Shown here in pieces: positions 1 through 64,000 of a DNA stretch of 64,000 bases. The DNA comes from Methanosarcina acetivorans C2A (GTDB taxonomy: Archaea; Halobacteriota; Methanosarcinia; Methanosarcinales; Methanosarcinaceae): NCBI RefSeq assembly GCF_000007345.1, contig NC_003552.1, positions 1,612,001-1,676,000 on the forward strand. The letters are read 5' to 3'. Each line of letters begins with the position of its first letter. Positions within the stretch are counted from its first letter, which is position 1. The notes under the pieces were generated by a model. It worked only from the letters and a program-made list of their open reading frames with translations, was not told the origin of the DNA and made no database searches. The position numbers and the translations under genes were made by a program.

Positions 1-1214
1 GCCTGCAGTAACTCAAAGGCTGCCGATTCGCTATCCTCTTCGTTCAAGGAGATAAAAAGGCCAAGTTGACTTTCTGGTATCAGCGCCAGCTGGGTGTGGA
101 ACAGGATAGTGTCGCCTTCATGCCCTATAACTCTCGGATTTTCCGGATTTATCTCCAGAAATCCATAAGTTACACCGTTAACCCCTGGAGCGTTCGTAAA
201 GAGGCGGCTATGCATTTGCTGTGCTGTAGCCTCCTGCAGTATACGCTTATCGCCATACCTTCCGTTTTGAAGATGAGCAATCATGAATTTCGCCATATCC
301 TCAGAGGTGGAACTCATAGAACTTGCCGGCCAGACCTGCACGTATTCAAATGGTTTGGCTGTGTAAGCGTTATTCGAATAGACATATCCGTTGGACATAT
401 TCGAAGCCAGTCTGGCTGGTAAGGGCTGGTCGAATGTCGTATTGTTCATATCCAGCGGAAGCAGGATATTCTCTTCCACATACCTATCAAAAGGCATTCC
501 AGATACCTGCTCAACAATATATGCAGCCAGGGCAGAGCCGTAGTTCGAATAGGCGGTTAGTTCTCCAGGAGGGCGCACTCGAGCAGGCATTCCCTTTTTC
601 AGGTACTCCTCGAGCGGCATAATGTCAGTTGAGTTGTGCACAAAAAAGCGTCCACTGATAGCTAAATCTTCGAAGCCCGATGTATGGGACATAAGGTTCT
701 TGAGGGTAATAGGCTTGGAATAGGTAGCAGGGACCTGGAAGTCCTTGAGATAAGTGTTAACATCGGCATCGAGGTCCAGCTTTCCCTGTTCAGCAAGCTG
801 CATCACTGCTGTCCATACGAAGAGTTTGCTGACAGAGCCCACACGGAAAAGAGTTTGATTTCCAACGACCGGTTGGCGTTTATCAATGTCGGCATAACCA
901 TAGCCTTTGGCAAAAATGATCTGGCCGTCTTTGACCACAGCTACAGTTGCTCCGGGAATATGATTAGCTTTGAGCTGCGCATTTACAGCTCCATCCATGA
1001 AAGCTTCCAGCTCTGCTGAATTTGTTGGCCCGCTGGCGTTTGAGGTAACATTCGACTTTATAGGAGAAGCAGATGCTGCACTAAAAGTCAGGAAAATAAC
1101 TGCCAGACCAAGGGCAAAAATGAACGCTTTTCTTCCTGGCCTGTTTGCTGAGTGTCCTGATGAACGAGTAACCGAACTTATGCTGCGGCTGTGGGAATTC
1201 CGATGCTTCGTCAT
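1..1214 (-). CDS. Serine beta-lactamase-family hydrolase (class C / penicillin-binding-like), 3' end outside window
   Basis: The reverse strand is open from an ATG at 1214 to the window edge (404 codons, no stop reached), so the C-terminus is missing. Residues 29-50 form a hydrophobic signal segment after an unusually long basic N-region, so the enzyme is probably exported or membrane anchored. The active-site motifs of the beta-lactamase/PBP4-like family are present in order: S127-V-S-K130 (SxxK nucleophile), a later YSNYG (YxN) and GHEGDT in the KTG/HxG position. Family members hydrolyse beta-lactams, peptides or esters, and the substrate here cannot be told. It lies 60 bp downstream of the MFS transporter on the same strand, so co-transcription is possible. 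The family call is firm; the substrate is unknown. Confidence 0.9.
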   Translation of the reverse strand, partial: MTKHRNSHSRSISSVTRSSGHSANRPGRKAFIFALGLAVIFLTFSAASASPIKSNVTSNASGPTNSAELEAFMDGAVNAQLKANHIPGATVAVVKDGQIIFAKGYGYADIDKRQPVVGNQTLFRVGSVSKLFVWTAVMQLAEQGKLDLDADVNTYLKDFQVPATYSKPITLKNLMSHTSGFEDLAISGRFFVHNSTDIMPLEEYLKKGMPARVRPPGELTAYSNYGSALAAYIVEQVSGMPFDRYVEENILLPLDMNNTTFDQPLPARLASNMSNGYVYSNNAYTAKPFEYVQVWPASSMSSTSEDMAKFMIAHLQNGRYGDKRILQEATAQQMHSRLFTNAPGVNGVTYGFLEINPENPRVIGHEGDTILFHTQLALIPESQLGLFISLNEEDSESAAFELLQ

Positions 1215-1274
1215 CCTGCACCATCTGGTAATTTATAAGCTCAATTGTTTCTGGAAGTATCAGCTGAAATTTTA

Positions 1275-2606
1275 TTAACTATTATTTCCTTCGATTTCGG
1301 CTTTTTCAATTTTAACGAGCCTGAATGAGAGGAAGAAGACAAGATATATGATTGTAGCTGCGATCAGAAAGGCTATCACTCCCAGCTGCGTATAAAGCAG
1401 ACCTCCTGCAAGAAGGCCGATTATGCTTGCGAGGCTGCTTGCACTCATCGCAAAGCCCTGTACCGAGCCCTGATATTTTTTCCCTGCGAATTTCGAGAGG
1501 ATTGAAAGGATAGAAGGCCACATAATCCCGTTTCCGAATGCAAAGCAGACCGCTGCCAGATATAAGAGAACGAGGTTCCCGGGGATTATCAGAATGAACT
1601 GCAGTCCCAGAATAAAGCTGCCGGCAACAACCAGAATTGACTCAGGGTATCTTTTTGCAAGTTTTGCGAGGACCGGGCCCTGCACAAAAGCCATGAATAT
1701 GCTGATTAAGGAAAAATAAACCCCCAGTTCGGCAGGGTTCCATTCAAGGGCAACAACCGCAAAGATCGGGAATGCAGTATAATAGATATTAAAGCCCAGA
1801 AAGATAAGGAAGTAAACAAGCAGCATAAAGGGGATGTATTCGAGCCTGAAAATCTCACGAAAACTTACTTTGTTTCCTGCCTCAACCTGATAGCACTCTT
1901 TTTGTTCCTGTCCGAGGACTTTTCTTATACCCGTGGGTTCCGGGTATTCTTCAAGGGTGCAGGGCCGGGATTCCGGGAGCAGAAAAAGCACGATAAGAGT
2001 CCCTACAACTGAGATAAGCAGAGCTACGGATACGGGCAGAATTTCGCCGTAGACCGTCGTTCCAAGAATTCCTGCAAGAGCAGGGCCAAAGACGTAGCCC
2101 AGATTTGAGGCAACAGACATCCTGCCATAGTTTTTATTTCTCTCTTCTTCGGATGTAAGGTCCGCAAGATATGCATTGGCAACAGATACGTTTCCTCCTG
2201 TAATGCCATCAAGAGCCCTAGCAAAAAAGAGCGCGAGTAGGGGAAGGGTAATCGTAAAAATGCCCAGCAGGTTAGACCTGATTTCTACCAGGGGAGTTAT
2301 GGGAAAGAACAGGGCGACAAAAAAAATAATCCAGGCAATAAGGGTCCCGATCTGGCTCAGTAACAGGATTTTCTTCCTTCCGTAAAGGTCGGACCACCTG
2401 CCCAGGATGGGGGCTCCAATAAGCTGAAAAGCCGGATAGGTGGAGGCAAGTATACCATAGACAAGGGCGTTGCCTCCGTATTTTGTCACAAGAAATACAA
2501 GAAAAGTAAGTATGATGCCAAACCCCAGGGTTCCGATAAACGTTATGGTATACAGAGGAAAAAGTGCCTTCCCATCTACAGAGGAAGTTTCCGCATCCGA
2601 CCCCAT
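1275..2606 (-). CDS. MFS multidrug/tetracycline-type efflux transporter
   Basis: A 443-residue, very hydrophobic protein with about 12 predicted membrane helices and a hydrophilic central loop (about residues 215-240) typical of the major facilitator superfamily. The MFS motif A appears between helices 2 and 3 as GRWSDLYGRKK. The overall pattern resembles TetA-like drug:proton antiporters. The downstream gene on the same strand is a beta-lactamase-family hydrolase. That pairing is suggestive of a small detoxification unit but is not proof. The ATG at 2606 has no strong ribosome-binding site. The transported substrate cannot be predicted. Confidence 0.88.
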   Translation of the reverse strand: MGSDAETSSVDGKALFPLYTITFIGTLGFGIILTFLVFLVTKYGGNALVYGILASTYPAFQLIGAPILGRWSDLYGRKKILLLSQIGTLIAWIIFFVALFFPITPLVEIRSNLLGIFTITLPLLALFFARALDGITGGNVSVANAYLADLTSEEERNKNYGRMSVASNLGYVFGPALAGILGTTVYGEILPVSVALLISVVGTLIVLFLLPESRPCTLEEYPEPTGIRKVLGQEQKECYQVEAGNKVSFREIFRLEYIPFMLLVYFLIFLGFNIYYTAFPIFAVVALEWNPAELGVYFSLISIFMAFVQGPVLAKLAKRYPESILVVAGSFILGLQFILIIPGNLVLLYLAAVCFAFGNGIMWPSILSILSKFAGKKYQGSVQGFAMSASSLASIIGLLAGGLLYTQLGVIAFLIAATIIYLVFFLSFRLVKIEKAEIEGNNS

Positions 2607-2692
2607 TACAGAATATTATGCTGGTTCTGTGCTTTATAGTATTTCCCTTCCAGAATTTGGAGTATTTTGATCCGGTTCGCCTTGATTCTGGT

Positions 2693-2875
2693 TCATTTTT
2701 TATCTGTTGCAACAGCACGGCTGCAGTTTAATGGAGAGTTGTTCTGAAATTTTTGAAGCCTTCCGTAAGCCTCCTGCAAGTCTTCTGCATGTATTTCGTC
2801 CTTTCCGCGAACTATATCGGGTGTAAATAACCTGTAAGGCTCTTCAGGGTTTTCAACCCTGAAATAGAGATTCAA
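2693..2875 (-). CDS. Small hypothetical protein (60 aa)
   Basis: A 60-codon frame upstream of the MFS gene on the same strand. It begins MNLYFRVENPEEPYRLF and has a balanced, soluble, acidic composition unlike a random frame in AT-rich DNA. No motif is recognised. There is no strong Shine-Dalgarno site at the ATG. It could be a real small gene or a chance frame, and I do not assign a function. Confidence 0.35.
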   Translation of the reverse strand: MNLYFRVENPEEPYRLFTPDIVRGKDEIHAEDLQEAYGRLQKFQNNSPLNCSRAVATDKK

Positions 2876-3329
2876 ATACTTGTAAGGAACTTGGGGATCT
2901 TAATTATCAAGAAGCCTCATATTACAGATTTAAATGCGTAGAAAATATCAATAAAGGGTCAATGACTGTTTAATTTTTGATAAATCTCCTGTATGTTTGA
3001 TAAAAGGGCTTATATCTACTCTTTCCGGAATATAAATTTCGCAGATCTTTTATCAAGGAAAATAAAGTATTATCAAGTTTTAAAAGTATCAATCCTTTCC
3101 GGTAACAAAACTATTGCAAAAAGTATACTTATATTCTAATTTTACAATATGAAGTACTATCCCAAAATTGTTTTTAAGGCAAAACGAAAGGCTTTGAAAA
3201 CAATCTCTGGGAATTAAAAGATCTTTAAACAAGAAGGAATAAAGGTCTTTAAAAAATCGAAGGAATAAAGGTCTCAAAAACAGAAGGAACTAATCTCCAA
3301 AAAGTATGTACTCCAAAAACATTGAGAGA

Positions 3330-3610
3330 AACCTGAATGTTAAGGGCACATCGTCCTGAAACGGTGGCATCTGTTGTACCCATATTGATGTCAACGATCC
3401 GATCCTTCCGGAAACCCACAACAGAAGCTGCCGAGTTATCCCATTAAATAGTAGTACCTGGACAGGTTGTCACAGGTACGCTGTGGGATAAAATCCTGGA
3501 TTAACAGTACTGAGGCGGTGTCAAGGTACATGTTAACGGGATTAGCTCTTAACAATAAGCATTTTTCAGGCAACGCCTGTAGGGCGGATTCAGGTGTTGC
3601 CTGAAATATC
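3330..3610 (+). ncRNA. Candidate structured RNA in a GC-richer island
   Basis: Within an AT-rich gene-free region (2876-3913) this block is GC-richer and holds nested perfect inverted repeats. TTATCCCA (3436-3443) pairs with TGGGATAA (3484-3491), and inside it GTACCTG (3454-3460) pairs with CAGGTAC (3473-3479). The block ends in an 11-bp perfect hairpin, TTTCAGGCAAC (3564-3574) with GTTGCCTGAAA (3596-3606), followed by a T-rich tract like a terminator. A 37-codon frame at about 3339 seems incidental. It may be a free small RNA or the leader of the methyltransferase downstream. No known RNA family was recognised; SRP RNA and RNase P motifs are absent. The rest of 2876-3913 is AT-rich with short 'aaggaataaaggtct' repeats near 3235-3275 and T-tracts. 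Confidence 0.4.
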
Positions 3611-3913
3611 TTTATTCTTTATCGATTCCAAATGAACAATCTACTCCCAAACCCCTTTTTTATTTTTTTCACCCCTTTTTCTTCATATTGTCTTCCTCAT
3701 TTTGTTTTCTGTCTCGCCTTTCATGATCTCATCTTTTTCTATTCCTGTCTTTCAGAATCCTCAAGGTTGAATTCCATCTTTCTCCTTTTCATGCACAGTT
3801 GACATTGGCCTTCTGACCGCAGGAATAACAGGTCAAATTATTTGGAGGGAGTATCTCAAAATATTTTATTGATTTCGAAATCTTCTTTATCCTGTACCTG
3901 TATTTGCTTCTCT

Positions 3914-4597
3914 ATGCCAAAATCATACTGGGAAACGGTTCCCGGAAAGAAAATACCTTCAAGCCTTGAGCTTTATCCCATAGTTCAAAGTTATCTGCAG
4001 GAAGGCTATAAAATTCTCGACATCGGATGCGGTTTTGGAAAAATTAGCTTTGAACTTGCTTCCCTGGGGTATTCGGTAACAGGAATAGATATAAACTCCG
4101 AAGCGATCAGACTTTCGAAAGCTGCAGCAAAAAGTCTGGAACACAATCGAAAGACAGAAGGAAGGGCTGAATTTAAGGTTGGGAATGCTTCTGATCTCCC
4201 TTTTCACGATTCAAGTTTCGATTTTGAAATCATGCAGGCTTTTTTGACCTCTGTGCCGGAGCCGCAGGCAAGAGTCAGGATTCTTCAGGAGGCTTTCCGA
4301 GTCCTGAAACCCGGGGGTTACCTTTATCTTGTGGAATTTGCCCAGAACTGGCACCTCAAGCTTTACAGAAAGCGCTACATGCAGGATTTTCCGGTTACAA
4401 AAGAAGAAGGTTCTTTCCTTGCCCTTAACCCTGAAACAGGAGATGTTGAATTTATTGCACATCATTTTTCCGAAAAAGAGCTTGTGTTCCTGCTGGTAGA
4501 CGGTGGGTTTGAGATTGACTATTTCAGGGTAGAAGAGCTCAAAACCAGAACAGGTAACAGAATTAACGGGTTTGTAGTTGTAGCTAAAAAGCTTTGA
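3914..4597 (+). CDS. Class I SAM-dependent methyltransferase
   Basis: The protein carries the SAM-binding motif I ILDIGCGFGKIS around residues 34-45, then GIDIN (acidic end of beta-2) and a post-motif 'RVLKPGGYLYLVEF' typical of UbiE/COQ5-like methyltransferases. I place the start at the ATG at 3914 (MPKSYWET), because sequence upstream in frame from a TTG at 3842 is Cys/Ser-rich and unlike the family. Neither start has an ideally spaced Shine-Dalgarno site. The substrate is unknown. It stands alone, convergent with the SMR gene that follows. Confidence 0.8.
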   Translation: MPKSYWETVPGKKIPSSLELYPIVQSYLQEGYKILDIGCGFGKISFELASLGYSVTGIDINSEAIRLSKAAAKSLEHNRKTEGRAEFKVGNASDLPFHDSSFDFEIMQAFLTSVPEPQARVRILQEAFRVLKPGGYLYLVEFAQNWHLKLYRKRYMQDFPVTKEEGSFLALNPETGDVEFIAHHFSEKELVFLLVDGGFEIDYFRVEELKTRTGNRINGFVVVAKKL

Positions 4598-4707
4598 GCC
4601 TCAGGCTAATGTATGCATTTTTCCGGGGTACTAAACTTCTCAGTTCTGCTTACATAACCCATTTCACAGAATACTTTGGTATTCTAGCCTATTGATATTC
4701 TGCCCGA

Positions 4708-5034
4708 TTATGTGACTTTATCACTCAGATGAAGCCCGATAACTCCTGTAATTACAACGATAAGAGAAATCATTTTGAGAGCTGTGGCAGGTTCCCTGAA
4801 CCATAAAATCCCTACGATGGTGATAAGGGCAGTTCCGAGACCAGCCCATATTGCATATGCAACGCTCACATCTATTCCTTTAAGGGCAAGTGTGAAGAGA
4901 AAGAAACTGATCGCATAGAACACGAAAATCAATACCGAAGGGAGCAGTTTTGTAAAGCCTTCGGATAATTTCATGCAGGTAGTCCCGCATACTTCAAATG
5001 CTATTGCCAGTAACAGCAGGTAATAGTAGTTCAT
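4708..5034 (-). CDS. SMR-family small multidrug efflux protein (EmrE/SugE type)
   Basis: A 108-residue protein with four predicted membrane helices, the usual length for small multidrug resistance transporters. Glu14, in the first helix (LLLLAIAFEVCGTTCMK), sits where EmrE has its essential proton/drug-binding glutamate. The AYAIWAGLGT segment of helix 3 is also characteristic. Such proteins work as dimers in the cytoplasmic membrane and exchange cationic drugs or guanidinium for protons. I prefer ATG 5034 over the TTG three bases upstream. A specific drug versus guanidinium role cannot be distinguished here. Confidence 0.88.
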   Translation of the reverse strand: MNYYYLLLLAIAFEVCGTTCMKLSEGFTKLLPSVLIFVFYAISFFLFTLALKGIDVSVAYAIWAGLGTALITIVGILWFREPATALKMISLIVVITGVIGLHLSDKVT

Positions 5035-5484
5035 CAATGGATTATTTTCTTTTATTCATTATCAGTTCCTTGGTCCATTTCATCGTCCGATGATTTGCCT
5101 TTCCCTGCCCTCAATTTTGCCTATTCTCAGATACTCATATATTCTTTGAACATTCAGATATTTTTTTGGATATTCTGATATTCTTCAAACATTCAGGTAT
5201 TTCTTATCTGGGGTTCCCAGGCATGTTTTTGAAAATATATTGAAATCTTAAAAAATATTCAAGATTTCTGATATAAATAAAGAAATAAAATATAACTAAG
5301 GTGAATTAAGAATAGATAAAGGAAATATGGGACAAATTGGAAACATTTGAGGTTCAGTTTCTTTATCCGGAAAAACGATCGGATTCAAGGTGAACGAGGT
5401 TTTGAGGGCATGAAAGGATTTTTGTCAGGCTTCTTTTCCCTTGAGATAGATTTATATATTATAATGTCTTGGGTCATATTTGCA

Positions 5485-5610
5485 GTAAAAATAAAGAATC
5501 ATATAATCTGTTATTAAAAACTTCATTTTTGTTTTTAATAAAAGAATGTATAGGATCTTATTTTTATAGCAACTAAGAGGTTATCCGCTATAAGCGGAGG
5601 TGAAACAAGA
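5485..5610 (+). promoter_or_regulatory. Conserved structured mRNA leader, copy 1
   Basis: A TATA box (TTTATATATT, 5451-5460) predicts transcription from about 5480. The leader contains an 11-bp perfect stem, TTATTAAAAAC (5511-5521) with GTTTTTAATAA (5531-5541), then a second stem TCCGCT (5584-5589) with AGCGGA (5593-5598). The second stem overlaps the first bases of the Shine-Dalgarno site GGAGGTGA (5596-5603). The same layout recurs at 6022, 8145 and 8820. This could regulate translation by opening or closing the ribosome-binding site. That role is inference; the structure is visible in the sequence. Confidence 0.75.
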
Positions 5611-5835
5611 GTGAGTTTTAATGACAGAGGGAATTCCTACCGGGGGAGAGACAGCAACCGGGGTGGCAGAGACAGCGGCAGCCGCGGGGGTTTCAGAGGC
5701 GGCAGCAGCGGTCCCAGAGAAATGTACCCAGCAGTTTGTTCTGACTGCGGTGTAGAGACCCAGGTTCCGTTCAAACCGGCTGAAGGAAGACCGGTTTACT
5801 GCAGGGACTGCCTTCCGAAACACAGGAAGTTCTAA
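5611..5835 (+). CDS. CxxC-x17-CxxC zinc protein with RG-rich N-terminus (copy 1)
   Basis: A 74-residue protein with two parts. Residues 1-35 are rich in Arg-Gly (RGGRDSGSRGGFRGG), as in RNA-binding RGG tails. The C-terminal part has CSDC and CRDC separated by exactly 17 residues, the CxxC-x17-CxxC arrangement expected to bind one zinc ion. The start is GTG at 5611, seven bases after GGAGGTGA. The RG tail and zinc knuckle suggest nucleic-acid binding, perhaps in translation or cold adaptation; this is inference. Two further intact copies and one remnant lie within 3.4 kb, interleaved with two aIF1A genes. Confidence 0.88.
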   Translation: MSFNDRGNSYRGRDSNRGGRDSGSRGGFRGGSSGPREMYPAVCSDCGVETQVPFKPAEGRPVYCRDCLPKHRKF

Positions 5836-6021
5836 ATCCCATAAATTCTAAAATTTTCTATATCAAGCTTTATATCCGGAAACCTGCTGATAATCGGGTT
5901 TCCAACTTTACTCATTTATTTTCGGGTCAAGTTTTTAATTCAACCTCTGTCTTAAGGGAGAGAGCTCCCTTTTTTATGAATTCTGCAGATTAAATTTATA
6001 TATCATAAAAAGGTTGTAGAA

Positions 6022-6144
6022 TTAGTAAAAATAATGAGAAATATAATCTGTTATTGAAAACTCCATTTTTGGTTTAAATAATAAATTATATCCAATCATA
6101 TTTTTATGAATATGTGTACCGCTGAAAGCGGAGGTGAAACTAAA
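6022..6144 (+). promoter_or_regulatory. Conserved structured mRNA leader, copy 2
   Basis: A TATA box (TTTATATATC, about 5995-6004) lies upstream. The leader keeps the shared block 'ATATAATCTGTTATT', an interrupted AAAAC/GTTT stem, and the final hairpin CCGCT (6119-6123), loop GAA, AGCGG (6127-6131) leading into GGAGGTGA. The loop differs from copy 1 while the stem is preserved. Confidence 0.72.
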
Positions 6145-6366
6145 ATGGGTTTTAATGACAGAGGAAACTCCTACAGGGGGAGAGACAGTGGCCGCGGTGG
6201 CAGAGATGGTAACCGCGGGGGTTTCAGAGGCGGCAACAGCGGCCCCAGGGAAATGCACAAGGTTATTTGTTCAGATTGCGGTGTTGAAACCGAAGTTCCC
6301 TTTAAGCCAACTGAAGGAAGACCGGTTTACTGTAGAGACTGCCTTCCAAACCACAGGAAGTTCTAA
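6145..6366 (+). CDS. CxxC-x17-CxxC zinc protein with RG-rich N-terminus (copy 2)
   Basis: A 73-residue paralogue of the protein at 5611, beginning MGFNDRGNSYRGRDSG. It has the same Arg-Gly tail and the CSDC-x17-CRDC zinc motif ending in NHRKF. The ATG at 6145 is chosen because it aligns with the starts of the other copies and follows GGAGGTGA at the normal distance. An upstream in-frame ATG (6106) lies inside the leader hairpin region and is rejected. The two neighbours are about 80% alike, which points to recent tandem duplication. The likely role is nucleic-acid binding, by inference. Confidence 0.88.
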   Translation: MGFNDRGNSYRGRDSGRGGRDGNRGGFRGGNSGPREMHKVICSDCGVETEVPFKPTEGRPVYCRDCLPNHRKF

Positions 6367-6962
6367 ATTTGATTTCTTAATACAAGGTGTTGCCCTGTAA
6401 GCTCTTACAGCAACACTTTTTCACTTTTCATCTGTGTTTTTTGCCTTATACTGAGGTAAATGGCATCGGATCCTCAATTATCTTGAATTTGTTTATTGAG
6501 TGCCGAATTATTGGAATTAATTATTGGAATTGTTACTCAGATGTCAATCAAAGATTATATATCAATTAAAATTTATTAATATTCCAATCTGGATAGTTTT
6601 TAAGCCTCTTTTCTTCAGGGGATCACGGATTGGGTCGGCGGTACCCCTATAAAGTGGTTTTTGAGGTTTCAGATTTATGTTAAATTTCAGGCCTTTTATG
6701 CTTTCTATAGGTTTTTAACTTCCTATCCATTTATGAACCTTCAAACTAAAATGCTATCGGGGATCGATAATTGTATAGGGGTTCAATCCATCCTTGTGAT
6801 GTCATAGAAGAAACTAAGGTCGATAATTAAAACCGGCATATTATCTCGGAATTCAAAATCAAAACCTCAGAATAAAAATTGGTCAAAAAATAAGATCAAA
6901 AAATAAAATCAAAAGTTCAAAATCAAAAGTTCAAAATCAAAATAAACAAACGAGGAATCAAC
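6367..6962 (+). other. Gene-free leader region of aIF1A
   Basis: No convincing gene. It is AT-rich with a TATA-like element near 6648 (CCTATAAAG). At 6880-6945 there are direct repeats of 'caaaaaataa' and 'aaaatcaaaagttc' just upstream of the aIF1A ribosome-binding site. The region probably holds the promoter and a long untranslated leader of the aIF1A gene. Confidence 0.5.
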
Positions 6963-7301
6963 CTGGCTAATTATAGAAGCAATATGAGAAAGAGAAGAGA
7001 AGGATCAGCTGCACCCAGTACTCAGGAAGTAACAAGGGTACGCACTCCACGCAAGGAGAACCATGAAGTACTGGCAACGGTAGGAAGCCTTTTAGGTTCA
7101 AAGAGGGTCAATTTACAGTGTATGGACGGTGTTGTCCGAATGGGGAGAATCCCCGGGTCCAAGAACAAGAAGATGTGGATTCGTGAGGGGGATGTCGTAA
7201 TTGTCACTCCATGGGAAATCCAGGATACAAAGGCCGATGTTATCTGGAAATATACAAGACCTCAGATCGAGTGGCTCGAGCGTAAAGGCTATCTTAAGTA
7301 A
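6963..7301 (+). CDS. Translation initiation factor aIF1A (copy 1), probable CTG start
   Basis: The S1/OB-fold initiation factor 1A is recognised from the conserved core: [39 protein letters not shown] and the C-terminal WLERKGYL. aIF1A binds the A site of the small ribosomal subunit during initiation. An ATG exists at 6984, but it has no Shine-Dalgarno site. GAGG at 6952-6955 is followed after seven bases by CTG at 6963, giving (M)[10 protein letters not shown], and the second copy has the same GAGG-7-CTG arrangement with no ATG at all. I therefore place the start at CTG 6963 (112 residues). It is located between CxxC zinc protein copies. Confidence 0.88.
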
Positions 7302-7801
7302 CTGCTTAATTAATTGTACAACTTAACCGACAAAAAATAACTGCCTTGATATTAATTGGTTTTAACCAGCGAAACGGTTAAACCTCTCATTCCTCTTTTC
7401 AAAATTCTGTTTTTCAGGGCTATCTCAAGAGTTTCTGCTCTTTTCATGTCCCGCGGATCCTTTCTCAGCTTTTGATTGATTCTGCTCCTATTCTTTTCAA
7501 TTCTCAAAAATCCTGCTCCTATCTTTTCGTAATTTTTCAATACTTCTGCTTTGTCTTTTCTCAGATTGTGCTATTTACTGGTATGCTGAATGTACTTGCT
7601 TGCAGAGTTTGCTATTTTCATATATTATTCCCGGTTTAACATGAATTATTCCCGGTTTAACATGATTACCCTTCTGCTCACTGACAGTTTTTGCTTACAG
7701 ATCGTGTCACTGCCGACTATGTTTTTTCTATCATTTTGCTTAAAGTCAGACTTAAATTCAGAATAATTCGTTGAAAAAGCATTGAATCCTGGAGAGATTA
7801 C
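7302..7801. other. Gene-free region
   Basis: No convincing gene. The stretch is T-rich on the top strand and contains 'ctgctcctat' repeats around 7480-7520. It also holds the 21-bp tandem pair listed separately. It may serve as 3' end of aIF1A copy 1 and promoter of the DUF4177 gene. Confidence 0.4.
7624..7665. repeat. 21-bp perfect tandem duplication
   Basis: Two identical adjacent copies of a 21-bp unit (attattcccggtttaacatg + a) at 7624-7644 and 7645-7665. Confidence 0.9.
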
Positions 7802-7990
7802 ATGAAAAAATTTGAATACAAATGTGTTCCAATTCTTAAATTGGGTAGAGGCACTGCAGAGGACCTCAACAGATACGGGTCTGAAGGCTGGGAACTGGTC
7901 TACGTATGGGTTTTCTGGCACTACCTGAAAAGAGAAATCGGGTATTTTAAAAAGTCAGGTTTCATTATTTTCCGGAAATTGCCTGGTTAA
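7802..7990 (+). CDS. Small DUF4177-type protein
   Basis: A 62-residue protein with the pattern of the DUF4177 family: an N-terminal 'MKKFEYKCVPI', a central LNRYGSEGWELVYVW in which the GWEL motif is diagnostic, and a C-terminal basic strand ending FRKLPG. Family members are single small alpha/beta domains of unknown function. A Shine-Dalgarno-like GGAGAG lies just before the ATG at 7802. It sits inside the aIF1A/CxxC island, but nothing shows a functional link. Confidence 0.75.
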   Translation: MKKFEYKCVPILKLGRGTAEDLNRYGSEGWELVYVWVFWHYLKREIGYFKKSGFIIFRKLPG

Positions 7991-8144
7991 AAAGTCGAAT
8001 AAATTTAAATATCGATTTTTTAATTGCAGTAAAGAATCCAGACTATTTAGTTTAAATGCAGGCGACTTCAGGTGTAAAATATTTTTATGATTGTTTTTTA
8101 ATTTTTATGAGTAAAATTTATATAATTTGACTGTATACTAGGAG

Positions 8145-8267
8145 CATTAAAAATAAAGAGACGTATAATCTGTTATTAAAAACTAATTTCTGTTTTTAAT
8201 CAAAGAGCTCTATACAATCTTATTTTTAAGCAAATGACTATCCGTTGTAAGCGGAGGTGAAAAGAAA
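8145..8267 (+). promoter_or_regulatory. Conserved structured mRNA leader, copy 3
   Basis: A TATA box (TTTATATAA, about 8117-8125) precedes the leader. ATTAAAAAC pairs with GTTTTTAAT, and the second stem is TCCGTT with AGCGGA. Compared with copy 1, a C-to-T change turns a G-C-flanked pair into a G-T wobble pair, so pairing is kept. It leads into GGAGGTGA and the ATG at 8268. Confidence 0.75.
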
Positions 8268-8468
8268 ATGGCTTTTAATGACAGAAATTCCTTCCGGGGA
8301 AGAGACAACAACCGGGGAGGTTTCGGAGGCCCGAGGGAAATGCACAACGCAATCTGTTCCGACTGTGGCGCTGAAACACAGGTTCCTTTCAAACCTGATC
8401 CCGACAGACCGGTCTATTGCAGGGACTGCCTTCCTAACCACAGGAAGCCCAGAGAGAACCGCTACTAA
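8268..8468 (+). CDS. CxxC-x17-CxxC zinc protein, short RG tail (copy 3)
   Basis: A 66-residue paralogue beginning MAFNDRNSFRGRDNNRGG. The Arg-Gly segment is about ten residues shorter than in copies 1 and 2. CSDC and CRDC are again 17 residues apart, and the C-terminus extends as NHRKPRENRY. The ATG follows GGAGGTGA at normal spacing. It is the most diverged intact copy. The same inferred role applies: a zinc-binding, probably RNA-interacting small protein. Confidence 0.87.
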   Translation: MAFNDRNSFRGRDNNRGGFGGPREMHNAICSDCGAETQVPFKPDPDRPVYCRDCLPNHRKPRENRY

Positions 8469-8585
8469 ATCCCGAACTCATTTCGGAATTCTTACTTTTA
8501 TAGAGTGTTTCCGTCCTGCCTGCTTGAGATGGCGGACGGATCGATTCTTTTTCCATTACGAATCTTGTTAAGTTTTCAATCCTTT

Positions 8586-8668
8586 AAGGTTTATTTTCTT
8601 CAGGTTATTTTCTTCAGGTTATTTTCTTCAGGTTATTTTCTTCAGGTTATTTTCTTCAGGTTTACTTT
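8586..8668. repeat. 14-bp tandem repeat
   Basis: The unit aggttattttcttc occurs four times perfectly in tandem, with slightly altered units on either side. It lies downstream of zinc protein copy 3 in otherwise gene-free, T-rich DNA. Confidence 0.85.
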
Positions 8669-8819
8669 CAAATGTCATCTTAAGTACAGGTTTTCAATCG
8701 TTATTTTAAGTATAATGTTTGAGTCGGAGGATTTTTTCTTCTTTTACATGTGCAAATTTTATTTTCTGTGGCTTTACTTTTTATAGAAACATTTATATAA
8801 TTTGAATGTCTTGTTAGAG

Positions 8820-8945
8820 CTGAAAATAAAGAGATGTATAATCTGCTATTAAAAACTGGTTTTTGTTTTTAACCAAAGAGCTTTATACAATTTTATTTTT
8901 AAACTGATGAATCTCCGCTTTCAGCGGAGACGAAATAAATCTGCA
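8820..8945 (+). promoter_or_regulatory. Conserved structured leader, copy 4 (orphan)
   Basis: It has the same TATA box (TTTATATAA, about 8791-8800), the same 'TATAATCTGCTATTAAAAAC' block, GTTTTTAA as the pairing arm, and a hairpin CTCCGCT/AGCGGAG. The Shine-Dalgarno is altered (GGAGACGA), and almost the whole coding sequence behind it is deleted. Promoter and leader are nevertheless well preserved. Confidence 0.7.
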
Positions 8946-8977
8946 GAGAGTGTTTCCCTAAACACAGGAAATCCTAA
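8942..8977 (+). pseudogene. Remnant of a fourth CxxC-x17-CxxC gene
   Basis: Immediately after leader copy 4, eleven codons read CRECFPKHRKS followed by a stop. They match the C-terminus CRDCLPKHRKF of copy 1. The N-terminal RG tail and first CxxC are missing, so this is a deletion remnant. The rest of 8978-9324 holds no gene that I can support; it is the upstream region of aIF1A copy 2. Confidence 0.8.
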
Positions 8978-9324
8978 AGATAATCTGCGTTGAGTGTTAT
9001 TTTTGCAGCTCAGTTTGCATAATACTCGATTCATTTTTCACTTTTTGTTTTTCATCCTTTGCTTTCGCTTCATTCTTCTGCGAACTTCCCCTGAATCAAG
9101 TACCTAACATTCAGTTAGAATGGTTGTATTCGGTTTGAATACTATTAGGGATTTTCTTTTACAGCATTTCCGAGAGGAAAATGCAAAGGGGCTGAAAGCA
9201 AGACCTTCCACGGTGATAAATGCTAGGATGGAAGTTGGTGATGAAACTGGTAAAAAGTGAGAAGGCTGAAACAGGCTCGATAAGCCATCAAAAAAATTAT
9301 AGAATAAACATAGGAGGAATTAAT

Positions 9325-9675
9325 CTGGCTAATTATAGAAGTATTATTAGAAAAAGACAATCAGGGTCAAATAAGTCTGTAAGCTCGGGAAATAATCAGG
9401 AAGTAACAAGAGTCCGAACACCCCGTAAGGACAGAAATGAAGTCTTGGCAACAGTAGCAAGTTTACTTGGCTCAAAAAGAGTTACGCTGCAGTGCATGGA
9501 CGGGGTTGTCCGCATGGGCAGAATTCCCGGTTCCAAAAACAAGAAAATGTGGGTCCGTGAAGGCGATGTTGTGATCGCAAACCCCTGGGAAATTCAGGAT
9601 TCAAAAGCCGATGTCATATGGAAGTATACAAAACCTCAGGTAGACTGGCTTGAAAGAAAAGGTTACCTTAATTAA
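9325..9675 (+). CDS. Translation initiation factor aIF1A (copy 2), probable CTG start
   Basis: The core is nearly identical to copy 1 ([47 protein letters not shown]). GAGG at 9315-9318 is followed after seven bases by CTG at 9325, giving (M)[13 protein letters not shown]. No ATG, GTG or TTG lies between this point and the conserved domain. The only upstream ATG (9220) would add 35 residues not shared with copy 1 and has no matching ribosome-binding site. The ATG of copy 1 (6984) aligns with an ATT here. I therefore annotate CTG. It is a paralogue of 6963, and differential use of the two is possible. Confidence 0.87.
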
Positions 9676-9908
9676 GGTCACCTCAAAAACCTTTTATTCG
9701 TTTACTTTATCCTAACCCTTGATTTCGATGAGCTGGAAGAGCCCTGATCAGTCTCGAAGATTCTCGATGACCATAAAAGGGCCGTAAACTCAGGAGTTAG
9801 AAACTGTGCTGGACCGTTCCACACGTTATCTTTTCTACCCTTTATCTGTTCTTTGCTTTGCTTTTTTTGCATTTCAATTGTTTTACTTTGTATTTTTTTC
9901 TCCATATC

Positions 9909-11543
9909 TCAGAATTTACACACAAGGTTTCCGAGTTCTATAGAGAAAGTCTCATAGTTTACGGAGTAATCAATGGGACATTCGATGGCCACCAATTTGT
10001 TCAGGAAAAAGGCTTTTTCGAGAACTTCTGAAAGGTCGTCTCCTTCTTCGACCTTCAGGCCTGTTGCCCCGAAACTTTCTGCAAAGCGGACAAAGTCAGG
10101 GTTTCCGCAGTCAAGGGCAAAGTCTTCAAAATGCAGCTTCTTCTGCTTCCATTTTATGAAGCCGAAAGCATTATCGTTGAGTATGAGGACGACAAGAGGG
10201 ATCTTATAGCGGATTGCAGTTTCCAGCTCCTGGCAGTTCATCATAAAGCCTCCGTCTCCACAGACTGCGAGTACGCGGCGTTCAGGGTGAAGGAGTTTTG
10301 CAACAAGCCCTGCCGAGAACCCTGCTCCCATTGTAGCGAGGGCGTTGTCCAGCAGCACGGTATTGGGAGCATAAGCCTTGTAAAGTCTGGAGAACCAGAG
10401 CTTGTATATCCCGTTATCAAGAGAAATAATGTCTTCTCGCCCTAGCACCTTTCTCACGCTTTGTACAATTTCCTGAGGGAGGGGTGGATAGCCTTTCCTG
10501 AAAGGAGAATTGATTTTTTCTTCAATGAAGTTTCTTGTGTTTTCGAAAAAAGGAAACTCCCTCTTTTCCGGAATTCTTGCGGCAAGCTGGCGGATGGAGG
10601 AAGCAATGTCTCCTATTACCTCTACATCCGGATTAAAATACCTGTCAGGTATGGAGTCCGCAAAGTCTATGTTTATGATCTTCTTGTCCAGATGCCTGTT
10701 CCAGAGGTATGGTGGGTATTCAACTATATCGTAGCCCACGGTTATTATCAGGTCTGCCCCGTCAATTCCGCAGTTTACGTAATCTCTTGCATGAATCCCT
10801 GTAGCAAAGAGGCTATAGATGCAGTCATCAGGGACAACTCCTTTTCCCATCTGTGTATGCACAAGGTAGATGCCGGTCTTTCTGGAAAAATATTCAAGCT
10901 CTTCAGTAACCTCCGTCCGGTTAGCTCCGGAAGAAACGATGATAAGGGGATTTTTAGCTTTATGGATCATTCTCGCTGCCATTTCGACAGCTTCAGGGTC
11001 AGGAGATGGAATTTTGATCCTGCTTCGCTTCTGCACTACCGCGTCGGTTTCTTCGCCAGCCACGTCTTCAGGAAGTTCGATGTGTACAGCTCCAGGTTTT
11101 TCGGCTTCTGCATGTTTGAAGGCATTTCGGATTACTGTGGGTATCCTGCCGGGATCGGAAATCGATACAGCTTTTTTGCAGAGCGGTTCCATCATCCTGA
11201 CAACATCTACAAGCTGGAAACGGGCCTGCCAGTTGTCCACCAGCGCTTTTTGTCCGGATATGGAGATTAAAGGAGCTCCTATAAGCTGTGCCTGGGCAAC
11301 GCCTGTAACAAGGTTCGTTGCACCCGGTCCGAGGGTTGAAAAACAGACCCCGGCTTTTCCTGTCAGTCTTCCGTAAGCTGCAGCCATAAATGCGGCAGCC
11401 TGTTCATGCCTTGTTATGATCAGTTTGATATTCGAGTTTCGCAGAGATTCTAGAAGAGCAAGGTTTTCTTCTCCGGGGAGTCCGAAAATATATTCCACAC
11501 CTTCCTCTTTTAGCTGGGTAACAAAAAGGTCCGAAGCTTTCAT
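9909..11543 (-). CDS. Thiamine-diphosphate enzyme, acetolactate synthase large-subunit-like
   Basis: A 544-residue protein with the three-domain layout of the TPP-dependent decarboxylase/acetolactate synthase family. The N-terminal domain carries the activating Glu47 (RHEQAAAF) and the 'GPGATN' segment. The C-terminal domain has the TPP-binding GDGGFMMNCQELETA followed about 20 residues later by NDN. It probably converts pyruvate to acetolactate or acts on a related 2-oxo acid. No regulatory small subunit is adjacent, so a catabolic or specialised role is as likely as branched-chain amino-acid synthesis. The ATG at 11543 is preferred to a TTG four codons upstream. The gene downstream of an aldehyde dehydrogenase on the same strand suggests a shared pathway. 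Confidence 0.85.
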   Translation of the reverse strand: MKASDLFVTQLKEEGVEYIFGLPGEENLALLESLRNSNIKLIITRHEQAAAFMAAAYGRLTGKAGVCFSTLGPGATNLVTGVAQAQLIGAPLISISGQKALVDNWQARFQLVDVVRMMEPLCKKAVSISDPGRIPTVIRNAFKHAEAEKPGAVHIELPEDVAGEETDAVVQKRSRIKIPSPDPEAVEMAARMIHKAKNPLIIVSSGANRTEVTEELEYFSRKTGIYLVHTQMGKGVVPDDCIYSLFATGIHARDYVNCGIDGADLIITVGYDIVEYPPYLWNRHLDKKIINIDFADSIPDRYFNPDVEVIGDIASSIRQLAARIPEKREFPFFENTRNFIEEKINSPFRKGYPPLPQEIVQSVRKVLGREDIISLDNGIYKLWFSRLYKAYAPNTVLLDNALATMGAGFSAGLVAKLLHPERRVLAVCGDGGFMMNCQELETAIRYKIPLVVLILNDNAFGFIKWKQKKLHFEDFALDCGNPDFVRFAESFGATGLKVEEGDDLSEVLEKAFFLNKLVAIECPIDYSVNYETFSIELGNLVCKF

Positions 11544-11758
11544 AAAAAACCCCAATTTATTAATCTATCCAAAATATTATTCGATCTTTAATATCAACCT
11601 TTACCCTGTTATCAATTACGATCCAGCTATTTTCGAACCTGGATCGCCGCTGCTGAACTCCTATCCTTTTTGTTGAATTCACATATTACTGCTGCTAAAT
11701 GCATATGGGCTTGCTGAACCTATATGACCTGAAAACCGGGTTTTCTGCCTACTTATTC

Positions 11759-13123
11759 TTATTTGTTAACAACGACGGTTTTTATGTTCACAAATTGCTT
11801 AAGGCCGTAATATGAAAGTTCCCTTCCTATTCCGGATTTTTTGACTCCTCCAAAAGGCAGTCTTGGGTCGGATTTGACCATTCCGTTTATGGTCACAAAA
11901 CCTGCCCTGATTCTTTTTGCCAGCCGTTCGGCTCTTTCCAGGTCTGCAGACCAGATCTCAGCTCCAAACCCGAACTCCGTAGAGTTTGCAATCTCCACTG
12001 CCTCATCCTCGTCCTTTGCTATGATTACGGGTGCGATAGGTCCGAAGACCTCAAAATTGCAGGCTTTCATGTCTTCACTGGCAGCGGGGATAAGCGCCGG
12101 TCTGAAGAAAAAGCCTTTCGCATGTTCTTCCCCGTACACATGAGGCTCTGCCCCTTTTCTTTTTGCATCCTTCAGGATCTTTTCAAGGATGTTGACACAC
12201 TCTTTTTTTGCCACAGGCCCGATGTCAGTTTCCTCATCCATGGGGTCTCCGATTTTCAGCTCCTGAATATGCAGTTCGAAGGCCTCGATGAAATCCACGA
12301 CGACATCTTCAACGACAATGAACCTCTTGGCGGCAATACAGCTCTGCCCGGCATTAAGGAAACGGGATTCTATCGCAAACTGTGAAGCCCGGTCTATATC
12401 CGCATCTTCAAGCACAATGAAGGGGTCGGACCCTCCAAGTTCCAGAACAAAAGGCTTGACCAACCTTCCGGCAAGCTCCCCTATTTCAGATCCGGCTACC
12501 TGGCTCCCGGTGATCGAAACCCCGTCAACAAGGTCCTCATCTACGATTTCCATGGCAGTTTTAGAGTCGATCAGCAGGGTCTTAAACACATTTTCAGGTA
12601 GTCCGGCTTCGGTAAATACTTTTTCAACCTCAAGAGCCGACATAGGCACATTGGACGCATGCTTCAGCAGGCACACATTTCCAGCAGTCAGTGCTGGCAC
12701 TGCAAACCTGAAAGCCTGCCAGAAAGGAAAATCCCAGGGTGCGATCCCGAGAATAATTCCCAGGGGCTCAAAGGTGACATAGCTCTTTTCGGCTTCTGTT
12801 TCCACAACTTCATCCTTCAGAAACTCTGCCGAATTTTCCGCATAATAGTCACAGAGACATGCGCAATTATCAATCTCTCCAAGTGCCTGCCTGATTGGCT
12901 TTCCCATTTCTTTTGTGATAATTTCGGCGTACACCCTTTTGCTTTGCCTGAGTACCTCAGCTGCACGTGCAATATACCTGGTTCTTTCCTCAACAGAAAG
13001 CGAGCTCCAACCCGAAAAAGTAGCCCTGGACTTTTTGATCTGGTCTTCGCAGTCTCCAAAAGATAATACATCGTAAACCCAGTTTACTTCTTCAGTATAA
13101 GGATTAATAGATTTGATTTTCAT
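11759..13123 (-). CDS. NAD(P)-dependent aldehyde dehydrogenase (succinate-semialdehyde type)
   Basis: A 454-residue member of the ALDH superfamily. Catalytic Cys262 lies in NAGQSCIAAKRF, the general base Glu228 in LELGGSDPF, and Lys154 in the APWDFPF...LLKHAS cofactor region. The pattern fits the short succinate-semialdehyde dehydrogenase subgroup, which oxidises aldehydes to acids with NAD(P)+. A strong Shine-Dalgarno (GGGGGGAGG) precedes the ATG at 13123. It lies 215 bp upstream of the TPP-enzyme gene on the same strand. The true substrate is unknown, and lactaldehyde or glyceraldehyde are alternatives. Confidence 0.9.
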   Translation of the reverse strand: MKIKSINPYTEEVNWVYDVLSFGDCEDQIKKSRATFSGWSSLSVEERTRYIARAAEVLRQSKRVYAEIITKEMGKPIRQALGEIDNCACLCDYYAENSAEFLKDEVVETEAEKSYVTFEPLGIILGIAPWDFPFWQAFRFAVPALTAGNVCLLKHASNVPMSALEVEKVFTEAGLPENVFKTLLIDSKTAMEIVDEDLVDGVSITGSQVAGSEIGELAGRLVKPFVLELGGSDPFIVLEDADIDRASQFAIESRFLNAGQSCIAAKRFIVVEDVVVDFIEAFELHIQELKIGDPMDEETDIGPVAKKECVNILEKILKDAKRKGAEPHVYGEEHAKGFFFRPALIPAASEDMKACNFEVFGPIAPVIIAKDEDEAVEIANSTEFGFGAEIWSADLERAERLAKRIRAGFVTINGMVKSDPRLPFGGVKKSGIGRELSYYGLKQFVNIKTVVVNK

Positions 13124-13371
13124 GACCTCCCCCCGAAAAAGAGTCCTTTAGTAATATTGAGATTCCCGCTATTATAATTTAAGGACAGGTAAACCTCTTA
13201 AAAGGAAGAGATGATCAGAATCCTTTAAAGTTCCTGTTTTCGGAATGAACTTTCATGTCATCTTGCCGAGTAAAAAATGAACTAAATAACGAAACTATGT
13301 TCAGAAGCTGGCAGTAATAGTTATAAAACCAGAATATTAATTATAGAGCACTCAATAAATGGGGGGAAAAT

Positions 13372-13797
13372 ATGAGAAAAGCATTGCTTGTTTTAATGGT
13401 TATTTTTGGCGTATTCTTGGCAATAGGATGTACAGGTACCGAACAACCGAATGAAACAGGAACTCCAACTGAAACGATAACTGAAGGTGAAGAGATGGCT
13501 GCAACCGAGGAGATGACTGCAACCGAAGAGATGGCTGCAACCGAGGAGATGACTGCAACCGAGGAGATGACTGCAACCGAAGAGATGACTGAAACCGAAG
13601 GAATGACTGAAACCGAAGGAATGACTGCAACCGAAGAGATGACTGCAACCGAAGAAATGAATGTAAGTGATGTAGCAGGCGGAGAAGAAGTAGAAATTCT
13701 AGCTGGAGAGGAAATGACAGCTGCAGAGGAAGCAGATAACGAAACTGAAAATGTTACAGGAGGAACCGGAGTAATCCAGGTAACCCCTAACAAATAA
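13372..13797 (+). CDS. Repeat-rich acidic surface lipoprotein
   Basis: The protein begins with a lipoprotein signal peptide (MRKALLVLMVIFGVFLAIGC) whose lipobox Cys20 would be lipid-modified. The body is dominated by about nine tandem six-residue units of the form ATEEMT, encoded by 18-bp DNA repeats at about 13490-13655. A short tail containing two N-glycosylation sequons follows. There is no catalytic domain. It starts at ATG 13372 after GGGGGG. It is the first of three lipoproteins with similar leader peptides and similar upstream DNA. It may be a spacer or adhesin-like surface protein, and repeat number is likely to vary between strains. Confidence 0.75.
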   Translation: MRKALLVLMVIFGVFLAIGCTGTEQPNETGTPTETITEGEEMAATEEMTATEEMAATEEMTATEEMTATEEMTETEGMTETEGMTATEEMTATEEMNVSDVAGGEEVEILAGEEMTAAEEADNETENVTGGTGVIQVTPNK

Positions 13798-14326
13798 ATG
13801 GTGGACGCGGCAGTTCAAAATTCTGCTTTTAATCCTAACAGTTTGCAGTATAAAATAAGGTAATATTTCGATATGGATGAATAAGGGTTTTCGAAAACAA
13901 ATGAAGTGTAATTACAGCATTTTAGTCTGATAAGCAGAATAAGAAACATCTAAAATCTGTTTCTTGAAAAAGTTTCTATGAATTCCTTTATTCAGTCCAT
14001 CCAATATTGAATGGTTATGTAGAACGGTTATTTGTAAATATGCCGTTTTAACTATATCACTTTTTATCAATTGAGCTAAGTTTATGCTTTTTCGTTTTGT
14101 CAAGTTACCGAACCCACTTCAAACAGCCTTATTTTTAGAGTCTTCTGTTATCAAGATAAGGTCAAATCCGTGTGGAAAAGAGCGCTTTGAACTTACAAAA
14201 TATCTGTCTTTCAAATTTCTAATTCATACGTGAAATCATAAGAGGAACTATATTCAGAATCTGGTAGGAACCATTATAAAATCAAACTATTATTTACAAA
14301 CATCTGATCTTTACGTGGGGGAGACG
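13798..14326 (+). other. Gene-free region with lipoprotein-type promoter
   Basis: No convincing gene. The last 80 bp resemble the DNA upstream of 13372: 'aactatattcagaatctgg' here against 'aactatgttcagaagctgg' at about 13292, each followed by a TATA-like TTATAAAA. The remaining bases are AT-rich without structure that I can support. Confidence 0.5.
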
Positions 14327-14758
14327 ATGAGAAAAGAGCTTATTATTTTGCCAGTCTTATTTAGCGTCTTTATGGCGATAGGGTGCACAAGCAACACGGG
14401 CAATGATACTCAAATACCTGCAACTCCAACCGAAACGCCTTCAATTCCAGTTGAAGAACCTGCAATGGTACCGGATTCAAATGCAACGTCTGAAACCGGG
14501 GGTGACGGAAAGATTGTTGAAGTGTCGATTAAGGATTTTTCCTTTAACCCGGAATCGGTCACGGTGTCAGCCGGGGATACCGTAAGATGGACGAACATGG
14601 ACTCAGTTGGCCATACTGTGAGCGGACCTACTTTTGAGTCCGGTATACTGGAAAATGGAGACTCTTTCGAGTTCCTTTTTACAGATCCGGGGGTTTATGA
14701 TTACAGTTGTTCAATCCATCCTTCTATGAAAGGAACGGTGATAGTAGAAAATAATTGA
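14327..14758 (+). CDS. Plastocyanin/halocyanin-like blue-copper lipoprotein
   Basis: A lipoprotein signal peptide ends at the lipobox AIGC (Cys20). A Pro/Thr/Glu linker follows, and then a cupredoxin domain from about residue 58. The four type-1 copper ligands are visible: His in VGHTVSG, then Cys, His and Met in YSCSIHPSMKG. It is expected to sit outside the membrane and carry single electrons. The ATG at 14327 is preferred over an in-frame GTG at 14315 because GGGGGAG precedes it. The gene at 15226 is a paralogue with a longer stalk. The electron partners are not evident in the window. Confidence 0.87.
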   Translation: MRKELIILPVLFSVFMAIGCTSNTGNDTQIPATPTETPSIPVEEPAMVPDSNATSETGGDGKIVEVSIKDFSFNPESVTVSAGDTVRWTNMDSVGHTVSGPTFESGILENGDSFEFLFTDPGVYDYSCSIHPSMKGTVIVENN

Positions 14759-15225
14759 GGAATTTACAAAGGTAGAAGGTGTATTTAAATTCAAGATCTA
14801 AGCAGCTAAAATAAGAAGCTAAAATCTTCATATAAGAAAAGAGTCTTTAAAAAAAAAACGGTTTTTTACTTGTTGGAAAAAATATATCTTTTTTCTCTTT
14901 TGATTAACTTTTTTTCTTTATTTATCGAAAAGATTATAGTGCATTTTCAAGCACATTTTCCGATAATTCCGGACTATCAGATCTCCAATCCGATATTTCT
15001 AACCTGGAAATCTGCTCTGAAAGAAATTCCTGCCAGAAATTGGCTTTAAAGAATCTGTTAGATCAAAAGTCGAATCAATTTTTTTCCACCTTCTACCCAT
15101 AGTTCGCGCCAAGGGCTATTTCTCAGGTGTTCTGCCGCATTTTACAATTAATTAATCGGATAGCAACTATTATGGAATAAAGACTATATTATAAAACACC
15201 TGTACGCCGTATTTATGGGGGGACA
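14759..15225 (+). other. Gene-free region
   Basis: AT-rich, with a poly-A/poly-T stretch near 14850-14900 that could form a weak terminator for the preceding gene. A TATA-like 'ATTATAAAAC' near 15190 probably serves the next lipoprotein gene. Confidence 0.4.
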
Positions 15226-15993
15226 ATGAGAAGAGAATATATTATTTTCATAATCCTGCTCGGGATACTCCTGTCTGCAGGCTGTGCAGAAAATGGCGTT
15301 GAAGAACCCGAGACTGCTGTAACTCCTGCCGAAAATCCCATAGTTCCGGCTGAAGTGCCTCAGGCTCCGGCTGAAATTGTTGAAAATCCGGAAAATAACA
15401 CTTCCAATCAAACAGCTGTTGAAAACCTGACAGTTCCGGAAACTGAAATTGTTGAAAATCCGGAAAATAACACTTCCAATCAAACAGCTGCTGAAAACCT
15501 GACAGTTCCGGAAGCTGAAATTGTTGAAAATCCGGAAAATAACATTTCCAATCAAACAGTTGCTGAAAACCTGACAGTTCCGGAAACTGAAATTGTTGAA
15601 AATCCGGAAAATAACACTTCCAATCAAACAGCTGCTGAAAACCTGACAGTTCCGGAAATTGAAATTGTTGAAAATCCGAAAAATAACACTTCCAATCAAA
15701 CAGCTGCTGAAAACCTGACAGTTCCGGAAGCTGAACACAAAACAGTTGAAGTGAAAATCGAAGACTTTGCCTTTAACCCCGACTCGGTTACGATTTCTCC
15801 CGGGGATACGGTCCGGTGGACAAACCTGGATCTGTTCACTCACACAGTAACAGGCCCTGATTTCTCTTCCGGCACACTAAGGGACGGAGACTCTTACGAG
15901 TTCACTTTTACGCGAGAGGGTACCTACAGGTACTACTGTTCAATTCACGCCTCGATGGAAGGGGTTGTGACAGTTGAGGGGGTAAAGCCGTAA
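15226..15993 (+). CDS. Cupredoxin lipoprotein on a sequon-rich repeat stalk
   Basis: A lipobox signal (LLSAGC) is followed by five tandem 24-residue repeats, each containing EIVENPENNTSNQTAAENLT or close variants, encoded by 72-bp DNA repeats (about 15373-15735). Each repeat holds three or more N-X-S/T sequons (NNT, NQT, NLT), giving about fifteen potential N-glycosylation sites. A C-terminal cupredoxin domain follows, with copper ligands His (FTHTVTG) and Cys, His, Met (YYCSIHASMEG). The protein is probably lipid-anchored and raised above the membrane on a glycosylated stalk, where it would carry electrons. A good ribosome-binding site GGGGGG precedes the ATG. Confidence 0.87.
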   Translation: MRREYIIFIILLGILLSAGCAENGVEEPETAVTPAENPIVPAEVPQAPAEIVENPENNTSNQTAVENLTVPETEIVENPENNTSNQTAAENLTVPEAEIVENPENNISNQTVAENLTVPETEIVENPENNTSNQTAAENLTVPEIEIVENPKNNTSNQTAAENLTVPEAEHKTVEVKIEDFAFNPDSVTISPGDTVRWTNLDLFTHTVTGPDFSSGTLRDGDSYEFTFTREGTYRYYCSIHASMEGVVTVEGVKP

Positions 15994-16118
15994 AAATTGA
16001 TCCACTTCTAAAGGTACAGGAATCGTTAAATTCCTTCATGTTATTGGGATAATTTTTGAATATTGTATCCCACTTTTTTTTAGAACATCTACAGAATGTC
16101 GGATCAAAGAATCAACAT

Positions 16119-16250
16119 TTATTTTCCTCCCACTTTTTCCCTTATAAAATCATAAATCATCTCTGCAACATTAATCCCGCAGCATTCTCCTACGCCTTCG
16201 AAGCCGGGGGAAGAATTAGCTTCGCAGACTTTGAAGTGGGCTTCATCGAA
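16119..16250 (-). pseudogene. 3'-end fragment of the ATP-grasp ligase gene
   Basis: The reverse strand encodes about 44 residues ending in a stop (16119-16121) that match the C-terminus of the ligase at 17300: FKVCEANSSPGF, then ECCGINV and MIYDF. No start or N-terminal part exists, so it is a duplicated tail. The intact gene lies 1.05 kb downstream in the same orientation, with a methyltransferase gene between them. Confidence 0.85.
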
Positions 16251-16367
16251 GAAGAAGTAAATTGCTTCTTTCCTGTTGTGATTTAACAACAAAGTAGATA
16301 TGTTAATACTTGTTTTTATTTTAGTAACACTATATCTTCGAAAATAGAAGCTAACCGAGGTTGTAAT

Positions 16368-17213
16368 ATGGACTCAGATGTAATTGACTGGAACGAAGTC
16401 TGGAAAGAGACGCTGGAAAAACAGCTGAAATCAAACAGAAATGTAGATTGTGCGACCATATGGTACAGCAAGGAAAACGCCAGACGCTTCTGGAGGATGT
16501 TTCAGGATGGGAAGTCAAGGGAAATAACCGAGAAGAGAATAGAAGGCATGAAGCTTTCCCCCGACTCCAGAGTTCTCGATATAGGAGCCGGGCCCGGGAC
16601 CCTTGCAATTCCGATTTCACAGCGTGTCGCCCACGTAACCGCTGTAGAGCCTTCGGAGGGCATGATAAGTGTTATGCAGGACAACATTAAAGAGTACGGA
16701 ATCGAAAATATCGACCCTGTACACAAAGACTGGGAGTCCGTTGATGTCGAGTCCGACCTTTCCGCTCCTTATGATGTGGTTTTTGCTTCTTATTCCCTGG
16801 GCATGAAAGATATACGGACTTCGGTTCAGAAGATGGTAGACGCTTCTTCGAAATACGTTTACCTGTACTGGTTTGCAGGGGAAACTTCCTGGGATATGCA
16901 TTCCCGGAAACTCTGGCCTTTTCTTCACGGGAGTGAGTACCAACCAGCTCCTAAATGCGATGTTCTCTATAACGTGCTCTATGACATGGGAATCTACCCG
17001 AATGTAAGCGTTTTTCCCTTTGAGCACGTCCACAGGTTTGCAACCCTTGATGAAGCTGTCGAGGATTTTAAGTCATACTACAACGCAAGCTCCGATACCC
17101 AGGAAGCCATCCTCAGGGACTATTTTGAAGGTGTGCTTGAAAAAGACAACGGAGCCCTTGTTCAGAGAGGATGGTCTACAAGGGTAAAGATGTGGTGGGA
17201 AAAAACAAACTGA
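16368..17213 (+). CDS. SAM-dependent methyltransferase
   Basis: A 281-residue protein with a class I SAM-binding motif RVLDIGAGPGTLAIP at about residues 65-79 and an acidic VEPSEGM at the end of beta-2. Residues 1-60 form an N-terminal extension rich in Trp and charged residues, which may bind substrate. GAGGTTG precedes the ATG. The substrate is not recognisable. It is bracketed by an ATP-grasp gene and a fragment of the same gene, showing that this locus has undergone a duplication or rearrangement. Confidence 0.82.
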   Translation: MDSDVIDWNEVWKETLEKQLKSNRNVDCATIWYSKENARRFWRMFQDGKSREITEKRIEGMKLSPDSRVLDIGAGPGTLAIPISQRVAHVTAVEPSEGMISVMQDNIKEYGIENIDPVHKDWESVDVESDLSAPYDVVFASYSLGMKDIRTSVQKMVDASSKYVYLYWFAGETSWDMHSRKLWPFLHGSEYQPAPKCDVLYNVLYDMGIYPNVSVFPFEHVHRFATLDEAVEDFKSYYNASSDTQEAILRDYFEGVLEKDNGALVQRGWSTRVKMWWEKTN

Positions 17214-17299
17214 ATGGTCAGAGCATGCAGCGGACAAAACCGAACAGGTCAAGCCGGGCAGGTTAGGTAGATTAAGCCACTAGTAAAAAACTTCATATC

Positions 17300-18205
17300 T
17301 CATTTTCCTTCCACTTTTTCCCTCACAAAATCATAAATCATCCCCGCAACATTAATCCCGCAGCATTCTTCTATGCCCTTGAAGCCGGGGGAAGAATTAG
17401 CTTCGCAGACTTTGAAGTAGTCGCCATCGAAGAGGAGGTCAACTCCTGCTATTTCGAGGCCGAAGATGTGGGCGGTTTCGGTTGCAAGCTGTTCGATCTC
17501 GGGAGTCATCTCGAATTTGCGGACTGCTCCGCCTCTGGAATAGTTGGACTTGAAGCTGCCTGCGGGAGCGATTCTTTCCATGCAGGCAACCGCCCGGCCT
17601 CCTATAACAAGGACTCTGAGGTCTCTTCCAAGGCTGGATTTGATGAACTCCTGAAGGATTATGTTTGCGTTGGGGTTGGTGACATGGATCAGTTCCATGA
17701 GGTCCTGGAAGTTACCGTGGTTTTCCGAGAGGAAGATGCCTTTGCCCATGGAGCCGGAGAGGGCTTTTACTATGAGGGGAAAACCCAGGTATTTCTCAAC
17801 CAGGTTTATGTTGACAGGGTTTTTGGCAAACATCGTATTGGGAGAGGAAATTCCTCTTTCGGCCAGGATCTGCTGGGAGTAGAGCTTGTCCTTGACGGTG
17901 TCAATGCTCTGAGAAGAGTTAAATACACGGACTCCGCGGCGTTCTAGGTGGCGGATTACTGCAAGAGCGAAGTAGGTCGTGCCTGCGCCCATTCTCGGCA
18001 GGAGAAAGTTCGGAAGCGGGACAACTTCCCCGTCAAGAAGAATGCTTTTCCTGTCTTCCTTTGTTACGATCAGGTCGAACTGGTCGGGTTTTACAACCCT
18101 TAGTTCTATTCCCTTCTCTCCCGCAACCTCGATGAAGCGGTGAATTTCGTACAGGTCGGGCCTTAATTCGGCAGCCGTATTCTTGTAGAGAATCCATCCT
18201 TTCAT
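17300..18205 (-). CDS. RimK-like ATP-grasp amino-acid ligase
   Basis: A 301-residue ATP-grasp enzyme of the RimK family. Landmarks are KDKLYSQQIL (pre-ATP-grasp), the glycine-rich PLIVKALSGSMGKGIFL, DLRVLVIGG, and the magnesium-binding AGVDLLFDGDYFKVCEANSSPGF. In methanogens, close relatives add glutamate to cofactors: CofF to coenzyme F420, MptN to tetrahydrosarcinapterin. Other relatives modify ribosomal protein S6. The sequence alone does not choose between these, but a cofactor ligase is a fair guess. A 3'-end copy lies at 16119. Confidence 0.85.
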   Translation of the reverse strand: MKGWILYKNTAAELRPDLYEIHRFIEVAGEKGIELRVVKPDQFDLIVTKEDRKSILLDGEVVPLPNFLLPRMGAGTTYFALAVIRHLERRGVRVFNSSQSIDTVKDKLYSQQILAERGISSPNTMFAKNPVNINLVEKYLGFPLIVKALSGSMGKGIFLSENHGNFQDLMELIHVTNPNANIILQEFIKSSLGRDLRVLVIGGRAVACMERIAPAGSFKSNYSRGGAVRKFEMTPEIEQLATETAHIFGLEIAGVDLLFDGDYFKVCEANSSPGFKGIEECCGINVAGMIYDFVREKVEGK

Positions 18206-18600
18206 TCTTTCATCCGCTCTACCCTGTGGGGAGTGTTTCTATATTTATAAAAAGATAGTCAGCTATTTGAAAAACGTTTCCGATATATAGAGCTATTCTT
18301 TTCGTTTCAGAGTCCTGCTTTTTTCCGTCTTTCCTCTTTTCCGATTTCCGGTTTTTTCGGTTTTGTCAGGCATTCCAGAAAACCAGCAAATGAATCTTAA
18401 AAAGCCATATTATAAAATATTAAATGCTCTAATCTATCTAATTTTTTACACACCATAATCTTGCTAATTTTTATAACAATAATATAGCTAATTTCCATAT
18501 CGTAAGCACTAATTTAGTCTCGGATTACAGGTTAAAAATGAAGGAAAATGTAAAGTCAGGAGGAAAAATCTTTCCGGATTTGCCGAATGTCCTCTTGGAT
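18206..18600. other. Gene-free region
   Basis: No gene supported. It is AT-rich, with several TATA-like stretches around 18240-18500. It contains the promoter of the ATP-grasp ligase and the 3' flank of the TPR gene. Confidence 0.4.
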
Positions 18601-19803
18601 TTACTGAATGTCTCCCCCTATCTCCGCATACCTGGGATCGATTTCTACAGCTTTTCTATACGCGTCCTCAGCTTCTTCTTCACGTCCAAGGAAACTCAGG
18701 CAGACGGCTTTTCCAAACCAGGAATCAGCAGCTCCTTGATCGAGTTCAAGTGCCTTTTCATAGGTTTCCAGGGCTTCTTCAAAGTTCTTGAGTTGAGCCA
18801 GCACAAAACCGAGGCTTGTGTAGGCTTCCAGGTATTCGGGGTCAAGCTGTGTGGCTTTTCTGTATGCTTCAACGGCTTCTTCAAACCTATGCATCTGGCT
18901 CAGGGTAAAGCCTTTATTATACCACACATCGGAGTTTTCAGAGTTGATCGCAATTGCTTTATCAAAAGCGTTGATTGCTTCCTCATATTTTTCCAGGTTT
19001 TCCAGGTCTATCCCCATATTATTCCAGGCATCATCATTTTCAGGGTCCAGTTCCACGGCTTTTTCATAAGCTTTCAGAGCCTGCCTGTGACTGCCGAGGC
19101 TATCAAGGTCCACTCCTTTGTAATACCAGGCTTCAAGAAAACCGGGGTCTATTTCGATTGCTTTATCGTATGCAATAATTGCTTCATCGTAGCGCCCCAT
19201 CTGACCGAGAGCAATACCCTTTCCTGCCCAAGCCTCTTTATAATCCGGACTTTCTTCAAGGACCTTCTCATAGGCTTCGACAGCCTCCTCATAGCTTCCT
19301 GCCTGGCTGAGGTTCAGGGCTTTTCCATACCATGCATTGGGATAGTCCGGTCTGAGTTCAAGAGCTTTACCATAGGCTTCGACTGCTCTTTCATATTCTC
19401 CTACCTGGGAGTAGGAAAAAGCCATGTTATTCCAGAGGTCTGCGTCTTCGGAATTAATCTCAACAGCTTTTTGATAGAGTTTGAGAGCTTCTTCGAACCT
19501 TCCAAAGCTTTCGAGAGCTGCAGCCTTATTATTCAAAAGATAGATATTCTTCGGGTCTTTCTCAATCGCCTTATCAAAGGCAATTATTGCTTCATTGAAC
19601 TTGCCAAGCTTGAGAAGGTCAAGGCCACACTCATTGAGCTCGGCTGCAAGAATTTCGTTGCTGACTTCTTCTTCTGCTGCATTTTCCAATTCGTCCGGTA
19701 CATACATATCCCCGGAAACAGCCCCCTCTTCTGTTTCGGTTCTTTCTTCTTTTTCCTCTCTTGCGAAAGATTCGTCCTTTTGTTCTCCAGAGTTCATGTC
19801 CAA
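18601..19803 (-). CDS. Tetratricopeptide-repeat (TPR) protein, long
   Basis: A 400-residue protein with a charged N-terminal segment (about 50 residues, Glu/Lys rich). About ten TPR units follow from about residue 55, each near 34 residues with the pattern W/Y..G..L...G.Y/F.EA...Y.KA.E..P. No signal peptide or enzymatic domain is seen. TPR superhelices act as protein-binding scaffolds, and partners are unknown. A second TPR protein lies 1.4 kb upstream on the same strand (21169), suggesting an origin by duplication. Confidence 0.9.
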   Translation of the reverse strand: MDMNSGEQKDESFAREEKEERTETEEGAVSGDMYVPDELENAAEEEVSNEILAAELNECGLDLLKLGKFNEAIIAFDKAIEKDPKNIYLLNNKAAALESFGRFEEALKLYQKAVEINSEDADLWNNMAFSYSQVGEYERAVEAYGKALELRPDYPNAWYGKALNLSQAGSYEEAVEAYEKVLEESPDYKEAWAGKGIALGQMGRYDEAIIAYDKAIEIDPGFLEAWYYKGVDLDSLGSHRQALKAYEKAVELDPENDDAWNNMGIDLENLEKYEEAINAFDKAIAINSENSDVWYNKGFTLSQMHRFEEAVEAYRKATQLDPEYLEAYTSLGFVLAQLKNFEEALETYEKALELDQGAADSWFGKAVCLSFLGREEEAEDAYRKAVEIDPRYAEIGGDIQ

Positions 19804-20031
19804 ATTTCCTTTATTGTCCTTTACAATTAAGACCCATATTTTTTGAGGTACTCGCGTTCGTTACCTACTTAAGTCTATTGCCCTTTATAACCTATACCTC
19901 TGTCCTTTATGGCTTTTATAGCCTCTCCCCACAAAGTAGTCTGAAATGTCCAGAAAAGGAGAATGGAAGAAGTAAAAGATCAGAAAGATCCGGAAAGCAT
20001 ACAGTAGAGAATTAAAAAAGAATTACAGAGA

Positions 20032-20886
20032 ATGATTGATCATGAAATGATTGAACCTGAAAAAACGAATCCAGGAAATTATAGAGATCCGATAAAAAGG
20101 ATCTGGAAAAAAGAGATCAGGGAAACCATGGAAAGTGCCCGGAAGAATGTGCAGCAAGATTGTCAGAAAACTCTGAAAGCTGTTCTCTTTGATATGGATA
20201 ATACTCTTTTTGATTTCGTAGCCGTAAAACTCATAGCATGCAGGGAGATCCTTTCCTATCTTGGAGAGAGGGACAGAAACCTTAGGAAGGAACCTGCAGA
20301 ACTTTTCGCTTATTTCCTTAGGGGAACTTACGGGTTTGAAGACTATGAAAACATAAGGGACTACATGCAGGAAAGAAAACTTTTCACAGAGCAGGCGTAT
20401 CTGCAGTGCTGTGAGATCTATGATAGAGAAAAACTGGAGAACCTCGAACTTTATCCCGGGGTAAAGGACACCCTTGAGGGGCTGAAAAAACTTGGTCTCA
20501 GGCTCGCGATAATAACCGATGCCGATAGATATCATGCCCTTTCAAGGCTTACAAGAGTCGGACTTCTTGATTCCTTCGAGCTCCTGGTGTCTGCGGACAT
20601 GACCGGTACGAAAAAACCGGACCCTGCTCATTTTCTCTTTGCTCTTGATGCCCTCGGAATTAAACCTGAAGAAAGCCTGGTTGTGGGGGATAGCCTCAAA
20701 AGAGACATGGCTCCTGCCCGCAGGCTGGGCCTGAAAACAGCATATGCTTCTTACGGAGACTGGAGACCCTTAGAGGTAACTAAATCGTGTTTTGATTTCA
20801 AACTCAACACATTTCCGGATCTGATGGGATGTATCAGCAGCCTGACCAGGACTCATGTGCAAACTGATTCGCAAAACAAAAGTTAA
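20032..20886 (+). CDS. HAD-superfamily phosphatase
   Basis: The haloacid-dehalogenase motifs are complete: motif I AVLFDMDNTLFDF with nucleophile and acid Asp, motif II IITDAD, motif III lysine in GTKKPDPAHF, and motif IV VVGDSLKRDMAPARRLG. A helical cap of about 90 residues follows motif I, as in phosphoglycolate phosphatase-like enzymes. About 47 residues precede motif I, which is long for the family, so a later start such as ATG 20128 is possible. The substrate is a phosphorylated small molecule of unknown identity. Confidence 0.85.
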   Translation: MIDHEMIEPEKTNPGNYRDPIKRIWKKEIRETMESARKNVQQDCQKTLKAVLFDMDNTLFDFVAVKLIACREILSYLGERDRNLRKEPAELFAYFLRGTYGFEDYENIRDYMQERKLFTEQAYLQCCEIYDREKLENLELYPGVKDTLEGLKKLGLRLAIITDADRYHALSRLTRVGLLDSFELLVSADMTGTKKPDPAHFLFALDALGIKPEESLVVGDSLKRDMAPARRLGLKTAYASYGDWRPLEVTKSCFDFKLNTFPDLMGCISSLTRTHVQTDSQNKS

Positions 20887-20914
20887 GTCTATTGGCAATT
20901 AAACGCCGGCCAGA

Positions 20915-21006
20915 AATAAATGGTCTAAGGAGTAGACAATAAATGGTCTAAGGAGTAGACAATAAATGGTCTAAGGAGTAGACAATAAATGGTCTAAGGA
21001 ATAGAC
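20915..21006. repeat. 23-bp tandem repeat, four copies
   Basis: The unit aataaatggtctaaggagta + gac is repeated four times. The fourth copy has one G-to-A change, and a partial fifth copy follows. It lies just after the HAD gene. No iteron-binding gene is nearby. Confidence 0.9.
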
Positions 21007-21168
21007 AATAAAATGGTCGAAGAAAAAAATATTTAAAAAGGTTAAGGAAAAAGATAATTTCAGCCGCTATACCTCTCGATTCCTGAATGAGTTTTTCCGG
21101 CTAACGGCTTTTTCAGGCTTGCATAGATATCTTTTATTTCTCTGGAAAGATCTTCCTATAAGGGCTGC

Positions 21169-22047
21169 TTAAACCAGGTCTGAATATAAGGGATTTATAT
21201 CGACTGCCCTTTCGTAAGCTTCCATTGCTTTCTGGTGTTTCTTTACTCTGTCGTATACTATTCCCTTGCCAATCCATGCTTTTGTAAAGCTCGGGTTGAT
21301 ATCAATGGCTTTTTCGAAAGCTTCCAGAGCTTCTTTGTATCTCTCAAGATCTCTCAGGGCGATTCCCTTGTTGTACCAGAACCTTGCGTTCTCGGGATTT
21401 GCTTTGATCTTGCCGTCAAAAACCTCCACGGCTTTCTCAAGATATAATTTTGCTTCTTCGTTTTTCCCAAGCCAGCGCAGAGCCACTCCTTTGTTGTAAA
21501 GGGCTTTTCCGTTAGTTGGGTTTAACTCGAGTGCCCTGTTGAAAGCATCAAGAGCTTCCTGATAGCTCTTTATTTTGCAAAGCCCCATTCCTTTCTTGCA
21601 CCATTCGCTTGCACTCATGGAGCTGATGTCGTAGTTCTTTGAATAGAGCTGAATAGCTTTCTCAAGGTCGTCCATCGCATCTTCATATGCTCGCATCTCC
21701 CTTAGAGCCATTCCCCGCCTGTACCATACTTCAGGATCTTCAGGGGCCAGGGATACAGCCCGGTAAAATGCATCCAAAGCTTCTTCATACTTCATGATTC
21801 CAAGGAGAAGCTCAGCTTTGAAGCACCAGGTTTTAGCATCAGTGGGGTTGATCTCAAGTGCCTTTTCAAAAGCATCAAGAGCTTCATCGTACCTCATGAG
21901 GCTTTTGAGGACAAGCCCTTTGTTAAACAGGATTTTTGGATTGTCAGGGCTTATTTCCAGAGCTTTGTTGTATGCATCCAGAGCTTCTTTATACCTTTTT
22001 AGTTCTTGGAGTGCAACGCCTTTACTATACCATTCATTCGAAGTCAT
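21169..22047 (-). CDS. Tetratricopeptide-repeat (TPR) protein, short
   Basis: A 292-residue protein made almost wholly of about seven to eight TPR units, starting directly MTSNEWYSKGVALQELKRYK. Repeats four and five are separated by a longer linker (about residues 133-147). There is no signal peptide. It is related to the 400-residue TPR protein at 18601 but lacks its charged N-terminal segment. It is probably a cytoplasmic scaffold with unknown partner. Confidence 0.9.
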   Translation of the reverse strand: MTSNEWYSKGVALQELKRYKEALDAYNKALEISPDNPKILFNKGLVLKSLMRYDEALDAFEKALEINPTDAKTWCFKAELLLGIMKYEEALDAFYRAVSLAPEDPEVWYRRGMALREMRAYEDAMDDLEKAIQLYSKNYDISSMSASEWCKKGMGLCKIKSYQEALDAFNRALELNPTNGKALYNKGVALRWLGKNEEAKLYLEKAVEVFDGKIKANPENARFWYNKGIALRDLERYKEALEAFEKAIDINPSFTKAWIGKGIVYDRVKKHQKAMEAYERAVDINPLYSDLV

Positions 22048-23035
22048 AATTTACCACACCTTTTTTTTGAGCTGCGTTTTTCCACCAGTTTACCACATCT
22101 ACCTTGAACAACAATATTATATGCCTTTAGAGCATTAAGCCGGTTTTGTACTTTCGTTCCTTATCAAAAATAAGGACGGATAAACAGTTACGCATAATAA
22201 TTTACGTTTTATTCTTTTTTAAACATTTTGAAATATTCATATACATTATTATTTTAAAAATAGAGTTTTTAAAATCGAATCCGGGGCAAAGTCGATTTTT
22301 AGCAAATGGTTGAAATATTATCTGACGAGTCAATCGATTTTTATATTAATTGGTTAAAATATAAATTATCTATACTTTTTATGCTCAACTTATCTTTCTA
22401 TGGGTCATTTTCTGCTTCCACCAAGGAGTTCTGCCCGAAAAGTAAATAAGTAAAATCCAGGCAGATATCTTCCGGATAAGAAGAAGCTGATTCTGGCTTG
22501 CTGCATGTCTGGAGATCTGGAGACTCCAATCTCTGAGTCGCGGCATATTTCTGAGGGAACTTTCAATAAAGTTATGTAGTTTTCTATGGAAAATCTGATT
22601 TTTGCAGATAAATTTGGTTTTGCCAGGAAATGTAATTTTAAAGAAGCTATATTTTTAATGAAACTATTCATTTTTAAAAAGCTATATTACAGATTGTAAT
22701 GGAAAATCTTCGTTAAAATAATTAGAAGCTAACGTAAGTATATCTCAAAAACTTTAAAATTTAATTTTTTTAGTATTTTTCATAAAAAATTTTTACTATA
22801 AGTAATTAACATGATTAGTGGACATATTTTTTGGAGATTGCTAAAGAGGACATCTCAAGAAGTATATGAATAAATATCTTAAGATATCCTCCGACAATCT
22901 GAAAAATTTTAAATCCAGGGGTAGCCTGTCAGACTTTGCAGAACTTGAAAAGAGAAAAAAAGAAATTCCACCTTTCAAGTGTCTGATTCCCTTATGGAGT
23001 ACTCTTGCTTATTTGAAAGAAAACTTATTCCATTT
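22048..23035. other. Long AT-rich gene-free region
   Basis: About 1 kb of very AT-rich DNA. An 81-codon frame on the top strand from 22866 (beginning MNKYLKISSDNLKNF) runs into the 3' end of the receiver gene and has weak coding character. I do not annotate it as a gene but note it as the best candidate. No clear hairpins, repeats or RNA signatures were seen. Confidence 0.4.
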
Positions 23036-23548
23036 TCAAATCCGACTACGTCTCAGGATCATTCCCACTCTTGCCTTCAATTCCAGAGGATTGAAAGGCA
23101 TAGTAATGTAGTCGTCAGCTCCTGAGTCAAAGGCTTTAATACCATCTTCCGTTTTATTCCTCTCACTCAGCATCATAATAGGGATCCACCAGTACCTTGG
23201 GCTGTCTTTAAGCTGTCTGCAGATTTCAAAACCATCTGTTTCCAGATAAACCGTATCAAGTAGTACAAGGTCTGGTTTTTCCTCATTTACTGTTTCAATA
23301 GCTGAAAAGTTGTCCGAAGCACTGACAACATTATAGTTTTCGGCTTCAAGAACCTTCTGAAGGTTATTGTGAACATTGTTCCCGTTCCCCATAATCAGGA
23401 TTTTTTCTCTGATATCATGAAGGTTTGAAATCCGTAGTTTTACTAGCTCTTCCGAAATAGAAAGAGTGCGTGCAATCTCACTTTCACTGATCTCAGGCTG
23501 TTCTTCAATAAGCTTTAAAATTTCACGGTCAAGATTGATGTTATGCAT
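23036..23548 (-). CDS. HTH plus atypical receiver-domain protein
   Basis: Residues 1-45 form a small helix-turn-helix (ILKLIEEQPEISESEIARTLSIS). The rest is a CheY-like receiver fold. The phospho-acceptor aspartate is present in DLVLLDTVYLETDGFEIC. The acidic pair normally found after beta-1 is replaced by Gly-Asn (ILIMGNGNN), and the invariant lysine of the KPF motif is Met (DYITMPFNP). Normal magnesium-dependent phosphorylation is therefore doubtful. I choose ATG 23548 with GGTGG upstream; an ATG five codons earlier is possible. It is divergent from the winged-helix gene at 23785. Confidence 0.8.
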   Translation of the reverse strand: MHNINLDREILKLIEEQPEISESEIARTLSISEELVKLRISNLHDIREKILIMGNGNNVHNNLQKVLEAENYNVVSASDNFSAIETVNEEKPDLVLLDTVYLETDGFEICRQLKDSPRYWWIPIMMLSERNKTEDGIKAFDSGADDYITMPFNPLELKARVGMILRRSRI

Positions 23549-23784
23549 TTCCCTCCACCTCATACAGTATATATTTTCTTAGGTATTAAACATTTCTCAA
23601 AAATTAAAATGAAAAACATCACTAAAAATATACACAGTAAAGCGGGAGAGAGCGGAGTTATCCAAATATTTAGAAGATTTCATATGAATCGCCTGACTAC
23701 CCAATTCGGAGATAAGTTTATAACCGTAAATAACAAGTTAATATTGGAAATCAGAATCACTTACGGAGAACAGCCACCTCTGAG

Positions 23785-24075
23785 ATGATAGAAATGGATC
23801 CGCTTGAAAAAATCTTTGGAAAAACTGCACAAATGACCGTGCTTAAAAACCTGATCGGGCACCAGAACGAGTCAACCTACCTATCGGGGATAGCTGAAGA
23901 AACCGGTTTGTCTCACTCCAGTGTATCAAGGGTTATTACCCCGCTAATAGAGTCGGGAATTGTCATTGAAAAACCTCTTGGAAAGCAAATCCGGACCTTC
24001 CAGCTGAATATGGAAAGCGACGCGACAAGATTGATTATAGATTTTTACAATAAAATTAATCAAATGCTGGAATAA
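23785..24075 (+). CDS. Winged-helix transcriptional regulator
   Basis: A 96-residue single-domain protein with a winged helix-turn-helix: AEETGLSHSSVSRVITPLIESGIV is the recognition region, followed by a beta-wing EKPLGKQIRTFQL. The C-terminal helix (LIIDFYNKINQML) looks suited to dimerisation. The family is ArsR/MarR-like, and no metal-binding cysteines are present. It is transcribed divergently from the receiver-domain gene, so it may control that gene or itself. That is inference from position only. Confidence 0.75.
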   Translation: MIEMDPLEKIFGKTAQMTVLKNLIGHQNESTYLSGIAEETGLSHSSVSRVITPLIESGIVIEKPLGKQIRTFQLNMESDATRLIIDFYNKINQMLE

Positions 24076-24420
24076 ATTTTAAAGCGAATTCCTGAATGCG
24101 TGAGTCCGAATCGAGCAAAGGTCAGGGATAGAGGGCAATCTTATCCTTTTTCAATTTTGCCTGAATAGTGCCGACTGTGCGATTTTGACATGAACTTTAA
24201 CTATAATTAGAAGATTTGATCATAATTAGAATTAGAAGATTTGATGGGACCATCCTATTTTAAGAATTGGCAGGAACCATTGAGAAGAAGTATTAACCGG
24301 AATAACCGCAATTTGAGGTCGTTCCGGTCAGAGAAGCAAATTTCCGGATTTTGCATTCAACCTGCTTCCTAAATGTTTTTTCCTGAACAGGTTCTGTTTT
24401 GAGCTCTTCAGATGCGTTCT
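24076..24420. other. Gene-free region with short direct repeat
   Basis: It contains 'attagaagatttgat' twice (near 24207 and 24230). Near 24255 it has 'aagaattggcaggaaccatt', which resembles the DNA upstream of the lipoprotein gene at 14327. No gene supported. Confidence 0.4.
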
Positions 24421-25338
24421 TTATTTCAGGCTTTCAATATATTCGTTCGCAGCCGTGGCTGCTATTGCTCCGTCTCTCACTGCTGCTACAAGTTGCCAGA
24501 TCGGGGTGTCGCGGCAGTCACCTGCGGCATAAATCCCCTTTTCCGAGGTTTCCATCCAGCGGTTGGTTATGATGAAGCCTTCATTATTCTTTTCCACATT
24601 AACGAATTCGGTATTCGGCTGGATGCCCACGTAGATGAAAACCCCATTGGTCGAAAGTTCTCTTGATTCTTTGCTGTTGAGATCTTGCAGGATAACCTTC
24701 TCGACCTTCTTGACCCCCTCCCGGCTCCCTGCTATTTCCTGGACAAGAGTATTGAGGATGAACTCGATGTTCGGAGTTGCAAGCGCCCGGTCCTGAAGGA
24801 CTTTTGCGGCTTTCAAACGGTCCCGCCTGTGGATAAGATATACGTTCTGGGCAACCTTTGAAAGAAGAAGAGCATCCGTGACAGCGGAGTTGCCGCCTCC
24901 TACCACAACTACAGTTTTGTTTTTGAAAAAAGGCCCATCGCAGATTGCGCAGTAGGAGACCCCCTTGCTGATAAATTCCTTCTCTCCGGGCACGCCCAGG
25001 TGCTTTGGATTTGCGCCTGTGGCAATAATTAAGGTTTTTGCTTCAAGGTCTCCACTATCTGTCGAGACTATTTTTTTTGCCCCTTCGGTACGGACCGAGA
25101 GAACTTCCGTAATTTTAGTCTTAACCCCGACTTCCTGAGCGTGGGTTCTATATTTTTCCATCAATTCAAGTCCGGAAATTGACGGAAAGCCAGGATAGTT
25201 TTCTACAATATCTGACATGGAGATCTGACCGCTGATCTCACTTTTCTCCAGAACGAGGGTGTCAAGCCCGAAACGTACGGCGTAAATTCCCGCTGCAAGC
25301 CCTGCAGGCCCCCCTCCTATGATTATCAGGTCGTACAT
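24421..25338 (-). CDS. trxB: Thioredoxin reductase
   Basis: A 305-residue FAD-dependent pyridine-nucleotide-disulfide oxidoreductase. The N-terminal FAD motif is DLIIIGGGPAGLAAGIYA, the redox-active pair is CAIC, the NAD(P)H-binding motif is VVVVGGGNSAVTDALLL, and the C-terminal FAD contact is GIYAAGDC. It reduces thioredoxin using NAD(P)H or possibly F420H2. The ATG at 25338 is preferred since it directly follows GGGAGG and starts at the FAD motif. The thioredoxin-like gene lies 46 bp upstream on the same strand, so the pair is very likely an operon. Confidence 0.93.
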   Translation of the reverse strand: MYDLIIIGGGPAGLAAGIYAVRFGLDTLVLEKSEISGQISMSDIVENYPGFPSISGLELMEKYRTHAQEVGVKTKITEVLSVRTEGAKKIVSTDSGDLEAKTLIIATGANPKHLGVPGEKEFISKGVSYCAICDGPFFKNKTVVVVGGGNSAVTDALLLSKVAQNVYLIHRRDRLKAAKVLQDRALATPNIEFILNTLVQEIAGSREGVKKVEKVILQDLNSKESRELSTNGVFIYVGIQPNTEFVNVEKNNEGFIITNRWMETSEKGIYAAGDCRDTPIWQLVAAVRDGAIAATAANEYIESLK

Positions 25339-25384
25339 ATTTCCTCCCGAAAACAAAAATGAGTTCAAAAAATAAAGTTTTAAC

Positions 25385-25633
25385 TTACCTTCGGGTAATG
25401 CGGGCTATAGCATCGGCTTTTTTAGGAAGACCCGTAAATGCAGGCTCTCCATCGATCAGAGTTGTAGGGACGCCGACTATGCCGTGCTTCTCGATAAGAG
25501 CCTGGCCTTCGGGGTTTTCGACGTCAATTTCCTCGTACTCAAAATCGTATTCCGTTTTAAGGTCTTTCCAGAACCTGCGTGTTGCCGGACATGCCGTGCA
25601 CCAGGTAGCGTGAATTAGCGTAACCTTTGCCAT
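25385..25633 (-). CDS. Small thioredoxin/glutaredoxin-like protein
   Basis: An 82-residue thioredoxin-fold protein with active site WCTACP at residues 11-16 and the cis-proline in GVPTTLIDG. This minimal form without extra helices resembles archaeal glutaredoxin-like thioredoxins. GGAGG precedes the ATG. It is transcribed with the thioredoxin reductase just downstream, which is its likely electron donor. The reduced protein would supply electrons for cytosolic disulfide reduction. Confidence 0.92.
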   Translation of the reverse strand: MAKVTLIHATWCTACPATRRFWKDLKTEYDFEYEEIDVENPEGQALIEKHGIVGVPTTLIDGEPAFTGLPKKADAIARITRR

Positions 25634-25797
25634 AAAAAAATACCTCCAAAAAATATGAATGTAAACTTCATCCCTATTATTAATTTATAGATATAAATAC
25701 GTTGAGCGTCTCCGCAAATCATAAAATAAATCCATAGATTCTTTGAATAAGCCTGTGGCGCCAAAAGCTTTAAACCAATAAACTCCTAAAGCGGGGT

Positions 25798-26598
25798 ATG
25801 CTCACATTTATAGGGCTGGGCCTTTTTGACGAATACGATATTTCCTTAAAAGGACTTGAGGCTGTCCGGGAAGCTGACCTTGTATACGCGGAATTTTATA
25901 CTTCCTGCCTCATGGGAACAAACCCTGAAAAAATGGAAAAGCTCTATGGAAAGAAAGTCCATCTACTCTCAAGGGAAGACGTAGAACAACAGCCCGACTG
26001 GCTGGATAAAGCAAAAGACAAAAATGTCGCCTTCCTCACAGGCGGGGACACAATGGTCTCCACAACCCATGTTGACCTGCGCCTCAGGGCAGAAAAGCTC
26101 GGCATAGAAACCCACCTGATTCATGGGGCTTCCATCGCTTCGGCTGTCTCGGGGCTTACCGGGCTTCAGAACTACCGCTTCGGAAAATCCGCAAGTATCC
26201 CATATCCTTATGAAAGCCGTAGAGGAGCCATAATTATTTCGGAAACTCCTTATGACACCATAAAACAGAACTCCGAACTTGGCCTCCACACCATGATCTT
26301 TCTGGACATCGATAAAGATAAAGGGTATATGACCGCCAACCATGCGCTTGAACTCCTGCTCGAGGTTGAGAAGCGAAGAGGAGAAGGGATAATGGAGAGG
26401 GCTGTTGCTGTAGGAATCGCAAGAGCCGGCTCGGAAAAACCCGTGGTGAAAGCTGACTACGCAGAAAGCCTGAAGGACTTCGATTTTGGAAATCCTCTTC
26501 ATATCCTCGTGGTTCCCGGAAAACTGCATTTCCTAGAAGCTGAAGCTCTTGTGAAACTTGCAGCCGGGCCTGGGAAAATCATGGAAGAGACGGAGTAA
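25798..26598 (+). CDS. dphB: Diphthine synthase
   Basis: A 266-residue SAM-dependent methyltransferase of the tetrapyrrole-methylase fold. The start MLTFIGLGLFDEYDISLKGL and internal LTGGDTMVSTTHVDL, HGASI and GLQNYRFGKS are typical of DphB/Dph5. The enzyme methylates the modified histidine of elongation factor aEF2 during diphthamide synthesis. The ATG follows GCGGGGT closely. The gene for the last diphthamide step (29232) lies 2.6 kb away on the same strand. Confidence 0.95.
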   Translation: MLTFIGLGLFDEYDISLKGLEAVREADLVYAEFYTSCLMGTNPEKMEKLYGKKVHLLSREDVEQQPDWLDKAKDKNVAFLTGGDTMVSTTHVDLRLRAEKLGIETHLIHGASIASAVSGLTGLQNYRFGKSASIPYPYESRRGAIIISETPYDTIKQNSELGLHTMIFLDIDKDKGYMTANHALELLLEVEKRRGEGIMERAVAVGIARAGSEKPVVKADYAESLKDFDFGNPLHILVVPGKLHFLEAEALVKLAAGPGKIMEETE

Positions 26599-26684
26599 GG
26601 TCAAATAATTTTCCGATAAATAAACAGGATAAAATCAAAAATCGATGGAGTAACCATTGCTGAATGATTTCTCAGGTGGTCAAG

Positions 26685-26966
26685 ATGCCTGCCGATTTGA
26701 ATGAAAAGGTCAACCGATACGAGGATATGTTGAAAAGGGCTCTTCAGAAAGCAAAGTATGCTCCGATCCCTAACTCCCATATGCGTGCAGTAGCAGAGGA
26801 CTACTACACAATGGCAGAAGCCTACTATAAGGACGGAATCTACTTTCTTGAGAATGGGGACCCTGTGAATGCCCTGACTTCTTTCAGTTATGGGCACGCC
26901 TGGCTTGATGCCGGAGCAAAACTCGGGGTTTTTGCTGTGGACGATGAGACTCTTTTTACGATATGA
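26685..26966 (+). CDS. DUF357 family protein
   Basis: A 93-residue all-helical protein. YEDMLKRALQKAKYAP, AEDYYTMAEAYYKDGIYFLE and ALTSFSYGHAWLDAGAKLG match the archaeal DUF357 family, whose function is unknown. The ATG at 26685 is chosen because AGGTGG precedes it; an ATG seven codons earlier lacks such a site. It is 86 bp after dphB on the same strand. Confidence 0.85.
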   Translation: MPADLNEKVNRYEDMLKRALQKAKYAPIPNSHMRAVAEDYYTMAEAYYKDGIYFLENGDPVNALTSFSYGHAWLDAGAKLGVFAVDDETLFTI

Positions 26967-27565
26967 GCCTTTTAAGGGACAGGAGCTCTGAAAGAACCAG
27001 GACTCTGAAGGAACCAGAACTTGAAAGAAACAGCTGGAATTGAAAAATCAAAGAAAATAGGAAATATAGGAATACTTACATAGCTTCAGGAATAGAAAGT
27101 AAACATCCTGAAAACGAAAACTGAAGGGTTAAAACGTTACTAATAAAATATAAAAGCTAAACATAAAGCTGAAAAATGCAAATATAAAGCTGAAAAATGC
27201 AAATATAAAGCTGAAAAACAGAAACCAGAATCATGAAAACTGAAAAATAGATACCAAAATCAAAAGCTTAAAAATAATCGCTAAAACTAAGACTAAAAAA
27301 TAGACGCCAAAATTAGGGGCTAAAAGTTAGGAACACTTAAAGTAGAAAGTTAAGACTTATAACTGAAAGTTGGAAATTTAATAGCTTAAACTGATAAACC
27401 ATATAATAAGTAAAGTTTATAAATACAAACGCTTATTCGAAGCCTGAATAATTGATGTCCTGAATAATTGATGTACTTTGCTCTATTCTTTAGATTTTGT
27501 AAGACTTTTCCCTGCTCCGGGAATATTCCTTATTATGTATATTGAATAACTGCGGTGGATAAATT
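26967..27565. other. Gene-free region with A-rich repeats
   Basis: A-rich top strand. A 20-21-bp unit around 'tataaagctgaaaaatgc' is repeated about three times at 27160-27222. Looser relatives ('aactgaaaaatag', 'taaaactaagac') continue to about 27340. TATA-like sequence near 27410 (AAGTTTATAAATAC) probably serves the gene at 27566. Confidence 0.55.
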
Positions 27566-27955
27566 ATGAAGAACTTTCATGTGGTACTTGAAGCAGCTTG
27601 GTTGGTTAGAGATGTAAAAACGGCTGATGATGCAATAGGGGTTGCGATTTCTGAGGCTGGAAAGCGCCTGAACCCCAAACTGGATTTTGTAGAGGTTGAT
27701 GTGGGATCTACGTCCTGCCCGGCATGCGGTGAACCTTTTAGCAGTGTTTTCATAGCGGCAAATACCGCGCTTGTAGGGCTTATTTTTGAAATGAAGGTTT
27801 TTGACGCCGAATCTGCGGAACATGCGGAAAGGATCGCAAAATCCGTCATAGGCAAGTCTCTCCGCGATATCCCGTTGACAGTTGTCGAGGTTACGGAATT
27901 CGAAAGGTCAGGCGAGAAAGGCGACCAGCAGCAGAAAGGAAAGGCGAAAAAATAA
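27566..27955 (+). CDS. UPF0212 / DUF555 family protein
   Basis: A 129-residue archaeal protein. The sequence [17 protein letters not shown], then [30 protein letters not shown] and [14 protein letters not shown] identifies the UPF0212 family, of unknown function. The CPACG segment may be half of a zinc site. A Lys/Gln-rich tail closes the protein. GGTGG precedes the ATG. Confidence 0.9.
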
Positions 27956-28201
27956 AGTCTTTTCCTTCCTGTTAATATGTCGGGGCAGAGGAAGGCGTGC
28001 CTGTACGTTTTCTAATAAGATAGCTCTTCTGTAGCCAGGATCTCAGTACCTATGGCTAAAAAATGAAGCACCTGTCACGGCAGAAATGGATAAATCAGTA
28101 ATTTTATCTTTTCCTGAGTTTTCATTTTACTTAACTTTTAACAATATATTCTATCCCCAAAACTCCGGGACCCTCCAGACCCGTAAAAAAGAGGAAACTG
28201 C

Positions 28202-29101
28202 ATGGACAGAATTATTTCCGTAGTGGGGCATACTGCCCTTGATTACATCATCGATGTTGAAAATATAGCAGGAAAAAACGAGTCTTCCCCTGTAATTGAC
28301 TATGAAGAATATCCTGGCGGAGGGGCTGCAAATATTGCAGTTGCCATTGCAAAGCTAGGAGGAAAAAGCCAGCTGATGTCTCCTGTCGGAATGGATTTTT
28401 CGAGTTCGGGATATGAGCAACTTCTTAAGGACGCACACGTTGACCTCTCCCGCCTTTACAGCATTGAAGCCCTGAAACTTTCCAAGGCTTTCATTTTCAC
28501 GGACAGGGAAGACAACCAGACCACCTATTTTTACTGGGGAGCGTCCTCAAAGTTCAAAGAGCTTGAGCCTGAACCCGTAGATTTTGCACACCTGGCAACA
28601 GCAGACTGCATCTACAATGCAAAGATCGCGCAAATTGCCGGTTTTGTCTCGTTTGATCCGGGACAGGATCTGGTGACTTACTCACAAGAAAAACTCGAGA
28701 CAATCCTTGCCCACACGGATATCCTCTTTGCAAACCGGCACGAAATTAAGCGGGTTTCGGAGATGACCGGGAAAAGCTTCTCCGAACTCAGGGCTATGAT
28801 TGAGGTCATTGTTATAACATATGATGCAGAAGGCAGCAGAATTTACACCGGCAATGAAGAATGGAAAATTCCTGTAGTTTCTGTAAAGGCCGTAGACCCT
28901 ACCGGAGCAGGAGATGCTTACAGGGCAGGTTTTCTGCTCGCCTACACCCGGGAGTATTCCCTTCCCACATGCGGAAAAATAGGATCAACTGTAGCGTCCT
29001 TTGCGGTACAGTCCCGGGGCTGCCAGACCAGCCTTCCAACCTGGGAAGAGATGAAATCCCGCTATGAAGCCAGCTTCGGAAAACTGGAAGTAGAGAGCTG
29101 A
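28202..29101 (+). CDS. PfkB-family sugar/nucleoside kinase
   Basis: A 299-residue ribokinase-fold enzyme. The N-terminal substrate motif is YPGGGAANIAVAIAKLGG. The C-terminal ATP/anion-hole motif DPTGAGDAYRAGFLLAY contains the catalytic Asp in GAGD. Similar archaeal proteins phosphorylate nucleosides or sugars, and the exact substrate is uncertain. GAGGAAA precedes the ATG. It is 130 bp upstream of the diphthamide synthetase gene on the same strand. Confidence 0.9.
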   Translation: MDRIISVVGHTALDYIIDVENIAGKNESSPVIDYEEYPGGGAANIAVAIAKLGGKSQLMSPVGMDFSSSGYEQLLKDAHVDLSRLYSIEALKLSKAFIFTDREDNQTTYFYWGASSKFKELEPEPVDFAHLATADCIYNAKIAQIAGFVSFDPGQDLVTYSQEKLETILAHTDILFANRHEIKRVSEMTGKSFSELRAMIEVIVITYDAEGSRIYTGNEEWKIPVVSVKAVDPTGAGDAYRAGFLLAYTREYSLPTCGKIGSTVASFAVQSRGCQTSLPTWEEMKSRYEASFGKLEVES

Positions 29102-29231
29102 GGTTATAAAAGCTCGTAGAAGCAGGCTGAAATGAGAAAAGCATATGAAATATTATATAATGACTTAAGAACTATACTCCGCGAATTACAACCTGGAAGT
29201 ACAAAAAATAGAATTACGGAAGAGGATGCAG

Positions 29232-29903
29232 ATGAAACTCGCAGCACTGATTTCTGGCGGCAAGGACTCGGTCTTTGCCATCCACAAAGCCCTTGAAGAA
29301 GGGCACGAGGTCACCCACCTCATCAATATTATTCCTGCAAGGGACGACTCCTACATGTACCACTCAATCAACCTCCATATGGTCGAACTGATCTCTGCCG
29401 CCAGTGAAATCCCGCTGATCCAGCAGGAGTCCAGCGGAATCAAGGAACTCGAGCTGGACGACCTTACTCTTGCTCTAAAGAGGGTAAATGTGGATGGGGT
29501 GTCTGTAGGCGCTATTGAATCACAGTACCAGGCGAGCCGGGTGCAGAAGATCTGCGATTCCCTCGGGCTTAAAGTCTATGCCCCTCTCTGGCACAGGGAT
29601 CCTGAAGAACTCCTGAACGAGATGGCAAAAGTTCTCGATATAAGGATTGTCCGGGTTGCAGCCGAGGGCCTTGACAGCTCCTGGCTTGGTCGCCCTATTA
29701 ATGTGAATTCAATTGAAAACCTCAAAGCCCTGAACCGAAGGTACATGGTCCACATGGCAGGAGAAGGAGGCGAATACGAAACAGTAGTTCTTGATGCTCC
29801 TTTTTTCAAAAAGCGCATAGAAATTGTGAAAAGTGAGATCGAGTGGGAAGGCGATACAGGCACTTTAAAGATCCTGGATGCAAGACTGGTCGATAAAACC
29901 TGA
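29232..29903 (+). CDS. Diphthine--ammonia ligase
   Basis: A 223-residue PP-loop ATPase beginning MKLAALISGGKDSVFAI, with the SGGKDS adenylation motif. The later GVSVGAIES, GLDSSWLGRPI and AGEGGEYETVV blocks are characteristic of the Dph6/DUF71 family, which uses ATP and ammonia for the last amidation step of diphthamide. The ATG at 29232 has GAGG six bases upstream; an ATG two codons earlier overlaps that site. Together with dphB at 25798 it suggests a local diphthamide cluster. Confidence 0.9.
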   Translation: MKLAALISGGKDSVFAIHKALEEGHEVTHLINIIPARDDSYMYHSINLHMVELISAASEIPLIQQESSGIKELELDDLTLALKRVNVDGVSVGAIESQYQASRVQKICDSLGLKVYAPLWHRDPEELLNEMAKVLDIRIVRVAAEGLDSSWLGRPINVNSIENLKALNRRYMVHMAGEGGEYETVVLDAPFFKKRIEIVKSEIEWEGDTGTLKILDARLVDKT

Positions 29904-30532
29904 TTTTTCACAAGAAACTGTTTTCTCATAAAGGCAGATGCCCGGAGCAGTCTCATTCCTGCATTCGGGCTTCCCTGTTCTTGTTAACTTCTGCAGTTAG
30001 GGGTTCTGCGAATATCTGGAAACCATCCGGTAAACTTATTTTCGTCTTATTGAATAGCAGTTGTGAGCTATATCCAATACAGAAGACTGTTTTTTTATTT
30101 TTTATGCATTTTTTCTATTTAGCCGACTGGCGTTAATCACAACTCCACAATATGACATTACTTTTATATATGTGGAGGTATATTATTCAACTGGCATCTG
30201 AGGAACTGTGTTCTACAGGAAGATCCCTTCTCCAGATATTTCCCGGATCAGATTTCCCAAACTAGGTGCCTGTTCATGCCACATTCTTTTATTTTTTTTC
30301 TTTTTTTATATTTTTCTATATCTCTTTTTTCAATGATCTTTGATTAGCTGCTTTATCTATTCCGGAATCCAGGTGATAATTTTCCTTTTTTCTCTACCTG
30401 CGCTGCAAGGGGCTGGGCCCTGCCGGCCTGTCAGATAAAAAATAACCAGCAAAACGCTGTTGCAATTCAGAGGGAAAGTATACCGAAGAAATGTCCTCTG
30501 GTTCAGAAGGAGAAAACTGCTCTTAACTCCGA
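29904..30532. other. Gene-free region
   Basis: No gene supported. A TATA-like element 'TTTTATATATGTGG' lies at about 30161-30174. A GC-rich block near 30415-30440 (GGGGCTGGGCCCTGCCGGCC) stands out in AT-rich DNA and could be part of an untranslated RNA. The stretch is otherwise T-rich. Confidence 0.4.
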
Positions 30533-30793
30533 CAACCGCTTTTCAAATCACAGGTAAAGACAAGAGCCTCCACCAGCCTGTCTGGCATCCCTTTTCAGAA
30601 GAAAAAAGCAAAAAACAGATTTGAAAGAAAAATAATACCAAAATTTTCATCGCTTTGACCTGTTGTGCTCTTTTCCGGACTCAAAAATGTTTTCAGAAGC
30701 CTTTGTTTTACCACTTTCCCATTTTACTTCTTTTTTTGTACTTTTTTCTTCTTATTTGCGGAAGAACCGCTCTCCTGCGTTGAGCGGGACAAG
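30533..30793 (-). repeat. Dispersed 260-bp repeat element, copy A
   Basis: The reverse complement of this stretch aligns along its whole length with 60901-61165. Shared blocks include 'gcttctgaaaacattttt', 'gagcacaac.ggtcaaagcga', 'tttttctttcaaat.tgttttt' and 'gccagacaggctgg'. It lacks a protein frame shared by both copies. A GC-rich palindromic stretch (GTCCG...CGGAC, about 30894-30926) and a CCCGA/TCGGG hairpin follow at 30890-30960. Confidence 0.8.
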
Positions 30794-31043
30794 AACGACA
30801 CAGTACAGCGAATAACATTGTATGGGGAAGAAAATCTGAATTTCTTCCTCTTTAGCGAAACTAACTGTAAAAACCCATCAAGTAGTCCGCTTGAGCGAGC
30901 GAAGCGAGTGAAACGGACCGCGTACTCCCGAGGCGCAATTCGGGTGGCGCAACTCTACCGTGAAAAATATCGGTACTGCAAAAATGTCCTGAAATTCAGC
31001 AGTATACCTGTGTTTTTATATATTATTGTTTATATTTGTTAAA

Positions 31044-31140
31044 TAGGGCATCTGAGAAGAAAAAAATCTTTTCTCGCTGTAAACCTCAGCCGACTCTTTT
31101 ACCCCCTATATCCCCACATTCCCATTACTCAGATGCCCTA
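31044..31140 (+). ncRNA. Candidate small RNA closed by a 13-bp perfect inverted repeat
   Basis: TAGGGCATCTGAG (31044-31056) pairs perfectly with CTCAGATGCCCTA (31128-31140). A smaller GAGAA...TTCTC hairpin lies inside. A TATA box (TTTTTATATATT, about 31013-31024) sits about 26 bp upstream, so predicted transcription starts almost exactly at the first arm. No protein frame fits. The remainder to 31427 is AT-rich 3' flank of purE with no other feature. Confidence 0.5.
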
Positions 31141-31427
31141 TCCCCCCAACACAAATTACTGATATCCATACCTCTTTTTCATTCTGTTTTTCTATTTCCC
31201 TTTTAATCCATTTCAGAGTTTCATGTTTGTTTTCACTTATTAAGATCTGCTCATAAGAGCTTATAAGACCTGTTCAAAAAGAGTTGTTTAAAAGATCCTC
31301 TATATGCAGGTGGGATCAACTCCAAAAGGTGGAAAACCAGAGTATGAATCAATATGGAAAATGCGAAAAAATAAGTTTCAGGAATCGGATTCCTGCAGTA
31401 CCAGCTTAAAATTCGAATTCTCTCTCA

Positions 31428-31823
31428 TTAAGGGTTTTCGATTAAATCCAGAATTCTCAGGGCAAGATATGCGCCGTTTGCTCCATTGTCGATCCCCACG
31501 CTTCCAACAGGTACTCCCGGGGGCATCTGGGCTATGGAGAGAAGGGCATCAAGCCCGCCGAGTTTTGCGCTTACGGGTACACCTATTACAGGTTTTTTTG
31601 TTCTGGAAGCAACAACCCCCGGGAGAGCTGCCGATAGACCGGCTATAGTGATAAAGACTTTTGCATCCGAGCCTGAAATATAGCTATCAAGTTCTTCGGG
31701 GTTTCTGTGGGCAGAGATAACCATTACTTCGTAAGTATATTTGCTCTTTTCAAGTACAGCTACCGCGCGGTTGGCGATTGATCTGTCGGACTCAGAGCCC
31801 ATAATCAGTGAGATGTCGACCAT
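31428..31823 (-). CDS. purE: N5-carboxyaminoimidazole ribonucleotide mutase / AIR carboxylase
   Basis: A 131-residue class I PurE-like protein. The start [18 protein letters not shown] contains the GSxSD phosphate-binding motif, and SAHRNPEEL carries the catalytic histidine region. [18 protein letters not shown] and [22 protein letters not shown] are also diagnostic. It acts in purine biosynthesis. It is somewhat short compared with bacterial PurE. It lies 21 bp after the chorismate mutase gene on the same strand, probably in one transcript. Confidence 0.93.
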
Positions 31824-31844
31824 TTTTTGCTCCTTTGAGGCAAG

Positions 31845-32132
31845 TCAGGGCAGGCTTCCCTTTCCACTTAATTCGTTCTGGCGTTCGATACTCATCCGGA
31901 TCAGAATTTCAAATATTTCCTTTATCGATCCTACATCAAGGTTGAGTTCGGTCGCAGTGTTTAATGCCCTGTTAATTACAACCTCGTTTTGCTTACGGTC
32001 ATTTATGGAAGTCCCATTTATTCTTTTTGATTCAAGAACTCTCTCGGCAAGGTTGACTCTTTTATCAATGAGGGAAAGGATTTCCCTGTCAATCTCCTCT
32101 ATTTCTTTGCGGACAGCTTCAAGTTCACTCAA
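31845..32132 (-). CDS. Chorismate mutase (AroQ type)
   Basis: A 95-residue all-helical protein, (M)SELEAVRKEIEEIDREIL..LIDKRVNLAERVLESK, containing the conserved Arg and Lys residues of the AroQ chorismate mutase fold. It converts chorismate to prephenate for Phe/Tyr synthesis. I place the start at TTG 32132. GGAGG lies seven bases upstream, and TTGAGTGA overlaps the stop of the shikimate kinase gene, indicating translational coupling. A longer frame from an upstream ATG (32162) is rejected on this ground. Confidence 0.9.
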   Translation of the reverse strand: MSELEAVRKEIEEIDREILSLIDKRVNLAERVLESKRINGTSINDRKQNEVVINRALNTATELNLDVGSIKEIFEILIRMSIERQNELSGKGSLP

Positions 32133-33009
32133 GAGAACCCCTCCCTTTAAAAGATATTGCATCTCTGTTATTTATACTGGTCTCTATGACCTTTCCTTCC
32201 ATACCGCAGCTTTCCCAGGCAGATTTAAGCTCTTTTACCTGCTCTGCCTTCACCAGGGCTGCATAGGAAGGGCCGGTTCCGGAAAGGCTGACTCCAGTTA
32301 CCCCGCATTCCAGAGCCTTTAGCATGTATTCCGTATCAAAACCAAGGGCTCCGCAGTAGAGAAAGCCGTTAAGTGTCATTGCGCGTTCGTACTCCCCTTT
32401 GAGGGCAAGCTCGTATGCCATTTCCACATATGGGGCAATCAATCGGGAACGCTTCACATTTGTGTCCGCACTGAAAGCCTTTTTTGAGGGAGCAAATATC
32501 AGGACTTTTGAGTCGGCTTCTTCCCGCCGAACCAGTTCCATTTTTCGGTTATCGGTAACAACAATCCCGCCTAAAAAAGAAGCACAAGCATCGTCAAAAG
32601 CTCCTGTTACCGTAACTCCCACTTCTTTTGCAGCTCTTACGCCCAGTTTTACTATCTCAAGGGGAGGCAGGATCTCACCAACTGCCCGGAGGGTAGCAAG
32701 GACTGAAGCGTTTGCTGCAGCACTACTGCTTTTTAGTCCTCCTGCAAGAGGGATTTCACTTCCCGTTATTATCGTTCCTTCGAGTTCGAGCCCGAACCGC
32801 TCAAGGACGAGTTCTACGCAGTGCTCTATAAGGCGAGTGTCTCCTTCAGGCGTCCCCTCTATTGAGCCTTTAATGCCCGATTTTCCCTCGAAGAGGGACA
32901 CCTCTGCAAAGGTTTTTAAGTCTACCCCGAATGCTGCACCTTTCCAGGTAGCTATAGCGTTTATTATGGTTCCTGCTCCGAAAGCGCAGGCATGCCCTTC
33001 AAATGTCAT
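32125..33009 (-). CDS. Archaeal shikimate kinase (GHMP family)
   Basis: A GHMP-superfamily kinase. The core begins MTFEGHACAFGAGTIINAIATWKGAAFGV, with ATP motif PLAGGLKSSSAAANASVLA and C-terminal SLSGTGPSYAAL. It phosphorylates shikimate in the aromatic amino-acid pathway, consistent with the coupled chorismate mutase. I choose ATG 33009 (294 residues), the point where archaeal homologues begin. A longer frame from 33123 exists only because codons are supplied by the end of the inserted IS element. The insertion separates the gene from its likely original promoter near 34115. Confidence 0.9.
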   Translation of the reverse strand: MTFEGHACAFGAGTIINAIATWKGAAFGVDLKTFAEVSLFEGKSGIKGSIEGTPEGDTRLIEHCVELVLERFGLELEGTIITGSEIPLAGGLKSSSAAANASVLATLRAVGEILPPLEIVKLGVRAAKEVGVTVTGAFDDACASFLGGIVVTDNRKMELVRREEADSKVLIFAPSKKAFSADTNVKRSRLIAPYVEMAYELALKGEYERAMTLNGFLYCGALGFDTEYMLKALECGVTGVSLSGTGPSYAALVKAEQVKELKSAWESCGMEGKVIETSINNRDAISFKGRGSLE

Positions 33010-33058
33010 CAAGTTCAGAATGCTCTGTTCTTTAATATTTTTTACCTCTATTCCGGGA

Positions 33059-34087
33059 TGTTTTGTCCTGAAATAATTTCGCTTTGAAACTTTTTTCCTC
33101 TTGTCCATGTTTTCACCACCCAAACAATCTCACTCCTATTCTGAACTTTGCCTCAACTGGTAATCTATTCCAGAATGCTTCCTGTGGCGATTCTAACTGT
33201 TCAAGTTTCAAAGCTCCATGTGGCCTCTTGTTATACCACTGTACGAATTCTTCAAATGATTCAAACTCTCCTCTAAACCTTTGATATGTATCGAACCATT
33301 TCTCTATTTTTCCGTTTGTCTGAGGATGTCTTACCCTTGCAAGTATTGGTTTGATTCCAAGTTCTTCAATGCATCTTTTAAAGTCACTATCCCATGAACC
33401 ATCCTTATTAATCCTGTGAGCCCCGAATTCACTTCCATGATCCATAATGAGCTCTCTTAAAGGGTATATGTCCCAGTACTCTTTGACAAGTTCATCAATC
33501 ACTTTAATGGTGTTCTCCGTGTTGCAATGAACGTACTCTCCACCTGCAATTATCATTCTTGATGAATCATCAAGAATGGCACAGACTTGCAGTCCTAACA
33601 GGGGATTCTCATGCCAATCGATGTGTGCAGCAGACATGCTGTGTTCGCGTTCGTATCTACACCATTTTCTTCTCTGTTTCTTTTTTCGGTTTTCCTTGGC
33701 AAGGTCCATGCTAAGTAGGTAGTTATGGATTCTGTTATGAGATATCTTACGATTATATTTGCCTTCGATGAGAATCTCAAGGTAACAGGCTCCAAACTTA
33801 TAATCAGAGTAAGTTTGGTCAATCAATTCCTGATCAGAGGAGGATAAGGGGTTCTTTGGTCTTCCAAGATTAATGCCAACTTGAGGAAGCTGACCAGTTT
33901 CAACGTATTCTTTGTAGATCTGCTGAACTCGACGGGCTGAGATCCCCTGGATCTCAGCTATCGTCGAGGTAGATTCACCTTTCGATTTTTGAGCAATGAT
34001 CCAACGTATCTTTTTTCCATTAAGTTTCACAAAAGATAAGGGATTACAACCGACATATTTAGCGCGAAATAATTTCGGGATAAAACA
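33059..34087 (-). mobile_element. IS481-family insertion sequence
   Basis: The ends are 24-bp inverted repeats: TGTTTTGTCCTGAAATAATT + TCGC at 33059-33082, and its complement with three mismatches at 34064-34087. The element has TG...CA termini. The 13-bp sequence CCTCTATTCCGGG flanks both sides (33045-33057 and 34088-34100), off by one base on the left, which marks a target-site duplication. It is 1029 bp long and carries one transposase gene. Inserted 50 bp ahead of the shikimate kinase start. Confidence 0.92.
33113..34030 (-). CDS. IS481-family transposase
   Basis: A 305-residue DDE transposase. The N-terminal helix-turn-helix (TSTIAEIQGISARRVQQIY) binds the inverted repeats. The rve-type catalytic core shows Asp in QVCAILDDSSRMIIAG, Asp in LIMDHGSEFG, and Glu in HPQTNGKIEKWFDTY, with the C-terminal 'WYNKRPHGAL' signature. 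All three acidic residues and the full length are present, so it may be active. The start is GTG at 34030. It is enclosed by the inverted repeats described separately. Confidence 0.93.
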   Translation of the reverse strand: MKLNGKKIRWIIAQKSKGESTSTIAEIQGISARRVQQIYKEYVETGQLPQVGINLGRPKNPLSSSDQELIDQTYSDYKFGACYLEILIEGKYNRKISHNRIHNYLLSMDLAKENRKKKQRRKWCRYEREHSMSAAHIDWHENPLLGLQVCAILDDSSRMIIAGGEYVHCNTENTIKVIDELVKEYWDIYPLRELIMDHGSEFGAHRINKDGSWDSDFKRCIEELGIKPILARVRHPQTNGKIEKWFDTYQRFRGEFESFEEFVQWYNKRPHGALKLEQLESPQEAFWNRLPVEAKFRIGVRLFGW

Positions 34088-34288
34088 CCTCTATTCCGGG
34101 CAGCTAAACTTTATAACAGGGTTCCGGAATTTCTCTGCAGAAAAGAAAGAAGCCCCCGAATATAAATAGTAAAGCCAAATTGTATATATATTAAGTCGTT
34201 ATCTACACACTAATAAATACTTTAAATATGAAGTGAGCATCCTCTAACTTCCAGGCTTGGCCTGAGCAACCAAAAACGGGGAATCCAT

Positions 34289-35284
34289 ATAGAGACCAGA
34301 AAAGTGCAGCAGACGGGTGGGTCCACTTATATAATTTCTCTCCCTAAACAGTGGGCTGAAAAAGTAGGAATTGAAACAGGGACGAGAGTATCCATTCAGG
34401 CTCAGCCAGACGGAAAACTGTTAATTGATCCTATTCTGGAAGGGCGCACGATCAAAAAGAAAAGGATCGATGTGACAGGCTATGAGGCAAGAGCCCTGGA
34501 AAGGGATATCATTGCTGCATACCTCTATGGCTATGACAGGATGGAGTTTATCTCAAAAAGGATACTTGCCGAGCAGAAACAGGTTATTCGGAAGGTCTGT
34601 TACAAGCTCATAGGCCCTGAAATCATTGAGGAAAGCTCAAACTGCGTGGTCATTCAGGACCTTCTTAATCCCAATGAACTCCACATTAAAAAAGGTATAC
34701 ACCGGATGTTCCTGATTGCAGGCTCTATGCAAAAGGATGCCATACGAGCCCTCAAAAATGTTGACCATGATCTTGCTCTCGATGTAAGTCAGAGAGATGA
34801 TGAGGTCGACAGGTTGTGTCTTTTGATTTCCAAACAGTTCCGTTCTGTGCTCTGTGGCGGAAGAATGCCCGATTCCTCGGAAACTAGTATTGAGGAATAC
34901 CATGATTTCAGAATGGCTGCAAGCCCTATAGAAAGAATAGCAGATCATTCACAGAGGATTGCAAACGTTGCCTCTAAAATGCAGGAGCCGGTCAGGGAAG
35001 ATGTAATGGAAGTCATAGAGAACCTCAGCAATACCTACATGGAACTTGTTCAGCAGGCAGTAGACGCCCTCTACAATGCTGACACCTCTCTTGCAAACCA
35101 GGCAATAGACAGTATAGATGGTATGCGCCTGCGTGTAAAGGAACTTCATGCTTCCATTCTCAAACTTGAGTCCCATGAAACCATGATCTCCCTCGGGATG
35201 ATAGTGGATAGCCTCTCCAGAATAGGAGACCTTGGCTCCAACATAGCCGAGATAGCCATAAATTCCGCGGTAAAAGACAAGTGA
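34289..35284 (+). CDS. AbrB-domain plus PhoU-like regulator, possible ATA start
   Basis: The N-terminal 45 residues are a SpoVT/AbrB DNA-binding fold (ETRKVQQTGGSTYIISLPKQ, then GTRVSIQAQPDGKLLIDP). From about residue 95 come two PhoU-like helical repeats, such as RDDEVDRLCLLISKQF and SPIERIADHSQRIANVA. Such proteins probably regulate phosphate uptake. The frame contains no ATG or TTG before the domain. ATA 34289 has GGGG seven bases upstream and yields the full domain (METRKVQQ). The GTG at 34304 lacks a ribosome-binding site and would cut the first strand. A TATA box lies near 34181. Confidence 0.85.
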   Translation: METRKVQQTGGSTYIISLPKQWAEKVGIETGTRVSIQAQPDGKLLIDPILEGRTIKKKRIDVTGYEARALERDIIAAYLYGYDRMEFISKRILAEQKQVIRKVCYKLIGPEIIEESSNCVVIQDLLNPNELHIKKGIHRMFLIAGSMQKDAIRALKNVDHDLALDVSQRDDEVDRLCLLISKQFRSVLCGGRMPDSSETSIEEYHDFRMAASPIERIADHSQRIANVASKMQEPVREDVMEVIENLSNTYMELVQQAVDALYNADTSLANQAIDSIDGMRLRVKELHASILKLESHETMISLGMIVDSLSRIGDLGSNIAEIAINSAVKDK

Positions 35285-36154
35285 GGCTATCGGGAAAAGT
35301 TGGAGTCCCTTAGAATCAGGATGTTCTTTTGGTGATCTTATTCAGAGTCTTAATTTTCGGACCTCAAATGTGGAAGCTTTAGTTTTTCTGTACTGCAGGA
35401 CTTCCGTCACCTGCCCGCCAGGTAGAAAATCCGTTTTTGTCTGGCGGCGCCTCCCAAAAAGAAATAAATAGGATTTAAAAAAGGCCGATACATATAGAAA
35501 TAAATAGCTTTCCCTTTTTATGAATAAACTTCTTTTTTGCCCTGAATTAAACGAAATAATCCTTTTTTCAATGTCAAGAGGCTGAAGTATTCTATTTGGT
35601 AATAAAAGTATCTTTATTTGAATAAATAACCTAAATATATAACTACGCTCTTGAAACGAGGGCAAGCAATCAGCTTTTAATATCTCTGCCTGTTAAAACT
35701 GCCCCAGATTCCAGTAACGGAGCACCCGGAGGGACTTTTCCTGAGAAGTTTCAGGAGGGTCAAAAGAAAAATGTGCAGAGTGACGGAACAGCAGTTAATG
35801 TATGAATGCGGTGAGTCTGGCCAAGATCTAAGGTTCAGCAGCTCAGGTTTTTCGGAGTACGGTAGCAAAAGGGATAGGGAAACTAAAAATGAAGGCAAAT
35901 TTGCTAGTTCCTTCATTGGATAAAAACCATTTATATTTTTAAGATATGATGAATAAAAATAGGAAAAAATATAAAGGAAAGTACAGAACATCAGTACAAA
36001 CATAAAAATTCAATAGAAAATGAAGAGAGTTAACGACATAACGAAGTTCTTCTTTACAAAAAAGTTTTTTGTTAAATATGTCCGGGAGTCAGGCGATAAG
36101 AAGTAATTTATTTATATTCTGGTGTTATTTCACGGAGGTACTTTCTATTCTCAC
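35285..36154. other. Gene-free region with alternative hairpins
   Basis: At 35409-35423 ACCTG pairs with CAGGT. Overlapping it, CCGCCAG (35415-35421) pairs with CTGGCGG (35441-35447), so the two hairpins exclude each other. Another stem, CCTGA/TCAGG, lies near 35739-35754. On the bottom strand a TATA-like AAATATAAAT near 35930 could start a transcript across 35660-35905. No protein gene was supported. Confidence 0.4.
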
Positions 36155-36274
36155 ATGAGATGCAAGGTTTGCTATTTATTCCAGGTATGTCAGAAAGGAG
36201 ATGTCAGTATCTCCAATTTCTCTGATTCCCTCGGCTTAACAAATAGAAATTATTTATATGCAAGGATCAATTAA
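36155..36274 (+). CDS. Possible 39-residue Cys-containing small protein
   Basis: A short frame, MRCKVCYLFQVCQKGD..., ends at 36274. It has three cysteines, two as CxxC, and GGAGGT lies 15 bases upstream, which is a long spacing. A GGAGAT/ATCTCC hairpin (about 36199-36216) lies inside the frame, and the TATA box of the following GTPase gene overlaps its end. It could equally be an untranslated RNA. Confidence 0.25.
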   Translation: MRCKVCYLFQVCQKGDVSISNFSDSLGLTNRNYLYARIN

Positions 36275-36365
36275 ATAAAAAGGTCACGAAAACACCAGTA
36301 AATCTATAAAGGAAAGCAATCCGAGAAATCCTTTGGTGTTATGCTTTTCCCAATGGAGGGAAGCC

Positions 36366-37007
36366 ATGAATATGATAAAACGATTTAAGGTAAGCTTTTC
36401 AAAAATATTTAACAAGCTGTTCAAGAAAAAAGGAGCATGCATAGGTATCTACGGTCCCCCCAATGCCGGCAAGACAACCCTTAGCAATCGCATTCTCCGG
36501 GACTGGGTCGGAAGCGAGGAAACAATGGGCTCAGTTTCACATATCGCCCACGAAACCAGACATGCAAAAAGAAGGAACGGGCTCATCATCGAAACTAACG
36601 GGCATACTATCAGCCTTGATATTGTGGATACCCCCGGACTTGCAACAAAGATCGACTTCCATGACTTCATGGAACAAGGAATGAGTGACTCTGAGTCAAA
36701 GAAAAGGTCAAAAGAAGCTACAGAAGGCGTAATTGAAGCTGTCAAATGGCTGGATGATCTTGATGGGGTCATACTGGTGATGGATTCCACAGAAAACCCC
36801 TATACTCAGGTTAACGTAACTGTGATAGGGAATATGGAAGCCAGAAACCTGCCGCTTCTCATCGTAGCAAACAAAGTAGACCTTCCTGATGCGGACCCAG
36901 GAGTCATAAAGGAAGCCTTCCCTCAACACCCCATGGTACCAGTCTCGGCACTTGAAGGAATGGGAATGGACTCATTCTATGAAGCTCTGGCCAAGCAGTT
37001 CGGGTGA
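36366..37007 (+). CDS. Era-like GTP-binding protein
   Basis: A 213-residue small GTPase. G1 is GIYGPPNAGKTT, G3 is DIVDTPGLATK, G4 is VANKVD, and a G5-like PVSALEG follows. A basic amphipathic N-terminus (MNMIKRFKVSFSKIFNKLFKKK) could touch membrane or RNA. GGAGGG precedes ATG 36366; an in-frame upstream start is rejected. The next gene, a DUF2073 protein, starts at the stop codon, so the two are translationally coupled, as commonly seen for this pair in Euryarchaeota. The likely role is ribosome biogenesis or translation. Confidence 0.88.
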   Translation: MNMIKRFKVSFSKIFNKLFKKKGACIGIYGPPNAGKTTLSNRILRDWVGSEETMGSVSHIAHETRHAKRRNGLIIETNGHTISLDIVDTPGLATKIDFHDFMEQGMSDSESKKRSKEATEGVIEAVKWLDDLDGVILVMDSTENPYTQVNVTVIGNMEARNLPLLIVANKVDLPDADPGVIKEAFPQHPMVPVSALEGMGMDSFYEALAKQFG

Positions 37008-37012
37008 TCAAA

Positions 37013-37372
37013 ATGCAGGGAATCCAACTTGATCTTATATCCGAAGCCAGGATTTCTCAGATGGCTTCTATGGAAAAAGTCCGGTACATAATCGACGAGG
37101 TGCGGAAGGGCAAAATCCTTGTACTTGAAAAAGGGCTTAACCCAATGGAGGAAGCAAAACTCATTGAGATGACAATGTCAGCAATTCAACCGGACGTGTT
37201 TTCAGGAATAGAGATGCAAAGCTACCCTGCAAACGCAGAATCCTCTTTGCTGGGTAAGTTATTCAAAAAACAAAACAGCAAGAGACTTACGGTGATAGGG
37301 CCCGCAAACCAGCTCAAAACCCTTAAAAAGGACAGGAATCTGATCAGTGCACTTGTCTCTGCAAGTAAGTAA
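37013..37372 (+). CDS. DUF2073 family protein
   Basis: A 119-residue protein beginning MQGIQLDLISEARISQMASM. A helical segment with KVRYIIDEVRKGKILVLEKGLNP and EAKLIEMTMSAI is typical of archaeal DUF2073, which regularly follows an Era-like GTPase gene. The function is unknown but presumably linked to that GTPase. I use ATG 37013 after GGTGAT; a GTG at 37004 overlapping the upstream gene is also possible. Confidence 0.85.
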   Translation: MQGIQLDLISEARISQMASMEKVRYIIDEVRKGKILVLEKGLNPMEEAKLIEMTMSAIQPDVFSGIEMQSYPANAESSLLGKLFKKQNSKRLTVIGPANQLKTLKKDRNLISALVSASK

Positions 37373-37378
37373 AACGAA

Positions 37379-37903
37379 GTGGAAACGATGTGTGCCCAGA
37401 AGACCCACCAAGACCTGGAAGCAAAAATATCCCCTCCTCAGTCCCTAGGCTCCTTTGAGATGGGCAGGAACGACGTTAACGTAGTCTGTACCTACGGAAA
37501 AATTGCAGTATGGTTTGGACGAAAGGTTCCTGATTATATTATAGCGCAGGTACTCATAGGAATCTCAAAGGTAGATCCATCTACTGTTCACGAGTTTGAA
37601 ATCATCTGCGATTTTGATGAGATTACGGAGTATGAAAGCAAAGGGTACATACTGGTTTCCTATGGTAAAACCGCCGGCGGCTATCGTGTAAACTATAGTA
37701 TTCCTTTTTCCAACAAAAAAGCCCTCTTCCATCTTTCCCGGTTCGTACTTGAAGAACTCCAGAAAGGAGAGGTACGTAAGGACTTCTACTGGAACGGGAG
37801 TGATTGTGACATCCAGCGGCTCTATAAGGAGTTCAGTAACAATATTGACAGCTGGGAACTAAAAGCTATTAATTATAAAACTGAGCCGCAAACAAACCGA
37901 TAA
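37379..37903 (+). CDS. Hypothetical protein downstream of Era-like/DUF2073
   Basis: A 174-residue soluble protein starting at GTG 37379 or ATG 37388, six bases after the DUF2073 gene. It is therefore probably the third gene of that operon. Its sequence (VNVVCTYGKIAVWFGRKVPDYII, then KVDPSTVHEFEIICDFDEITEYESKGYIL) suggests an alpha/beta fold. No motif was recognised and no function is assigned. Confidence 0.75.
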   Translation: METMCAQKTHQDLEAKISPPQSLGSFEMGRNDVNVVCTYGKIAVWFGRKVPDYIIAQVLIGISKVDPSTVHEFEIICDFDEITEYESKGYILVSYGKTAGGYRVNYSIPFSNKKALFHLSRFVLEELQKGEVRKDFYWNGSDCDIQRLYKEFSNNIDSWELKAINYKTEPQTNR

Positions 37904-38248
37904 ACTTTCGGCAAGAACAGGATAGACGGAAGCTTCCAGAAATTTATCCTGAAATCCTTACCAATAAGTTTAAGAAAGCGAAAAAAAGTTATCTGGCAGG
38001 ATTTCAGAAACTAAATTCAGTTTTACATTCCGTACTTACGGTAGATATGGTAAATACGGTATGTATCTACGATAATTATTTACATTACTTTATAGTTTCA
38101 AGATACAGCACACATAGTCTCAGGATCTTCGCCGGTATTTTGAGATTAGTATCAGTTATCCGATAAAAGTAAGTAAATTGAAAGTTAAGCACTTATTATT
38201 TTCTGTTATCTATTGAGAACTCAACTCAATACTTTTTGGAGAACTTCT
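37904..38248 (+). other. Gene-free promoter region with inverted repeat
   Basis: GTAGAT near 38041 and ATCTAC near 38064 form an inverted repeat around 'tggtaaatacggtatg', upstream of a TATA-like TTTATAG (about 38090). It may be an operator for the hexuloisomerase gene; there is no further support. Confidence 0.35.
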
Positions 38249-38863
38249 ATGAAAAAAGATCAGGTAAATGACTGTAAAGATGTAATTTTATCAATGGAAC
38301 TTATGGTAGACAATCTCAGTGATGTTGTCAAGATGCTTGACTGTCAGGCTATAGAAAGCATGCTTCAAAAAATAATGGAGGGGGAGAGGGTATTTGTAAT
38401 GGGTGCCGGGCGTTCCGGGCTTGTTGCCAAGGCTTTCGCAATGAGGCTGATGCATCTCGGATTTAGTGTTTATGTCGTTGGTGAGACCACAACCCCTGCA
38501 GTCCATCCTCAAGATGTCGTTATTGCTATTTCAGGGTCAGGAGAAACCCGTTCCATAGCAAATCTCGGAAGAATAGTAAAGGAGATCGGTTCAACTCTCA
38601 TAACTGTCACTTCCAAGAAAGATTCATCACTTGGTAAAATTTCTGATATAACTATGGTCCTTCCGAGCAAGACCAAAAATGATCATGATGCAGGGGGCTC
38701 CCTTGAAAAAAATATGAGGGGAGATTACAAGAATTTGCCTCCACTGGGCACTGCTTTTGAAATCACTTCCCTTGTCTTCCTTGACTCGGTAATTGCCCAG
38801 CTGATTACGCTTACAGGTGCTTCGGAAGCAGAACTCAAGTCCAGGCACACAAATATTGAATAA
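38249..38863 (+). CDS. hxlB: 6-phospho-3-hexuloisomerase
   Basis: A 204-residue SIS-domain protein. GERVFVMGAGRSGLVAKAFAMRLMHLGF and VVIAISGSGETRSIANLGRIVKEIGSTLI form the sugar-phosphate-binding site, and PLGTAFEITSLVFLDSVIAQL matches the Phi/HxlB family. It interconverts hexulose-6-phosphate and fructose-6-phosphate, which in archaea lacking the oxidative pentose pathway supplies ribulose-5-phosphate. The ATG at 38249 follows TTGGAG. The partner hexulose-phosphate synthase is not in the window. Confidence 0.9.
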   Translation: MKKDQVNDCKDVILSMELMVDNLSDVVKMLDCQAIESMLQKIMEGERVFVMGAGRSGLVAKAFAMRLMHLGFSVYVVGETTTPAVHPQDVVIAISGSGETRSIANLGRIVKEIGSTLITVTSKKDSSLGKISDITMVLPSKTKNDHDAGGSLEKNMRGDYKNLPPLGTAFEITSLVFLDSVIAQLITLTGASEAELKSRHTNIE

Positions 38864-38982
38864 CGGACTTAGCATTGGATAATGGCTTTAAAATAAACGT
38901 CTGAATAAACGGATTAGGTTGCTTAAAATAAGCAGGATTTTAAAGGATGTAATTTATTGCAGGGACATAAGGAGGGTGTAAC

Positions 38983-40095
38983 TTGAAGGAAATCAGTTTT
39001 TCAGAAAACGTATCCCGGATAGATACTTCCGGGATCAGAAAGATTTTCGAAGCTGCAGGTTCAAATGCCATCAACCTTGGGCTCGGACAGCCTGACTTCG
39101 ATACCCCGGTACACATAAAAACCGCAGCAATCGAAGCCATAAATGAAGGTTTTACGGGTTATACCGTAGGCCCGGGAATCCCTGAACTGAGAGAAGCCCT
39201 GAGCCAGAAATTCCTGGAGGAAAATGGTTTTTCTGTTTCTCCTCAGGAAATAATTGTAACCTCAGGCGCATCTGAAGCTCTTACCATTGCCCTTGCAGCC
39301 CTCCTTAATGTCGGAGATGAAGTTCTGATCTCAAACCCCGGCTTTGTGTCCTACAACGCCCTGACTGAGATCCTGAACGGAAAGGTGGTAAGCGTTCCCC
39401 TGGCAGAAGACCTTACCATGAAGCCGGACGCTGTCCTCGAGAGAATAACTCCTAAGACAAAAGCCCTTATCCTTAACTCTCCATCCAACCCTACAGGTGC
39501 GGTCTCAAGCAGGGCAGATATCAAAGCCCTTGCCGAGATTGCAGATGACCATAACATAACCATCATTTCTGACGAGGTCTACGAGTACTTCATCTATGAA
39601 GGCGAACACGTAAGCCCTGCCAGCTATTCGGATAATGTGGTCACTATAAACGCTACCTCAAAAAGCTATTCCATGACAGGCTGGAGGCTCGGATATCTTG
39701 CAGCCAGGAAAGAGTACATAGCCCAGATGAACAAAGTCCACCAGTACATACAGGCCTGTGCAAATTCAATTGCTCAGAAGGCTGCCTATGCCGCAGTTAC
39801 CGGCCCGAAAGACTCGGTCAATGCAATGCGTGAAGAGTTCCGAAAACGCAGGGACTTACTCGTAAAAGGGCTCAATGAGCTGGGAATGGAGTGTGCTTTT
39901 CCGAAAGGGGCTTTTTACGCCTTTCCGAAAGTTGAAAACTCAGCTGAGGTCGCCTCTAAAATGATCTCAAACGGGGTTGTAGTTGTCCCGGGAACAGCCT
40001 TCGGAAGCGAAGGTGACGGCTATATAAGAATTTCCTATGCAGCCTCAATGAAAGATATTGAAAAATCCCTTGCCATTATGGAAAAAGTGCTCTGA
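38983..40095 (+). CDS. Class I/II PLP-dependent aminotransferase (aspartate aminotransferase-like)
   Basis: A 370-residue fold-type I aminotransferase. Substrate region INLGLGQPDFDTP, central NSPSNPTGAV, ISDEVYEYF, and PLP-lysine motif TSKSYSMTGWRLGYLA are all intact, with a C-terminal GEGYIRISYA-type arginine site (GDGYIRISYA). It transfers amino groups between aspartate or aromatic amino acids and 2-oxoglutarate. The start is TTG at 38983, placed by a strong GGAGGGTG 6-7 bases upstream. Confidence 0.9.
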   Translation: MKEISFSENVSRIDTSGIRKIFEAAGSNAINLGLGQPDFDTPVHIKTAAIEAINEGFTGYTVGPGIPELREALSQKFLEENGFSVSPQEIIVTSGASEALTIALAALLNVGDEVLISNPGFVSYNALTEILNGKVVSVPLAEDLTMKPDAVLERITPKTKALILNSPSNPTGAVSSRADIKALAEIADDHNITIISDEVYEYFIYEGEHVSPASYSDNVVTINATSKSYSMTGWRLGYLAARKEYIAQMNKVHQYIQACANSIAQKAAYAAVTGPKDSVNAMREEFRKRRDLLVKGLNELGMECAFPKGAFYAFPKVENSAEVASKMISNGVVVVPGTAFGSEGDGYIRISYAASMKDIEKSLAIMEKVL

Positions 40096-40401
40096 GACTT
40101 TTTAGGGAGAAAGACTTTTTTCTTTCTCTTTTCTCTTCTTTTTTCCTGCTTGGTTTCTTTTGTTCCGTTTTTACTTTTTTATTACTTTGTTCTTTTTTGC
40201 TATTCTAGTTTCACTTCTTTTATTCCTGTATTCTTTTTTTGTTACTCTGCTTTTACTCCTCTAATTCCTCTATTCTTTTTTATTCCCTACCCCTGTCTTT
40301 TATTCTTCTATTCTTTTTTGTTCCCTGTTCCTTTTTCTTTTTCTAAACTCCCATTTGACCGGTAGGCGCCCACACATGCCGTAGTTTGTTTCGCCCATCA
40401 G
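40096..40401 (+). other. T-rich low-complexity region
   Basis: Almost 250 bp of pyrimidine-rich sequence with repeated 'tattcttttttgtt' motifs. The T-runs right after the aminotransferase gene could act as a transcription terminator. No gene. Confidence 0.5.
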
Positions 40402-41150
40402 TCATTCCTCCTCATTTAAAATTCTTATGTATTCTTCTACTAGGGATTTTCCCATTCCCAGAATTTGTGCAATTTCCTCACTTTTCATCGTTTTGCTAAG
40501 CTTTTCTACCTTTTTGTATGCTTTTATGTACCTATCACACGCTTCCTGCGTGTGATTTGTCATTCTTGCAATATCCGGTGTTTGATATCCTTTTTTGTAC
40601 AAGTTTAGTATAATCCTCTTGTGAGTGACTGCTCTACCAATATCATGTATGATCCCTCTTGTTGGCAATATCTCGCCTGTTCTTTGCATGTACTCCTTTG
40701 CCTGTTTGCTTACCGTACCCGTGGAAACATTTAGCAGATATGCCATATCAGAATGTGTTAGCAGTGCTCCCTGTTATATGCCTCTTTAAAGATCCTAACT
40801 ACTTTTGTTTCCATAATTTCTCTATCTGAATACCCTTCCTTCTTCATCTCCAGGTCATCTTTGGAAATCAGGGTCAAAACAATTGGTGTTAATGGTGTTT
40901 TCTTACTGTTTTTACCATAATTTGGTTTCTCTGAAGCCTTTGCTCCATACCACAAAATCTGTCCAACTTCCAGTTTCCATGGCTCTCTATAAGATTTCCT
41001 CACCACTTCCACAAGATCATTGGCAAACATTTCCTGAATTTTGTCACCTGCAATAAACTGGTAATCATTCTGTATCAGATCCAGAACTGAACCTTTCAGG
41101 GAGCCTGTTACCTTTGTTTCAATCATTGACGGTACTTTCATCTGCTCCAT
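40402..41150 (-). pseudogene. DUF1670-type HTH gene, frameshifted
   Basis: Two adjacent frames, 41150-40758 and 40746-40402, together encode one DUF1670-like protein. The first ends ...KEAYNREHC*. The next frame, read just before its first ATG, continues ALLTHSDMAYLLNVSTG, aligning with ALLTQAGIAILLGESTK of the gene upstream. Adding one G to the GGG run at the junction would restore NRGALLTHSD, so a single-base deletion (or sequencing error) explains the break. The C-terminal part has two HTH-like helical units, including QTPDIARMTNHTQEACDRYI. The start is ATG 41150 or 41141. Confidence 0.8.
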
Positions 41151-41968
41151 CTCCCCGAACTGTTTTTTGGACCTGTTTCCGTGTTCGTTCTGCTGGTCTC
41201 TTTTTTTCCAAAAATGCTATGAAGCTGGTCTAAACGTTCCTGATGTTCCTCGGTAGAATAAGTCTCAATCAGCTCTTTGTATTCCTGAATTGTTTTTTCA
41301 GAAAGCCCTGTTATGATCCTGAGTTCTTCATCTTCGAATCCCTCTTCCGTCAGCACCATAATTCTTGCAAAATCCTTTACATAACGCATTATGGCTTCGC
41401 CACTATGTTGGGTCTTTCTCTCAATCTCGGTATATTCATACCCTTTAAGATATAGCTCCAGAATCCGTTTTTTGTGGCTTACTCCGGGACCTATATCCTT
41501 CCATTTTCCTCTGGTTGGCACCAGTTCCCCATTCTCTTCCAGCGCTTCTATATGTCGTGAAATTGTCTTTGTACTCTCTCCCAGAAGAATTGCTATGCCA
41601 GCCTGGGTGAGCAAAGCGCCCTGAGTGTGTGCTTCATTACTTATGCGCATGATCCGTTTATCCAGCAGCTCTCGCTGGTTCTTAACTTTGCAGTCTTCAG
41701 GGTCATAGATGGTGATACTGACAGAAACCAGATTCATTTCGTCAACTGGTACGCCAGGAGGAACGTCTTTGGAAACTCCATGGAAGATAACTTGGCTTTC
41801 TTTGCGCTGGCTGCTGAAATATAGATCAATATAGGAAATGAAGAGTTCAGACAGCGATCTGCAGACAGCACGAGGAAAGGAATAATCCTGCATCAGTTCA
41901 TTGTAAAGTTGTGTCTGTAATTGGCGATTAAAAGTTGAGAGATATTCTTTTGGGATTTTAACGACCAT
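41138..41968 (-). CDS. DUF1670 family helix-turn-helix protein
   Basis: A 276-residue protein whose N-terminal 110 residues are of mixed fold. A HTH (TQAGIAILLGESTKTISRHI) follows, then ELVPTRGKWKDIGPGVSHKKRILELYLKGYEYTEIE and a second HTH-like segment. This matches DUF1670, a family common in Methanosarcina. It is probably DNA-binding with unknown target. The ATG at 41968 follows GGTGG. Its 3' end overlaps the frameshifted paralogue downstream. The pair looks like an old tandem duplication. Confidence 0.8.
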   Translation of the reverse strand: MVVKIPKEYLSTFNRQLQTQLYNELMQDYSFPRAVCRSLSELFISYIDLYFSSQRKESQVIFHGVSKDVPPGVPVDEMNLVSVSITIYDPEDCKVKNQRELLDKRIMRISNEAHTQGALLTQAGIAILLGESTKTISRHIEALEENGELVPTRGKWKDIGPGVSHKKRILELYLKGYEYTEIERKTQHSGEAIMRYVKDFARIMVLTEEGFEDEELRIITGLSEKTIQEYKELIETYSTEEHQERLDQLHSIFGKKETSRTNTETGPKNSSGRWSR

Positions 41969-42140
41969 TAGTGCCACCAACAATGCTTTGGTGACAAGAG
42001 TAGATAAACAATCGGTCAGAAGGGAGTATTTTCTTCTACTCTTTTTTCTTCTACTACTATTTTCATTCCTTTCTCCTGTTCCCGGAATAACACTGTAAAC
42101 TTTGGGAATATTTATATTGGGGCATCCCGATACCCTGATA

Positions 42141-42257
42141 TGAAGAAATGTGCTTATTGCAACTGTTCCGCAGCCTGCTATCTATATTATTTTGCAATGA
42201 CCTTTTTCCCGGTGATGTTGCCGGAACGTTTCTGTCCATTGAAAATTATGCGTTGAA
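42141..42257 (+). CDS. Possible 38-residue Cys-rich small protein
   Basis: A short frame, MKKCAYCNCSAACYLYYF..., has five cysteines and starts about 30 bp after a TATA box (ATTTATATT, about 42110). It could therefore be a leaderless mRNA. No second copy is available to test it. The rest of 41969-42352 holds the divergent promoter region of the DUF1670 genes and a 9-bp perfect hairpin ATTTTTGTG/CACAAAAAT near 42297-42321, just upstream of the CcdA-like gene. Confidence 0.3.
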
Positions 42258-42352
42258 AGTTGTCTATGTCAAAAAGTATGTGTCATCTGAAGGAGAATTT
42301 TTGTGTGTTTTCACAAAAATAGCTTCTGAAGAGAGGTGCGAAAGAGAGAGCT

Positions 42353-43273
42353 ATGTGCCTTATGTCTGTAACTAAAGGAACTCTTGCATTCATGTCTATT
42401 TTTTTGTTACTGAGCCCTGCTTCCGGTTCGTTCATCCCAACGGCAAACGGGTCAAATGGCTATTTTTACGAAATCTCAAACTCAATAGAAGTTCTCCTGC
42501 TGGAAACCATCGAACCCCCTGCCCTGCTTTTCATCCCTGAGTCCTCGGATCCCCTCACAGGAAGCAGAGATGGAAACAATAAGCACCTTGAGAAAATGAG
42601 CCCTTTTTTAATCCTGATAGCGGGCATCCTTGCAGGTTTTAACCCTTGCCTGCTTGCAGTAATGGCTTTTCTGGCTTCTGTCACTCTTGCTCAGACAGGA
42701 GGTAGAAAAGAGATGCTCAAAATCACCCTGGGCTTTTCTGCGGGCATTTTCACCATGTACATGTTTGCAGGAATAAGCATTTTGAGTACTGTCAGTTTCC
42801 TGCCTGAATTCCGGAGCCATTTTACGGCGATTACGATCCTGCTGACCGCCTTGCTTGGGTTCTGGCACATTTATGATGCTTATTGGCTTAGAACACATGC
42901 AAAGTCGACCTTCAAGACTCCGAAATCCCTGAAGGACTTTATGAGCCGTATGGGTGAAAAAAACCTCCTGCTTCTGTCCTTTCTCGCAGGGAGTATGTTT
43001 TCTCTGGTCAAGGCTCCCTGCGTAGGGGCAATCTATCTCTCAATCCTGAGTATGCTGGCAGTAAAAACCGATATTATAAGAGGAATAGCCTACATGGGGA
43101 TCTACAACTTTGGCCTTCTGCTCCCTGTAATGTGCCTTGGTCTTTTACTGTCCTTCGGGTTGAGCCCTAAAAAAGTCACCGAATTCCGTGAAAAAAGAAG
43201 GGTGGAGATAAGGCTGATAACAGGGCTGATACTCATTGTCCTTGCCCTGCTGATGCAGCTCAGGATACTCTAA
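42353..43273 (+). CDS. CcdA/DsbD-like thiol-transporting membrane protein
   Basis: A 306-residue protein with an N-terminal signal-like helix, an extracellular segment to about residue 80, and then six predicted membrane helices. Two conserved cysteines lie in helices as in CcdA: GFNPCLLAVMAFL and LVKAPCVGAIYL. Such proteins pass reducing power from cytosolic thioredoxin to extracytoplasmic disulfides, for example in cytochrome c maturation. No cytochrome gene is adjacent. The ribosome-binding site is weak (AGAGAG). Confidence 0.82.
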   Translation: MCLMSVTKGTLAFMSIFLLLSPASGSFIPTANGSNGYFYEISNSIEVLLLETIEPPALLFIPESSDPLTGSRDGNNKHLEKMSPFLILIAGILAGFNPCLLAVMAFLASVTLAQTGGRKEMLKITLGFSAGIFTMYMFAGISILSTVSFLPEFRSHFTAITILLTALLGFWHIYDAYWLRTHAKSTFKTPKSLKDFMSRMGEKNLLLLSFLAGSMFSLVKAPCVGAIYLSILSMLAVKTDIIRGIAYMGIYNFGLLLPVMCLGLLLSFGLSPKKVTEFREKRRVEIRLITGLILIVLALLMQLRIL

Positions 43274-43363
43274 ATAAAAGATACTTTGAATAAAAGTCAG
43301 ATAAGGAGTCAGAGGCAAAAAGATATTCAAATGAAGATATTCAAATAAAAGCCAGATAAGGAA

Positions 43364-44380
43364 TCAGAGCGTGGACTCCTCATCCGGTTCTTCCGTTGAG
43401 GGCTCTTCTGAAGCCCGAAGGCGCTTTTCTTCAATCATTTCCAGAAGCCTGTCCATTACTTCTTCGATTCCTTCTCCGGTAATTGTGGAGATGTTCAGCT
43501 CGATCTCATCCATTTTCCTGAACTCCGGCCTATCGGCTTTGTTGGCAACCACGAGCAGGGGTAGGTCAAAGTTTTCCCTGATTTCGGCAAGCAGGCGTTT
43601 CTGGTCTTCAATCTCATATCCGCAACTCTCACTCGGGTCCATAATGAACATTACAACCGCATCCAGGAAGTGGATTGCTGTGATTGCCTGGCGTTCGATA
43701 TCGTTTCTCTCAGCCATCGGACGGTCAAGGAGCCCGGGGGTATCCATGACCTGATAACGGATTCCGTCCCGTATGAAGTGGCCGATTGTTACTCCTTTTG
43801 TTGTGAAGGGATATGGGGCTATTTCCGGGCTTGCTCCGGTAATTTTCGAAACAAAACTTGATTTTCCTACGTTTGGGTAGCCCGCAATTACAATTGTGGG
43901 TTCGTCCTGAACATCAGGGAGTTTCCTGAGGATGTTTCTGGCTTCATTCAGAAAGAGTAGGTCCTTATTGATGGACTTGATTATGGAGGCAAGCCTTCCG
44001 AAGGCTTCTTTCCTGACAGGATCGGGAGTATCTGCATCCCGCATTTTTCCTACATAGCTTCTTGCCACCTCATGGATCTTCCTGCTTGCCCAGTCTACGG
44101 AGGCCAGAGACATTTTGAGTTTTTCTACGCCCACAAGGATATCGGTCAGTTCATAATAAAATCTGGGTAGCTGTTCAAAACTTGGAAAGCGCCGGACTAT
44201 GTTTGCAAGGTTATCCGTGAAAATGTTTGCAGCCGTCAGCACCATAGACTCGTTAGCTCTGAGCCGGCTTTCCCTCCCCTCAATAGTTTTCCCGGACATT
44301 GCTCTTGCTGCCCGTTTGAAAGCTTTATTAGTTAACTCCTCGGAAGTAGGAACTGTGTGAATTTTTTCAAATATCATCAT
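43364..44380 (-). CDS. NOG1-like GTPase
   Basis: A 338-residue protein. Residues 1-160 are the helical NOG1 N-terminal domain (MIFEKIHTVPTSEELTNKAF, then FPSFEQLPRFYYELTDIL). The G domain has G1 AGYPNVGKSS, G2 FTTKGV, G3 DTPGLLDRP and G4 VANKAD. The C-terminal tail is rich in Glu and Ser. NOG1 in eukaryotes serves 60S ribosome assembly, and the archaeal protein probably acts on the large subunit. It is convergent with the CcdA-like gene. Confidence 0.92.
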   Translation of the reverse strand: MMIFEKIHTVPTSEELTNKAFKRAARAMSGKTIEGRESRLRANESMVLTAANIFTDNLANIVRRFPSFEQLPRFYYELTDILVGVEKLKMSLASVDWASRKIHEVARSYVGKMRDADTPDPVRKEAFGRLASIIKSINKDLLFLNEARNILRKLPDVQDEPTIVIAGYPNVGKSSFVSKITGASPEIAPYPFTTKGVTIGHFIRDGIRYQVMDTPGLLDRPMAERNDIERQAITAIHFLDAVVMFIMDPSESCGYEIEDQKRLLAEIRENFDLPLLVVANKADRPEFRKMDEIELNISTITGEGIEEVMDRLLEMIEEKRLRASEEPSTEEPDEESTL

Positions 44381-44903
44381 TTTCTAACCCTCTGGGGGCT
44401 CTGTTAATCTATATAAAGGTTTTTCTGAGTGAGGAAGTTTAGCAGAAAAATCTAAATTCCGTAAGCAAAAGTTTTTCAAAAGTTCCTGAGCGGAGTTTCT
44501 TTACTTTTCTTATTCGGATTCTCTAAACAGCTTCTCTCTAGGCTTTTTCTGCCCAAAAACCTGTACAATCCCGGAAAACTGCCCGGGAAGATAATTAAGT
44601 TCTGGGCTTCATAGCATACGAAATTTTAATATAACTTTAAATTATACTTGTTCCTTTCTATTAAGCTCGATCTGGAGCAATATTCAAGAAATGTAAAATA
44701 CTGTCTAATTTACATTTGTTTGTTGACTGCTCAATAATCGATTACAATTCTGGTTCTATCAGAAGTTTCAGTTATAAATTATTATAATAGACTTAAATAC
44801 AGGCAGGAAAAAGGCTGTATTTTTAAGTAGAACCGGACTTTATTTATATTTGTAATTGTAATTTGTATTAGGTATTTGTAATCATTAATTATGGCAAATT
44901 AAG
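44381..44903. other. Gene-free region
   Basis: AT-rich intergenic DNA between divergent NOG1-like and HTH-CBS genes. It has several TATA-like elements near 44610-44880 and no supported gene or hairpin. Confidence 0.4.
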
Positions 44904-44999
44904 ATTGTGGTAAATTAAGATTGTGGTAAATTAAGATTGTGGTAAATTAAGATTGTGGTAAATTAAGATTGTGGTAAATTAAGATTGTGGTAAATTAAG
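44904..44999. repeat. 16-bp tandem repeat, six copies
   Basis: attgtggtaaattaag is repeated six times without change, ending directly before a TATA-like TATATACT (45001-45008). A seventh, diverged unit (atggcaaattaag) precedes. It may affect the promoter of the HTH-CBS gene. Confidence 0.92.
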
Positions 45000-45066
45000 G
45001 TATATACTATTCTTGACATATGTTATTTCATCCTGATACAAGGTATATGAAATTGATGGTGGTAGT

Positions 45067-45942
45067 ATGGAACTCACTCCGATTCAAAAAGACATTATTA
45101 TTGCATTAATCAACCTTCAGCGGCAAAAAGACAGGGCAATTAAAGGGGAAGAAATTGCCGAAGTTATCCAGCGAAACCCTGGTACGGTCCGCAACCAGAT
45201 GCAGTTACTAAAGGCTCTTGGGCTGGTTGAAGGCGTACCCGGGCCAAAGGGAGGTTATAAACCAACAGGGGCAGCATATGATGCTTTACGCATCCAGCAG
45301 TTGAAAAACGAATCCGTTGTTCCAATCTACAGGAATAATGTGATCGTTAACGGGGCAACAGCTGCAGAAATCAGCTTTACGACCGTCCGGAATCCCGATG
45401 CATGTAATGGAGTAATAAGGGTAATAGGTAATATCAAGGACTTTGTAATGGATGACAAGCTGCAGGTAGGGCCAACCCCCGTAAACCGCCTCATAGTCCG
45501 GGGGGAAGTTACGGGGAGAGACGACACCAACAACTCAATTCTTTTTAACATCACAGAAATGATCTCTCTGCCTAAAAAGCATGTCAAACATTATATGAAG
45601 TATCCTCCGCTGCTTGTGAACCTCAATGCCAGTATCCAGGAAGCAACAAGGCTTTTTATCCGGAATAACGTACACGGAGCCCCTGTAGAAGACAAAGGAA
45701 AAATCGTAGGGATAATTACCTATACTGATATTGCACACGCCATTGCCCAGGGAAAGCCCAATGTCAAGGTCAAGGACATAATGACAAAAGAGCTGATAAC
45801 GGTTGACGGGGACATGCAGCTCTATGATGTGGTAAAACTCTTCCACAAGTATAATGTGGGAAGGCTTATTGTAACAATCAACGGAGTTCCCAAGGGGACC
45901 CTGTCAAAAACCGATGTTCTGAACGAACTTGCTGTATATTGA
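45067..45942 (+). CDS. HTH and tandem CBS-domain regulator
   Basis: A 291-residue protein. Residues 1-75 form a winged helix (MELTPIQKDIIIALINLQRQ... RNPGTVRNQMQLLKALGLVEG). A middle segment (about 80-175) is an unassigned beta-rich domain. Two C-terminal CBS repeats follow: PPLLVNLNASIQEATRLFI..HGAPV.. and VKDIMTKELITVDGDMQLYDVV. CBS pairs usually sense adenine nucleotides or SAM. It probably works as a ligand-responsive transcription factor. GGTGG precedes the ATG. Confidence 0.88.
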   Translation: MELTPIQKDIIIALINLQRQKDRAIKGEEIAEVIQRNPGTVRNQMQLLKALGLVEGVPGPKGGYKPTGAAYDALRIQQLKNESVVPIYRNNVIVNGATAAEISFTTVRNPDACNGVIRVIGNIKDFVMDDKLQVGPTPVNRLIVRGEVTGRDDTNNSILFNITEMISLPKKHVKHYMKYPPLLVNLNASIQEATRLFIRNNVHGAPVEDKGKIVGIITYTDIAHAIAQGKPNVKVKDIMTKELITVDGDMQLYDVVKLFHKYNVGRLIVTINGVPKGTLSKTDVLNELAVY

Positions 45943-46288
45943 AACGGAAATCGCGTCTTAAAACTGGATAAGTTTATTGAACTCGTGCTCAGCAAATTGA
46001 ACTCGGGATTAGCAAACTGAAACCGGATCCTTTTATTGAAACCGCAATCAGTTTATCAAAATCAGACTTAGCTAATTAAAACCGAGACCCTTATGTTGAA
46101 ATCGAAGTCATCTGAGTGAAACCGTAGTTTAACCAGAGGAACACTAGACAGGAGGACAGAAGCCCGGGTTTTTCAAAACCCTTTCAACCTCTTTTAAAAC
46201 CTCGCTTTAGCCTCTCTGGTCATTACCCGGGCGCTCTTCGGACTTTATCGTTTTTGAAATCGCTTTATCTGATTTTTAACCTCTTTAT
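45943..46288. other. Gene-free region with GC-rich inverted repeat
   Basis: GCCCGGGT (46162-46169) pairs with ACCCGGGC (46225-46232). The first 180 bp contain loosely repeated 'attgaaaccg' phrases. No gene supported. Confidence 0.4.
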
Positions 46289-46603
46289 TCAGTCTCTTTT
46301 CATTTTTTCGTGTCTGGCACTGAGCTCGCCTGCAATCTCGTCAAGGGTAACGTTGTTTGCGGCGAGCAGTACCAGCAGATGGAAAATCAGATCCGAGCTT
46401 TCCGAGACGATTTCTTTATGGTCTTCATTCCTGACTGCAAGGATGGTTTCAATGGATTCCTCTCCCACTTTCTCAAGGATTTTATTCATACCTTTGCGGT
46501 GGTTCAGGAGTTTGCAGACATATGAATTTTCGTCATAGTTCTCTTTTCGGTCCAGGATTATATCGTACACCCTGTTTAAAATGGATAAGTCAGCCTCCGG
46601 CAT
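46289..46603 (-). CDS. hisE: Phosphoribosyl-ATP pyrophosphatase
   Basis: A 104-residue helical MazG-like protein. [19 protein letters not shown] and [23 protein letters not shown] carry the conserved acidic metal-binding residues of HisE. It hydrolyses phosphoribosyl-ATP to phosphoribosyl-AMP in histidine biosynthesis. It is single-domain (no HisI fusion), as usual in archaea. AGGTG precedes the ATG. It lies 74 bp after the leuC-type gene on the same strand. Confidence 0.93.
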
Positions 46604-46677
46604 TCTAACACCTGTTCAAGATAAATAGCAGTTATAACAATTCTGAAAAATAAAAAGAAGTAATAACAGGAGGGTTT

Positions 46678-47973
46678 TCAAACCTTCCTGGGGTCGGTAA
46701 TTTCTCCCGTAAGGGCGGATGCTCCTGCGGTTGCAGGAGAAGAAAGGTAGACGAACGATTCGGCGCTGCCTTCTCTACCCTTGAAGTTACGGTTAGAGGT
46801 TGCAAGCCCGACTTCTCCCGGGCCGAGCAGGCCGAAAGAGCCACCCATACAGGGTCCGCAGCAGGGAGCTTCTACGATTGCGCCGGCATTCATGAGTTTT
46901 TCAACATATCCGGCTTTTAACAGTTTCATATATTCGGTTTTCGAAGCAGGCACAACAAGGAGACGCACACCTTTTGCTACAGGTTCGTCGCCCATGATAT
47001 CAGCCATTATCTTTATGTCTTCAAACCTGCCATTCGTGCAGGAGCCCATAAAGACCTGGTCAAGCTTCGTGCCCTCAACTTCACTTACCGACTTCACGTT
47101 ATCGACATTGTGGGGACAGGCTACCTGGGGTTCAAGGTCGGAGACATCGTAGTGCCTGATGTCCAGGTATTTAGCCTCTTCATCGGACTTCCAGTATGGG
47201 TCAAGTTTGTAGCCCGGAATCCTCTCCTGAAGGTATGCTTCGGTAACTTCGTCGGCTTCGATAATTCCTGCCTTTCCTCCCATCTCTATTGCCATGTTGG
47301 AGATGGTCATGCGCTCGGGAATGGAAAGGGAACGGATGGTCGAACCTGCATACTCGGCTGCCATATATCTGGCACCTTCCACTCCTACATCCCCGATGAG
47401 GTGCAGGATAAGGTCTTTGGAGTAAACGCGCTCTGGCAGTTTGCCTTCAACTTCAAAACGGAAGGTCTCGGGAACCCTGAACCAGAGTTTGCCTGTAGCA
47501 AAAACAGCTGCCATGTCAGTAGATCCTATACCGGTAGAAAATGCCCCTAAAGAACCGTATGCGCAGGTATGAGAGTCAGAGCCCACAATAAGGTCTCCGG
47601 GCAGTACATGCCCTTTTTCGGGCAGAACCTGATGGCAGACTCCCTCGTACACATCATAATTTAAAATGCCCTGCTCTTTTGCAAACTTCCTGAGCATGAT
47701 GTGGTTTTCTGCGGCATTAATTGAGTCTGCAGGGACCTGGTGATCGAAAATGATTACGATTTTGCTGGGGTCCCAGACTTTTTTTTCTTCTTCATCTCTC
47801 ATGATTTCGTAAAAGCCCTGGACTGCCAGCGGACCTGTGATGTCGTGGGTCATTGCCAGGTCTATGTTTGCCAGTACGAAATCCCCGGCTTTCACGGGAG
47901 TTCCGGAGGCCTTCGAAAAGATCTTCTCCGAAACGGTCATCGGACGATTGTCACTACCAGACATTCCGGTCAT
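46678..47973 (-). CDS. 3-isopropylmalate dehydratase / homoaconitase large subunit
   Basis: A 431-residue aconitase-superfamily protein. [30 protein letters not shown], and the three cysteines that hold the 4Fe-4S cluster (GSCTNGR and CCGPC) are present. In methanogens this family includes LeuC (leucine synthesis) and AksD/HacA (2-oxosuberate for coenzyme B); sequence reading alone does not decide. The partner small subunit is not adjacent. The start is ATG 47973; ATG 47964 or 47940 are alternatives. Confidence 0.88.
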
Positions 47974-48201
47974 GGGGATAACTGGAGCTTTCTAATAAAT
48001 AAATTTAATTGCTGAGCCGGAACGAAAATGGGGTTCAGGACAAGGACAGGGCATGTTTCTTCAGTATTTTTTCAGTATATCTTTCTTAATTGCAGGGTTG
48101 CTTTGTCGGTTATATTTTATCCGGGTGGGAGGCCAGTACAAACCCGTGCAATGCAGGGAAAGAAAACTGAAATTTTTCTTCAGGGACTCAGGAATCGTGC
48201 C

Positions 48202-49032
48202 TCAATCGATCATTTTTGTAATTCCTTTGCTGTCGTGAATCACATAAACACATGTGCCTTTTTCCAGATTATTTTTCGCAATCTCCAGCCCTTCTTTGTC
48301 TTTTTCAAAATCTTCGTATTTTTCGTACATTGCAAGCGTATCTTCAAGTTCCGCGATATATCTGGAGAGCAGGGCCTCTGCAAGTTTCCGGCTTTCTTCC
48401 TTAGAAATATGCCCTCCAAACCCTTCACATTCGCAGGTGTACAGTTTAAGTCCTTCAATGTAAAATGGATAGGTACTGCAGAGCATCGGGCGAACGGGAT
48501 AAATCCTGCATCTGTTTGTGTCCTTATTGAGGAACAGACAGTCTCCATTCCTTTTTCGCCTGAGCATCCAGCCGTAGGCATGGATATTGCCCTGGGAGTC
48601 GATGTCCTCCCTCAGGAGCTCAAACAGCTGGGAAGGTTTTGAGAAAGCTTCTTCATCTGTTTCTGATATCTCCGGTTGCATGGAAGAAATTTCTCTATCA
48701 ATTTCTCTACCTTCCTCCTTATTTCCGGTTTCTTCGGGCTGGCAGGTTTCAGGGATAAGGGGGCCTGCAACCTCAAGTTTTGAAAGCCCTGTGTGTTTCT
48801 GGATTTTTTCAATCTCGGAAGGGGTCAACACTACTCTGTTGTCCCCAAAAGCCCGCTGGCAGCACTTCCCGCAGTACTGGCAGGAAAAACCTGTTTTTTC
48901 AATTTCGGATGCAAGCTTTTCAGGGTCAAGCCTGCGCGCAATCTCAATTTCTTTTTTGAGGGCGGCAATTAGAATGAGCTGATACTTTGTTTTTTCGGGT
49001 TTTTGCGGACTGCCTGAACTGGATTCTTCCAT
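48202..49032 (-). CDS. YkgJ/UPF0153-type cysteine-cluster protein
   Basis: A 276-residue protein with an N-terminal cluster CQYCGKCC and a second group GDCLFLNKDTNRC...PMLCSTYPF, plus CEC. These are the hallmarks of the YkgJ family, thought to bind zinc or iron-sulfur. Between the clusters lies a low-complexity acidic insert (about residues 105-145) that is unusual for the family. The C-terminus is helical. ATG 49032 is chosen over ATG 49062. The function of the family is unknown. Confidence 0.82.
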   Translation of the reverse strand: MEESSSGSPQKPEKTKYQLILIAALKKEIEIARRLDPEKLASEIEKTGFSCQYCGKCCQRAFGDNRVVLTPSEIEKIQKHTGLSKLEVAGPLIPETCQPEETGNKEEGREIDREISSMQPEISETDEEAFSKPSQLFELLREDIDSQGNIHAYGWMLRRKRNGDCLFLNKDTNRCRIYPVRPMLCSTYPFYIEGLKLYTCECEGFGGHISKEESRKLAEALLSRYIAELEDTLAMYEKYEDFEKDKEGLEIAKNNLEKGTCVYVIHDSKGITKMID

Positions 49033-49635
49033 ATACAGGTTCCTGTCCTGCAGGTAGATCAAACTAACGCAACTAACGTGGGTGGCGATTGCTAGCAGAA
49101 TAAGAGTGTCTGAAGGATACGGGTACGGAAAAATAAATCTTCGTGCTCGGCATCAAGCAAATAACTATCTTTCTTGAGAAAATTGAAGCATAAATTAATG
49201 CGGCGGAACCTTAGCCTCCAATGGATTTTTACCTTTTTGTTGTTCTGCCCTTGAACCTGATATTCCCCGCCTGCCTGCACTCACAGGTGAGGAATATGCA
49301 GCGTTTCAAGTTTATTCATCGATTTAGGAGGCGTTTTTTGTTTTTTGTCTGTTCGCTTAGACATATAACTGTATGATAAGCTCCTATTTAATACTTTTCA
49401 TATCTTTCATAATATTTGATGTTATTATATTTCTTATTTGTATTACTCTCCGGAAATACGAGAGATAAAAAATACATTCTTTATCGCAGAAAAACAGATT
49501 CTATTTGAAAGTGTTTTTAACGTGGAATTTCAAGACTTAATTTGATCATTTATTCTATTGTCTGTCAGTTATGTCTCCTTTTTTTCTTGCCCACAAACTC
49601 TTTTATTTTAGTTTTTAAGTGAAAAAAACATATAT
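49033..49635. other. Gene-free region
   Basis: No gene supported. It holds the promoter of the YkgJ-type gene and, at the right, AT-rich DNA leading to the NikR promoter. Confidence 0.4.
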
Positions 49636-49653
49636 AGTAATACGTATATTACT
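49636..49653. promoter_or_regulatory. Palindromic operator over the nikR promoter
   Basis: AGTAATA (49636-49642) and TATTACT (49647-49653) form perfect arms around CGTA, overlapping the TATA box CATATATAG. The position suggests an autoregulatory site for NikR. It does not match the bacterial GTATGA-N16-TCATAC consensus. Confidence 0.6.
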
Positions 49654-49701
49654 TTATGTAGTACTATTCAGACAAATTTGAAATTACCGATGGGTGATAT
49701 G

Positions 49702-50124
49702 ATGGAAACAGAACTCATGAGGATAGGGATTTCTCTTCCCGATATCCTTCTTGGTGAATTTGATGAGATTATTGGAAAAAGAGGTTATTCCTCCCGCTCG
49801 GAAGGCATAAGAGATGCCATAAGGAGTTATATTTCCTATTATGAGTGGATGAACGACATTAAAGGGCATCGTGTCGGGACAATTGCATTCGTTTACGACC
49901 ACACAAAGCGTGGGCTTTCAAATTCCCTGACCGATATTCAGCATCACTACTCTCACTTGATCAAGTCTTCAATACATGTTCACCTCGACCACAAAGAGTG
50001 TTTTGAAGTAGTTGTTTTGAACGGGGACGGCAAGGAAATAGCGGAGCTTTCCGAGACTATGATGGTTCTCAAAGGGGTAAAATTCTCCAAGCTCACAACC
50101 GTAGCTTCAAATGAAAATATTTGA
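49702..50124 (+). CDS. nikR: Nickel-responsive regulator NikR
   Basis: A 140-residue protein. A ribbon-helix-helix DNA-binding domain ([20 protein letters not shown].. and [15 protein letters not shown]) is followed by an ACT-like nickel-binding domain. High-affinity nickel ligands are present as His81, His92, His94 and Cys100 ([10 protein letters not shown]). It represses nickel uptake when nickel is bound. Nickel is needed for methyl-CoM reductase and other methanogen enzymes. ATG 49702 is the start that fits the family, with GGTGAT just upstream; 49699 is also possible. A palindrome lies on its promoter. Confidence 0.92.
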
Positions 50125-50246
50125 CCTTTCATATGAGATGCAAATTAATATTCCGGGGGGCTTAAAAAAACCAGATTTCCATATCTCATTTGTTGAGCAT
50201 ATTCCGAAACTTCAGGTTCGAGTCCTCCGGAAATGTGGAGAATAAA

Positions 50247-50297
50247 ATGAAAATCCTGCTGGTAGCCGATATCCACTCAAACCTTGAAGCCTTCTAG
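50247..50297 (+). pseudogene. Truncated metallophosphoesterase N-terminus
   Basis: Sixteen codons, MKILLVADIHSNLEAF, are followed by TAG. The sequence is the first strand and metal-binding DIHSN motif of calcineurin-like (MJ0936/YfcE-type) phosphoesterases. It has a GTGGAG ribosome-binding site. The rest of the gene is absent, since the next gene begins 57 bp later. It could be a deletion remnant, or less likely a short leader peptide. Confidence 0.65.
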
Positions 50298-50353
50298 CCC
50301 CGGATTCGATCAGCAAGCTTTATATTCGGAGACTCAATTAAAAGTTAGTTTGT

Positions 50354-50857
50354 ATGTGGCAGACACTACTCAGTAAGTTTGAAAAATACCCGGCACAGGC
50401 AAAAGTACTTAAGTTACTTTTTGAGCGCGGGTTTCAGGTGAACGAGGAAGGAAAGGTAACTTCCGGAAGCATCGAGATTGCACACACCCAGCTTGCAAAG
50501 GAAGTGGGGGTTGACCGACGGGTTGTTGACGCGACCACAAAGACCATAATCTCCGACGAACTCCTGAGCACTATATTCAAAAATGTCCATTCAATCCCTT
50601 TCCTCAGAGATGTGGCCCCTGCTCTCGGGCTCGGGGTAATCATCATTATCCCTGAAGACGCCGCTCATATTGGCATCCTTGCAGAAGTCGCAGGCCTGAT
50701 CTCCAAACATAATGTAAGCATCCGCCAGGCTGTTTCGGACGACCCGTACCTTACGGACAATCCCAGGCTCACCATCATTACCGACCACAAAGTCCCTGGC
50801 GACCTTGTTGATGATATCCTTAACCTGCCCTCGGTAAAAGGAGTAAGCATTTACTGA
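50354..50857 (+). CDS. ACT-domain regulator of amino-acid metabolism
   Basis: A 167-residue protein. The N-terminal half contains a HTH (IEIAHTQLAKEVGVDRRVVDATTKTI). The C-terminal half is an ACT domain (AAHIGILAEVAGLISKHNVSIRQAVSDDP). ACT domains bind amino acids. This matches the archaeal ACT/HTH regulator group. No Shine-Dalgarno site is present, and a TATA box near 50317 places transcription start about 10 bp before the ATG, so the mRNA is probably leaderless. Confidence 0.85.
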   Translation: MWQTLLSKFEKYPAQAKVLKLLFERGFQVNEEGKVTSGSIEIAHTQLAKEVGVDRRVVDATTKTIISDELLSTIFKNVHSIPFLRDVAPALGLGVIIIIPEDAAHIGILAEVAGLISKHNVSIRQAVSDDPYLTDNPRLTIITDHKVPGDLVDDILNLPSVKGVSIY

Positions 50858-51503
50858 AAATAATTCCATTTTTACAAAATCAGAGTTTAACGTAAGCTGG
50901 ACAACAATTGCAGCTTTTTGAGAGTGCCGCAGCTTTTTGAGAGTGCCAGCACGAATGGAAAAAATCAGAGGCTTAAAAAACCCATTAGTAATTTTTTTCC
51001 ATCTTTTAGTTTTACCCCCTATACGCAGTCCTGGTCATTTCAGGCCTGTGGGTTGTAACAAGAAACATATGCCTCGTTTCCGGCTGACTTTTTTCATAAA
51101 ATTCGTAACCATTTTTTTCTGATGCCGGAAATGTCAAGTTACATAAGCGTAAAAGATATGAGTGGGAAATATTGAAGATTGCATTACTTCATAATACCAT
51201 ATTTAAACTACTTAACATTAATTATTAATATACGACTTTTTTGATTTTTGCAAAAATCCTCTCTGAATCAAACTCTATGCTGGAAGTCGCATATATTTCT
51301 CTTCAGATTATCCTTGATGAAATTATCAGACTTCTTCAAACCCATATACTGGCTAAATCTTCTACTATCTGCCAGAAACCTGAATGATATAAATGAATGA
51401 TCCAGAAGGGGATATCTCAAAATTGTTCGGAAGAGTGATAAAATTATTAACACAAAATTAATTCGGTGAGTATAATTAGTTTGACTATGTATGTTTTATG
51501 TGT
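50858..51503. other. Gene-free region
   Basis: A 19-bp direct repeat 'gcagctttttgagagtgcc' occurs twice in tandem near 50911-50948. The rest is AT-rich with T-runs and the promoter of the gene at 51504. No gene supported. Confidence 0.45.
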
Positions 51504-52679
51504 ATGAAGATAGGAATTGTGATTCATAACCTCCAGCTCATGGATTCTCCACAGAAGGTAAAAGATATTCTTACCCTTCTTTCCAGGGAAAATTGCATAA
51601 ATGCCTGCCTCTGCGGCACTATGGGAAAAGTTGCAGCTATTGATGCCGGCCTTGAAGACCTGATCAAAATAGAACAGTTTCTGAAACCCAGTGCCTGCAT
51701 AGAAGCCCTTTTCGGGTCAAATGACCTGGTATGTCTCCTGAACCATGGTCGTGAGCTTCAAACAGGCCGGACTTTTGGCAGGATCGTGGTGTCAAATACA
51801 AATAATCCTGAAGAGAAACCCCTGATCCAGATTGAAAGGCCCGGATGCCTTGACGGGGAACTCATCCCCTGGAACCGGGCTGCAGATCCCCATGCAAAAA
51901 AACTTTCAGGTCTTCTTAACCTTAAAATTTCCAGGCCCCCTCTGCCTGTCAACAATATAGAAATAAGTAACCAGGGAAAACGGGTTGTGAGAAGAATCTC
52001 AACTTTCCCGGGGGCAAACATAATGGTCGAAGGGATCGTGATTGGAAAAGCTACTTCCTCCGAGGTCGTCCTCGTAACCGAAAACGGTTTTCTTACTTCA
52101 ATGGAAGGGGGAACCATAAAGGAGCAGGGTATCGAAATCCTCCATAAGCATGGAGAAAGAGTGCCCGTAGACCTGGCAAGGGCATGGGTAAAAACTGCAG
52201 CTTCCCGAAAAAGTCCGGATGGCTGTAAAAACCTGATGGAAGATAAAGCTGAAGCGATGGCAAAAAACACGTCTTTGAAAAAAAGTTATTTACAGGAGAA
52301 GACTCCGGAAGGCGGAGTTAAGGTCGTTCTTATAAACCACTGCGCAGAGCGTTCATTTGAGCTGATAGAAGGGGCAGAGCTTGCCATTACTATTGGAGAT
52401 GACACAACGGAGCTTGCAGGAAATATCCTGTCCAGATTTGGAATCCCTGTTCTGGGGATTACGGATGGGGACTGTGACGAACTTGCAACCGCAGTGAATT
52501 ATGCCCCGGGGTCTATGATCCTTCATCTAAAGCCCGGAATGGATGACGACTTGGGAGGAATACTTCAGCAGGAACTCTTTTCCGGGAAATATTCTGCAAT
52601 TTTTGAGAATCTGGGGGACCTGAAGCGAAAGGTCATAACTCTTGGAGAAAATTCTCTGGAATCCATCTCAGAATACTAA
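51504..52679 (+). CDS. DUF2117-like archaeal protein
   Basis: A 391-residue protein with MKIGIVIHNLQLMDSPQKV at the start, CLCGTMGKVAAIDAGLEDLIKI, and a C-terminal region with ITIGDDTTELAGNILSRFGIPVLGITDGDCDELA. This resembles the uncharacterised archaeal DUF2117 family; I am moderately sure of the name. No catalytic motif is recognised. It starts at ATG 51504 (another ATG lies two codons earlier), without a clear ribosome-binding site. The next gene follows after 87 bp. Confidence 0.7.
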   Translation: MKIGIVIHNLQLMDSPQKVKDILTLLSRENCINACLCGTMGKVAAIDAGLEDLIKIEQFLKPSACIEALFGSNDLVCLLNHGRELQTGRTFGRIVVSNTNNPEEKPLIQIERPGCLDGELIPWNRAADPHAKKLSGLLNLKISRPPLPVNNIEISNQGKRVVRRISTFPGANIMVEGIVIGKATSSEVVLVTENGFLTSMEGGTIKEQGIEILHKHGERVPVDLARAWVKTAASRKSPDGCKNLMEDKAEAMAKNTSLKKSYLQEKTPEGGVKVVLINHCAERSFELIEGAELAITIGDDTTELAGNILSRFGIPVLGITDGDCDELATAVNYAPGSMILHLKPGMDDDLGGILQQELFSGKYSAIFENLGDLKRKVITLGENSLESISEY

Positions 52680-52766
52680 ACTTTTGCCTGCACTTTTCAA
52701 AAATCGGGGAATTCTCACTTTACCGTAACAGGTAAGAAATCAGATGAAGTTAATAAGAATACGGGT

Positions 52767-53054
52767 ATGGTTCTAATTACAAGAGCAGGTGAAAAGTTGA
52801 AAGATGCTGCTGAAAAACTGGAGACAACCGTGTTCAAGAGCTTTGAGGAAAAAGTTCCCGGTGTCTTGGCAGAAATTGAAGGCTACGAAGAGAAACTTCG
52901 AGAGCTTTACCTGGATTTGCTTCGCTCCCACAGGAGAAAGGCTGGTTATCTCAGGTTGATTAAAGAGGGGCATAAAACTAATTTCAGGAAAATTTTGGAG
53001 TCTGCCAGTACTTTGAGAAAAAAGGTCCGGTCTGAAATAAAATCCGGGTATTAG
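52767..53054 (+). CDS. Hypothetical helical protein
   Basis: A 95-residue highly charged protein (MVLITRAGEKLKDAAEKLE, then EEKLRELYLDLLRSHRRKAGYLRLI) predicted to be mainly alpha-helical and possibly coiled-coil. No motif recognised. It follows the DUF2117-like gene in the same direction and may be co-transcribed. Confidence 0.6.
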   Translation: MVLITRAGEKLKDAAEKLETTVFKSFEEKVPGVLAEIEGYEEKLRELYLDLLRSHRRKAGYLRLIKEGHKTNFRKILESASTLRKKVRSEIKSGY

Positions 53055-53212
53055 CGTAAAGCTAAGGTCTGTTACCCGGATAAATAATTATAACTAAAAA
53101 AAATGTGTTTTTATTTATGTCGCTTCCGCCTACTGAAATTTCCACAAATGGATGTCTCCGATTATCACTTTTTTTTCAGGCGGAAGCAGCTCTTTGATAA
53201 CATTTTTACTGA

Positions 53213-53491
53213 GTGTGGATCGAGGCTAAACCAGAAAAGTATTCTTTGTATTGTGAGCTGGAACCTCTGACAGAAAGACCATTTGAAGAAGAAGCAGGAA
53301 AAGAAATTGTGCCGGAAGAAAAACAGAGCGCTTTTGACTTTTTTTGGCTTTTATCCGTTTTACAAAGTATTTGTACCAGTTTACTAAATCTATGTAGCAA
53401 TCTGTGTCAAGCTACTTTTTTAGGTTCGACTGTTCAACTCCTCACTGAAAAGTTCAGGACAAAGAGAACTGTAAGGGAGGGCCGTATTTAA
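53213..53491 (+). CDS. Hypothetical protein with one hydrophobic segment
   Basis: A 92-residue frame beginning at GTG 53213 with no clear ribosome-binding site. The first half is acidic (PFEEEAGKEIVPEEKQ), followed by a hydrophobic stretch of about 20 residues and a basic tail. It might be a small membrane protein or a chance frame. Confidence 0.35.
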   Translation: MWIEAKPEKYSLYCELEPLTERPFEEEAGKEIVPEEKQSAFDFFWLLSVLQSICTSLLNLCSNLCQATFLGSTVQLLTEKFRTKRTVREGRI

Positions 53492-53576
53492 AAGGATCTA
53501 CAGATCTCTCTATTGCTTCCCTTTTCCTCAGCCTTTTCCTCAGCTTCCCTTCGCGCATCCTCTTTGTCGCCATCCG

Positions 53577-55076
53577 TTACACTGCATCTGACCAGTTACA
53601 GTAATTGCACTTGTAATCAAAGTAGTTCGCCGAACAGAACTTGCAGACCCTGGCCGGAGAATGTGCCTGCTTCTTGTGCAGTGCAATGATGTTGGTCATA
53701 AGTGTTGCAGTCACGGGCTCGCTTGTCAGGAGGCAGGGGAAATCTGCCAGGCGCATGAGAGCCGAGAAACGGACCGTGATCGCACAGGCCGGATATGTGT
53801 AACGCTGTGGATTTTGCAGGACTTCGTTCCTGTCGATGGGGCTGAGGTCGATAGGCACACCCTGTACAATGCAGCCGGCACCCCTTGGAATATGGTCGAT
53901 AATCCGTTCACCCTTTTCAATCAGGTCGATGAAGTCCACGTTATGCAGCTCAGCTGCCGCCCCGCGTCTCGGGTTGGTCAGCACAAGATTGTGGAAGCGT
54001 TTGACCAGAAGGTCAAGAACCATCATGGTGGTAAACCCGTCCATCCAGAGGATCTTGGTGACTGCAGCGGCTGTTGCGTCCGTGCCGATGGTCAGAGGCG
54101 AGTATTCGTCCCTGAACCTGCCTTTTGCCCGGTTCATGGTGCTCTCAAGGACATCAGTGACAGCGTTGATAACTGCCAGTACGACGTCGTCCTTTGTCAT
54201 GTTGTACATGGACTGGGAGATATGGTGGGCTACGTCACCTACGCCGTAAGCGGGTACTGTCACAATGTTCCCGTAAAAAACGTCGGCGTCCATGGCAGCC
54301 TTTACGGTTTTTCGGATCCTCTGCTTATATGTCTCCATATACTTCTTGGTGTCAAAGGAGGTATGCCCTGCTTCTTCCATGAGTTTTACCTGAGCGTCCA
54401 CCGGAGACTCGTAGACCATCTTGAGCATATCAATTTCTTCTTTTATGGCTTCCGACGGAGTTTTTCCATCTTCGACCGCGATCTGGAACTTCCCCCCAAT
54501 TCCGTAGGACGTGTTCATCCCCCAGGACTTTGAAGACAGGATCGCACGTTTGTGTTCCACAGGGATGTCCATCTTCTTGAGAATCCTGTTTACAACATTG
54601 CTCGTGCTTCCGGGCACAAAGGCAAAGTCCACGACACAGGTTGGCCCGTAGAAGCCCCCGTACCGTCGGATTGACTCTTTTCCGATCAGGGCTTCGGATT
54701 TTCCGATTTCCTCCACGAACTTCATGACGGATTCATGGAAAGCCGGGTCTTCTTCATAGAGGATCTCAAGGATCGGAGGGGTCTGGTAATGTTCTACAAA
54801 AGGATCATCTTCAGGCCTGACCGTGTCCGTAAGGCCTGTAAGGGTTTCGTAATGGGTGTTTACAGAATCGATGTGCAGGTCGAAGACCTCTTTGGACTGC
54901 TCTCCGACCGGCTTCATTTTGTTTACCGCGTCGACGTAGGGTTTTGCATCTGTTACTTTGAACTCACTACCCCTCTTTTTATTAATCACTCCCACAACGG
55001 CTTTCTGGGCCCCTACAGCCTCGTCTGCCATTTTATTGTACACTTCCTGAACATCATCTTTAGGTTCCGCTTTCAT
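53577..55076 (-). CDS. DUF2193 family methanogen protein
   Basis: A 499-residue protein. Features include GKESIRRYGGFYGPTCVVDF, GVGDVAHHISQSMYNMTKDD, NPRRGAAAELHNVDFIDLI and a C-terminal zinc-knuckle-like CKFCSANYFDYKCNYC. I identify it as the DUF2193 family of methanogens, function unknown. A strong GGGGAG precedes ATG 55076; GTG 55082 is an alternative. It has its own promoter in the 0.7-kb upstream region. Confidence 0.8.
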   Translation of the reverse strand: MKAEPKDDVQEVYNKMADEAVGAQKAVVGVINKKRGSEFKVTDAKPYVDAVNKMKPVGEQSKEVFDLHIDSVNTHYETLTGLTDTVRPEDDPFVEHYQTPPILEILYEEDPAFHESVMKFVEEIGKSEALIGKESIRRYGGFYGPTCVVDFAFVPGSTSNVVNRILKKMDIPVEHKRAILSSKSWGMNTSYGIGGKFQIAVEDGKTPSEAIKEEIDMLKMVYESPVDAQVKLMEEAGHTSFDTKKYMETYKQRIRKTVKAAMDADVFYGNIVTVPAYGVGDVAHHISQSMYNMTKDDVVLAVINAVTDVLESTMNRAKGRFRDEYSPLTIGTDATAAAVTKILWMDGFTTMMVLDLLVKRFHNLVLTNPRRGAAAELHNVDFIDLIEKGERIIDHIPRGAGCIVQGVPIDLSPIDRNEVLQNPQRYTYPACAITVRFSALMRLADFPCLLTSEPVTATLMTNIIALHKKQAHSPARVCKFCSANYFDYKCNYCNWSDAV

Positions 55077-55809
55077 ATTCACTCCCCAAAATCATTTTAA
55101 AGTTGTCAGTATATCTGCGAGGGATTAATACCCTTAAAAATCCAGAAATTCAGACCTTAAAAGCCTAGAACTTAAATTCAATGACCAGATTTGACAGAAA
55201 TAAATCCCCCAGACTAAAAACCAAAGATACCCTATCCAGATAATTTCTATTATTGTTCTTCTGGATTCTACAGTTGTAATATATGCTAACTTTTATACTA
55301 TGATTCTTTTTTATTCTATAAATAGTTTGATTTAAAGAATAAAATTTGGTTTAAAGATCCGGAATCTGATATCCAGGGCTCAAGTTGATAACTATTATTA
55401 AAACGCTGAAATAAAGAGGGTAATTTTGGTAACAATTGTTATTGATGATAAAATCAAAAGTTAATTTGATAACTACTGTTTAGGTTCGGATCTTAAATGT
55501 TCAGAAAACATCTTTTGGCGAAAAATTTACTTTTCTTGTTTTCTATTTTTTCCTTTTTTTCGGAATATTGAACCGGCTTTTTCCCGGAACCCTGATAATT
55601 TCAATTTCATTTTTTCAGCACTTTATAACCCTTATTTTTTCCAATAACTTCGAAATAGTCCGCAGTCAAAGTCAAATATAAATAAGACAGTTTAGTACTT
55701 TCTCTTAGGACGTTGAATAAATTTTTTTGGACTTGTCCTCGAATTCCGACGTGAAAATTCCACAAATAATTTGTCCCTGTTCACAGGATCAAAAAGAGGG
55801 GGATTTCAT
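55077..55809. other. Gene-free region
   Basis: AT-rich. A 12-bp perfect palindrome TAACAATTGTTA lies near 55430. Similar 'gataactattatt' phrases around it could be regulator sites. It separates divergently read DUF2193 and the VIT/VWA pseudogene. Confidence 0.4.
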
Positions 55810-57769
55810 ATCAAGAGTCATATCAAGAACCGGATCAAGAGAATCTTTACAGCCTGCCTTGTTTTGCTGGCAACTTCCCAGGCAGGAGCAGCCAGCCCTG
55901 TTGCAGAGTACCTGAATATCAGCACGGACATAAACAATGGGTATGCCATTACCACGGTTGAAGAAAAACTTTCCAACCCGGCTGATACGGCAGTTGAAGA
56001 CAGGTTCAGTTTCCTAATCCCGGAGGAGGCTTTCATTTCGGGCTTTTCCCTGATCATTGACGGAAAGGAATACACAGCCGAAGTCCTGGAAAAAGAAGAG
56101 ACTTCCCGGAGATTCGATACTGCAGCCTCGTAAGGCAGGGATGCAGGGCTCCTGGAAACTGAAGAACAGAACCTTTTTTCTTATGCCCTGAGCTTTGAAC
56201 CGGGGCAAAACATTACTGTTAAACTGACCTGTGAACAGGCTCTTCAAAAAACCCTCGGGGAATATGAACTTGTCCAGTTCCTGGACAGCGGAAAATCAGC
56301 AGGTGAACTTTCGGTAATCGTAAATATCAATTCGGAAAATCAGCTCGCCCGCCTGGAAGCTCCGGATTTCCCGGCAGCTGAGGTCGAATACCTTTCGGCA
56401 AATAGAGGTCAGGTGAGGTATGAAACGGACTTCCTCCCACCTTCGGAACTCAGGGTCGTGTTCGAGACTGAAAATCCGCCCCTGAACGGGAACATGCTGT
56501 TTTATGAAAATGGGAGTGAAGGATACTTCATGCATATCTTTTCTCCCGGTGAAGAAGAGCTCGGGACCTCAGCCATGAGCAAGGAAATAATTTTCGTACT
56601 CGACAAATCCGGCTCTATGGAAGGGGACAAAATCGAGCAGGTAAAGGAAGTTTTCGGAAATATCATTGAAGACCTCCCTCCGGGGGATTATTTCAACATA
56701 ATTTTCTTCGATTCCACGGCCCAGAGCTATTCCGGGACCCTGATGGAGGCAAATTCGGAAGAAAAGGCAGGAGCCCTGGACTTTGTAAACAACCTTGATG
56801 CAAACGGGAGCATGAACATTAACGAAGCCCTGCTGACGGCTCTCGGAATGTTCAACCCTGAGAGCGAAAGGGTCCCGATCATAGTCTTTTTGACCGACGG
56901 AGAACCCACCCAGGGCGTTGTTTCCCCTTACGCAATCCGCCAGAACATAAAGGACGCGAATTCCGCACAGGTCTCGATCTTTTCGATTGCCTTCGGGATC
57001 GATGACGAAAGCAACTACTACTTCCTGAGGGCGATCGAAAACTACGGGACTGCGGAGTGGTTCTCCCCTGATGCCAATGCAGCCGAGGAAATAGGCAGCT
57101 TCTATGAAACGATCTCAACCCCCCTGATCACGGACATGGAATTCTCTTACGGGGGGAGGTCTCTGAAATCGTAAACACCGGAGAGAAAAACCTCATTGCA
57201 GGTTCGGACGTGATAGTCCTTGGAAAATACAGCACAGGAACAGGGAACGTCCGTACGGACGTTTCCGCAAGTACAAGGACCGGGAACCGAGATTTCTCGA
57301 AGAATTTACCGTGACCCCGGAAGCCGCAAATTCCTTCATTCCCAGGGTCTGGGCTTACACGACCATAAATTCCCTCCTTGACAGGATCGAGGTCGAAGGG
57401 AAAAACGAGGCCTTAGTGTCTGAAGTAACAGGACTTGCTCTGGAATTCGGGTCTGTGACTCCTTACACATCTTTATTCGTAGAGCTACCCAAGCTGGCAG
57501 ACCCGGAGCCAACTGGTGCCATAAATGAAGAAGTTGCTGAAAAGATGGTGGAAATGGAGGCAGAGGAAGAGATGGCTCTTGAGGAAGAAGAAATGCCTGG
57601 CTATTCTACCGGTCAGCAGGAACCTTCTATTTCTTTATCCTATGACAGGAATGGAGCATATGACGGAGGTTTGGCCGAAGGAGTTGAAGAGGAAGCGACA
57701 CCCGGGTTTGGAATCTCCCTTGCGTTGATCGGACTTTTGGGAATCGCATTTTGTTTCCGGAAAAAGTAA
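55810..57769 (+). pseudogene. VIT/VWA surface protein with PGF-CTERM tail, degraded
   Basis: The parts in order are: a signal peptide (FTACLVLLATSQAGA), a VIT domain to about 56410, a VWA domain with the MIDAS motif DKSGSM near 56611, a C-terminal region, and a PGF-CTERM-type sorting signal (TPGFGISLALIGLLGIAF) followed by basic residues. The frame is broken three times. An in-frame TAA lies at 56131-56133 inside the VIT domain (RFDTAAS*GRDAGLLE). There is a +1 shift near 57157 and a compensating shift near 57290-57300. The start position is ATC at 55810, with AGGGGG seven bases upstream, perhaps a mutated ATG. It was once probably an exported archaeosortase substrate. Confidence 0.85.
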
Positions 57770-57946
57770 GAACGGGTGAAAAGAAAAAGGTGAAGATTAA
57801 GAGCTCCCACCGGATGAAAACTAACTTTATGCGATCAAGGCGTCAGAGGTCGGTGGGAGCGGAAGCAATATGAAAAATGCAGTTTAATTATTTAATTCGG
57901 GTGATCAGACTAACGGTTATTAGCTTTCAGGGAAAGAATGAAAAAT

Positions 57947-58669
57947 TCAGGTCATCTGTTCTTTTTCGACTATTCTGCCAAGACATCTGATTGTCCGGCT
58001 TGTGTTCTTATGCAGGATGCCTGTACCGCCTGCTTCTTCCCATTCTCGGATGTTATCGGAGTTGTCATCGATCAGGATCCTGGAGGTTCCGGACTGGAGA
58101 GCTTTTTCCGGGCGGAAACAGAGAATTGCATTGTTTGCATACGGGGTTCCGAGTTCTTTTTTCAGCCACTCTATTTTTCCTTTCCTGGCATTAACAAGGG
58201 CAATCTTACGGTCAGGATTTGGGAGAGCAGAAAGGATCGTGGGATGTAAACCGGAACTTTTTAGGAAACCGTGAAGTTCCTTGCCTCCTTCCAGCCAGGG
58301 CATGTCTGACCAGAAATCGGCTCCTGCAGCTGTAATGTGCCTCCAGAAACGTTCCTTGTCGGTAGTGTACCAGAACATCATATGTTCGCCCAGTAGCTCG
58401 CATGCACCCGTAAAATCCGTGAGGACTCCGTCCATATCCAGAAAAACCTTCAACCCTGAATCCTGTACGGAAAAAGGAGTGTAAGGAGAATTATCCGGAA
58501 GGATAGGGTGAAAACTAAGGGAGTTGCCCTGAACCGGATAACCCTGGAAGGAACCATTTTGGGCCGGGATACTCTGGACTGGATTACTCTGACCATTATC
58601 AACAGGAGTTGAGTTGTCCTTTACGGAACTTTTCCTTGTAAACCTGCGCTGATCAATATAAATGGACAT
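57947..58669 (-). CDS. HAD-family 5'-nucleotidase-like protein with Gln/Asn-rich N-terminus
   Basis: A 240-residue protein. Residues 1-70 are low-complexity with 'NPVQSIPAQNG', 'GYPVQGNS' repeats. The HAD domain follows: motif I VFLDMDGVLTDFTGA, motif II-like ILSALPNP, and motif III/IV ILIDDNSDNIREWEEAGG. This fits the 5'(3')-deoxyribonucleotidase (NT5C) group, which dephosphorylates nucleotides. The flexible N-terminal extension is unusual for the family. No neighbour suggests a pathway. Confidence 0.82.
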   Translation of the reverse strand: MSIYIDQRRFTRKSSVKDNSTPVDNGQSNPVQSIPAQNGSFQGYPVQGNSLSFHPILPDNSPYTPFSVQDSGLKVFLDMDGVLTDFTGACELLGEHMMFWYTTDKERFWRHITAAGADFWSDMPWLEGGKELHGFLKSSGLHPTILSALPNPDRKIALVNARKGKIEWLKKELGTPYANNAILCFRPEKALQSGTSRILIDDNSDNIREWEEAGGTGILHKNTSRTIRCLGRIVEKEQMT

Positions 58670-58872
58670 GACAACCGTTCCTTATATTTTCTGGCGGAAA
58701 ATAGTTTCCTAGTTATTATAGGAGGAATGATAAATATATTTACTCTTCCTAAATAATATAATTAACTGAAGGACTCAAAAAATGCCGATAGCGTAAAAAA
58801 TGCCAATTATAAAAAAATAATATTAAATGTAAAGATGATAGAAAAACGAAAAAAAGAAAACAAAAATGAAAG

Positions 58873-59051
58873 GGCTCTTCGCTATTTTGTGTGGGTTGAA
58901 AATAATTACTCAGTTAGAAAGTAGCTAGGCCAAAACGAGAAACATCGATCTTGAATGTGATTTTCAACCATAAATGGTTCTAAATTTTAGATATGCTGCT
59001 TCGACATTTTGGAGATGAATGTAAGTTATCCACTCGAAACAGCGAAGAGCC
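58873..59051. mobile_element. MITE with ISL3-type inverted repeats
   Basis: A 179-bp element bounded by inverted repeats GGCTCTTCGCTATTTTGTGT + GG at 58873-58894 and its complement (three mismatches in 22) ending at 59051. An exact 8-bp target-site duplication, AATGAAAG, is at 58865-58872 and 59052-59059. There is no transposase frame. The GGCTCTTCG terminus and 8-bp duplication are typical of ISL3-family elements, so a non-autonomous derivative is likely. The flanks 58670-58864 and 59060-59294 are A- or T-rich and without genes. Confidence 0.92.
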
Positions 59052-59294
59052 AATGAAAGCAACTATTCAGGGAATAGTTACATTTGGGGGAACATTCACG
59101 CTTCAGATTTTGTTTTAGATTTTTTTTTCAGCTTTTTTTTCAGCTTTCGTTTTAGTTTTTGTTTCATATTTTTTCAGGTTTTATTCCGGATTTTTTTAGC
59201 CTTTCTTTAAAAGACTATTCTTTAAAGGGGGCTGCCTCATTGAAAGGAATATTTATAACTGTTACAAAACTAATTCAGATTGATGGGAAGAAAA

Positions 59295-59753
59295 ATGAAA
59301 AAATACCTGAAAATTGCCATCTATACCCTTCTAACCCTATTCATACTTATTTTTATATCAGGTATTCTGGTTTTTTCTAACCCTTTTTTCATGAATACAC
59401 ATGTCAATTTGCTTATTAAGCACAGCGGGACCGACCCTCATGAATTCAAGTTTGAGACTTACACAAAAGAAAAATTTGCGCTGGAATACTTAAATGTCTC
59501 ATTAAGCCCTGAAGACGACTGTATAGAACTTTTCGAGAGTCATTACGGGACTGCAAATAAAAAAGATGAATTTTTGATGGTCACTTATGATATCCCGGAC
59601 CCGCAGGACAATTCCACCTACACTCTCTACGGGATAAGCAAGTATACCGATCTTGTCTACGTAAGTACCAGAAAAGCACACTGGGCCAATGGAAGAAGAG
59701 GCGGAACTTTTCATAAAGATGTAAGACCGCCGGAAGATCCGGGAAGGGGATGA
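59295..59753 (+). CDS. Hypothetical membrane-anchored protein
   Basis: A 152-residue protein with an N-terminal membrane helix (YTLLTLFILIFISGILVF) and a soluble exterior-facing domain containing sequons (NVS, NST). No motif recognised. GGGAAGA precedes ATG 59295. It ends seven bases before the VTT-domain gene, with which it is probably co-transcribed. Confidence 0.7.
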   Translation: MKKYLKIAIYTLLTLFILIFISGILVFSNPFFMNTHVNLLIKHSGTDPHEFKFETYTKEKFALEYLNVSLSPEDDCIELFESHYGTANKKDEFLMVTYDIPDPQDNSTYTLYGISKYTDLVYVSTRKAHWANGRRGGTFHKDVRPPEDPGRG

Positions 59754-59760
59754 GCGAAAA

Positions 59761-60312
59761 ATGAACCCGAAAAAGCTCGCTTTTTACCTCTGGCTGCTCC
59801 TGGTCGCAGGAGGTATAACGGCATACTTCCTCTATCCTGATGAGATTAATATCCTTTTCCTGGAAGATCTTTCCGAAGAATACTATTACGTAGCTTTGAT
59901 CATCTATTTCCTGCTCCTATCCGCCAGGGGCCTTACAATGATCCCTTCCACCCCTCTCCTCCTGGCAGGAGTATTGACCTTCGACCCCCTGGAACTCTTT
60001 ATCGTAAACATGGCAGGAATACTGAGTTCTTCTACCATAGTCTACTATTTTTCAAAATTCCTGGGCTTTGATTCCTATTTTGAAACAAAACACGGAAAAT
60101 ATGTCCGAAAAATAAGGAGAGGCCTCACCGACAAAGAACTCCCGGTGATCGTCGGCTGGAGTTTTTTCCCGCTTGTACCCACGGATTTGATAGTTTATGT
60201 CGGCTCAAGCCTGAAAATACCCCTGCTCAAGTGTCTGCTGGGTGTTTTTGTGGGAGAATCCGTACTCAATGCATTTTATATCTTTTCGACAAACTTGATC
60301 TTGAAGCTTTGA
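59761..60312 (+). CDS. VTT-domain (DedA/TVP38-like) membrane protein
   Basis: A 183-residue protein with about five hydrophobic segments. SARGLTMIPSTPLLLAGVLTFDP and VGWSFFPLVPTDLIVYVGSSL correspond to the paired re-entrant loop regions of VTT/SNARE-associated proteins, which are thought to act as lipid scramblases or undecaprenyl-phosphate-type carriers. GGGATGA precedes the ATG. It follows a small membrane-anchored protein in the same transcript. Confidence 0.8.
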   Translation: MNPKKLAFYLWLLLVAGGITAYFLYPDEINILFLEDLSEEYYYVALIIYFLLLSARGLTMIPSTPLLLAGVLTFDPLELFIVNMAGILSSSTIVYYFSKFLGFDSYFETKHGKYVRKIRRGLTDKELPVIVGWSFFPLVPTDLIVYVGSSLKIPLLKCLLGVFVGESVLNAFYIFSTNLILKL

Positions 60313-60471
60313 AATTAATTTCATCCTGGCAAAAAATAAGCAGCAGGATTTTCTGTAAAAATTCAAGCCTGCATGAAGCTCATAAGTCACACAAATCCGG
60401 TAAGAAACGGTCAAATAATATTCCTTTTATATTTCCATCCATAGTAAGCGAAAAGTAAAGGATGAGAGTCA

Positions 60472-60834
60472 ATGAAAAACCATCAGATTTTCCCCCTACT
60501 TCTGATTATTATCTGTATTGTTACTGTCATTTCCGGCTGCACTGAACGTAATGGAACCGGTTCCTATGAATTCAATGAAACTTCTGAAGAGGAAAGCCAG
60601 CAGATTGCTGAAACCTATGTCAGAAACCTGGATTCCTACAGGGAATATAACTTAACAGAACCGATCCTTGTAGAAACCGTGACCCTTCGTTGCCCTTACT
60701 GCTGGGAGTTTGTCTACAGGTTCGATCTTATTTCTGAAAAAGATCCGGCTGTAATCGATACAGCTACGGTAAACGTCACAGTGATCGAAGGTGAGGTTGT
60801 AGATTCGGTTTATGTGCAGGGGAGTAAGGAATAA
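60472..60834 (+). CDS. Small lipoprotein with CPYC motif
   Basis: A 120-residue protein. The signal peptide ends in lipobox VISGC (Cys23). A compact domain follows with three sequons and LRCPYCWEFVYRFDL, whose CPYC pair could form a disulfide or bind metal. No homologue with known function is recognised. GGATGAG precedes the ATG. Confidence 0.72.
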   Translation: MKNHQIFPLLLIIICIVTVISGCTERNGTGSYEFNETSEEESQQIAETYVRNLDSYREYNLTEPILVETVTLRCPYCWEFVYRFDLISEKDPAVIDTATVNVTVIEGEVVDSVYVQGSKE

Positions 60835-60900
60835 GTGAAATTCAAGTTAATTCATTTCTCTCAAGAGGACTAATTTATGGTTTAGAGTAACAAAATTCGC

Positions 60901-61165
60901 TCCTGTCCCGCTCGATGCAGGAGGGCGGTCTTTTCTATAAAAATAAGAAGAAAAAAAGCACAAAAAAAGATAAAGGGAAAGTGGGAAAGCAAAGGCTTCT
61001 GAGAACATTTTTTAGTTAGGAAGGGAGCACAACGGGTCAAAGCGACAGAAATTTCGGTATTGTTTTTCTTTCAAATTTGTTTTTACTTTTTTCCTTTTTG
61101 TGAAGGGCTGCCAGACAGGCTGGGGGAGATGCTTATATTTACTTTCTAATTGAAAAACGGTTTTT
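60901..61165 (+). repeat. Dispersed 260-bp repeat element, copy B
   Basis: It aligns along its full length with the reverse complement of 30533-30793. The element starts with a CTCCTG/CAGGAG hairpin (in copy A the corresponding part pairs CCGCTC/GAGCGG) and ends with CCAG/CTGG around 'gccagacaggctgg'. On the bottom strand a TATA-like AAATATAAGC lies near 61140, which could drive an RNA across the element in this copy. Confidence 0.8.
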
Positions 61166-61494
61166 GCGGTTAAGGATGGACTATCCTGATCACCGGGTAT
61201 TTCTCTACGGTATTGTTTCTCTTAATTGCTTCGTTGGTTTTCGGGTCGTTTTTTATCTGGCTGGCAGCAGGTTCATGTTCCTTACGATGCGGGGAGAGAA
61301 ACTGGGATACCTCTTCCCGGACCCCTGAAAAGATAAGACACTCAAACGGGAAAATCATAATGAAGAAAGAAAATAAAGGAAGAGGTTAATAGAAATGATA
61401 GGGGGATAAAGGAAGAAAATCAAAAAGTGAATAAAAAAAGAAGACCTCTGCTTCCTCATCCTCTATTTCATCTTTTTTTTCTTTAAAATTATCA
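61166..61494. other. Region of uncertain coding content
   Basis: On the top strand a frame without a normal start encodes a hydrophobic stretch (LFLLIASLVFGSFFIWLAAG) followed by CSLRCGERNWDTSS, ending at about 61389. Another frame from ATG 61175 encodes 53 residues. On the bottom strand a 62-codon frame exists (61358-61170). None is convincing enough to call. Confidence 0.35.
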
Positions 61495-61809
61495 TTAGAT
61501 TTTATCCATCAGCTTTTTGATATCTGCTTTGATATCCGAGGCAAGCTTTTTCGCACTCTCTCCAGTCGTGTCAACAAGCTTTTCAACCTTGCCTGTAATG
61601 CTCTTTACCTCGTCTTTTACATCAATGGACTTTATTTCTCCAGATAGTGATTTTATTTCTCCATTTATGCTCTTCCCAAGTTTTGAGGCTTCATCTCCGG
61701 TCTTTTTTGCAAGGCTGTCGACATCATCCCCTAGTTTCCTAACTTTTTCCTGTATGTTGAACCCTTTTTTACCGGCTTCTTTTGTTTCAGTTTCAGCTTC
61801 TTTTGCCAT
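61495..61809 (-). CDS. Amphipathic helical repeat protein
   Basis: A 104-residue, Lys/Glu/Ser-rich protein (MAKEAETETKEAGKKGF, then GDDVDSLAKKTGDEASKLGK). It has an 11-residue periodicity reminiscent of LEA-like or apolipoprotein-type helices. There is no signal peptide. ATG 61809 follows AAGGGG; a longer frame from 61872 would run into the 27-bp repeat and is rejected. Possible roles are in stress protection or envelope association, by analogy only. Confidence 0.7.
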   Translation of the reverse strand: MAKEAETETKEAGKKGFNIQEKVRKLGDDVDSLAKKTGDEASKLGKSINGEIKSLSGEIKSIDVKDEVKSITGKVEKLVDTTGESAKKLASDIKADIKKLMDKI

Positions 61810-61867
61810 ATAAACCCCTTTGAATGTTCTATAATTATAATTTTTCTCATAAAGAGCCTGTTTTTCA

Positions 61868-62056
61868 GACACTTATATATTAACATCCAGAAATGACACT
61901 TATATATTAACATCCAGAAATGACACTTATATATTAACATCCAGAAATGACACTTATATATTAACATCCAGAAATGACACTTATATATTAACATCCAGAA
62001 ATGACACTTATATATTAACATCCAGAAATGACACTTATATATTAACATCCAGAAAT
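61868..62056. repeat. 27-bp tandem repeat, seven copies, each with a TATA element
   Basis: Seven head-to-tail, identical copies of a 27-bp unit beginning GACACTTATATATTAACATC. Each unit holds a TTATATATT/AATATATAA element resembling an archaeal TATA box, readable on both strands. The array begins 58 bp upstream of the helical-repeat gene at 61809. Confidence 0.95.
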
Positions 62057-62571
62057 ATAACATTATCCTTGAAAGTTAAGGCTCTTTAAAATTTATAAAA
62101 AAAATCATTTTCGGGTAAGATGCCAGCAGAAGGGAATTTGGAAAAATGAGCTTACTCTGCGACATCTCATCTTCTTACATACAAAACAAATTTATACTAT
62201 CTGGACTAAACTTCAATCTACTAAACTTCAATCTGCAATTTTTGCAATTTTCAGTTCTTCTCAGTCAACATTGTAAAACCCATGATGGTCAAGGCCGATT
62301 TTTGAAATGAATTTCATTACGCTACAAGCTTATAAACTATAAATTAAAATAGTATGCTTGTAAAGAGTAGAGAAGTTCAACAAATTCAAAGAGTGTATCA
62401 AGTCAGGCAGAGATTCCCGGAAAGGAGAGGAGAAGATCCGGTAAATATAATAATATGGCTCCTGTAATGTATCCCTGCAAGCTGAAAACGCAGAAACCTG
62501 ATAAGATATATTTTCGGAAGAGAACTGGATCTCCGGGAGAAAAATACCTCCATAAAAATGATAGAGGAGAC
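62057..62571. other. Gene-free region
   Basis: AT-rich. The direct repeat 'ctaaacttcaatct' occurs twice near 62207-62235. A TATA-like TTATAAAC near 62330 may serve the DUF373 gene. No gene supported. Confidence 0.4.
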
Positions 62572-63708
62572 ATGCAGACTTTAGTTATATGCATAGACAG
62601 GGACAACGACCTGGGCGAAAAAGCAAAAATGGAAACTCCCATAGTAGGGAGGGAGGCAAATGTTCGGGCAGCAGTTGCACTCGGGATTGCTGACCCTGAA
62701 GATTCGGACACAAATACGATTTTCGGAGGGATTCGGATTCTTGACGAGCTTCTGGAAAAAGGAGTTGACGCTGAGATCGTCTCATTTGCAGGAGATAAGA
62801 ATGTCGGGGTGATTTCCGACCAGAAGATCGCCGAACAGCTCGAACTCTATCTCCAGATGAATGAGGTAAAGCGAGCGGTCTTCGTCTCTGATGGGGCAGA
62901 GGATGAAACCCTCGTCCCAATAGTGCAGTCCAGGATGAAAATTGACTCCGTAAAACGTATTGTCGTTATGCAGAGCGAAAACCTGGAAAGCACATATTAT
63001 ATTCTCAAGCACGTCTTCAGCGACCCCAAAATCTCTCAGACCTTTTTTGTGCCTATAGGTCTTGCTTTTCTTATTTATGCCATTTTCTTGCTCGCCGACT
63101 ACCCCGAAGGGGCAGTTGTGGGAATTCTTGCAGCTGTCGGGCTTTACATGCTGTACAGAGGCTTCGGGCTCGATGATATTGTTGCCCTCGAAAAAGAAAG
63201 GCTCTGGGACGCTTTCCTTGAGCAGAGAATGGTCTTCATCAGTTACACTGCTGCCCTGCTTACCGGGCTTGTAGCCACTGTGTACGGAGCTATGCAGGTC
63301 TGGACACTCTACTCCGCAGAAGGGGTCTGGTACCACGGGACTCTGACTTTGATCTCGGTCTTCATCAATACCTCGGTATGGGGGTATGCAGCAGCTCTCC
63401 TGCTTGCAGATCTGGGAAAGATTTTCGATCTCAGGATGGGCGGCAAGCCCATATACAGAGGTATCTCTATCTCCCTCTTCGTGATTGCAAGCGGAATACT
63501 CTTCTGGGGAGCAAGCACTTACATCCTGGCTGTAGCCTCCATTTCCGAAGGGTTGTTAAGTGATCCCTCCGTTGCGCTACAGTACTTCGTATATTCGATC
63601 ATAATTGCCGTGCTTATCGCCCTTGCAGGAATAAAGTATTCCCTGTCAAGCCAGGCTTCGGAAAACGAGAATAGAGTGAAAGGAATACAAAGTAAAAAAG
63701 CTTCATGA
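62572..63708 (+). CDS. DUF373 family membrane protein
   Basis: A 378-residue protein. The N-terminal 150 residues are a soluble domain (MQTLVICIDRDNDLGEKAKM, AVALGIADPEDSDTNTIFGGIR, AVFVSDGAEDE). Six to seven membrane helices follow. This matches the archaeal DUF373 family of unknown function. GAGGAG precedes ATG 62572; an in-frame upstream start at 62455 is rejected since homologues begin here. Confidence 0.9.
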   Translation: MQTLVICIDRDNDLGEKAKMETPIVGREANVRAAVALGIADPEDSDTNTIFGGIRILDELLEKGVDAEIVSFAGDKNVGVISDQKIAEQLELYLQMNEVKRAVFVSDGAEDETLVPIVQSRMKIDSVKRIVVMQSENLESTYYILKHVFSDPKISQTFFVPIGLAFLIYAIFLLADYPEGAVVGILAAVGLYMLYRGFGLDDIVALEKERLWDAFLEQRMVFISYTAALLTGLVATVYGAMQVWTLYSAEGVWYHGTLTLISVFINTSVWGYAAALLLADLGKIFDLRMGGKPIYRGISISLFVIASGILFWGASTYILAVASISEGLLSDPSVALQYFVYSIIIAVLIALAGIKYSLSSQASENENRVKGIQSKKAS

Positions 63709-63775
63709 ACTTTGGAAGGATCAATCAATTGAAAATTAGCAATCCGTTATTAAAAAATGGGAAGGAGATCAAAAA

Positions 63776-64000
63776 ATGGATGAGGAAGCTGAAGTTGCGG
63801 AAATTGCAGTACTCGGTGGGGTAGGTTTTAACTCCCATAAGGACTGCGAAAGCCATCCGGTAACTACTCCCTATGGAAGAATTACTGCATACCTGACCAG
63901 CATAAAAGGGAGAAGCGTTGTAATAATCCCCAGACATGCTGAAGAAATCCATATCCCGCCGCATAGAGTTAATTACAGGGGAAATATCTGGGCTGCCCAT
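63776..64000 (+). CDS. S-methyl-5'-thioadenosine phosphorylase-like protein (3' end outside window)
   Basis: The frame is open from ATG 63776 to the window edge (75 codons). The readable part has VAEIAVLGGVGF and TTPYGRITAYL. VVIIPRHAEEIHIPPHRVNY and GNIWAAH form the phosphate/nucleoside-binding region of the PNP/MTAP family. The usual GGTG is GGVG here. It probably splits methylthioadenosine or a related nucleoside with phosphate. GGAG precedes the ATG. It follows the DUF373 gene after 67 bp. Confidence 0.85.
   Translation, partial: MDEEAEVAEIAVLGGVGFNSHKDCESHPVTTPYGRITAYLTSIKGRSVVIIPRHAEEIHIPPHRVNYRGNIWAAH

Follow-up and report, generated by a model that had tools for sequence, protein, structure and literature searches.

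A putative lipid-tethered cupredoxin on a sequon-rich repeat stalk in Methanosarcina acetivorans

Lipid-tethered cupredoxins are a known kind of protein: halocyanin is a lipid-anchored archaeal blue copper protein with a lipobox-type anchor, and the H.8 segment of the neisserial lipoprotein Laz consists of repeats. Auracyanin B and the plant phytocyanins are likewise membrane-tethered cupredoxins and stand on a glycosylated tether. N-glycosylated lipobox proteins exist in Haloferax (PMC8241124), surface proteins of Methanosarcina are glycosylated (PMC4350412), and a study of DIET in M. barkeri proposed cupredoxins as surface carriers, itself noting a mismatch of potentials (PMC6315138). Here we describe a gene in a stretch of 64,000 nucleotides (the window) of the M. 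acetivorans C2A genome (5,751,492 bases in a single contig), the product of which joins a lipobox, a linker, a repeat stalk and a cupredoxin domain (Table 1). The sequon-rich repeat stalk of this protein is more unusual than its copper domain.

Table 1. Coordinates, in window positions, of the cupredoxin gene, its parts and the two upstream lipoprotein genes
Feature	Position	Strand	Evidence or remark
CDS, lipobox-linker-repeat stalk-cupredoxin, 255 aa	15226-15993	+	ORF; Pfam PF00127/PF13473; intact ortholog, orthology supported
Signal peptide up to lipobox Cys20 (LLSAGC)	15226-15285	+	PS51257-type pattern match; AF2 helix 3-17
Pro/Glu/Ala-rich linker, residues 21-49	15286-15372	+	Sequence; AF2 pLDDT about 54-62
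Stalk unit 1, EIVENPENNTSNQTAVENLTVPET, 4 sequons	15373-15444	+	
Stalk unit 2, EIVENPENNTSNQTAAENLTVPEA, 4 sequons	15445-15516	+	
Stalk unit 3, EIVENPENNISNQTVAENLTVPET, 3 sequons, without NNT	15517-15588	+	
Stalk unit 4, EIVENPENNTSNQTAAENLTVPEI, 4 sequons	15589-15660	+	
Stalk unit 5, EIVENPKNNTSNQTAAENLTVPEA, 4 sequons	15661-15732	+	
Cupredoxin domain, residues 173-251	15742-15978	+	Pfam, 40-sequence alignment, AF2, Foldseek
Ligand His206	15841-15843	+	
Ligand Cys238	15937-15939	+	
Ligand His241	15946-15948	+	
Ligand Met244	15955-15957	+	
Adjacent paralog, 147-aa cupredoxin lipoprotein, short stalk, 2 sequons	14315-14758	+	Likely ATG start 14327
141-aa lipoprotein, 18-bp repeats (TEEMTA), no Pfam domain	13372-13797	+	Same gene cluster

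Our overall reading, to which we give a probability of roughly 0.55, is that the protein is an extracytoplasmic, membrane-tethered type-1 copper protein, plastocyanin/amicyanin-like, with a probably glycosylated spacer and a part in local electron or copper handling. The C-terminal cupredoxin and the lipid-anchor signal named in the original prediction were both recovered. The domain matches the plastocyanin/azurin-type family PF00127 with an E value of 6e-11 (43 bits; gathering cut-off, 21.2) and PF13473 with one of 8.5e-9 (35.8 bits; gathering cut-off, 27), and the type-1 copper ligand set His-Cys-His-Met is complete in both the sequence and the predicted fold. These four residues are kept across an alignment of 40 sequences, except in a truncated ortholog and in a group with CxxE/CxxD in place of the usual motif. 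The AF2 model of the domain has a pLDDT of ~98, and its Foldseek matches comprised plastocyanins, amicyanins, the cupredoxin domain of NirK and a thaumarchaeal purple cupredoxin, with target-normalised TM scores mostly of 0.66-0.77 for single-domain proteins; among the best 50 matches listed there were plastocyanin, amicyanin, pseudoazurin and NirK, and no azurin. The best NCBIfam matches were the amicyanin and plastocyanin models. Since the amicyanin equivalog TIGR02657 (37.1 bits; curated cut-off, 110.2), the plastocyanin equivalog TIGR02656 (36.2 bits; 87.85) and the halocyanin domain TIGR03102 (34.6 bits; 93.8) all scored below their cut-offs, the domain is a plastocyanin/amicyanin-like cupredoxin outside these curated subfamilies. 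At the other end of the chain, Cys20 fits a PS51257-type lipobox pattern, which requires the Cys at positions 15-35, and from this match we infer that the residue is lipidated; the mature form is strongly acidic, with a pI of 4.05. An antisense ORF of 219 aa (15184-15843) was not taken as a gene: a repeat period divisible by 3 keeps its frame free of stops.

The tandem array detected by TRF (15371-15735; period of 72, 5.1 copies, 96% matches) reads in frame as exactly five units of 24 aa, as had been predicted. Counted with overlaps, the stalk contains 19 N-X-S/T sequons, and counting each overlapping NNT/NTS pair once turns these into 15 clusters, the figure of about fifteen given originally. 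The further expectation that NNT, NQT and NLT recur in each repeat holds for units 1, 2, 4 and 5 and fails for unit 3, which reads NNIS, having lost NNT and kept NIS. Every one of the 19 sequons is in the stalk; the remaining 135 residues, those of the cupredoxin domain included, have none. The resulting density of 7.45 sequons per 100 aa compares with a mean of 0.56 over the 61 non-overlapping ORFs of the window, among which the runner-up reaches 3.33. With an AF2 pLDDT of about 45-58 across its length, the stalk is predicted to be disordered; it contains only one Lys. At 61868-62056, the window also holds a 27-bp sequence repeated seven times in tandem without mismatch (100% matches).

A search of genome contigs with the whole protein returned no confirmed relative; relatives, the named ones with the same genes being Methanosarcina, were recovered with the alignment of the cupredoxin domain as query. 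Plasmid records yielded generic cupredoxins only, all at <60% identity. With one genome per species in the genome collections, repeat number is compared between species. Gene order around the locus can be traced in G008, G009 and G003 and, in part, elsewhere. In G008, the syntenic ortholog (L114:6404-6961) carries a single unit, NVETPENTSDQIPSENLTRTE, with two sequons; its G009 counterpart (L116:6494-6886) carries a single unit, EIVETPENTPDPTPIENLTLAE, with one sequon, and has a truncated cupredoxin domain; what is left in G003 is degenerate, with in-frame stops and one unit, PDPTPIENLTLPEQE. In the tree, the window domain groups with the G008 ortholog (support, 96/91). The stalk units differ from one another at 1-4 of 72 bases, compared with a DNA identity to the orthologs of 77-83% in longer aligned segments, so the expansion is recent or the units have been homogenised, which bears out the earlier claim of near-identical repeat DNA and recent growth. 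The ENLT sequon is old, since it is present in the single-unit orthologs, and NTS is common to the window gene and the G008 ortholog; NNT, NQT and the 1-to-5 amplification occur only in the lineage of the window gene. Because the syntenic orthologs have one unit with one or two sequons, the amplification and the extra sequons are lineage-specific. Of the three relatives in which traces of the ortholog persist, two (G009 and G003) have it in decayed form; the gene is thus dispensable in relatives, and its decay argues against a core energy function.

Four STT3/AglB-type genes in the host genome (PF02516 above cut-off) make N-glycosylation of the stalk plausible, and the combination of 19 sequons on an exported chain with STT3 in the genome is what the sequence of an archaeal N-glycoprotein of the AglB pathway should present; the stalk is thus probably N-glycosylated by AglB-type enzymes, the sequons being permissive for the modification and not proof of it. 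Three of the STT3/AglB-type genes are clustered at G000:C1 4627758-4635128 and the fourth lies at 1391658.

Of the 123 ORFs with a cupredoxin in the loci retrieved, this one has the most sequon-dense stalk. Stalks of Methanosarcina cupredoxins mostly consist of Pro/Glu/Thr/Val repeats with 0-2 sequons; glycosylation is therefore not needed for the cupredoxin domain. At a different locus, two mutually related proteins (L119:6263-7270 and L120:4992-6272) carry a cupredoxin behind another sequon-rich region, with 18 sequons each, the L119 stalk being built of NMTGMD-type units. These proteins form their own clade (99/97), and the starred branches of the tree require the sequon-stalk label to have changed at least twice, a hint, from very few cases, that sequon-dense cupredoxin stalks arose convergently. 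A bolder and rather doubtful extension would be that Methanosarcina has more than once (in the window gene and, separately, in L119/L120) built a copper electron carrier on a sequon-saturated glycan-brush tether, whose repeat number would govern how far the lipid-anchored redox domain extends through the S-layer space, and that copper is a redox metal in actual use.

Sequon-rich repeats and modified cupredoxins were also seen elsewhere. A Methanosarcina ORF of 696 aa (L118:4800-6890), with 62 sequons in DNMTGMDNRTGMD repeats, runs into a cupredoxin domain past in-frame stops, which suggests a fusion that has been broken or split. A family of secreted proteins (L119:7832-9085, L120:3237-4382 and L151:1501-2544) has 23-32 sequons each in NMTGNMTDNMT repeats, with no convincing Pfam domain, and the genome to which the window belongs also has two copies, near 856.8 kb and 2074.2 kb. 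In one Methanosarcina cupredoxin clade (L134:7516-7929, L039:2935-3249 and L038:2917-3273), the stalk is almost absent and the second His ligand is replaced by Glu or Asp (CSIEPSM or CSIDPSM), a substitution by which the copper site may be altered. L127:2029-2574 and 2955-3650, from the window's own genome, have cupredoxin-like domains without the Cys ligand, on ETPEE-repeat stalks with 1-4 sequons.

The stalk, considered apart from the copper domain and with either role of that domain, might instead be a neutral low-complexity spacer grown by slippage, in which the sequons are by-products of an Asn/Thr-rich amplification and mostly unoccupied or irrelevant; we regard this as possible, although not as the likelier account. 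Six positions vary among the units, all through nonsynonymous transitions and none through synonymous ones, and one of these changes abolishes a sequon (an NNT), so purifying selection on the sequons is not visible; as ~65% of possible transitions are nonsynonymous, six of six would occur by chance with a probability of ~0.07, and six sites are too few to show selection on the sequons in either direction. Neutral growth is also in line with the paralog stalks, which are fast-evolving repeats of other sequence without sequons (e.g., VTPVET), and with the unrelated 18-bp array in the neighbour at 13372-13797. It is less easily reconciled with the sequon content of a single unit, since shuffling one unit gives a mean of 0.73 sequons, and four or more with p = 3e-4, or with the excess of sequons per unit over the single-unit orthologs and the second sequon-dense cupredoxin stalk in the separate clade of L119 and L120. 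Were the sequons unoccupied, the stalk would be an ordinary repeat-grown linker.

The paralog and the 141-aa lipoprotein both lie upstream on the same strand, and the paralog domain is 62% identical to that of the 255-aa protein. The 141-aa lipoprotein has about nine of its Met/Glu-rich repeats; a repeat-rich lipoprotein occupies the matching position in L116, L117, L141 and L142, and relatives of it have Pro/Glu/Val repeats instead and a C terminus of the same kind (GVIRVTP). The cupredoxin gene is followed by a methyltransferase gene, beyond which a RimK-type ATP-grasp gene lies on the opposite strand; it is preceded, on the opposite strand, by an aldehyde dehydrogenase gene and by a second gene for what is, by its sequence, a putative TPP-dependent enzyme. 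No partner oxidoreductase for the copper protein is evident among these neighbourhood genes, and an Rfam search over 13000-18500 found no family. A copper-type P-ATPase (TIGR01511, 610.9 bits) is encoded at G000:C1 1607706-1609532, ~18 kb upstream of the cupredoxin pair and just outside the window.

In our reading of the protein as a membrane-tethered type-1 copper protein, the signal peptide would export it and a lipid on Cys20 would anchor it, and ~150 residues of acidic, disordered chain would keep the compact copper domain away from the membrane, probably within the gap that separates the membrane from the S-layer. The stalk would have originated in the lineage-specific amplification of an ancestral segment of ~24 residues that already had the ENLT sequon; N-glycans would make it stiffer, protease-resistant and brush-like, and the number of repeats would tune the reach of the copper domain. 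The copper site would most likely pass single electrons between envelope neighbours, or hold copper for them, over nanometres. Electron transfer, copper buffering and oxidant protection are each compatible with the sequence.

It is possible, if again not what we favor, that the domain on its tether takes up Cu or quenches oxidants close to the membrane, as has been suggested of Neisseria Laz in the case of hydrogen peroxide, and takes part in no respiratory electron path. Such a role would suit the lack of a dedicated redox partner beside the gene, the several cupredoxin lipoproteins and Cu-type P-ATPases in the genome, the protection of cells from H2O2 by Laz (PMC6277709) and the fact that high-potential type-1 sites are ill-suited to the methanophenazine pool at -165 mV (PMC6315138); it fits poorly with the His2CysMet type-1 site, a classic electron-transfer site, with copper-resistance genes that do not directly adjoin the locus and with the rise of a Methanosarcina cupredoxin transcript under syntrophic growth conditions (PMC6315138). 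The original placement of the domain within or above the S-layer, where it would trade electrons with minerals or partner cells, we consider highly improbable, because nothing computed here puts the domain outside the S-layer, a layer characterised as a barrier by size and charge (PMC5744192), external electron exchange in M. acetivorans has been tied to the cytochrome MmcA (PMC8546582), cupredoxin potentials of 150-680 mV are far above that of methanophenazine (PMC6315138) and the orthologs of close relatives are one-unit or decayed to pseudogenes, whereas the support, namely, M. barkeri cupredoxin genes up 7.3- and 2.9-fold in DIET (PMC6315138) and surface copper-domain proteins listed as Methanothrix candidates (PMC10470525), consists of transcript data on other proteins.

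The preferred reading, a tethered copper protein acting locally, bears on copper use in methanogens. In a survey from 2008, all Methanosarcinales were classed as organisms that do not use copper (PMC2147054), yet the present genome encodes three PF00127 proteins with intact copper sites. If copper-loaded, the protein described here would strengthen the case for copper redox proteins in the envelopes of anaerobic methanogens. The five-unit array beside single-unit orthologs also provides, in a genus with genetic tools, a natural series on stalk length and glycan density for a tethered redox domain.

Among described proteins, the M. barkeri DIET cupredoxin Ga0072459_111371 (PMC6315138), compared by description, is from the same genus and likewise has a lipoprotein attachment site and a cupredoxin domain. 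The M. barkeri-like homolog in our set (L134:7516-7929), which we would guess from map position only to be this protein, a link given no weight as evidence here, differs in having nearly no stalk and CxxE instead of CxxH. With amicyanin and plastocyanin, the window protein shares the cupredoxin fold and the His-Cys-His-Met ligands, and the spacing of its CxxHxxM loop is presumably that of amicyanin; it differs in that its domain is only ~26-38% identical to the solved structures, in its predicted lipid anchor and repeat stalk, and in that their partners (methylamine dehydrogenase and photosystem) are not expected for it. Halocyanin has in common with it the archaeal origin and the cupredoxin domain, and we know of no halocyanin with a five-unit sequon stalk. 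Auracyanin B and the phytocyanins, likened by description, have other anchors and glycans. For Laz, no N-sequon array is known to us. Compared by description, Laz shares with the window protein the lipoprotein anchor, a low-complexity repeat segment and a C-terminal cupredoxin (PMC6277709), and it differs in its azurin-type domain and Gram-negative envelope.
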